DNA of 32,674 nt from Thermodesulfovibrionales bacterium (GTDB lineage: Bacteria; Nitrospirota; Thermodesulfovibrionia; Thermodesulfovibrionales; Dissulfurispiraceae). The DNA is taken from positions 1 to 32,674 of the forward strand of contig JASEGS010000019.1 in the NCBI GenBank assembly GCA_030017995.1, given 5' to 3'. Position 1 is the stretch's first letter. Every line of letters begins with the position of its first letter. This document shows, one piece after another, positions 1-32,674 of the stretch. A program made the translations under genes and the position numbers. The notes beneath the pieces are model-generated. The model saw only the letters and a list, made by a program, of their open reading frames with translations, had not been told where the DNA came from and did no database searches.

Positions 1-21
1 AAAGGAGGTTGCAGCTTAAGA

Positions 22-978
22 TTATGCAATCGGAGTCCTTCTTACTTCAACTAAAAAAAGGGACAATATCTTCCCTATTTCGGTGTCCTTCTCCCTTATA
101 GCTGCCTCAAGATTCCCTATTTCGGTGTCCTTCTGCTGAATCAGCGTTTCTGCAATATCCACAAGGTATGAGTTTTCGAGTTCTTCCCCTCTCGTTACCA
201 CTTCTTTAGCAAGTGACCATTCAACCGCATTCTGACTATTGATGATGTTCTCATCAGCGGCAAAAGGCGAATATCTCTTGTGGATTATCCGTGCAGTCTC
301 TAGAAATGCCATGCGGTTACTGCTTGTGATCGTCGTCCCATCAGTTCGCATGCTGATCTCGGCGGTTACTTTCTTGATATGATAAAAATCACTGTATTGG
401 GAAAACCGCAACCACAGATCCCAGTCTTCATGAGCCTCAAGTTTTTCATCAAACAGTCCTGCCCTGCAAAGTAAGTCTTTTCGACACAGCACATTAAGCA
501 TAGGAATGAAATTAGCTATTAATAATCTCTGGCGATCGAAATCTTGACTATAAAGGACTTCCTTGCTGACAGTTACATACTTATCTGTTATCCACTCCTG
601 AAATGCATAATTGGAATCCGTATATGCAACCTGATAATCGCTTTGCATAAGGAAAGAGACCAGCGTCTCCACATGCTCTGGATAAAATTCATCATCATCA
701 TCCAAAAATCCTATGTATTCCCCTTTTGCATTCTCTATGCCTGCATTCCCTGCACGTGCCCTCCCTCTATTTTCTGCAAGCCTGATATAATTTAGTGATA
801 CATCTCCGAGGATGGTTTTAAGCCCATCGATATCAAGATCACAACCGCCGTCATTTACAAGCACCACTTCTATAGGTCTATAGGTTTGGGCGGCAATGCT
901 CTGTAATGCCTTTTCCAGAAGTTTTGGTCTGTCCTTAGTCCTTACTACTATAGATACCAACGGTTTCTTTTCGTTCAT
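22..978 (-). CDS. Family 2 glycosyltransferase with short coiled-coil tail
   Basis: A 318-residue GT-A fold glycosyltransferase, probably adding a sugar to a cell-surface polysaccharide or lipopolysaccharide on the cytoplasmic side. The N-terminus shows the family 2 nucleotide-binding start (VSIVVRTKDRPKLLEKALQS, then VLVNDGG), and GFLDDDDEF at about residue 90 is the metal-binding DxD region. EAHEDWDLWLRF near residue 180 is the usual ED acceptor/catalytic motif. After about residue 270 the protein becomes a short charged helix in which the KDTEIG unit recurs with a 14-residue period, followed by an unrelated short end. No membrane segment is seen. The family and GT-A fold are well supported; donor and acceptor cannot be told. 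It is the last gene before the window edge, so its cluster is unknown. Confidence 0.9.
   Translation of the reverse strand: MNEKKPLVSIVVRTKDRPKLLEKALQSIAAQTYRPIEVVLVNDGGCDLDIDGLKTILGDVSLNYIRLAENRGRARAGNAGIENAKGEYIGFLDDDDEFYPEHVETLVSFLMQSDYQVAYTDSNYAFQEWITDKYVTVSKEVLYSQDFDRQRLLIANFIPMLNVLCRKDLLCRAGLFDEKLEAHEDWDLWLRFSQYSDFYHIKKVTAEISMRTDGTTITSSNRMAFLETARIIHKRYSPFAADENIINSQNAVEWSLAKEVVTRGEELENSYLVDIAETLIQQKDTEIGNLEAAIREKDTEIGKILSLFLVEVRRTPIA
71..134 (-). repeat. Direct repeat, 22 bp, two copies inside the glycosyltransferase tail
   Basis: The 22-bp unit at 71-92 recurs identically at 113-134. The period is 42 bp, that is 14 codons, so the reading frame is kept and the KDTEIG motif of the coiled-coil tail is duplicated. 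Confidence 0.85.
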
Positions 979-1138
979 TTCAAATTCAGCCTTTTTACCT
1001 GTTTGATCACGACTCTTATTGAGAGGTATTGCGCTATTAATCCCATATGCAGTTTTAATATATTAAGAATATCAGTCTGTTAACGCTTTTTTCAAGCAAC
1101 TGCATAGGGAAGGGAATATTTATCGCCCACATTTGAAA

Positions 1139-2917
1139 TCAGGAAATGTTCTTCATAAACTCTATCCATATTGGAAGCGCTGCTCTGGCGCCTGTCTCTT
1201 TATTGCCTATTGGCTTGTGATTATCCCTTCCGACCCATACGCCTACTACCAATCTGTCATCAAACCCTATGAACCAAGCATCAGAAAAATCATTTGTGGT
1301 GCCGGTCTTGCCATATACAGTCCTATGCAATTCTTTTGCTTTCTGCGCTGTGCCGTCTTCGATTACTGCGCGTAATGCCTCCTGCATTTTTGCCACAACT
1401 TCCTGTGAAAAGACTTCTTTTGATGAATGAAAAACATTTTCCACAAGCATACCGTCTCTACTAAATATCTTGTCGTAAGTCGCTGGTTCAATTTTCCTGC
1501 CTGTGGCAAATACAGAATAAGACGCAGTGAGTTCCAGCATTGTTATATCAGATGCGCCGAGGGCTGTTGGCAAATATGGATGAAGGGCGCTTTTAATGCC
1601 GGATCTTGTTGCTATCTCTATCACTTTGTTTATGCCTATTTTATGAGAAAGACGCACAGTAGCAGCATTTAGAGAAAGGGAGAGGGCTGTTTTTAAAGAT
1701 ACAGGACCCCTGTATTTGTTGTCATAGTTCTTAGGCGACCATGCGCTTTTTTTGTTTGCGCCTGTAAAGGATATGGGGGCGTCGAGGATTTCGTCTTCCG
1801 GAGACATTTCATCTTCAAAGGCTGCAGCATATACAAAGGGCTTGAATGCAGAGCCGGGCTGCCTGAGCGCCATGGTCACCCTGTTAAACTGAGTTTCCCA
1901 AAAGTCATTGCCTCCAACCATAACCTTTATGTGCCCATTCCTGAGATCTATTGCTATCAAGGCAGCCTGCACGCCCCGCTTTGTGCGCTTTTCAACAGCG
2001 GTTATACCGTTTAAAACTGCACCTTCTGCAATCTTTTGCATCCGGTAATCAATAGAAGAATGGATTTTTAATCCTGATGTGTATATCTTATTCCCATATT
2101 TGGCTTCGAGCTGCTGTCTCAATAACTCCATATAATAAGGGGCATCATATCTTCTGTAATGCGGCTTTACAGGCAAAGATTCGAGAATTGCCTTTTCATA
2201 TTGTTCCTTTGAAATGAATTTGTTATCGAGCATTTGCTTTAAGACAAGTTTTCTTCTCATTGAGGCTTTTTCAGGGTTTTTAAAAGGGGAATACATGGTT
2301 GGGGCCTTGGGCAAGCCGGCAAGCAAAGCAGATTCAGATAAAGTCAGATCATTGACAGGCTTTCCAAAATAGGCCTGTGCTGCAGCTCCAATCCCATATG
2401 CCCTTGTGCCAAAATATGCCTGATTAAGGTACATGCCGAGTATCTCATCCTTTGTATATCTCTTTTCTATCCGGGTAGAGATTACAGCCTCTTTTATCTT
2501 TCTCGATAAACTCTTTTCCGGCTTCAGGAAAAGCATTTTTGCAAGCTGCTGGGTAATGGTGCTTCCCCCTTCAGCCATGCTTTGTGTCATTATATCCCTG
2601 TAAAGAGCGCGGATTATGCCTATGACATCCACGCCTGGATGGGAATAAAACCGCTGGTCTTCAATGGCTATAACCGCCTTCTTTACCATATCGGGGATAT
2701 TGTAGTGTGGAATAAAATTTCTCCTCTCCAGATACATCTCGGCAAGAACCCTGCTGTCTGAAGAGTAGACAACAGAAGACTCCATTGGCGCGTAACTCTC
2801 AAGGCTTTTAATCGTGGGCAGATCAGAAAGACTCCAGTAGATACCCCCCCCGAAGATGCCTGCAAGCACTGATAGAACTGCAATAAAAATTAAATGCCGC
2901 CAGCGGAGCAAAGGCAT
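1139..2917 (-). CDS. mrcA: Class A penicillin-binding protein (PBP1A type)
   Basis: Bifunctional peptidoglycan synthase, 592 residues, anchored by one N-terminal membrane helix (about 10-30) with the rest in the periplasm. The glycosyltransferase domain has IEDQRFYSHPG with catalytic Glu at about 86, GGSTITQQLAK at 117-127 and KRYTKDEILGMYLNQAYFG near 152-170. The transpeptidase domain has SAFK at 356-359 (nucleophile Ser), SLN at 415-417 and KTGTT near the C-terminus. It is shorter than enterobacterial PBP1A, lacking the long insertion between the domains. No Shine-Dalgarno precedes the ATG, but TATAAT lies 5 nt upstream (2923-2928), so the mRNA may be leaderless. It is divergent from uvrC. 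The family is certain; the 1A assignment is by best resemblance. Confidence 0.95.
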   Translation of the reverse strand: MPLLRWRHLIFIAVLSVLAGIFGGGIYWSLSDLPTIKSLESYAPMESSVVYSSDSRVLAEMYLERRNFIPHYNIPDMVKKAVIAIEDQRFYSHPGVDVIGIIRALYRDIMTQSMAEGGSTITQQLAKMLFLKPEKSLSRKIKEAVISTRIEKRYTKDEILGMYLNQAYFGTRAYGIGAAAQAYFGKPVNDLTLSESALLAGLPKAPTMYSPFKNPEKASMRRKLVLKQMLDNKFISKEQYEKAILESLPVKPHYRRYDAPYYMELLRQQLEAKYGNKIYTSGLKIHSSIDYRMQKIAEGAVLNGITAVEKRTKRGVQAALIAIDLRNGHIKVMVGGNDFWETQFNRVTMALRQPGSAFKPFVYAAAFEDEMSPEDEILDAPISFTGANKKSAWSPKNYDNKYRGPVSLKTALSLSLNAATVRLSHKIGINKVIEIATRSGIKSALHPYLPTALGASDITMLELTASYSVFATGRKIEPATYDKIFSRDGMLVENVFHSSKEVFSQEVVAKMQEALRAVIEDGTAQKAKELHRTVYGKTGTTNDFSDAWFIGFDDRLVVGVWVGRDNHKPIGNKETGARAALPIWIEFMKNIS

Positions 2918-2922
2918 GATTA

Positions 2923-2928
2923 ATTATA
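2923..2928 (-). promoter_or_regulatory. -10 box 5 nt before the PBP start codon
   Basis: TATAAT on the minus strand, 5 nt before the ATG at 2917. There is no Shine-Dalgarno in between, so transcription would begin at or next to the start codon. A matching -35 was not seen. Confidence 0.45.
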
Positions 2929-3007
2929 ACCTAAATAGCTTAATCATATAAATGGATAACGAGCGTATTCCACGCAGCAAGCTGCGGGGAATCTTCAATT
3001 TTTGTGA

Positions 3008-3013
3008 TATAGT
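3008..3013 (+). promoter_or_regulatory. Extended -10 box before uvrC
   Basis: TG-A-TATAGT (3005-3013) fits an extended -10. It ends 6 nt before the uvrC ATG, which has no Shine-Dalgarno; a leaderless transcript is the simplest reading. Confidence 0.45.
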
Positions 3014-3019
3014 AGTTTA

Positions 3020-4834
3020 ATGACACTAAGCATCTCAAACATCCCTTCAAAATCAGGGGTATATATATTTAAAGGGCAAAAAGAGAGGATCCTTTATGTC
3101 GGCAAAGCTAAAAACCTCAGAAACCGCCTGAGGAGCTATTTTTCAGAATGTGGGCAAGAGTCCACAGGTCTTGATCAGCGCAAGGCTGCAATGGTCAGGC
3201 TGGTTAAAGATTTCTCTTATATCGTGCCGGACAACGAGCTTGAGGCCTTAATACTTGAAGCAAATCTTATAAAGCAGTATAAGCCCAAATTCAACATCAT
3301 TCTCAGGGACGACAAAAACTATCCTTATATAAAAGTAACAATTACCGAGGAGTGGCCGAGGATAGAGGTTGCAAGAAAAATAAAGAAGGACGGCAACCTG
3401 TATTTCGGCCCATATGTTCCCTCGCAATCTATGTGGGAGGCTCTTGCATTTATCAGAAGGAATTTTCTTATAAGGACTTGCGGATACTCCCTCGACAAGC
3501 CGATGAGGCCGTGCGTCCAGTATCAGATGAAGCGTTGTATAGCTCCCTGCGCCGGGCTTATAAGCAGAAAAGAGTATATGAAGATCATCGCCGAGGTGAT
3601 ACTTTTCCTTAAAGGCGAGAAAAAGGAACTTGTAGCCAAGCTCGAAGAGACTATGCAGAGGCTTTCGGATGAGATGAAGTTTGAGGATGCTGCAAAGATC
3701 AGGGACAGGCTATTCAGGCTTCAGCGGGCGTTCGAGTCGCAGAAGGTCGTCTCGCCCGAGCTTGGAGACATTGATGTTATCGGATATTACAGAGAAGGTG
3801 CCGGAGAATACGCCAGGGACTACGATCATATAGCGTTTAATATCCTTTTTGTGCGGAGCGGCGTATTGATAGGAGCAAAGGATTTTTTTCTGGATAAGAT
3901 TATCGTATCTGACGAATCCGAGATAATGCACAGCTTTATAGAGATATTCTATGCGAAGGAGATAATGCCGCCTGAAATAATTTTGGTAAATGCAATGCCC
4001 GAGGATGCAAAGGCATTAAAGAAATGGCTGAAAGAAAGGCGTGGAGCAAAGATTGCAATAGAAGCGCCTAAAGACGGTAAAAAGGCTGATCTGCTTAATA
4101 TGGCAAATGAAAACGCGCGGCTACATTTCCATCAGAAAAACAAACCTGCCAAGGACGACATCCTGCCTTTAATAAAAGACCGGCTGCATCTGAAGAGAAT
4201 TCCTAAATCCATCGGTGCATTTGATGTCTCGACGATTCAGGGCAGCGAATCAGTTGGCGCGTTTATTTATTGGGAAAATGGCGAGTTCAAAAAGGATAAT
4301 TACAGACATCTCAGGATAAAAGGCGTGCAGGGAGTTGATGATTATGCAATGATGCATGAGATTGTCGGGCGCGTGCTGAGAAAAGAGCACCTCATTCCTG
4401 ACCTTGTTGTTATTGACGGAGGCAAGGGACAGCTCGATGTTGCAAAAAAAGTATTGGATGATTTGGGCATAGATACTGAGCTTATAAGCATTGCCAAGAA
4501 GCCAGACAGGGCATTTTTATTGAACGATGAGATTATTGATCTTGAGGACAGAAGCAAATCATCTCTGCTTCTGAAAAAGATAAGGGATGAGGTTCACAGA
4601 TTTGCAATTTCTTTTCACAGGAAGCTGCGGGACAAACGACTGATGGAATCGCCTCTTGAAAAGATTCCGGGCATTGGCAAAAAGAGGAGGCTCGAACTCC
4701 TGCGCCATTTCGGCAGCATCGAAAATATCCGCAAGGCCTCTGTGGAGGATATTTTGAAGATAAAGGGATTTAATAGAAAGGTTGCGGAGAAAGTGGCGGA
4801 GGGGGTAAAGAAGGGGATCTCGCAACGTTCATAG
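3020..4834 (+). CDS. uvrC: UvrABC excinuclease subunit C
   Basis: Nucleotide excision repair nuclease that makes both incisions around a lesion bound by UvrB. Its 604 residues are normal for UvrC. The order is: GIY-YIG nuclease at about 10-90 (SGVYIFKGQKERILYVGKAK, nicks 3' of the lesion), a Cys-containing stretch (CVQYQMKRCIAPC) near 165, the UVR UvrB-contact motif at about 200-235, the RNase H-like 5' nuclease domain (FDVSTIQG, then VVIDGGKGQL, then DEVHRFAISFHR, giving the Asp/Asp/His set), and C-terminal helix-hairpin-helix motifs (IPGIGKKRRLELLRHFGS). The start is fixed by the conserved N-terminus although no ribosome-binding site is visible. All catalytic motifs are intact. Confidence 0.98.
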   Translation: MTLSISNIPSKSGVYIFKGQKERILYVGKAKNLRNRLRSYFSECGQESTGLDQRKAAMVRLVKDFSYIVPDNELEALILEANLIKQYKPKFNIILRDDKNYPYIKVTITEEWPRIEVARKIKKDGNLYFGPYVPSQSMWEALAFIRRNFLIRTCGYSLDKPMRPCVQYQMKRCIAPCAGLISRKEYMKIIAEVILFLKGEKKELVAKLEETMQRLSDEMKFEDAAKIRDRLFRLQRAFESQKVVSPELGDIDVIGYYREGAGEYARDYDHIAFNILFVRSGVLIGAKDFFLDKIIVSDESEIMHSFIEIFYAKEIMPPEIILVNAMPEDAKALKKWLKERRGAKIAIEAPKDGKKADLLNMANENARLHFHQKNKPAKDDILPLIKDRLHLKRIPKSIGAFDVSTIQGSESVGAFIYWENGEFKKDNYRHLRIKGVQGVDDYAMMHEIVGRVLRKEHLIPDLVVIDGGKGQLDVAKKVLDDLGIDTELISIAKKPDRAFLLNDEIIDLEDRSKSSLLLKKIRDEVHRFAISFHRKLRDKRLMESPLEKIPGIGKKRRLELLRHFGSIENIRKASVEDILKIKGFNRKVAEKVAEGVKKGISQRS

Positions 4835-4887
4835 AAAAATCGGGGATTTTGAGATAGAATAAGATGTAAGTCAAGGAGGTAATAGAA

Positions 4888-5139
4888 ATGCATAAACAGC
4901 AAACAGCAGATTTATTGGACAGAATCACTGTTAACCCCGATGTAATGGTCGGCAAGCCTACCGTCCGGGGATTAAGAATAACCGTTGAGCAAATACTCAA
5001 GGCCCTTGCGGGCGGCATAACAGTCGAGGACTTATTGGAGGACTATCCCGAACTCGAAAGAGAGGATATTCAGGCGGTTCTGCTATATGCCTCAGAGAGG
5101 ATCGGCGAAGAACAGGTTTTTGCTGTTAACGCAGGATAG
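4888..5139 (+). CDS. DUF433 antitoxin
   Basis: An 83-residue DUF433 protein, a small winged-helix family that usually acts as the antitoxin and DNA-binding repressor of a toxin-antitoxin operon. The family signature is visible as ITVNPDVMVGKPTVRGLRIT followed by ILKALAGGITVEDLLEDYPELEREDIQAVL. A strong Shine-Dalgarno (AAGGAGGT) sits 8-9 nt before the ATG. The next gene, 5 bp downstream, is the matching DUF5615 toxin. The family call is firm; its role rests on the pairing. Confidence 0.9.
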   Translation: MHKQQTADLLDRITVNPDVMVGKPTVRGLRITVEQILKALAGGITVEDLLEDYPELEREDIQAVLLYASERIGEEQVFAVNAG

Positions 5140-5144
5140 AATTA

Positions 5145-5510
5145 ATGGCCTATAGCGGTTTGCGATTCATTGTTGATGTCGGCGTCGGCAAAAAAGTAGA
5201 GGAATGGCTTAGGGCTAATGGATATGATGTAAAAACCGTACGCGACATAGACCCAAGAGCAAAGGACAGCGCAATACTTCAGATTGCAGCATCAGAATCC
5301 CGTATGGTTATTACAATGGACAAAGATTTTGGCGAACTCGTATTTAGATCCCGCAAGGCGCATACAGGTGTTTTAATTCTTAGGCTTGAGGATGCGACAG
5401 GTGCTGAAAAAGTAGAAATCATAAAGAAAATACTGTATGAGTATAAGGATAGGATAAAAAATAAATTTTGCGTATTCCAGGATAAAACACTCAGGATATC
5501 CCGTTCATAA
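5145..5510 (+). CDS. DUF5615 PIN-like toxin
   Basis: A 121-residue PIN-like (DUF5615) protein, expected to be an RNase toxin neutralised by the DUF433 protein encoded just upstream. The N-terminal acidic residue is present (RFIVDVGVG, where many relatives have LDExL), then DAKDSAILQIAASESRMVITMDKDFGEL-like sequence with the conserved DKDFGEL acidic motif, and a C-terminal ILRLED stretch. The start ATG follows the antitoxin stop by 5 nt with only a weak GGAT upstream, so translational coupling is likely. The first acidic site reads VDVGVG rather than the common LDENL, which may reduce activity. Confidence 0.85.
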   Translation: MAYSGLRFIVDVGVGKKVEEWLRANGYDVKTVRDIDPRAKDSAILQIAASESRMVITMDKDFGELVFRSRKAHTGVLILRLEDATGAEKVEIIKKILYEYKDRIKNKFCVFQDKTLRISRS

Positions 5511-5543
5511 AAAACAAGAACTTTAAAATATCAAGGAGAAACT

Positions 5544-6476
5544 ATGAATATTTACATTTCAGGCTCGATGGCTTATGACAGGATAATGGACTTTCCGGGA
5601 AAGTTCTCCGACCACATCCTGCCCGACAAGATTCACATCCTGAATGTATGCTTTACAGTCAACGGAATGATAGAGAAGTTCGGCGGCACTGCCGGAAACA
5701 TAGCCTATTCCCTGCGGCTTTTAGATGAAAAACCCACAATACTCTCGACCATCGGCAAGGACTATAATGAATATTTCAAGTGGCTTGAGAAAAACAATAT
5801 CCCGACTAATGGGATAAAGATCATAGAGAATGAATTCACTGCCGGCGCATACATAACAACCGACAAGGCAGACAACCAGATAACCGGATTCAATCCAGGA
5901 GCAATGAAATACCCTTCGGGATATGAGTTCAAAGAGGCGAATCCCGAAAGATCAATCGCCCTTCTTGCGCCCGGAAACCTTCAGGACATGATGGAATACG
6001 CGAAGATATATAAACAAAAAGGCATCCCATATATCTGCGATCCGGGACAGTCCCTTACTGCGTGGAAACCTGAAAATCTCAGGGAATGGATTGACGGCTC
6101 ATACATGCTTATCACAAATGACTATGAGCTTGAGCTTGTCATGAAGATGACCGGCATGGACAAGAAGGGTCTGCTCGAAATGACAAAGACAATTATCACG
6201 ACCCTCGGAGAAAAGGGCTCTCTTATAAGCGCGGCTGACGGAGATACGCAAATACCTGCGGCAAAGATCTCAGGGATTCTTGACCCCACAGGCGCAGGAG
6301 ACGCATACAGGGCAGGGCTTATCAAAGGGCTTGTAACAGGCAAGGACATGGAAACCTCTGCAAAGATGGGCGCAGTGGCTTCCGCGTATGCGATTGAGAA
6401 ATACGGCACTCAGGAGCACTATTTTACTTATAATGATTTTGCGGAAAGGCACAGGAGCAATTTCGGAGAAATGTAA
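5544..6476 (+). CDS. PfkB-family carbohydrate/nucleoside kinase
   Basis: A 310-residue ribokinase-fold kinase transferring the ATP gamma-phosphate to a hydroxymethyl group of a sugar or nucleoside in the cytoplasm. The sugar-binding motif is FGGTAGNIAYSLRLL at about 46-60. The C-terminal signature DPTGAGDAYRAGL (about 247-259) holds the anion hole and catalytic Asp. The short N-terminus (MNIYISGSMAYDRIMDFPG) and overall length resemble the adenosine-kinase-like branch rather than fructokinases, but the substrate cannot be read from sequence. A good Shine-Dalgarno (AAGGAG) precedes the ATG. Its stop is immediately followed by the GTG start of an APH-like kinase, so the two are one transcription unit and may act on the same metabolite. 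Confidence 0.88.
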   Translation: MNIYISGSMAYDRIMDFPGKFSDHILPDKIHILNVCFTVNGMIEKFGGTAGNIAYSLRLLDEKPTILSTIGKDYNEYFKWLEKNNIPTNGIKIIENEFTAGAYITTDKADNQITGFNPGAMKYPSGYEFKEANPERSIALLAPGNLQDMMEYAKIYKQKGIPYICDPGQSLTAWKPENLREWIDGSYMLITNDYELELVMKMTGMDKKGLLEMTKTIITTLGEKGSLISAADGDTQIPAAKISGILDPTGAGDAYRAGLIKGLVTGKDMETSAKMGAVASAYAIEKYGTQEHYFTYNDFAERHRSNFGEM

Positions 6477-7523
6477 GTGCTCAATGAAGACGCAATAAAG
6501 GCCTATCTCCTCAAAAAATTTAAAGATGCTGCTCGCGTTGACATCACAAAGCTCGGCGCCGGAGTTCACGGAGCCGGCTTCCTTATCGAGATCCAACTCG
6601 CAGAAGGCGTTAAGCAGTATGTTATAAAAGGCCTTTTCCCTGAAGGCCTCGGACATGATTATCCTTCTGACAGAGCTCAGGTCTTTTTGCTCGATCTCGA
6701 AACATACGATGGAATTCCGAAACACGCAAAGGCATTAGATGTACTTTCAGAGATGCCTGATGGCTCGATAAAGTCCATCGGCGGTGGAAAAGAATACTAT
6801 CTTCTGATGGAAAGGGTCGAGGGAAAGGATTATTTCAATGACCTTCGGGAGTTCTCACGCAAGGAAAAGCTCGACAACAAAGACAAAGAAAAGATAAAGG
6901 CAATGACATCGTATCTTGCGGAAATCCATTCGATAAAGAAAGATTCGCGCTCATTATACTGGAGGAAGCTGCGGGATATTATCGGGCACGGGGAATGTTT
7001 GATGGGAGTATTTGACACATATCCCGATGGAGTATTGAGCTATGAGAATATGGCTGAAATAGAAAAGATGTGCGTTGACTGGAGGGCAAGGCTCAAGCCG
7101 AAGACGCATAGGCTATCTCAAATTCACGGAGACTTTCATCCGGGCAATATATGGTTCAAAGACAATGGAGACTTTGTTCTTCTCGATAGGAGCAGAGGGC
7201 CTTTTGGAGAGCCTGCTGATGATATTACTGCGCTCGCGATCAACTATATTTTTTTCTCAATAAAATATCACGGCGATGTCAGAGGAGCATATCTTCAGGG
7301 GCTTAATCTCTTTTTTGATGAGTATGTCAGGCAAACGAATGACAATGAATTATTTGAGGTGGTCGCTCCGTTTTTCGCCTTCAGGGGAACTGTTGTAGCA
7401 AATCCCATTTTTTATCCGGAACTTACAATTGAGGCTCGAAATAAAATATTCAGGTTTGTGCAACATGTTCTTACAAGCAGAAAATTCGAGGCAGAAAAAA
7501 TCAAAGACTACATTAATGTATGA
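6477..7523 (+). CDS. Aminoglycoside phosphotransferase-like (APH/ChoK) kinase
   Basis: A 348-residue protein-kinase-like small-molecule kinase. The Brenner motif QIHGDFHPGNIW at about 215-226 carries the catalytic Asp, and VLLDRSRGPFGEPADDI at about 233-249 carries the metal-binding Asp. The N-lobe GAGVHGAGFLIEI resembles the nucleotide loop, and QYVIKGL supplies a lysine. It starts at GTG right after the TAA of the PfkB kinase (ATGTAAGTG), with a GGAG about 9 nt upstream. Members of this family phosphorylate choline, homoserine, methylthioribose, sugars or antibiotics. Context (after a PfkB kinase) argues for housekeeping metabolism rather than drug resistance. The substrate is unknown. Confidence 0.85.
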   Translation: MLNEDAIKAYLLKKFKDAARVDITKLGAGVHGAGFLIEIQLAEGVKQYVIKGLFPEGLGHDYPSDRAQVFLLDLETYDGIPKHAKALDVLSEMPDGSIKSIGGGKEYYLLMERVEGKDYFNDLREFSRKEKLDNKDKEKIKAMTSYLAEIHSIKKDSRSLYWRKLRDIIGHGECLMGVFDTYPDGVLSYENMAEIEKMCVDWRARLKPKTHRLSQIHGDFHPGNIWFKDNGDFVLLDRSRGPFGEPADDITALAINYIFFSIKYHGDVRGAYLQGLNLFFDEYVRQTNDNELFEVVAPFFAFRGTVVANPIFYPELTIEARNKIFRFVQHVLTSRKFEAEKIKDYINV

Positions 7524-7571
7524 TATAAGGCTGATCAGACGCTGCAATATGTCTCGCTCGTCAATTTATAT

Positions 7572-8246
7572 TTAACGGGGAAATTTTATATAATCTTCCC
7601 AGATCAGCAATAATTCCTTTGTTGCCCGGAGATCTCCAGCACAATACCTGGCAATATCCACATGCTTCCCTGCTTTGAACAGGTCTTTCACATCGTAACC
7701 AGTTATTCCTTCTGACTTTGGACTTTTGATATTAAAGGTCTTGCACCACATATCAAGGCTAAACCTTCTTTTAGAAGCGCCATAGAACGTCATCTGATCG
7801 AGGAGGTCTATGTGGGGCCCATTGTATCTGTTGGGCATAAGATCTCTTGTAGGCTTTATTCTGTTCACAGCCGAGCGGATCATGATAAACGGACAGTCAA
7901 AGGATCTTCCATTGAATGTTACAAACCGGTCGCAGGTCTTTATTGTGCTCCAGAATTTTTCTATTATCTCTTTTTCCATGCCGCATTCAAACCGTATGCC
8001 GTCCTCTTCAAACGGCAAGAGCATATCTCGTGGGGTCTGGAAATAGACAACGCCTTTATTTGAATCAGGATTGAGCATGCCTATAGTTATGATCTCGCCG
8101 GTAAGAGGATAAAAGGAAAGGCTTTCTCTGACCCTCTCTTCTTCATCTTCGGTCTCAGCCCATTTCATAAGATATTCCTGAGTGGAAGGCTCAAGGGAAT
8201 CAAAATCCACGCCAACGGTTTCTATATCAAATATAATCCTGCTCAT
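7572..8246 (-). CDS. 3'-5' exonuclease related to the DNA polymerase B exonuclease domain
   Basis: A 224-residue DEDDy-type exonuclease of the stand-alone PolB-like exonuclease family. Exo I is IIFDIETVG at about 4-12, Exo II is FVTFNGRSFDCPFI at about 108-121 and Exo III is YCAGDLRATKELL near 200-212. All four acidic residues and the Exo III Tyr are present. It lacks any polymerase domain and probably acts in DNA repair or nucleic-acid turnover. No Shine-Dalgarno is visible before the ATG. The junction with the upstream S41 protease is filled by a heptamer inverted repeat. It is the last gene of the minus-strand division/envelope run and converges with the APH-like kinase gene 48 bp away. 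Confidence 0.88.
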   Translation of the reverse strand: MSRIIFDIETVGVDFDSLEPSTQEYLMKWAETEDEEERVRESLSFYPLTGEIITIGMLNPDSNKGVVYFQTPRDMLLPFEEDGIRFECGMEKEIIEKFWSTIKTCDRFVTFNGRSFDCPFIMIRSAVNRIKPTRDLMPNRYNGPHIDLLDQMTFYGASKRRFSLDMWCKTFNIKSPKSEGITGYDVKDLFKAGKHVDIARYCAGDLRATKELLLIWEDYIKFPR

Positions 8247-8252
8247 ATTTTT

Positions 8253-8290
8253 GTAATGCGTAATAAGTTAAAGGCGCATCACTCGTAACT
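8253..8290. repeat. Heptamer-periodic inverted repeat at the ctpA/exonuclease junction
   Basis: The left arm GTAATGCGTAATAAG (8253-8267) and right arm around 8274-8290 (GCATCACTCGTAACT core) are built of 7-bp units related to GCGTAAT in opposite orientations. It is the same family as the elements at 12389-12458 and 16801-16879, and the shortest of the three. Confidence 0.5.
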
Positions 8291-8296
8291 ATAGCG

Positions 8297-9592
8297 CTAT
8301 GCTGCTTTTTTAGGCATTTTCTCAAAAACCTTCCATGCCTTAAGCGTATCAACAGCCCTCTGTAATTGTATATCATCCTTTTCGTCTACATCCACAGGGA
8401 CTGTCTCTTTATCCTGCTGTTCCTCTTTCTGCTGCTCGTTTTTAAGATGTCTGTCAAGATCCTTTTCTCTGAGCACCACATGCTCTTTGCCGTTTTTGGC
8501 ATCCAGTTTGACCACTATATCAGGAGTTATGCCGATATTCTGAATGCTTGTTCCATTTGGGGTATAATATTTTGCAGTAGTAAGCCTCAGCCCTGAACCA
8601 TCAGTCAGAGGAACAAGGCTCTGAACAGATCCTTTCCCAAAGGTCTGAACCCCTAAAACTATAGCCCTGTTCCAATCCTTAAGGGCTCCTGCAACAATCT
8701 CAGAGGCGCTGGCGCTGCCCTGATTTACAAGTACAACCATTGGCATATCTGCATAATATGGCACTTGTCCTTCTGTAAGGTAATCGGTCTTTTCGCCGCT
8801 CTTGCTTTTTATATACACCACCAATTTCTTTGGAGGGAGGAACTGTTCAGAAACCTCCACAGCGCTGTTTAAAAGTCCTCCGGGGTTGTTTCTCAAATCA
8901 AGTACTAAAGAGGTCATGCCCTCTTTTTTCAATTTGTCCAGAGCAGCAGAAAGGTCTGAGGCAGTGGACTCCTGAAACTGTGTAAGTTTTACATATCCTA
9001 TTCCGTCACCCATAAGTTTTGACTTTACGCTCTTTATCTTTATGATATCCCTAATTATGGTAAAATCCTTCGTCTCCTTCCACCCTTCCCTGAAAATGGT
9101 CAATGTAATAGATGTGCCTTTCGGCCCTCTCATTTTAGTGACTGCATCATGAAGCCCCATGTTCTTTGTTGACTCTCCTGAAATCTTGATTATCTTGTCA
9201 CCAGCCTTTATGCCGGCTTTATACGCAGGGGTGTCTTCAATTGGCGCTATTACTGTAAGGCTTCCATCCTTGCTGCCTATCTGAATGCCGAGACCGCCAA
9301 ACTCGCCTTTTGTTTCCACCTGCATCTCTTTAAAAGCATCAGGGGACAAATAACCTGAATGCGGGTCCAAAGAATTAATCATGCCTTTAATAGCGCCGAT
9401 GACTATATCCTTTGTTTTTACTTCATCCACATAATTTTTCTTTATCAATGTCAGGACTTCTGTGAATATCCTCAGCTCTTCATAGCTGCCCTGTGCGTCA
9501 ACTGGATCAACAGTCCATCTGCCTATAACCATCCCTGTTAGTGCGATGAAAATACTTATTGTTATAAGCAGCCATTTCTTTCGTGAAAACAT
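8297..9592 (-). CDS. ctpA: S41-family carboxy-terminal processing protease
   Basis: A 431-residue periplasmic serine protease of the CtpA/Prc family, with one N-terminal signal or anchor helix (about 7-24). A PDZ domain at about 95-165 (GEFGGLGIQIG, then IKAGDKIIKISGE) recognises substrate C-termini. The protease core has LDLRNNPGG near 231-239, GSASASEI at 292-299 with the nucleophile Ser, and TFGKGSVQ with general-base Lys at about 320, so the Ser/Lys dyad is complete. A GGAGG Shine-Dalgarno precedes the ATG. It follows envC by about 24 bp in an ftsE-ftsX-envC-ctp order seen in several phyla, consistent with control of cell-wall hydrolases at division. Confidence 0.95.
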   Translation of the reverse strand: MFSRKKWLLITISIFIALTGMVIGRWTVDPVDAQGSYEELRIFTEVLTLIKKNYVDEVKTKDIVIGAIKGMINSLDPHSGYLSPDAFKEMQVETKGEFGGLGIQIGSKDGSLTVIAPIEDTPAYKAGIKAGDKIIKISGESTKNMGLHDAVTKMRGPKGTSITLTIFREGWKETKDFTIIRDIIKIKSVKSKLMGDGIGYVKLTQFQESTASDLSAALDKLKKEGMTSLVLDLRNNPGGLLNSAVEVSEQFLPPKKLVVYIKSKSGEKTDYLTEGQVPYYADMPMVVLVNQGSASASEIVAGALKDWNRAIVLGVQTFGKGSVQSLVPLTDGSGLRLTTAKYYTPNGTSIQNIGITPDIVVKLDAKNGKEHVVLREKDLDRHLKNEQQKEEQQDKETVPVDVDEKDDIQLQRAVDTLKAWKVFEKMPKKAA

Positions 9593-9616
9593 AGCTCTAT
9601 CCTCCGTCTTAATCTC

Positions 9617-10843
9617 TTATTGCTGGCGTTTCAGCCATTGCTGTGGGTCAAGGGGTTTCCCTTTATATCTTATCTCAAAATAGAGACCGCTCGCCCCCAA
9701 TGCATTTGATTCGCCAACTTCTCCGATTATCTCGTATTCTTTTATTATACCTCCATTTTTTGAAAAAATCTTTGCGAGGTTTCCATACAATGTATGATAG
9801 CCTTCTCCATGACTGATTATTACTAATTGACCATACCCTTTAAAATCATCTGCAAACACAACCTTGCCTTCATGAACTGCTTTGACAGAAGAGCCGCCGG
9901 CTGTTTTTATATGAATGCCGCTTCTAAAGACAGGCAGATTAAAAAGCGGATCAACCTGCGCTCCATAATGCAGCGCAACTGCGCCATTTACAGGCCATGA
10001 CAGCCTGCCTTTCAGACGCGCAAAATCGCTGTCTCCTAAAGGTTCCTCTTTCTTCCCGGTCTTTGCCTCTCTCTTTTTCTTGATCTCTGCCTCCCGTCTT
10101 TCAGATTCCTGTATTATTTTCAACATCCTGCTTGAAGCTTCTTTCATTTCTCCTATCATCTTCTCATATGATTCCCTGTCTTTCCTGACATTAGCCAAAA
10201 GCACCTGTTTTTCTTTCTGTTTGTCTTTCAGGGATCTGTTAAGCCTTGTAAGTTCTATCTCTCCTGCCTTCAGCTCAGCAAACACCCGCTGAAACTCCTC
10301 TTCCTTGCCGGTTAAAGCAGACAGGGTCTCTTTATACCTCTCTATAAGTCTGTAATCGTAGGCCGAAATATCATTGATATAACGCATAAGTCTTGCTGTC
10401 CGCGATATATCTTCTCCAGTCAGCAACACAAAAAGTGAATCACTTTCCTTGTTTACTTTTTGTAATGTCTTCAGTCTTTTCCTAAGCAGGTTTTCCTGTT
10501 GCTGCAGGCTTTCTTTGGTTTTGACAATATCTTCTTGCAGAGCTGATATATCATTTTGGAGCTTTTTTATTTTGGCATGCTGAACAGAAAGCTTATCTTT
10601 TATTTTATTGAATTCAGAGATAGTTTTCACAAGCTCGTCAAGAACAGACTGTTCCTTCTTTTTAATGGATTCCAGTTTCTTTTGGCGGGTGCGGATGTCT
10701 TTTTGTATGCGTCTGTATTCTTCTCTTGAGGCATCGGCGTACACATCTGTTGACAGGGCGGTGAAAAAACAGAGCAACAAAATGCAGAGCATGATGAAAT
10801 TCTTTAAGCTTAACTCTTGCATTTTACTGCCTGCATTCTGCAT
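9617..10843 (-). CDS. envC: EnvC-like murein hydrolase activator (degenerate M23/LytM)
   Basis: A 408-residue exported coiled-coil protein ending in a LytM (peptidase M23) fold. A hydrophobic export segment lies at about 15-37, heptad-rich coiled coil at about 38-270 and LytM from about 285 to the end. The zinc ligands are not canonical: the first motif reads GIHIKT instead of HxxxD, and the last reads YFEIRY where active enzymes have HxH, while HGEGYHTLYGNL is kept. That pattern matches non-catalytic activators such as EnvC, which FtsEX recruits to switch on amidases. It starts directly after the ftsX stop, confirming the FtsEX partnership. The first 18 residues hold three candidate Met starts in a CAGAATG-like heptamer run, so the true start is uncertain. 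Confidence 0.9.
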   Translation of the reverse strand: MQNAGSKMQELSLKNFIMLCILLLCFFTALSTDVYADASREEYRRIQKDIRTRQKKLESIKKKEQSVLDELVKTISEFNKIKDKLSVQHAKIKKLQNDISALQEDIVKTKESLQQQENLLRKRLKTLQKVNKESDSLFVLLTGEDISRTARLMRYINDISAYDYRLIERYKETLSALTGKEEEFQRVFAELKAGEIELTRLNRSLKDKQKEKQVLLANVRKDRESYEKMIGEMKEASSRMLKIIQESERREAEIKKKREAKTGKKEEPLGDSDFARLKGRLSWPVNGAVALHYGAQVDPLFNLPVFRSGIHIKTAGGSSVKAVHEGKVVFADDFKGYGQLVIISHGEGYHTLYGNLAKIFSKNGGIIKEYEIIGEVGESNALGASGLYFEIRYKGKPLDPQQWLKRQQ

Positions 10844-11719
10844 TTAAGGTTTCAAGCGCCCAATGGCTATGGCAGAGCCTATAATGCCCAGCATAATCCC
10901 TGTTAAAGGCAGTAAGATCAATATCTCTTGCGGAAGGATCAGCATCTTAAATAGGGGGATATATACACTTAGTCTGTACGTAACGGCAAAATAAAAACCT
11001 AAAATGCCTGCTGCGGCAAGCCCTCCGCCGATGAGCCCAATAACGCTGCCCTCTATAATGAACGGCGCTCTGATAAAACCCTTTGTTGCGCCGAGCAGCT
11101 TTAAAATATCTATCTCCTCTTTCCTTCTGAAAAACAGGATTTTCACAGTGCTATAGGAAACAAAAATCACGCCTGAGGAAATGATCGCAAGAATTATGAT
11201 ACTTATGTTCTGAAGGGATCTTTTGAAAAGGTGAATCGCTTCTGCAATCCTTTCCCCGCTTTGCACATCCTCAACGCCTGACATCATTCTTATCTCTCCT
11301 GATATTTGTCTTACAGCAGATGAGGTGACATAATCCTTCTTCAATTTTATCTCAACAGAGGAAGAGAGGGGATTCTCACTCAACCCCTCAAGAATATGAC
11401 TTGAGTCTCTGAGCACCTTTTTGATTTCTTTTAATGCCTCGTCTTTGGATATATATTTCAGGCTCAAGACATCCTGCCTCTTTTTGAGAGTATCTATAAC
11501 ATTATTTATCTCCTCTCCGGATAGTTTTTCATTCAGATACACTATTATCGAAAAACGTTCCGGCAAACGATTAGCAATGACTTCAAAATTATACAGAAAA
11601 AATGAAATAAGACTTATAATCAAGAGCCCTGAAAAGACAGTAAACATGGAGAGCATGTTGATCCATTTCTCTCTCCAAAGACTCTGAAATGCAGACCTAA
11701 ATGAATACTCCAATGCCAT
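10844..11719 (-). CDS. ftsX: Cell division permease-like protein FtsX
   Basis: A 291-residue inner-membrane partner of FtsE. The first membrane helix is at about 22-45, followed by a periplasmic domain of about 120 residues (the extracellular loop that contacts EnvC-type activators), then three C-terminal helices at roughly 170-195, 218-245 and 262-287, the FtsX/MacB-like topology. The start ATG overlaps the ftsE stop by one base (TAATG), and the stop abuts the envC start, giving tight coupling. FtsEX uses ATP hydrolysis to transmit a conformational signal to periplasmic hydrolase activators rather than to transport. Confidence 0.95.
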   Translation of the reverse strand: MALEYSFRSAFQSLWREKWINMLSMFTVFSGLLIISLISFFLYNFEVIANRLPERFSIIVYLNEKLSGEEINNVIDTLKKRQDVLSLKYISKDEALKEIKKVLRDSSHILEGLSENPLSSSVEIKLKKDYVTSSAVRQISGEIRMMSGVEDVQSGERIAEAIHLFKRSLQNISIIILAIISSGVIFVSYSTVKILFFRRKEEIDILKLLGATKGFIRAPFIIEGSVIGLIGGGLAAAGILGFYFAVTYRLSVYIPLFKMLILPQEILILLPLTGIMLGIIGSAIAIGRLKP

Positions 11720-12381
11720 TAACCAACCTCTTCTCCTATAAGGTTTCCGCCATCCAGCTTCAATACCCGCTTGCCGGTATATCTGAACAATTCCCTGTTG
11801 TGCGTTGCTATAATTACGGTTGTCCCACTTATGTTTATTCCACGGAACACCTTCATTATATCCAACGCTGTATTTGAATCAAGGTTCCCTGTAGGCTCAT
11901 CAGCAAGCACTAAAAAAGGCTCAGCCACTATTGCCCTCGCAATCACAACCCTCTGTTGCTCCCCGCCTGAAAGGCTCTTCGGAAAATTATCGGCCTTATG
12001 CCGCAGATGAACTTTTTTTAATGCTGTAAATGCAAGGGTTTTGACTTCCTTTTCGCTGACTCCTCTTATCCGCAATGACAAGGCAACGTTGTCAATTACA
12101 GTCAGGTTGTCAATAAGCTTAAAATCCTGAAATACAATGCCAATGCCCCGCCTGAAGAAAGGTATTTTGGACGCCTTAAGAGATGCAAGGTGAAAATCAC
12201 CAATAACAATATCACCTTCATCAGGCCTTTCTTCCATATACATAAGTTTGAGAATGGTAGATTTACCAGCGCCGCTCGGCCCCGTTATAAAGGCCATTTC
12301 AGCTTTCTGAACACTAAAACTTATATCTTTTAGAACAATATTGTTGTCATAATGCTTGGAGACATTTTGAAAGGCTATCAT
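11719..12381 (-). CDS. ftsE: Cell division ATP-binding protein FtsE
   Basis: A 220-residue ABC ATPase. Walker A is GPSGAGKST at about 36-44, the Q-loop is VFQDFKLID, the ABC signature LSGGEQQR is near 138-145, Walker B is FLVLADEPTGNLD and the H-loop is IIATHN. It works with FtsX in the next gene as the division-site ATPase. No Shine-Dalgarno is seen. Upstream is the heptamer inverted-repeat element that fills the gap to the transketolase gene; the edge of that element supplies a TATAAA just before the ATG. Confidence 0.96.
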   Translation of the reverse strand: MIAFQNVSKHYDNNIVLKDISFSVQKAEMAFITGPSGAGKSTILKLMYMEERPDEGDIVIGDFHLASLKASKIPFFRRGIGIVFQDFKLIDNLTVIDNVALSLRIRGVSEKEVKTLAFTALKKVHLRHKADNFPKSLSGGEQQRVVIARAIVAEPFLVLADEPTGNLDSNTALDIMKVFRGINISGTTVIIATHNRELFRYTGKRVLKLDGGNLIGEEVG

Positions 12382-12388
12382 ATATTTA

Positions 12389-12458
12389 TAATGCGTAATC
12401 CGTAATGAGTGATGAAAGGCATTATTTTATTCATTACCCATCACACATTAGTCATGAC
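12389..12458. repeat. Heptamer-periodic inverted repeat between ftsE and transketolase
   Basis: The left arm is TAATGCG, TAATCCG, TAATGAG, TGATG (12389-12414). The right arm is CATTACC, CATCACA, CATTAGT, CATGAC (12432-12458), that is, the same 7-bp unit in the opposite orientation. The element spans essentially the whole intergenic gap and its right arm encodes the last residues and stop of the transketolase subunit. Confidence 0.65.
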
Positions 12459-13427
12459 TGTCTTTACTATTTCCTCTGCTGTGAGCCCATGAATCTTCAG
12501 CAGTTCCTCAGGCTTCCCTGATCCTCCAAATGTATCCTTTGTGCCTATTCTCTTTATAGAAACAGGATGGTTCTCTGATAAAAACTCTGCTACTGCGCTG
12601 CCAAGACCTCCCACTATGGAATGCTCCTCTGCTGTAACTATTAATTTTGAATTACTGGCAGCCTCAAGTAGAGCCTCAGTGTCAAGAGGCTTTATAGTCG
12701 GCATGTTTATTACACCCACATCCATTCCTTTCTGCAAGAGCATTTCTTTTGCTTTAAGCGCTTCAGAGACCATTATTCCATTGGCAATGATGTTTGCATC
12801 TCTGCCTATATGGAACTTATAAGCCTTTCCTATCTGAAATCTATAGCCTGCCGGCATGACAGACGGAACCTTTGCCCTGCCGAGTCTCACATAAACCGGA
12901 CCGTCATACTCAGCAATGGCATCTATGACCTGCTTTGTTTCAAATCCATCACAAGGCGTTATTACTGTCATATGAGGAATAGCACGCATCAATGCCATGT
13001 CTTCCAGCGCCTGGTGGGATGCCCCGTCTTCTCCCACTGTAATCCCTGCATGTGTAGCAACGATCTTGACATTAAGGTTTGAATAACAGATAGTCTGTCT
13101 TATCTGATCCCACGCTCTGCCAGATGCAAACACTGCAAATGTAGATGCAAACGGTATTTTACCGACAAGGGAGAGTCCCCCGGCTGTTGCCATCATATCC
13201 TGTTCGGCTATTCCCATATTGAAGAATCTTTCGGGGAATGCCTTTGCGAATTTTGCTGTCTTTGTTGAACCGGAAAGATCAGCATCAAGCACTACTACAC
13301 ATTCATTCCTTGTGCCCAAATCAAGAAGCGCTGCACCATAAGCATCCCTTGTTGCAACAGCCTGTCCGAAGAAATCAACTCCAGACTCCTTACCCTTGAC
13401 TACTGATTCTTCCGGCCTACTCCCCAT
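12441..13427 (-). CDS. tkt: Transketolase, C-terminal (pyrimidine-binding/TKC) subunit
   Basis: A 328-residue second half of a split transketolase. The pyrimidine-binding domain starts at about 20 (AYGAALLDLG), with the thiamine-activating Glu in FFNMGIAEQDMM near 88-100, then SLVGKIPFASTFAVF, THAGITVGEDGASHQALEDMALMRAIP, and a C-terminal regulatory-like domain with TAEEHSIVGGLGSAVAE. It pairs with the N-terminal subunit encoded immediately upstream, the two reading frames overlapping by 11 bp. Together they transfer two-carbon units in the pentose phosphate pathway. Split transketolases are common in archaea and several bacterial phyla. The C-terminal residues lie in the heptamer repeat. Confidence 0.95.
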   Translation of the reverse strand: MGSRPEESVVKGKESGVDFFGQAVATRDAYGAALLDLGTRNECVVVLDADLSGSTKTAKFAKAFPERFFNMGIAEQDMMATAGGLSLVGKIPFASTFAVFASGRAWDQIRQTICYSNLNVKIVATHAGITVGEDGASHQALEDMALMRAIPHMTVITPCDGFETKQVIDAIAEYDGPVYVRLGRAKVPSVMPAGYRFQIGKAYKFHIGRDANIIANGIMVSEALKAKEMLLQKGMDVGVINMPTIKPLDTEALLEAASNSKLIVTAEEHSIVGGLGSAVAEFLSENHPVSIKRIGTKDTFGGSGKPEELLKIHGLTAEEIVKTVMTNV

Positions 13428-14259
13428 TCCCTGCCAACTCCTTTAATGCAAGTTCGAGTTCTTCCTTTGTTGGTACAATTCCATGATATTCTACCTTGCC
13501 CTCAAAAAAAGAAACCCCTTTCCCCTTTATTGTTCTGGCGAGGATCACAGATGGCTTCCCCTTTATCTTTTCTGCTTCGTCAAGGGCGTCAACTATCTGC
13601 TCCATGTCATGTCCGTCTATCTCAAATATATGCCAGCCAAATGCCTTCCATTTATCAGGCACAGGTTCTATCTTCATTACATCAGAACATCTGCCGTCTA
13701 TCTGCAGCTCATTTAGATCTACAATAGCGCAGAGATTATCTAAAAAATAATGGCTGGCTGTCATAGCTGCTTCCCAAACCTGACCTTCCTGTGTTTCACC
13801 GTCACCGAGGAGGCAATACACCCTTGCCGGATTCCTGTCAAGTTTAAGACCCAATGCCATCCCATTTGCTATGGATAGCCCCTGGCCAAGAGAGCCTGTT
13901 GACACTTCAATCCCGGGCAACATTTTTGATGACGGATGCCCCTGCAAAGGGCTCCTGATTTTTCTTAGTGTATTAAGAAGGGATTTATCAAAATATCCTG
14001 TCAATGCAAGGACAGTATAGAGCAGAGGAGCTGCGTGTCCCTTTGAGAGAACAAATCTATCCCGCTCAGGCCACTTAGGGTCATCCGGTCTATGTCTCAT
14101 CTTATAAAAATACAGCGCTGTTGCTATATCTGCAGAGGATAAAGATCCTCCTGTATGTCCTGACCCTGCCTGAGCAAGCATTCTCAGTATTTCTACTCTA
14201 ACTGCTCTTGCCTGTTCTTTCAAAAAGTAAATGTCACGGGATTGTGTTACAGCAGCCAA
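13417..14259 (-). CDS. tkt: Transketolase, N-terminal (PP-binding) subunit
   Basis: A 280-residue thiamine-diphosphate-binding half of transketolase. GSGHTGGSLSSADIATALYF at about 32-51 binds the cofactor phosphate region, and LGDGETQEGQVWEAAM near 151-166 is the GDG...metal motif. VSTGSLGQGLSIANGMALG lies between. The chosen start is TTG at 14259, about 7 nt after GAGAGG; no ATG fits better. A TATAAT-like box is seen about 40 nt upstream. Its product must assemble with the C-terminal subunit encoded by the next, overlapping gene. Confidence 0.94.
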   Translation of the reverse strand: MAAVTQSRDIYFLKEQARAVRVEILRMLAQAGSGHTGGSLSSADIATALYFYKMRHRPDDPKWPERDRFVLSKGHAAPLLYTVLALTGYFDKSLLNTLRKIRSPLQGHPSSKMLPGIEVSTGSLGQGLSIANGMALGLKLDRNPARVYCLLGDGETQEGQVWEAAMTASHYFLDNLCAIVDLNELQIDGRCSDVMKIEPVPDKWKAFGWHIFEIDGHDMEQIVDALDEAEKIKGKPSVILARTIKGKGVSFFEGKVEYHGIVPTKEELELALKELAGNGE

Positions 14260-14361
14260 ATGTTTTCCTCTCTCAGTAAAAATTAAATTATTATATAATA
14301 TCTGAAAAGAAATTTGGTAATGTTATGCCTGCTGCCTATGATTATTGCGGGTTATGGTTAT

Positions 14362-14394
14362 AACCATGGGAGGGGCTATGCCCCTCCCATGGTT
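14362..14394. terminator. Perfect GC-rich hairpin downstream of the DUF3373 gene
   Basis: 15-bp arms AACCATGGGAGGGGC (14362-14376) and GCCCCTCCCATGGTT (14380-14394) with a 3-nt loop. It lies just past the stop of the minus-strand DUF3373 gene and so probably ends or stabilises that transcript. No T-run follows on either strand, so it is not a textbook intrinsic terminator. Confidence 0.55.
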
Positions 14395-14404
14395 TAATAG
14401 AGGG

Positions 14405-16042
14405 TTAGAACAAAACATCAAAGGTTAGGTAGATATCGTGTGCATTCTTAACCGGTGCAAACAACTGTGTTCCCGATGGATCTATTGTATTTAAATCAGA
14501 GATCTTCTTCGGCTCTCCAATCCAGTTGTTGCTCCCTGTATATTCAAACTTGTAATACTGGTAGCCGAGTCTTGCAAATGCCTTTCCTTTTTTCGAAATA
14601 GGCTTTAGATTAAGCTCCTGAATTACATATGCCTCATATACATCGCCCCTTGTGCCGAGCTTTGATGTCCACATATCATCAGATGCTGGTATCATGCCAA
14701 TCCAGTATTTTGAGCCATGATTGTACTCAACGCCGATTTTTGTCCCGCTCTTGAGATCATACCTTGCGCCAAGATAGATGGCAGAGCCAGTGTGGCTTTT
14801 CTTGTTCCCCTCGTCATAAAGCAATCCAAAGCCGGCATTCTGCCAAGTCGCTCCGCCATCCATCGAGAAGAATGGCAAAGAGAACATATTATTATTTGGA
14901 TGCGTCATGCTCAAGGCGCAAGATGCAAAGAGATTAAGGTCACCGGGGCCAACCTTTTTCATTTTCCCCATGACCACCCCGCCTAACCATTCAATATCAC
15001 CAAGATTCGCCGTGACTGGTGTATTGACTGTCACAAAGTTTCCGCCGCCCATATCCACTAATTGATTCATACCATCGGATGGCGCATTGAAAATATTAAA
15101 TCCCCTCTGATACTGAAGTTCTATATGCAAGTTCTCTGTATCGTAGGGAACAACATTAAAGCCGATGAAATCAGTGTCTTTCAGGTTCGAACTGAACCCG
15201 TTATCAAATCCCCTTCCAGCTCAAAGCTTTACATAGGCACCAGGGAGCGCCTCTATATCAGGCGCAAAACCAAAGGATGCACCATCAAATGCATAATCAA
15301 CCAATAGATTAGGAATTCCTGCTGTGCCAATCCTTTCGGCATTCTGTCTCAAATTACCGGGCACGCCGCCAGTTGACGGCCTTCTACCAACGGATAACCA
15401 GATAGGCGCATCCCCGATATTGCTCCATGTGGCGTATGCATAATCAACCCTTAGGGTATTGTCAGAAGGCACATGGGTTACAACGCCGTCAAATGGGCCA
15501 AATGCCCTATCTGCAAAGAAATTACCCTGAACAGGAGTCATGGTCTCATGCCCGAATACCTTGTACATCAGAAGGCGTGCCTTGACATTAATATCCTCTG
15601 TCGCCTTTGCCCTGAGGTTCAAACCGAAGCGGTTTGTAAAAACAGTATCATTTTTAGCTGTGTAACCAGACACGGGAGAGACAAGAAAAAGAGGGTACCC
15701 GGGTGCTGGTTGGTAAGGTGTTGTAGTAAATGGATTATACTGCATATAGTCATGAACTTTACCTCTGAGAGAGTCAAACCTGAACCTGTAATCCCCGCCG
15801 ATTTCAAGCCATGAAAGATGGCCTGCGCCGTCGGCGGCCTTTTCGGCCTTTTGTTCAACAACTGTGATTCGTTCCTCCTTTAAAGCCTCTTTCTTCTGCA
15901 TTTCCTGCATCTGCTATTTCAAGCGATCGAGTTCCTTTGAGAGGGCTTCGAGCTTCTGAAGAAGGTCTGCCTGATCAGCAGCAAATGCTGGCAGAGGAAG
16001 AAAAAGGGAGAGAGAAAGGAGAATTGCCAGAAAATTCCTCAT
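14405..16042 (-). pseudogene. DUF3373 porin-like outer-membrane protein with two in-frame stops
   Basis: A single reading frame of 546 codons broken by TAG at 15914-15916 (codon 43) and TGA at 15221-15223 (codon 274). The three open pieces (from 16042, 15910 and below 15220) are in the same frame with no insertion or deletion. The start at 16042 has a strong AGGAGG and opens a signal peptide (MRNFLAILLSLSLFLPLPAF), followed by a short coiled coil of the kind found at the N-terminus of DUF3373 proteins. A DYRFRFDSLRG strand and many alternating beta-like strands follow, ending in a phenylalanine (LTFDVLF), typical of outer-membrane barrels. The TAG replaces what is probably Gln (CAG) in the run LK-stop-QMQEMQ. 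Function is unknown; a porin or anchored barrel is inferred. It is either a recent pseudogene, a sequencing artefact, or a stop-codon readthrough case. Confidence 0.8.
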
Positions 16043-16067
16043 AAACACCTCCTTAATTTTTTCTAAT

Positions 16068-16096
16068 TCTATAACACGGGACAAAGGATAAGTCAA
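16068..16096 (-). promoter_or_regulatory. Sigma-70-type promoter of the DUF3373 gene
   Basis: Minus strand TTGACT (16096-16091), 17-nt spacer, TATAGA (16073-16068). Transcription would start about 20 nt before the ATG at 16042, leaving room for the AGGAGG site. The promoter looks intact although the gene is interrupted. Confidence 0.6.
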
Positions 16097-16144
16097 GAAC
16101 TTTTTTTATTTAGAAATTACGAAACTATATATAATATGAAAAGT

Positions 16145-16174
16145 TTGACACCAGAACAGTATTTCTGGTATAAA
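16145..16174 (+). promoter_or_regulatory. tRNA-Asn promoter with an inverted repeat in its spacer
   Basis: TTGACA (16145-16150), 18-nt spacer, TATAAA (16169-16174). The spacer is itself an inverted repeat, CCAGAA-N6-TTCTGG (16151-16168), filling the space exactly, which looks like a repressor or activator site. The tRNA begins about 44 nt after the -10. Confidence 0.55.
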
Positions 16175-16217
16175 AAATAGGTTTTAAGCCTGATTCTAAA
16201 GGCTTGAATTCTGAAAT

Positions 16218-16290
16218 TCCTGGGTAGCTCAGCCGGCAGAGCGGGTGGCTGTTAACCACTTGGTCGGGGGTTCGAATCCCTCCCCAGGAG
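16218..16290 (+). tRNA. trnN: tRNA-Asn (anticodon GTT)
   Basis: 73 nt that fold as a cloverleaf. The acceptor stem TCCTGGG (16218-16224) pairs with CCCAGGA (16283-16289), with discriminator G at 16290. The anticodon loop CTGTTAA has GTT at 16251-16253, and the T-loop is GGTTCGAATCC. CCA is not encoded. It stands alone on the plus strand between minus-strand genes. Confidence 0.95.
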
Positions 16291-16292
16291 TT

Positions 16293-16334
16293 CATAAGAA
16301 GAGGGGCGGGATAGTTCCCGCCCCTCTTCTTATG
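16293..16334. terminator. Long perfect hairpin between tRNA-Asn and hsp20
   Basis: 19-bp arms CATAAGAAGAGGGGCGGGA (16293-16311) and its exact complement (16316-16334) with a 4-nt loop. It begins 2 nt after the tRNA and includes the hsp20 stop codon and last codon on the other strand, so it probably terminates both converging transcripts. There is no long T-run. Confidence 0.7.
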
Positions 16335-16785
16335 AAACCTCTATCTTTATCTCTTTTGGCTTGGCTTCTTCCTTTTTAGGAAGCACTATCTCAAGCACTC
16401 CGTTTTTGAAAGATGCCTTTGCCTTGCCGGCATCAACCTCTACAGGCATAGCTATTGTCCTTGTGAAGCTTCCATAGCTCCTTTCTGCTGCATAATAATC
16501 TTCTTCCTTCACCTCTTCTTCTTTCCTTATCTCGCCTTTCAGGGTGAGAGAATCTTTTGTTATTGTCAGATCTATGTCCTCTTTTGAAATGCCTGGAAGC
16601 TCTGCCTTTAAAACAATATCGTTTTTTCTGTCATACATCTCTACGTTCGGCACAACTACTCCTGCCTCAGGCCTTATCCAGCGCCGCCTCCTGCTGACAG
16701 GCGCAAAGAAATCCTCAAAGAGCCTGTCCATGTCCCTCCTCATCTCCTCCAATTCCTTTAAAGGACTCCATTTTACGATTGACAT
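16330..16785 (-). CDS. Small heat shock protein, Hsp20/alpha-crystallin family
   Basis: A 151-residue ATP-independent holdase chaperone. The alpha-crystallin domain runs from about 45 to 140 (VPNVEMYDRKNDIVLKAELP, GISKEDIDLTITKDSLTLKG, then FTRTIAMPVEVDAGKAKASFKNGVLEIVLPK) and ends with a short IEV tail that mediates oligomer contacts. The start is set at the ATG at 16785, 6 nt after AGGAGG, rather than the in-frame TTG at 16791. It follows clpB on the same strand; holdase plus ClpB disaggregase is a natural pairing. It may be part of the dnaJ-hspR-clpB transcript or have its own start in the 120-bp gap. Confidence 0.95.
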   Translation of the reverse strand: MSIVKWSPLKELEEMRRDMDRLFEDFFAPVSRRRRWIRPEAGVVVPNVEMYDRKNDIVLKAELPGISKEDIDLTITKDSLTLKGEIRKEEEVKEEDYYAAERSYGSFTRTIAMPVEVDAGKAKASFKNGVLEIVLPKKEEAKPKEIKIEVS

Positions 16786-16800
16786 AGCCAACCTCCTAAA

Positions 16801-16879
16801 TCACGTATTGGGTAATCCGTGATGCATGATGGGCAAAAATGCTGATCACCCTTTACTGGTTACGAATTACGCATTACTG
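16801..16879. repeat. Heptamer-periodic inverted repeat between clpB and hsp20
   Basis: Left arm units at 16801-16833 (GGTAATC, CGTGATG, CATGATG) face right arm units at 16841-16879 (GTTACGA, ATTACGC, ATTACTG) in inverted orientation, all related to GCGTAAT with a 7-bp period. It occupies most of the clpB-hsp20 gap, ending next to the hsp20 ribosome-binding site. Confidence 0.6.
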
Positions 16880-16887
16880 TATTTTAT

Positions 16888-16902
16888 AGGGCCAAAGGCC
16901 CT
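16888..16902 (-). terminator. Small hairpin right after clpB
   Basis: AGGGCC-TTT-GGCCCT immediately downstream of the clpB stop on the minus strand. The stem is 6 bp with no T-run, so it is more likely a partial terminator or mRNA-end stabiliser than a full stop. Confidence 0.35.
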
Positions 16903-16904
16903 TG

Positions 16905-19553
16905 TTATTGCACAACTTCAGCAACTGCTATCTTGCTGAAAACTATCTTGTTATCTCTATAATCTGCCTCTACAACATCTCCCTCATGAAATGTTCCATC
17001 GAGGAGCTTCAATGCAAGGGGATTGAGTATCTCTTTCTGAATTGCCCTCTTTAAAGGCCTTGCTCCGAAAACAGGGTCATAACCTGCATTTGCAATATAT
17101 TCCATTGCATTTTCTGTAAGCACGATGTCGAGTCTTTTTTCCCGCAGATATTTCTTCATCCTGTCTATCTGGATAGCTACAATCTGTTTCAGAAGCCTCT
17201 CGCTTAATGAGTTGAATATTATAATCTCGTCAATCCTGTTTAAAAACTCAGGCCTGAAGAATGCCTTCAGATCTTCCATTACTTTCTGCCTCAGGTCTTT
17301 TTCTGTATCCTCTCCCCAGTAGGCAGCAGGCCTCTTTGCCCTGTCTTCAAGCAATTCCTGTATATGCATACTTCCGATATTGGAGGTCATAATAACAACC
17401 GTGTTCCTGAAATCAACTGTTCTTCCGTGCCCGTCGGTGAGCCTGCCGTCGTCGAGTAACTGCAAAAGTATATTAAAGACATCGGGATGCGCCTTTTCAA
17501 CTTCATCAAAAAGGATAACCGCATAAGGCCTCCGCCTAACAGCCTCGGTAAGCTGTCCTCCTTCTTCGTATCCTACATAGCCGGGAGGCGCTCCTATGAG
17601 ACGTGATACTGTATGGCGCTCCTGATATTCGGACATATCAATGCGTATCATTGCAGCCTCGTCATCAAAGAGGAATTCAGCGAGGGCCTTTGCCAGCTCT
17701 GTCTTCCCTACGCCTGTAGGACCAAGGAATATAAAGGAGCCTATGGGCCTGTTCGGGTCCTGAAGCCCTGCTCGCGCCCTTCTGACAGCATTCGACACGG
17801 CATTAATAGCGTCGTCCTGACCGACCACTCTCTGCTTTAAGCGGTCGTCCATGTGTATCAGCTTCTGGATCTCTGTCTCGAGCATTCTGGACACTGGTAT
17901 TCCGGTCCACTTTGAAACAACCTCCGCAATGTCCTCTTCGTCAACCTCTTCTTTCAACATCTTTCTTTTTGCCTGTGTCTCATGGAGTTTTCTGTTTTCA
18001 GCTTCCAGCGCCTTATGCAATTCGAGAAGCCGGCCGTATCTAAGTTCTGCCGCCTTTGCGAGGTCTCCTTCCCTCTCTGCCCGCTCCGATTCGATCTTCG
18101 TCTTTTCTATCTGCTCTTTTATATCCCTTATCTTCTGGATTGCCTCTTTCTCGCTCAGCCATTGAGCCCTAAGGTCATCTCTCTGAGATTGAAGCTCTGC
18201 CAATTCCTTTGACAATTTATTAAGCTTATCCCTCGCATCCTGAGAGCCGTCGTCCCGCATCAATGCCTGTTTTTCTATCTCGAGCTGCCTCATCCTCCGC
18301 TCTATCTCGTCAAGCTCAACAGGCATGCTGTCTATCTCCATCCTGAGCCGGGCAGCGGATTCGTCAATGAGATCTATCGCCTTGTCAGGCAGAAATCTTT
18401 CGGTTATGTACCTATGCGAAAGAACGGCGGCTGCTATCAGCGCGGAGTCTTTTATCTTTACTCCGTGATGCACCTCATATTTTTCCTTCAGACCGCGCAA
18501 TATGGAAATAGTGTCCTCGACAGAGGGCTCTTTTACCAAAACAGGCTGAAATCTCCTTTCAATCGCGGGGTCTTTTTCTATGTGTTTTCTGTATTCATCA
18601 ACTGTTGTCGCTCCTATGCAGCGCAACTCTCCCCTTGCAAGAGCGGGCTTAAGCATATTGGACGCGTCAACAGCCCCCTCTGCTGCGCCTGCGCCTACAA
18701 GGGTGTGAAGCTCGTCTATAAAGGTTATTACCTTTCCTTCAGCCTGCTCGATCTCCTTTAATACGGCCTTGAGCCTCTCTTCAAATTCTCCCCTGTATTT
18801 CGAGCCTGCAACAAGAGAGCCGATGTCTATAACAATAAGACGCTTATCTTTCAGTGTCTCAGGCACATCTCCGGCAACAATCCTCTGGGCAAGGCCTTCG
18901 ACTATCGCCGTCTTTCCTACCCCGGGGTCTCCGATGAGCACTGGATTGTTCTTTGTCCTCCTTGAGAGAACCTGAATTACCCTTCTTATCTCTTCATCCC
19001 TTCCTATCACAGGGTCGAGCTTCCCTTTTTTTGCGAGGTCTGTAAGATCCTTGCCGTATCTTGTCAAGGCCTGATATTTTTCTTCCGGATTCGGATCTGT
19101 CACCCTGTGAACTCCGCGAATCTCTCGCATCGCAGACAACACATTGTCAGGGGTTGCCCCATTTCTTTTGAGGATCTCCGATGCCGGACCATACGAATTT
19201 ATTATCGCAAGCAAAAGATGCTCGATGCTTATGAATTCGTCCGTTAAATGAGTTGCCTCCTCAAATGCCTTTTCGAGGACGTCTTTCAGGCGCGGAGATA
19301 TGTATATCTGGCCGAGAGGTGTTGCGCCCGACACCTTAGGAAATTTTTCTATTTCCTTATCCAATTCCGATCTTAATGAATTTATATCGGCACCGAGCCT
19401 CTTTAGTATCTGATATGCTATGCCTTCCTCGTCTTCCAAAAGCGCATAAAGGAGATGCTCGACATCCATCTGCTGGTTGCCCTTTTTCTCTGCAAGCCTC
19501 TGGGACTCCTGAAGCGCCTCCTGACTCTTTACAGTCAATCTATCAAGTCTCAT
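16905..19553 (-). CDS. clpB: ATP-dependent disaggregase ClpB
   Basis: An 882-residue Hsp100 chaperone that threads aggregated proteins through a hexameric ring with DnaK/DnaJ. Order: two Clp N-repeats (1-145), the first AAA+ module with GDPGVGKTA (about 208) and FIDELHT, the long middle coiled-coil domain (about 410-525) that distinguishes ClpB from ClpA/C, and the second AAA+ module with GPTGVGKTE (about 613) and [12 protein letters not shown]. The pore loop YRGEF is present. The C-terminal D2-small domain is complete ([13 protein letters not shown]). The ATG follows AGGAGG and lies 8 bp after the hspR stop. Regulation is probably by HspR through the dnaJ promoter. Confidence 0.98.
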
Positions 19554-19561
19554 TTTTCCTC

Positions 19562-19915
19562 CTACTCCTCGCTGAATATCCTACGGAGCCGTTTTTCAAA
19601 TTCATCCCTCATGTCATCTTCTAAAAATCTCATCATCTCATGAAATTCATCCTGCATTGCCTGCATCCTGCCCTTCATCCTTAGAATTATGTCAACGCCC
19701 GCCTTGTTCACTCCGAGCTCTTTTGTGAGTTTGATAACAAGATTCAATCTGTCTATGTCGTCATCGGAATATAATCTCTGGCGGTTTATTCTCTGGGGCG
19801 CGACAAAGCCTTCCCTCTCATACATCCTAAGGGTCTGCGGATGCACTTCGAGTATGCGCGAGACAACGCTTATCATATAAACGGGCATGTCTTTTTTTTC
19901 TTTTTTTCTGAACAT
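19562..19915 (-). CDS. hspR: MerR-family heat shock repressor HspR
   Basis: A 117-residue MerR-type regulator. The winged-helix part [32 protein letters not shown]-like segment (about 13-45) is typical of HspR, followed by [34 protein letters not shown] and a helical C-terminus. In actinobacteria and Helicobacter HspR represses its own dnaK/dnaJ and clpB operons by binding HAIR sites, helped by DnaK. Here it sits between dnaJ and clpB, and a HAIR-like site overlaps the dnaJ promoter (21031-21065), so autoregulation is likely. The start has a GAGGGGATGAG upstream; an in-frame ATG 10 codons later is an alternative. Confidence 0.93.
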
Positions 19916-19927
19916 TATCTCATCCCC

Positions 19928-21004
19928 TCATTTCATCCCTTTTCTGGGACTCTCTTTATATAAGGACTCTATGGTTTTGATAGCGTCCTTCGCCTTTTCA
20001 GAGATGTCCTTGGGCACGATTATTTTTATGTCCACATACTCATCTCCCCTCCGCCTCGATCCCGGAGAGATGAAGCCCTTGCCTGACAGCTTGAACCTCT
20101 GTCCTCCCTGCGTTCCGGGAGGAATGGTCATCATAGAGGCTCCGTCAATTGTAGGAACCTCCGCCTTTGCTCCGAGCGCAGCCTCTCCGAATGTCACAGG
20201 AAGCTGAACATAAACGTCGTCTCCTTTTCTTTTAAAAAACTTATGCGGCTTTATAGAGACCTCAAGCAGCAGGTCTCCTGAAGGCCCGCCTCCCATTCCT
20301 GAATTTCCCATACCTCTCAATTTGACCACAGAGCCGTCGTCAACTCCAGCCGGTATTTTTACCTTCATTGTCTCCGTAAATATGTTCTTCCCTCTTCCGC
20401 CGCATTTTTTACAAACAGATGTAACCTTCCTGCCTGTTCCTCCGCATTCATGGCATGTCTGGGCGATCTTGAAGAATCCTTTTGCGGTTTGTATGAGGCC
20501 TGTTCCTTTACAGTTATGGCATGTCTGGAATGTCTCTGCGCCGCTCCCTCCGCATGAATCGCAGTTGAGAGTCCTTGTAATAGGCAGCGGCCTTGTTATG
20601 CCGGTGAATGCCTCTTCAAGGGTCAGCTCGACGCCCATGAGCATGTCCTCGCCGCGCGAATAGCGCGGCCCTTTTTGAGTACCGCCCAAATTTCCAAAAA
20701 TGTCTCCGAACACATCCCCAAAGTCAAAGCCTCTTGCAAAGTCGAAGCCCCTGAATCCCTCAAAGCCGCCGAACTGCTCGAATGTAGTGCCTGCCCTGTC
20801 ATACTCTGCTCGCTTCTGCGGATCGCTGAGCACAGCGTATGCCTCGTTTATCTCTTTGAATTTCTCCTCGGCGCTCTTGTCCCCGGGATTCAAATCCGGA
20901 TGGTATTTGCGCGCAAGCCTTCTGTAAGCCTTTTTAATATCATCCTGAGATGCGTCCTTGCTTACGCCCAATGTCTGATAATAATCTTTTACCGTAGCTG
21001 CCAT
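19928..21004 (-). CDS. dnaJ: Chaperone DnaJ (Hsp40)
   Basis: A 358-residue DnaK co-chaperone. The J domain at about 6-70 has the HPD triad in RKYHPDLN, and a Gly/Phe-rich linker spans about 75-110. Four CxxCxGxG zinc motifs ([32 protein letters not shown]) lie at about 148-205, followed by the two C-terminal substrate-binding beta domains. All are intact. It is the first gene of the heat-shock operon with GAGGAG upstream. No dnaK or grpE lies nearby, so the partner is encoded elsewhere. A DnaJ regulated by HspR would tie chaperone demand to ClpB and Hsp20. Confidence 0.97.
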
Positions 21005-21028
21005 CTTATCTCTCCTCTATTAATTCTA

Positions 21029-21065
21029 ATAATAATACTTTAGTCGCTTCTTGTCAAGTATTATT
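21029..21065 (-). promoter_or_regulatory. dnaJ-hspR-clpB promoter embedded in a HAIR-like operator
   Basis: Minus strand TTGACA (21057-21052), 17-nt spacer, TATTAT (21034-21029). Around the same axis is a perfect inverted repeat, AATAATACTT-N15-AAGTATTATT (21065-21031). Inside it, CTTGACA-N7-ACTAAAG (21058-21038) matches 11 of 14 positions of the HspR consensus CTTGAGT-N7-ACTCAAG with the exact N7 spacing. Repressor binding would cover both promoter boxes. Confidence 0.75.
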
Positions 21066-21329
21066 GGGCATATCATATCATGCGCCGTCACCCTATAATT
21101 TGTATACATTTATTTATAAAGGCAGGGCAGGTATGGATGAAAAGTCTTTAGCAGCGATACCTCAGCGCCGAGCCCTCCCGCATGTTTAAGGGCAATTTCA
21201 GTATCACTTATCCATTAAGCAAACAAACAGGCTATCTAAAATCTCATCACATTGCGAAAGGCTTTGAAACCATGCTTGCCTTGCCGTAATCGCTAACTCA
21301 TGGAAATGCATCATAACCCCCTTTTCTGT
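21066..21329. other. Intergenic stretch between the dnaJ promoter and hisA
   Basis: About 264 bp with no convincing gene. A 36-codon open frame on the minus strand (21314 to 21204, AGGGGG just upstream) runs into a second open frame in another phase. The pair might be the remains of a small gene, but neither matches a family I know. Confidence 0.4.
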
Positions 21330-21335
21330 TATCAT
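21330..21335 (+). promoter_or_regulatory. Extended -10 box before hisA
   Basis: TG-T-TATCAT (21327-21335) ends 5 nt before the hisA ATG, which lacks a Shine-Dalgarno. The same TGTTATCAT occurs in front of smpB. Confidence 0.45.
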
Positions 21336-21340
21336 ACCCC

Positions 21341-22060
21341 ATGATTGTCATACCTGCAATAGACCTGAAAGACGGACAATGCGTAAGGCTTCTTCAGGGT
21401 AAGAAGGAAGATGCCACTGTTTATTCCGACGACCCTGCGTCAACTGCAAAAAAATGGGAGTCGTGCGGAGCGAAACTCCTGCATGTGGTTGACTTAGACG
21501 GCGCATTCACAGGCAGCCAGAAAAACATCGAGAGTATACGCAAAATAAGGCAGGCAGTGAATATGGAGATAGAGGTCGGCGGCGGAATAAGAGATATGGA
21601 TCGGATTGATCTGCTCATATCTCTCGGCATCAACAGGGTCATCCTCGGCACTGTAGCTATAGAAAAGCCTGATCTTATCAAAGAGGCATGTAGGAAATAT
21701 CCGGGCAAAGTGCTTGTCGGAATAGACGCTAAGAACGGCCTCGTTGCGGTAAAAGGCTGGGTTGAGGTTACAGAGGTTAAGGCAAAAAACCTCGCCTTAA
21801 AAATGCAGGAATACGGCGCTGCAGGTATAATTTACACAGACATATCAAAAGACGGCATGATGACAGGGCCTAATATTAAGGCTACGCGCGAGATGGTCGA
21901 ATCTCTCAACATCCCGGTCATAGCATCAGGCGGGGTATCGTCTATCACAGACATAAAAAACCTGATGGCCATAAAAAACCTCTTGGGAGCGATAACAGGA
22001 AAGGCTATATATTCAAGCGCAATTGATTTAAAAGAGGCAATAAGGATCACGGAGGCTTAA
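21341..22060 (+). CDS. hisA: Phosphoribosylformimino-5-aminoimidazole carboxamide ribotide isomerase HisA
   Basis: A 239-residue (beta/alpha)8 barrel that isomerises ProFAR to PRFAR in histidine synthesis. The catalytic acid Asp8 lies in IPAIDLKDG, and the second catalytic Asp is in VGIDAKNG at about 126-133. Phosphate-binding loops EVGGGIRD and ASGGVSS mark the two half-barrels. The conserved N-terminus fixes the start. Its stop overlaps the hisF start by one base (TAATG). Other his genes are not in the window. Confidence 0.97.
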
Positions 22061-22914
22061 TGCTTGCAAAGAGAATAATCCCCTGTCTCGATGTAAGGGA
22101 CGGAAGGGTCGTCAAAGGAGTTAATTTCGTGAATATCAGGGATGCGGGAGACCCTGTTGATAATGCTATTTTCTATGACGAGCAGGGCGCGGACGAGCTT
22201 GTATTCCTTGATATAACGGCGTCGCATGAAAAAAGAAAGATAATCCTCGATGTCGTTGAAAAGACCGCAACCGATGTATTCATGCCTCTTACAGTCGGCG
22301 GAGGCATAAAGGGTCTTGACGATATAAGAGACCTTCTCAATGCCGGATGCGATAAGGTCTCGATTAATACAACAGCAGTGAATAATCCCGAATTCATAAA
22401 AGCTGCAGCAGAGCGTTTCGGTAGCCAGTGCATAGTCGTTGCCATAGACGCAAAGAGAGTTCATGATTCGAGGTTTGAAATAGACCAGAAGAGGGAAATA
22501 CCTGCATGGCTAAACTCTTCTACTGAACTCAATCAGAGGCTTTTTATTTTTAACCCTTCGGAAAAGGCATGGGAAGTCTATACGCATGGCGGCAGAAGGC
22601 CGAAGGGCATAAATGCCGTTGAATGGGCTAAATACATGGAAGAGCTCGGCGCCGGAGAGATTCTCCTCACGAGCATGGACAGGGACGGAACAAAAGAAGG
22701 TTTTGACCTTGAGCTTACAAGGGCAATCTCTGAATCCGTATCAATTCCAGTAATCGCATCAGGCGGAGTCGGCAATCTTGAACATCTTTATGAAGGCATC
22801 TCAATCGGAAAAGCAGACGCAGTTTTGGCCGCGTCAATCTTTCACTACCGAGAATACACGGTCAGACAGGCAAAAGAGTATCTAAAAAATAAAGGATTAC
22901 CGGTAAGGCTGTAA
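22060..22914 (+). CDS. hisF: Imidazole glycerol phosphate synthase cyclase subunit HisF, with insertion
   Basis: A 284-residue barrel that uses ammonia from HisH to convert PRFAR to IGP and AICAR. Catalytic Asp11 (CLDVRDG) and Asp at about 130 (VVAIDAKRV) are present, with TVGGGIKG and ASGGVGN phosphate loops and [11 protein letters not shown]. Normal HisF is about 253 residues. The excess is one block of about 33 residues between AKRV and [10 protein letters not shown] (roughly 22462-22563), in the loop after strand 5. The frame is kept and the rest of the enzyme is intact, so activity is probably retained. hisA and hisF are translationally coupled. Confidence 0.95.
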
Positions 22915-22990
22915 GTCATAGCACTCTCTTCTGCTTGCAAAAGGGAATTAAAAAATATATACTTATAATATATATGCATGGAGGTGTGCC

Positions 22991-23218
22991 TTGAAAACCG
23001 CAAAACTTTTTCAGAACGGGCAGAGTCAGGCCGTACGGCTGCCAAAGGAATTCAGATTTGAAGATGACCATGTCTTTATCAAGAAGTCCGGCAATGTCGT
23101 AGTGCTCATTCCGGCAAAAGGGTCTTGGGATTCTCTATTTAGAAGTCTCGATAAGTTTTCTGATGACTTTATGCCAGAAAGAAAGCAACCAAAACTTCAA
23201 AAAAGAGAGTCCCTCTGA
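22991..23218 (+). CDS. vapB: VapB-type antitoxin (AbrB/MazE fold)
   Basis: A 75-residue antitoxin with an N-terminal swapped-hairpin DNA-binding domain (TAKLFQNGQSQAVRLPKEFRF) and a disordered charged C-terminus that would wrap the toxin. It starts at TTG 22991 with GGAGG 6-7 nt upstream, and no ATG fits. A TATAAT lies about 25 nt upstream in a very AT-rich stretch, consistent with a self-repressed promoter. Its TGA overlaps the ATG of vapC (TGATG). Confidence 0.92.
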   Translation: MKTAKLFQNGQSQAVRLPKEFRFEDDHVFIKKSGNVVVLIPAKGSWDSLFRSLDKFSDDFMPERKQPKLQKRESL

Positions 23219-23619
23219 TGAAGTTCATGCTGGATACCAACATCTGCATTTATATCATAAAACAAAAGCCTGCAAAAACACTGAAACACTTCTATTCTCA
23301 CAATATCGGCGATATCGGCATTTCGTCCATTACTCTCGCCGAACTGCAGTATGGCGTTTCAAAAAGCCAGTATGTCCAGAAAAATCGGCAGGCCCTATCT
23401 GAATTTATTCTGCCGCTTGAGATCGCGGATTTCGACGAAAAGGCCGCGGAGGCTTATGGGAACATACGCGCTGCGCTTAAGAAATCAGGCACCCTTATCG
23501 GCTCTATGGATATGCTTATAGGCGCTCATGCCCTCAGCCTCGGCGCTGTTATTGTAACAAATAATGTGCGTGAGTTCAAACAGATAAAGGGATTGAAGGT
23601 TGTGGACTGGACTGCTTAA
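23218..23619 (+). CDS. vapC: VapC-type PIN-domain ribonuclease toxin
   Basis: A 133-residue PIN-domain endonuclease, probably cutting a specific RNA when freed from VapB. Acidic active-site residues are in place: Asp in FMLDTNICIYI (residue 6), Glu in ITLAELQYGV (about 43), Asp in GSMDMLIGAHA (about 99) and the C-terminal VTNNVREFKQI motif, where Asn sits at the fourth position as in many VapC. Overlap with vapB by one base gives antitoxin-first coupling. The module lies between hisF and a MazG-like gene and is probably a chromosomal stability or stress element. Confidence 0.95.
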   Translation: MKFMLDTNICIYIIKQKPAKTLKHFYSHNIGDIGISSITLAELQYGVSKSQYVQKNRQALSEFILPLEIADFDEKAAEAYGNIRAALKKSGTLIGSMDMLIGAHALSLGAVIVTNNVREFKQIKGLKVVDWTA

Positions 23620-23627
23620 TTTTAGTC

Positions 23628-23993
23628 ATGGGTAATAATTTGAATCTCGAAGACATCAAAAAACGGCTTGCTAAATTTGCCGAAGATAGAAATTGGGATC
23701 AATTCCATACCCCAAAAAATCTCTCTATGGCCTTAGCAGCCGAAGCCGCAGAGCTTCTTGAAATATTCCAATGGCTGACAGACGAGCAGTCAAAAGAGAT
23801 AATCAATAATGAAAAAGAGATGTCTTTAGTCAGGCATGAGATAGCCGACATTCTTATTTATCTTATCAGGCTTGCGGACAAGCTCGAAGTGGATATCGAA
23901 AAAGCGGTCATGGATAAAATTGAAGTCAATGAACAGAAATATCCGGTAACGCTGTCCAAAAATAACGCGATAAAATACAGCAAGCGCAGCTAA
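23628..23993 (+). CDS. MazG-like nucleotide pyrophosphohydrolase
   Basis: A 121-residue all-alpha NTP pyrophosphatase of the MazG/dCTPase (RS21-C6-like) group, hydrolysing a (d)NTP to NMP and diphosphate. Metal-binding motifs are ALAAEAAELLEIFQW (ExxE, about 31-45) and VRHEIADILIYLIRLAD (ExxD, about 67-83). House-cleaning of non-canonical or excess dCTP-like nucleotides is the usual role. No Shine-Dalgarno is seen; it follows vapC by 8 bp and may be coupled to it. Its TAA overlaps the TAG of the convergent PP-loop gene. Confidence 0.9.
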   Translation: MGNNLNLEDIKKRLAKFAEDRNWDQFHTPKNLSMALAAEAAELLEIFQWLTDEQSKEIINNEKEMSLVRHEIADILIYLIRLADKLEVDIEKAVMDKIEVNEQKYPVTLSKNNAIKYSKRS

Positions 23994-25027
23994 TAAATTG
24001 CGGATTTTTCCTTTTGCTTTTCTGCCTGCTGTATTCTGTATGAATCAAGCAGGCTGTTTGTTGCAGGGCTTGCCGATAATTTAAAATCCGAACTTTTTCC
24101 TTTTACGCTCACTTCAACCCTCGGCAATTTTTTCGCATCCGAATAACGCGCGCATATTGACGCGGAAAGATTTAAGTCTTCTTCTGTTGCATTGCCGCAG
24201 ATAATCGTCAACGGGCTTCCATACCCTTCAACCCACAAGAGACAATCGTTATCCTCCGCAAGTGATTGAATGGCATTGTTCTCATTCTCATCCCTTCCGA
24301 CCATTATCCTGCATTCATCGGATAATCTGAAATGCCTGCCGAGCCTCAAAAGATTTACGTCTTTCACGGATGGATCAGGATTGTAATCAAGCAGTTCTTT
24401 AAGGCGATAGGAGTAGATAGGGTCTGTGAGAAGGCATCCTCCTGCAGGTGCGGGATATTCGGTCAATCCCAATCCTTTTGCAAGTCTCATCTGGGGTTTT
24501 CTTGATCTGCCGTTAAAATCGCAGAGCCTTCCCCTGTCAACGAGTCTGGACTCTTCGGCAATAGTAGGCTCTAAAAGCTTCGCGCTTAGAGGCCTGAGCA
24601 CATAATCCTTTAAGCCCGCTTCCCTGTCTATTTTGGGAAATGTGTCCCTTCTCTGGCTCATCGGCCTCTGTCCCAACACCTCGCCTGTGATTATGAAATC
24701 CGCATCTGTCATCTCCATAAATTTCTTTGCCTCTTTGAGCATGAGGATTCTGCAGTCAATGCATGGGTTCATGTTCTTTCCATGCCCGAATTTAGGGCTT
24801 TTAACTATATCTATGAATTTATCCGCGAGATGGCAGAGTTTTACCTCAAACCCGAATTTTTGCGCGGCAGAAAAGGGATCTTTTGAACATGCGGATTTAT
24901 CCGATATATCGCAGCCGAAATGAGTGAGGAATGTGATTGCGGTAACCTCTATGCCCTGCCTCATTGCAATGAGTATCGCAAGAGTGCTATCGAGTCCGCC
25001 CGAATATAGAGCTATCGCTTTGGGCAT
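23990..25027 (-). CDS. PP-loop ATP pyrophosphatase, ThiI/MnmA-like
   Basis: A 345-residue adenylating enzyme of the tRNA thiolation superfamily. The PP-loop ALYSGGLDSTLA is at about 6-17, a conserved Cys pair is in MNPCIDCRIL near 88, and GEVLGQRPMSQR and PAPAGGCLLTDP follow. The C-terminal third resembles no family I can name with confidence. Relatives in Geobacter-like and archaeal genomes are annotated as ThiI-like or MnmA-like, but the modified base and sulfur donor are unknown. The ATG overlaps the rfaE1 stop (TGATG). The last residues are encoded by CAGAATA/CAGCAGG/CAGAAAA units resembling the heptamer repeat seen in tolB. Confidence 0.82.
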   Translation of the reverse strand: MPKAIALYSGGLDSTLAILIAMRQGIEVTAITFLTHFGCDISDKSACSKDPFSAAQKFGFEVKLCHLADKFIDIVKSPKFGHGKNMNPCIDCRILMLKEAKKFMEMTDADFIITGEVLGQRPMSQRRDTFPKIDREAGLKDYVLRPLSAKLLEPTIAEESRLVDRGRLCDFNGRSRKPQMRLAKGLGLTEYPAPAGGCLLTDPIYSYRLKELLDYNPDPSVKDVNLLRLGRHFRLSDECRIMVGRDENENNAIQSLAEDNDCLLWVEGYGSPLTIICGNATEEDLNLSASICARYSDAKKLPRVEVSVKGKSSDFKLSASPATNSLLDSYRIQQAEKQKEKSAIY

Positions 25028-26013
25028 CAGTTTCTACTGTCTTTGAGAGAGTCGAGAAGGACATCAGGGGTTACGACCGCTGTTCCTATTTCCCCGACAA
25101 CTATTCCTGCTGCATGGTTTGCTATAACTGCTGCTTCTTCAAGCGAAGCGCCTGCAGCATGAGCAAGGGTAATAGCCGCTATCACCGTGTCTCCTGCTCC
25201 TGTAACATCAAAGACCCTTTTCGCAGCAGTAGGAATATGCTTTACAGTGACCTGTTTATTCGTATTTTTTTCAAAAAGGCTCATGCCGTCTTCGCCGCGC
25301 GTAATGAGAACTGATTTGCACGAAAGCCTGCGCATCAATGTCTCCCCTGCCTTTAAAAGACTTTTTTCATCCTTGATTTCCACGCCAGAACCTTGCGATG
25401 CCTCCATAATGTTTGGTGTAATCAAAGAGACATTTTTGTAAAAATGGAAATGTCCCACCTTTGGATCAACTGCCACAAAAGCATTAGCTGGTTTAGCATA
25501 TCGCAAGACAGATTTTATAAGAGCAGAAGATATAACACCCTTCTTATAGTCCGATATTATTACAGCATCATGAGATGCAACTGCTTTTTTAATATAGTTA
25601 AGAAGATTGATTAGACTCCTTCCTTCAAGCCTTTTTTTATCCTCCCTGTCAAACCTGACCACCTGTTGATTGTGTGCAATGACTCTTGTCTTTACAGTGG
25701 TTGGCCGTTTATCTTCGATCAATCCTTCTGTGTTTATGCCCTTTTCCTGCATGATTTCTTTCAAGATCATCCCTGCCGAATCCATTCCTATAAGCCCTGC
25801 AATAGACGCCTGCCCTCCAAGAGCAATTATATTATGAGCCACATTTACCGCTCCTCCTAACAAAAATGACTCATTCATTACCTCCACTATTGGCACAGGC
25901 GCCTCAGGAGATATCCTGTTTACGTTGCCGTAAATATACCTGTCAAGGATAAGATCGCCGATTATCAATATCTTTTTGCTTGCGAATGATTTGACAATAT
26001 TTGCAAAACCCAT
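25027..26013 (-). CDS. rfaE1: D-glycero-beta-D-manno-heptose-7-phosphate kinase (RfaE domain I)
   Basis: A 328-residue ribokinase-fold enzyme that phosphorylates heptose 7-phosphate for the lipopolysaccharide core. It shows the RfaE-specific N-terminus LIIGDLILDRYIYGNVNRISPEAPVP-like stretch (about 14-42), LGGAVNVAHNI for sugar binding and DVTGAGDTVIAAI (about 273-285) as the catalytic signature. The C-terminal nucleotidylyltransferase half of HldE is absent, so that step is a separate protein, the bipartite arrangement. It is divergent from tolQ, with a 99-bp gap between the start codons. Confidence 0.93.
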   Translation of the reverse strand: MGFANIVKSFASKKILIIGDLILDRYIYGNVNRISPEAPVPIVEVMNESFLLGGAVNVAHNIIALGGQASIAGLIGMDSAGMILKEIMQEKGINTEGLIEDKRPTTVKTRVIAHNQQVVRFDREDKKRLEGRSLINLLNYIKKAVASHDAVIISDYKKGVISSALIKSVLRYAKPANAFVAVDPKVGHFHFYKNVSLITPNIMEASQGSGVEIKDEKSLLKAGETLMRRLSCKSVLITRGEDGMSLFEKNTNKQVTVKHIPTAAKRVFDVTGAGDTVIAAITLAHAAGASLEEAAVIANHAAGIVVGEIGTAVVTPDVLLDSLKDSRN

Positions 26014-26055
26014 ACAAAAAAATAACTTACAGTGCGCTGAAAAATCAAATTAAAT

Positions 26056-26083
26056 TTGACTTTTTATCCAGATATTATATAAA
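26056..26083 (+). promoter_or_regulatory. Promoter of the tolQRAB operon
   Basis: TTGACT (26056-26061), 16-nt spacer, TATAAA (26078-26083), about 30 nt before the tolQ ATG. No other promoter is seen through the tightly overlapping operon. Confidence 0.55.
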
Positions 26084-26112
26084 GTTTTATGAATTTAGGA
26101 GGGATAAGGAAT

Positions 26113-26736
26113 ATGGAACATTCAGCCATTCAGTTAATCCTTCAAGCTGGCTATTTAGTAAAAGCAGTTTTTGTCATTCTCCTGTTTTTCTCCATAGTGT
26201 CATGGACAATAATCTTTTACAAATGGCGATATTTTTCAAGAGCGGACAAAGAGACGAATACCTTTTACAGGACATATGAATCTACCCGCGATCCAAAAGA
26301 CCTGATATCTCTGTCCAAGAAATATTCTGTCAGCCCGCTGGCCAACTTATTCAAATCTGTCTATCTCGAAAAGACATACTCAGAACGGGATGAATTGAAA
26401 AGAATGCTAAAGAGATACAGCGCCCTTGAGGCTGCAAAACTGGAAAGGTATCTGAACTTTCTTGCCACAACAGGTTCAACAACTCCATTCATAGGTCTTT
26501 TCGGAACTGTATGGGGGATTATGAACTCCTTCAGAGGTATTGGAGGCGCTGGCTCAGCCTCTTTGGCAGTTGTTGCACCCGGCATTGCAGAGGCGCTGAT
26601 AGCAACAGCTATCGGTCTTGCAGCAGCCATCCCTGCTGTTATTGCATATAACTATTACTTAAGCAGGGCAAATCGCATGATAATTGAAACGGAAGATTTT
26701 GCAGAAGAATTAGTGGATTATATCTTAAGGCATTAG
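26113..26736 (+). CDS. tolQ: TolQ/ExbB-family proton channel subunit
   Basis: A 207-residue inner-membrane stator-type protein with helices at about 10-30 (LVKAVFVILLFFSIVSWTIIF), 115-145 and 160-180. The conserved FIGLFGTVWGIMNSF and GIAEALIATAIGLAAAIPAVIAYN motifs define MotA/TolQ/ExbB. With TolR it converts proton motive force into movement for outer-membrane constriction at division. The start is placed at ATG 26113 because AGGAGG lies upstream; the in-frame ATG at 26089 has none. Confidence 0.95.
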   Translation: MEHSAIQLILQAGYLVKAVFVILLFFSIVSWTIIFYKWRYFSRADKETNTFYRTYESTRDPKDLISLSKKYSVSPLANLFKSVYLEKTYSERDELKRMLKRYSALEAAKLERYLNFLATTGSTTPFIGLFGTVWGIMNSFRGIGGAGSASLAVVAPGIAEALIATAIGLAAAIPAVIAYNYYLSRANRMIIETEDFAEELVDYILRH

Positions 26737-26738
26737 TA

Positions 26739-27146
26739 ATGGCACTGAGACCTGCCAGACATAGGACTGTCCTTTCAGAAATCAATGTAACCCCATTTGT
26801 TGATGTAATGCTGGTGCTGCTTGTTATCTTTATGGTCACAGCTCCTCTTCTCCAACAAGGGGTTGATGTAAACCTCCCGAAGGCAAAGGGAAAGGACCTG
26901 CCCCCTGAAGAAAGAGTCACCATAGTGATTAAAAGAGATGGGATAATATATATGAATGACAACCCTGTATCAATGGCTGAAATGACAAGCAAGCTGTCTG
27001 CAATCAGCAAACTTAACCCAAATGTTTTCTTAAAAGCGGATAGAACTGTTTCATACGGACTTGTTGTGGAGGTTATGGGTGAAATAAAGGAGGCGGGAAT
27101 AGAAAAGCTCGGCATGATAACAGAGCCAAAAGTATCCATGCCATGA
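26739..27146 (+). CDS. tolR: TolR/ExbD-family protein
   Basis: A 135-residue single-helix partner of TolQ. The membrane helix at about 18-40 carries the proton-carrying Asp in VTPFVDVMLVLLVIFMV, and the periplasmic domain has VTIVIKRDGIIYMNDNPV and FLKADRTVSYGLVVEVM. It starts 2 nt after the tolQ stop; its stop overlaps the tolA start (ATGA). Confidence 0.95.
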   Translation: MALRPARHRTVLSEINVTPFVDVMLVLLVIFMVTAPLLQQGVDVNLPKAKGKDLPPEERVTIVIKRDGIIYMNDNPVSMAEMTSKLSAISKLNPNVFLKADRTVSYGLVVEVMGEIKEAGIEKLGMITEPKVSMP

Positions 27147-27805
27147 TGACCTCCGGCTTTTACAAGTTTTTCAGCCTTTCAATTGTTCTGCATCTACTTG
27201 TCTTTGCATCAAGCATAATATTGGTAAGAAACCAAGGACACATGCCCCGTATTCCATATGTGGTATCCATCGTCGATGAACCAATAACCACATCTTCCAA
27301 CAGCGACAACATTGAAAAAGAGATTCCGGATTCTAAAGAGACACGCAAAGAACCTGTTGCTGTAAAGACACAGGACAGATTTAAGAAAAATGAAGAACAC
27401 ATTGTATCAGAACGGATAGCGGCGTTGAAGGCTAAAAAAAAACTGGAGAAAGTAGCAGCAATTAGAAGGACAATAGATGTCAACAGACAAAAAAACGACC
27501 CTTTACATAGTGTCAAAGCTACGCAATCCGGCAGCGAACAGAAAATGTCCGGAGAAAAGGACTATTATTCATTAGTTGAAGGGAAGATAAAGCAAAACTG
27601 GGTATATCCTGAAAGCTTAGATAGAGAACTGGAGACAATAATCACCATAAAGATATCCAAAGACGGGAGCATAACAATAAGGGCAATAGAGAAAAGTTCT
27701 GGCAACCGCCTCTTTGACCGCTCGGTTATAGGCGCTATAGCAAAGGCAGGCCCTTTCCCGCCGCCTCCCAATGAAATGGAGATAGGAGTAAGATTCAGAC
27801 CATGA
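27143..27805 (+). CDS. tolA: TolA-like protein with TonB C-terminal domain
   Basis: A 220-residue periplasm-spanning protein. The N-terminal membrane helix (about 7-28) is followed by a long charged Lys/Glu linker (about 40-135) and a TonB/TolA C-terminal domain from about 142 (YYSLVEGKIKQNWVYPESLD, then ISKDGSITIRAIEKSSGNRLFDRSVIGAI). The linker is shorter than in E. coli TolA. By position between tolR and tolB it links TolQR to TolB-Pal rather than to siderophore receptors. Overlaps of 4 bp with both neighbours imply coupling. Confidence 0.9.
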   Translation: MMTSGFYKFFSLSIVLHLLVFASSIILVRNQGHMPRIPYVVSIVDEPITTSSNSDNIEKEIPDSKETRKEPVAVKTQDRFKKNEEHIVSERIAALKAKKKLEKVAAIRRTIDVNRQKNDPLHSVKATQSGSEQKMSGEKDYYSLVEGKIKQNWVYPESLDRELETIITIKISKDGSITIRAIEKSSGNRLFDRSVIGAIAKAGPFPPPPNEMEIGVRFRP

Positions 27806-29124
27806 AGAAAAACAGAAGTCGGAAGTCGGAAGTCAGAGAAAAGATAACAGAAACCAGAAGCCAGCCCAAACAGAATCTGAGATTGTCTGTGTTCTGTGTT
27901 CTGTGTTCTGTATTCTGTCTTCTGTATTCTGTCCATGCTGAGAAGGTTTATATTGACATCACATCCCCGGGCATCAAGAAATTACCCATAGCCGTCCAGA
28001 ACTTTACAGACGGAAAAGAAATATCTGACATAGTCAAGGACGACCTCACCTTTACAGGCCTTTTTGAGTGCATAGAAGATGCCGCTCAAATAGAGAGTCC
28101 TGAGCAGCCTTTTAATATCAATAACTGGAAAGGCCTCGGCGTAGAACTTGTCGCAAAGGGCAAAGTAAAAAAGGATAAAGACCTGATAGTTACTGTCTTT
28201 ATCTATGATGTATCTGAAGGAAGGGAAATAATGAGAAAGGAATACACTGCAGCAGCAGAACTCCTGAGATCAGTTTCACATTCCATAGCAAATGATATAT
28301 ATAAGATCCTTACAGGGCATCAAGGGATATTCAAAACAAAAATAGCATTTGTAGGAGAGAATGGAGGGAAAAAAGAGATACAGCTAATGGACTTGGATGG
28401 GCACCGCATGTATAGCCTTGGCATAACAGGCGGTATATTGCTTACTCCAAGGTGGTCAACAGATGGCGCCAAACTATTATATTCTGCTGAAAGAACCCGC
28501 ATCTGGGCTGTGTATTTATTTGACTTGAATACCTTGAAGGAGAAAAATGCGTCTATGCTGAAAGGGCTAAATATATCGGGCAACTTTTTCCCCAACAACA
28601 AGGAATTTGTTTTCACAGCCTCAAAAAATGGAAAATCAAACATATATATTTCTGATATTGTCAGCATGAAAAGCAGGGAGTTAATATCCTCACCATGGAT
28701 TGACATATCGCCTTCTGTTTCGCCTGACGGCAATCACGTGTTGTTTGTTTCAAACAGATCAGGAAGCCCTCAGATATACATTGCAGACAAAGACGGAGAA
28801 GGGATTAAAAGACTCACCTTTGACGGTTCATACAATACTTCACCGGTATGGTCCCCAAAAGGAGACAGAATTGCCTTTGTAAGAATGATAGGCGGCAAAA
28901 ACCAAATATTCATAATGAAGCCTGACGGCAGGGATATAACGCAATTGACAAACAGAGGAAGCAACGAAGAACCCTCTTTCTCTCCTGATGGCAGATATAT
29001 AGCCTTCACATCAGACAGGAACGGAACAAAGGGAATATACCTGATGAGGCTTAACGGCGAAGGCCAGACTCTTATAACTCCAAAGGGATTTAAGGCGACC
29101 AGCCCAGGCTGGTCGCCTTTGTAA
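27802..29124 (+). CDS. tolB: TolB beta-propeller protein
   Basis: A 440-residue periplasmic Tol component. After the N-terminus there is an alpha/beta domain (about 50-170, IDITSPGIKKLPIAVQNF) and a six-bladed propeller whose WD-like repeats read SPDGNHVLFVSNRSGSPQIY, SPKGDRIAFVRMIGGKNQIF, SPDGRYIAFTSDRNGTKGIY. Oddly, the first 50 residues including the signal peptide (LRLSVFCVLCSVFCLLYSVHA region) are encoded by a 7-bp-periodic repeat (27813-27931), giving a 7-residue peptide repeat SVFCVLC/SVFCLLY. The last codons form a terminator hairpin. No pal or cpoB follows, so those are elsewhere. Confidence 0.95.
   Translation: MKKNRSRKSEVREKITETRSQPKQNLRLSVFCVLCSVFCLLYSVHAEKVYIDITSPGIKKLPIAVQNFTDGKEISDIVKDDLTFTGLFECIEDAAQIESPEQPFNINNWKGLGVELVAKGKVKKDKDLIVTVFIYDVSEGREIMRKEYTAAAELLRSVSHSIANDIYKILTGHQGIFKTKIAFVGENGGKKEIQLMDLDGHRMYSLGITGGILLTPRWSTDGAKLLYSAERTRIWAVYLFDLNTLKEKNASMLKGLNISGNFFPNNKEFVFTASKNGKSNIYISDIVSMKSRELISSPWIDISPSVSPDGNHVLFVSNRSGSPQIYIADKDGEGIKRLTFDGSYNTSPVWSPKGDRIAFVRMIGGKNQIFIMKPDGRDITQLTNRGSNEEPSFSPDGRYIAFTSDRNGTKGIYLMRLNGEGQTLITPKGFKATSPGWSPL
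27813..27931. repeat. Inverted heptamer array encoding the TolB N-terminus
   Basis: The left arm begins CAGAAGT, CGGAAGT, CGGAAGT (27813-27833) and continues with degenerate CAGAANN units to about 27861. The right arm has six direct TNTTCTG units at 27890-27931, the reverse complement of CAGAANA. The arms can pair as a long imperfect hairpin across the 5' part of the tolB coding region. Confidence 0.8.
29092..29119. terminator. Hairpin within the last codons of tolB, between convergent genes
   Basis: The 13-bp arms AAGGCGACCAGCC (29092-29104) and GGCTGGTCGCCTT (29107-29119) are perfect. The hairpin lies inside tolB, encoding part of its last eleven residues, and ends 2 nt before the TAA. On the plus strand TTT follows, and the minus-strand rhodanese gene converges from the other side, so it could serve both. 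Confidence 0.7.
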
Positions 29125-29131
29125 AAGCCAA

Positions 29132-30454
29132 TTATTCCTGAATCGAAAACGTGCCTGTCTTGTCTATCTTGATTGTCGAATCGAGACACGCAACCTGAAA
29201 ACCATTTTCCTTTAAGAGGTGATATCCCATCTCTGCCCTCAACCCTGTATCGCAATAAAGCACCAGCCTCTTGTCCTTTGGTATTTCCGCAAACCTATCA
29301 GCAAGCTCATCCAGAGGTATATTCTTAGAGCCTTTCACATGACCTGTTGCATATTCATCTGCATCTCTCACATCTATGATTATCACATCAGGCGGAAGAT
29401 TTGCAGCGATCTTTTTAAAGTCTGAAGGCAGCACTGTTCCGGGCTTTGGTTTTGGCACATAAACTATTGCTGTCTTTGCAGGGCCTGAGCTTATTGGATT
29501 TCCAGCAGCCTTCCATGCCTCAAAACTCATAGGCAGAAGTCTTGTTCCTTTATAACCCCAGCTTATCGCCTTTTTTGCGGCATCTTCAGCCCTCTCCCCA
29601 TAAAATACTATCGGGGCCATTTTATGCTGCGGGAACTTGTCCTTCATGCTGTCAAGTTCATTAACCGCAACCGCAACTGCGCCTTTTATATGACCCTTTT
29701 CTACTGCATCCTTTGGACGGGTATCAACAAGCACATGTGGAATATCTTTTTCTATTGCGGTTTTAAGCCATGAAGGAGTTATGTTCGTAGTCTCTGTCTG
29801 TATCCAGTCGGGAAATCCTCCGATATAGACCTTTACATTTGTATAGCCAAGGCTCTTTGCCTTAACAGCAGCAAGCGGGCTTGAACATCCGCCAACACAG
29901 TAAAAGACCATAGTCCTGTCCTTTTCTTTAGGGAGTTTGTCAGTCATTTTCTCAAAGGCTGCTGCCGGTATTACTATCGCCCCCGGGATATGCCCTTCTT
30001 CATATCTCGGCACAGGTCTTGCATCCACGATAACAAGGTCTTTTCTTTCTGCAATGAGCTTTTTAAAATCCTCCTTTGAAAGTTTGTCCTCTGGCTTTAT
30101 TGTCTTGAGAATATCAAACCTTGTAATATTGGTCGCAACCTTTTTGCCTTTCTTCTCCACAAAGTTAATCTGAAATGCCTTCCCCTTGTATTTATTCATA
30201 TCCTCGATGCTGCCCATGTTCTTGACCTTTGTAGAATCATCAAACTTCACTATCTCTTTTGCAACAGCGAGGTCGAGCTGTATAGTCTCTGCCTGATAGG
30301 AGACACTATCAAGGAGCCCCATCAGCACTCCCGGCTCAGGCTTGTGGCAGCCCGCGCACAAAGGATGCAGGGTCGGTTTTGCCTGCTGTCAAAAAGCTGT
30401 CAATGGCAAAAGCAAAAACATCAGAACCAAAGCACTTTTAAAAAATCTTTTCAT
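29132..30454 (-). pseudogene. Exported triple-rhodanese protein with CxxCH motif, interrupted by in-frame TGA
   Basis: A frame of 441 codons. ATG 30454 with AGGAGG 8 nt upstream opens a 21-residue signal peptide (MKRFFKSALVLMFLLLPL...), then TGA at codon 22 (30389-30391), then the same frame continues with QQAKPTLHPLCAGCHKPEPG. CAGCH is a heme c-binding motif, expected only in an exported protein, which supports the upstream signal peptide as the true start. Three rhodanese domains follow: one (about DARPVPRYEEGHIPGA to YCVGGCSS) with active Cys, a middle one (DTRPKDAVEKGHIKGA to VFYGERAED) lacking the Cys, and a third (DVRDADEYATGHVKGS to LYCDTGLR) with Cys. Without readthrough the only start is TTG at 30361 and no export signal remains. 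Sulfur transfer or binding in the periplasm is inferred. Confidence 0.78.
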
Positions 30455-30551
30455 ATTTCATACCTCCTCAATCTTTTTATTTAGTTTAATATATTCTAAA
30501 CTCGTTTTCAATTGAAAGATACATTTCTCCAGATAAACCGACAAGTTTAAT

Positions 30552-30581
30552 TTGACCAGTTACATATTTCTATTTTAGAAT
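30552..30581 (+). promoter_or_regulatory. Putative gspG promoter
   Basis: TTGACC (30552-30557), 18-nt spacer, TAGAAT (30576-30581), 27 nt before the start codon, with a CGGAGGG ribosome-binding site in between. Confidence 0.4.
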
Positions 30582-30608
30582 ATTTTTAGAACTACGGAGG
30601 GATATAAT

Positions 30609-31037
30609 ATGAACCTGTTTAAAATGAAGTTAAAAAACAACAAAGGTTTTACGCTTGTTGAATTGCTTGTAGTTATGGTCATTATAGGGCTTTTGGCAGC
30701 CCTTGTTGCTCCCCGAATCTTTCCTAAATTGGGTAAAGGGAAACAGTCAGCAGCAAAAGCCCAGATTGAATTATTAGGCCAAGCCCTTGATCAGTACAGA
30801 TTGGATACTGGTTTCTATCCAGGCACAGAACACGGACTGAACGCACTAATAGTGAATCCGGGAGTAGAAAAATGGGAGGGACCATATCTCAAAAAAGGCG
30901 TTCCTCTTGATCCATGGGGAAAACCGTATATATATCAAAATCCTGGTTCGCATGGTGAATATGATCTTTTTTCTTATGGAAGAGACGGCAAGCCGGACGG
31001 CGAAGGTGAAGACAAAGATATCGTAAGCTGGGAATAA
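30609..31037 (+). CDS. gspG: Type II secretion major pseudopilin GspG
   Basis: A 142-residue pseudopilin. The prepilin peptidase site NKG/FTLVELLVVMVIIGLLAAL at about 12-32 has Glu5 of the mature protein. The globular domain shows the GspG pattern GQALDQYRLDTGFYPGTEHGLNALI, GPYLKKGVPLDPWGKPYIYQNPG, and DLFSYGRDGKPDGEGEDKDI, whose Asp residues bind calcium. GGAGGG precedes the ATG. No other gsp gene is adjacent, so the rest of the secretion machine must be encoded elsewhere, or this is a solitary pseudopilin. Confidence 0.95.
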   Translation: MNLFKMKLKNNKGFTLVELLVVMVIIGLLAALVAPRIFPKLGKGKQSAAKAQIELLGQALDQYRLDTGFYPGTEHGLNALIVNPGVEKWEGPYLKKGVPLDPWGKPYIYQNPGSHGEYDLFSYGRDGKPDGEGEDKDIVSWE

Positions 31038-31053
31038 GAAGGGGGAGCTTGAA

Positions 31054-31257
31054 ATGCCAATATTTGAATATAAATGCTGCAGTTGCGGTCTGGAGTTTGA
31101 AAAACTCGTTTTTGGCGATCAAAAAACAATTTGTCCCAAATGTGAATCAAGAGATGTTAAAAAGAAACCTTCTGTATTCGGAATGAGCGGCATAAATAAC
31201 CCGACCTCATCAGGCTGCACATCTTGCAGTTCAAGCTCCTGCAGCACATGTAAATAA
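31054..31257 (+). CDS. FmdB-family zinc ribbon protein
   Basis: A 67-residue protein with the FmdB zinc ribbon MPIFEYKCCSCGLEFEKL and CPKCES (CxxC...CxxC, about 8-11 and 29-32). It ends in a Ser/Cys-rich tail (TSCSSSSCSTCK) common in the family. A strong AAGGGGGAG lies upstream, and it is probably cotranscribed with gspG 16 bp away. The function of the family is not established; regulatory roles have been suggested. Confidence 0.92.
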   Translation: MPIFEYKCCSCGLEFEKLVFGDQKTICPKCESRDVKKKPSVFGMSGINNPTSSGCTSCSSSSCSTCK

Positions 31258-31260
31258 GAT

Positions 31261-31686
31261 TTAGAGTTCAGAATACCTGAACGGATTTGCCCTAAGAACA
31301 TTATCCACTTTAAGAGGCCTGCCCTTTAGAACAAATACTGCCATGCCTCTCTCCTCTGTGGTTTGCTCTCCTTTTTTCCACTTCCCTTTCCATGAAACAT
31401 TCAAATAAATAGCATTTTTATCTATTTCCATAAAAACATGGCTGAAAGATAGTTCAGCTGAATCAAAGCTTTTCATTGCACTGCTGATCGTTCTAAACCC
31501 CTCTTTTGTTGAGTTTCTTTCTATAGCAATCAAATCCTTCTTGATATAGGCATTTCTTATTGTCTCGACAAGTTCGAATGCCTCTGTTGCTATTATTGAG
31601 TCTTCTGATACTTTTTTTACTTCCTTTTTTCCGCATGAAGGCACGAATACCAAAATCGCAATCACTAAAATAAAAAGTCTTTTCAT
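31261..31686 (-). CDS. Small putative lipoprotein
   Basis: A 141-residue exported protein. The start at 31686 is chosen because GGAGG lies upstream and it opens a lipoprotein signal peptide with lipobox FVPSC (Cys at about 18); the longer frame to 31773 adds an untypical leader. After the Cys is a Lys/Glu linker and a domain of about 105 residues (AFELVETIRNAYIKKDLIAIERN, then AIYLNVSWKGKW) reminiscent of NTF2-like folds, but I do not recognise a family. Its end lies 3 bp from the fmdB stop, convergent. Confidence 0.8.
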   Translation of the reverse strand: MKRLFILVIAILVFVPSCGKKEVKKVSEDSIIATEAFELVETIRNAYIKKDLIAIERNSTKEGFRTISSAMKSFDSAELSFSHVFMEIDKNAIYLNVSWKGKWKKGEQTTEERGMAVFVLKGRPLKVDNVLRANPFRYSEL

Positions 31687-31767
31687 ACAAGACCTCCGCA
31701 TCTCGTTTATAAAACTGCTCTGAATTATATCCCATTTACCTTCCTTTATTAAAGTGCTAAATACTGT

Positions 31768-31773
31768 TATCAT
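31768..31773 (+). promoter_or_regulatory. Extended -10 box before smpB
   Basis: TG-T-TATCAT (31765-31773) ends 7 nt before the ATG at 31781. No Shine-Dalgarno is present. It is identical to the box before hisA. Confidence 0.45.
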
Positions 31774-31780
31774 AATGATT

Positions 31781-32224
31781 ATGAAAATAGTGTGCCAGAA
31801 TAGAAAGGCTTATCATGACTATAGCATTGAAGAGACCCTTGAAGCAGGCATCCAGCTTCTTGGCACAGAGGTCAAATCTTTACGTGACGGCAAAGCAAAT
31901 CTGAAAGATAGTTATGTAATAATAAAAAGTTCCGAGGTTTTTCTCCTTAACTGCCACATAAGCCCCTACACGCATGGGAACATCATGAACCATGACCCTC
32001 TCAGAACAAGAAAACTCCTTATTCACAGAAAAGAGATCGAAAGATTAAGAGGCAAAATGCAGCAAAAAGGTTATGCCCTGATACCGCTCAAAATCTATTT
32101 CAAAGGGCCTTATGCAAAGGTCGAGATAGGACTTGCGAAAGGGAAAAGACAATATGAAAAGAGGGAAACAATAAAGGAGAGGGAAGCGAAAAGGGCGATC
32201 GAAAAAGCAATGAAGAGCCGATGA
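31781..32224 (+). CDS. smpB: SsrA-binding protein SmpB
   Basis: A 147-residue tmRNA partner that brings the tmRNA into stalled ribosomes. The OB-fold begins [32 protein letters not shown], with the conserved [11 protein letters not shown], and HISPYTHGN motifs, and [17 protein letters not shown] forms the C-terminal tail that enters the mRNA channel. The start at 31781 matches the usual [10 protein letters not shown] beginning; ATG at 31775 and GTG at 31754 are in-frame alternatives. The tmRNA gene itself starts 28 bp downstream. Confidence 0.95.
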
Positions 32225-32227
32225 TTA

Positions 32228-32236
32228 TGTTATAAT
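32228..32236 (+). promoter_or_regulatory. Extended -10 of ssrA
   Basis: TG-T-TATAAT (32228-32236) lies between smpB and the tmRNA, about 16 nt before the mature 5' end, implying a short leader removed by RNase P. Confidence 0.5.
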
Positions 32237-32252
32237 AAACTATACCTTCATC

Positions 32253-32597
32253 GGGGGCGATAGGGCTCGACGGGGGTTATGAGGCTCAAGTGGCATGCGG
32301 TGGTTCCATCACCACCTAAAAAGATGGAAAACACACAAACGCCAACAACGAACTGGCACTTGCTGCTTAATTAAAAGCAGCACGCTTCTGCAAAGTTGTC
32401 TGTGCTTTGCAGACAGCGTCAAACAGCAGGCTGCCGTCAGGCGACTTCCTTAAACCTGACGAAAGCACCAAGGGATAGGTTATCAGCAAGCCAGCCTGTC
32501 GGCGCTCTGATAATCGAACCTTAATAGGCAGGATAAGCATGTAGAGGCTTGAGAGTAGTGCTTTCGGACGCGGGTTCGATTCCCGCCGCCTCCACCA
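32253..32597 (+). ncRNA. ssrA: tmRNA (ssrA)
   Basis: 345 nt. The 5' end GGGGGCG (32253-32259) pairs with CGCCTCC before A and the encoded CCA (32595-32597), forming the alanine tRNA-like acceptor. The T-arm GGGTTCGATTCCC lies close to the 3' end. The tag frame starts with the resume codon GCC at 32341 and encodes ANNELALAA before TAA (32368-32370); the C-terminal LAA is the protease signal. Pseudoknot stems (for example around GCAGACAGC and CTTAAACCTGACG) follow. The adjacent smpB confirms the call. Standard one-piece tmRNA. Confidence 0.96.
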
Positions 32598-32628
32598 AAG
32601 TTTATTTACAGCGTGATTTGCCTCGCTC

Positions 32629-32641
32629 GGGGCTTCGCCCC
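32629..32641. other. Small hairpin downstream of ssrA
   Basis: GGGGC-TTC-GCCCC, 31 nt after the tmRNA, in a GC-rich stretch with CTCG and TTCGG repeats. It might be a weak terminator, but there is no T-run and the window ends here. Confidence 0.3.
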
Positions 32642-32674
32642 TCGCTTCGGCAGGCATTTCGGCAAGATAATTCC

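Follow-up and report, generated by a model that had tools for sequence, protein, structure and literature searches.

The DUF3373 family has been listed among the putative outer-membrane pore families (PMC4827864), and outer-membrane barrels containing selenocysteine (Sec) have been predicted before, in the MtrB/PioB family and in a TonB-dependent receptor (PMC13188914). The bacterial SECIS element has been modelled as a hairpin with a stem of 4-16 bp and a loop of 3-9 nt with a G in the first two positions, located 16-37 nt from the UGA and with an energy of at most -7.5 kcal/mol (PMC13188914). The locus described here is a DUF3373 gene, interrupted by TAG and TGA, in a window of 32,674 nt, that is, the whole stretch of DNA analysed, which is the entire contig C10 of a draft genome of 1.70 Mb (55 contigs, 97% complete). 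We regard it as probable, with some room for doubt, that the TGA at 15223-15221 is a Sec codon, or was one until very recently, because it occupies the exact position of a conserved cysteine in an otherwise conserved gene, is followed by a SECIS-like hairpin and belongs to an organism equipped with the Sec machinery.

Reading frame and product of the interrupted gene

The gene and its flanking signals are as follows.

14405-16042, minus strand: DUF3373 (PF11853) outer-membrane porin gene, 546 codons in one frame, with stops at codons 43 and 274
16068-16096, minus strand: promoter-like pair TTGACT - 17 nt - TATAGA, read directly
16048-16054, minus strand: ribosome-binding site AAGGAGG, 5 nt 5' of the ATG, read directly

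Direct reading of the minus strand from 16042 to 14405 gives one frame from Met to a C-terminal Phe, with the terminal TAA included in the 546 codons, as had been described in an earlier note on this DNA made from the sequence alone. The single frame through both stops, the promoter, the ribosome-binding site, the signal-peptide-like start and the terminal Phe were all found again, and no frameshift was detected over the 546 codons. The Pfam profile matches on either side of the TGA (profile positions 2-143 before it and 146-409 after it), and since the match resumes without a missing residue, frame and spacing are intact at this point beyond chance. When read through the TGA the translation scores 468 bits against PF11853, for a cut-off of 26.1, and each piece also matches alone. 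Just past the gene, at 14364-14392 of the window, lies a perfect 13-bp inverted repeat, CCATGGGAGGGGC-ATA-GCCCCTCCCATGG, which is terminator-like in form and is followed by no clear T-run.

An AlphaFold2 model of the protein, of moderate confidence (pLDDT 70), shows a beta-barrel of about 20 strands after an N-terminal helix, and its top matches in the PDB are porins. The genomes of its relatives bear the names Nitrospirae or Nitrospiraceae. The genome itself encodes a second DUF3373 paralogue, on contig C5 (G000:C5), which is intact, including its Cys, and shares 38% identity with the window porin.

The TGA codon and its proposed decoding

Two features concern us here.

15221-15223, minus strand: in-frame TGA, codon 274, the proposed selenocysteine codon, placed by alignment and lying in a predicted barrel strand (residues 270-278)
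15182-15200, minus strand: SECIS-like hairpin CGGGUUC-AGUUC-GAACCUG, with a stem of 7 bp and a 5-nt loop, AGUUC, that has G at position 2 followed by U

The alignment with full-length DUF3373 proteins that the earlier note had proposed was made with 71 sequences, taken from three sources: the same family of genomes, GTDB contigs and the phylum. At the TGA column the expected residue is Cys, present in 70 of the 70 other homologues and encoded by TGC or TGT, and no other column of the alignment exceeds 30% Cys. Near-invariance at the 95% level is reached by 100 columns, and the window protein differs at one of them, the TGA, the other 99 of 99 being kept. The maximum-likelihood tree gives it a terminal branch of 0.17, against 0.29 for its sister, and no member of the clade lies closer to the common node. 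The retention of these 99 positions and the short branch rule out an old pseudogene, and the gene has been under full constraint until now. Within strand 270-278 the invariant K272, C274 and G276 lie on one side and the hydrophobic or aromatic residues 273 and 275 on the other; residue 274, which shares strand parity with the invariant Lys and Gly, therefore probably faces the pore.

The search for selB and selC called for in the earlier note found both genes, along with other parts of the Sec pathway.

Contig C22, 36997-38841: SelB, 378 bits
Contig C3, 26290 (L078:1501-1598): tRNA-Sec, anticodon UCA, one copy, 69 bits
Contig C14: SelA, 624 bits
Contig C5: SelD, with one in-frame TGA
Contig C51: formate dehydrogenase (fdhA), with one in-frame TGA

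With SelA, SelB, tRNA-Sec(UCA) and two TGA-containing genes of this kind, UGA is almost certainly read as Sec in the source organism. Every anticodon was read among 40 tRNA-family matches: the sole UCA is that of tRNA-Sec, tRNA-Cys has GCA, and no CUA anticodon, whether of an amber suppressor or of a pyrrolysine tRNA, occurs among these matches from the 97%-complete genome. tRNA-Sec is thus the only tRNA found able to read TGA, and none was found for TAG. An overlap of selC with selB has been reported for some Nitrospirae (PMC13188914); in this genome tRNA-Sec stands alone on contig C3 and selB lies on C22. A general change of the genetic code, which had been discounted from the stops of other genes in the window, is rejected on the wider count as well, as the long frames in 424 kb end in TAA (137), TGA (104) and TAG (70).

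The hairpin after the TGA follows the published rules, as do the native hairpins of selD and fdhA, which served as positive controls. Its apical loop lies 27 nt past the TGA, a spacing that falls between those of fdhA (GUUGCC-AGUCU-GGCAAC, 18 nt, range 18-19) and selD (CUGUUCCA-GGUGC-UGGGGCAG, 32 nt, range 31-33), and its energy is -8.1 kcal/mol alone and -9.2 kcal/mol when the 43 nt 3' of the TGA are folded. The negative controls, run with an identical energy cut, gave a pass rate of 1.7% both for 16,613 sampled codons of the genome and for 1,063 Cys codons in its long frames, and a passing hairpin follows the Cys codon in 2 of 68 homologues. A looser background test without the energy cut passes 9% of codons, and in absolute numbers SECIS-like hairpins are no rarity. 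The shuffling z-score of the porin hairpin is unremarkable (-0.6 to -0.8), folding of the UGA with a longer downstream stretch gives competing structures of similar score at some lengths, and the two bases on either side of the G[G/U]N loop core, A and C, do not form the pair that is usual there.

Several further observations count against Sec. The residue following the TGA is Ala (GCT), where the relatives usually have Tyr, or else Phe, Gly or Trp; selD of the same genome likewise reads UGA-GCU, and it is possible that GCU was favoured after the UGA as a weaker termination context than UGA-U. None of about 85 DUF3373 matches, from 396 genomes of the phylum and a search of the order, has TGA at the Cys position, which makes the window gene a singleton, and no Sec-containing DUF3373 was found among 46 loci of the homologue search. 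The gene had also been chosen for having stops, and its frame, apart from the TGA, is not open from start to stop, since a TAG precedes the TGA and would, if real, end translation first.

The TAG codon and competing explanations

15914-15916, minus strand: in-frame TAG, codon 43, in a predicted N-terminal coiled coil and a variable column of the alignment

The earlier note had taken both stops together, as a single phenomenon; the alignment parts them. At the TAG column 35 of the 71 sequences have Gln, the others Gly, Lys, Arg, His and further residues, so that the position, unlike the invariant Cys, is a tolerant one within the predicted coiled coil. TAG is one base (C-to-T) from CAG, the codon of most relatives. 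The choice that had been offered for both stops, between recent decay, a sequencing or assembly substitution and readthrough, accordingly divides: decay or substitution fits the TAG, and readthrough, in the form of Sec insertion, fits the TGA with its invariant Cys and complete machinery. We infer that the TAG is a separate event: one base wrongly sequenced or assembled, a variant among strains, or a knock-out of very recent date. A genuine, fixed TAG would mean that the gene has fallen silent and that the TGA is a fossil left by a very recent selenoprotein. Translation restarting at the ATG of codon 45 is rejected as a way to make a functional porin, because the product would have no signal peptide.

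Two DUF3373 genes of other genomes give a control for the background rate of stops.

L025, residue 77: in-frame TAG
L058, residue 443: in-frame TGA

These are the only lone in-frame stops in about 80 homologues; both come from draft genomes, neither lies at the Cys, and they indicate that stray stops arise at a few per cent. Many further disruptions in other DUF3373 paralogues would have pointed to ordinary decay; none is present in the C5 copy, and the homologues yielded these two, at other positions. In another draft genome the DUF3373 match is split across frames near its 3' part (L022/L023, G010:C99:25491-26650), which suggests a frameshift there. Other interrupted genes were sought in 424 kb of stretches, about a quarter of the genome. 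A codon-bias scan missed the window porin itself and was replaced by a frame scan with Pfam checks, which found no other stop within a recognised domain; 10 of 75 candidates were checked by Pfam, and for the remaining ones the judgement relied on a start codon close by or on a non-coding appearance.

Among the other explanations, the one that survives best is a very young pseudogene, in which ordinary nonsense mutations made both stops and only chance placed the TGA on the Cys; we consider it unlikely, yet deserving of serious weight. In its favour, the gene has two stops, the TGA is one transversion from TGC or TGT and the TAG one transition from CAG, and the C5 paralogue with its intact Cys could render the window copy dispensable. 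Against this, a random nonsense change strikes the Cys codon with a probability of 0.003-0.005, computed from the gene's own codons, so that either of two would do so in about 0.7-1% of cases. For each neutral nonsense change 3.4-4.1 missense changes would be expected across the 100 near-invariant columns; the gene shows none, and the probability of zero with two nonsense events is about 0.04-0.05. Neither a frameshift nor a long branch accompanies the stops, and the hairpin would be an additional coincidence, of 1.7%.

It is improbable that mistakes of assembly or sequencing, or minor strain variants, account for both stops. The genome is a draft in 55 contigs, and the stops of L025 and L058 show draft-genome homologues with one lone stop each; here, the same gene would have had to suffer two independent single-base errors, one of which fell on the invariant Cys, and the 424-kb scan recovered no comparable case among the candidates checked. 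It is still more doubtful that the gene works as it is, with a full-length porin requiring both readthrough of UAG-43 and Sec at UGA 274, two recoding events that would gate outer-membrane expression. Readthrough of both stops by suppressor tRNAs or under a changed code, including pyrrolysine at the TAG, is scarcely credible. In its favour, both stops stand in frame in a conserved gene. Against it, the 40 tRNA matches hold no CUA and no UCA other than that of tRNA-Sec, tRNA-Cys has GCA, and TAG and TGA close many normal long frames, although a further tRNA might have fallen into assembly gaps of the 97%-complete genome.

The reading of the TGA as a Sec codon is thus preferred. SelB, with Sec-tRNA(UCA), would read TGA 274, steered by the hairpin at 15200-15182, and an outer-membrane DUF3373 porin would thereby have selenium in place of its sole conserved Cys. 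The TAG would have arisen apart and, if it is a very recent knock-out, in a gene that had been working as a selenoprotein.

Possible function and comparison with known systems

The genes neighbouring DUF3373 in relatives encode multihaem cytochromes, rhodanese proteins and sigma-54 activators. In the window a protein with three rhodanese domains is encoded at 29132-30361, and rhodaneses also lie near DUF3373 genes of relatives (L027). The C5 paralogue is located inside an apparent respiratory operon (L127:9529-19858; G000:C5, about 29.5-39.9 kb) with a molybdopterin oxidoreductase, two Fe-S subunits, a TorD/NarJ-like chaperone and a PKD protein. Past this operon come the Sec-containing selD, a few genes from the DUF3373 paralogue, and a TauE/SafE exporter, and the region may possibly constitute an oxyanion-respiration and selenium locus. 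For the predicted pore-lining thiol or selenol, a redox role or one in binding metals or chalcogens is a reasonable guess. Another porin, ExtI, which belongs to a different Pfam family, has been linked to selenite reduction in Geobacter (PMC5877670), and this is only a parallel.

DUF3373 is absent from the 119 prokaryotic selenoprotein families and subfamilies of a 2026 review (PMC13188914), and among the papers searched none names both DUF3373 and selenoprotein. If the TGA encodes Sec, DUF3373 would be a selenoprotein family new to that list and a rare case of Sec within an outer-membrane barrel, and a functional role would be indicated for the single invariant Cys of the family. It would also illustrate that a Sec codon can hide in a gene that automatic annotation would label broken.

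By sequence the closest solved structure is PDB 10aw ('50 kDa outer membrane protein'), which aligns over most of the profile (E 5.9e-19) and differs in that the profile alignment puts an Ala where the conserved Cys would stand. The MtrB/PioB-family selenoprotein (GSU2204 family, NF041027) is likewise an outer-membrane beta-barrel with a predicted Sec (PMC13188914); it represents a separate family, and no NCBIfam model matches the window porin. Two proteins encoded in the same genome, SelD and formate dehydrogenase, share with the porin an in-frame TGA followed by a hairpin under the same rules, the fdhA loop AGUCU resembling the porin loop AGUUC and selD sharing UGA-GCU, although both belong to known selenoprotein families and have no extra stop. 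Nearest of all stand the Cys-type DUF3373 porins (PF11853), at roughly 47-67% identity, which have the same domain, length, signal peptide, coiled coil and barrel and the near-invariant positions in common except for the Cys; the window porin differs from them in having TGA in place of that Cys, Ala next to it and the additional TAG.
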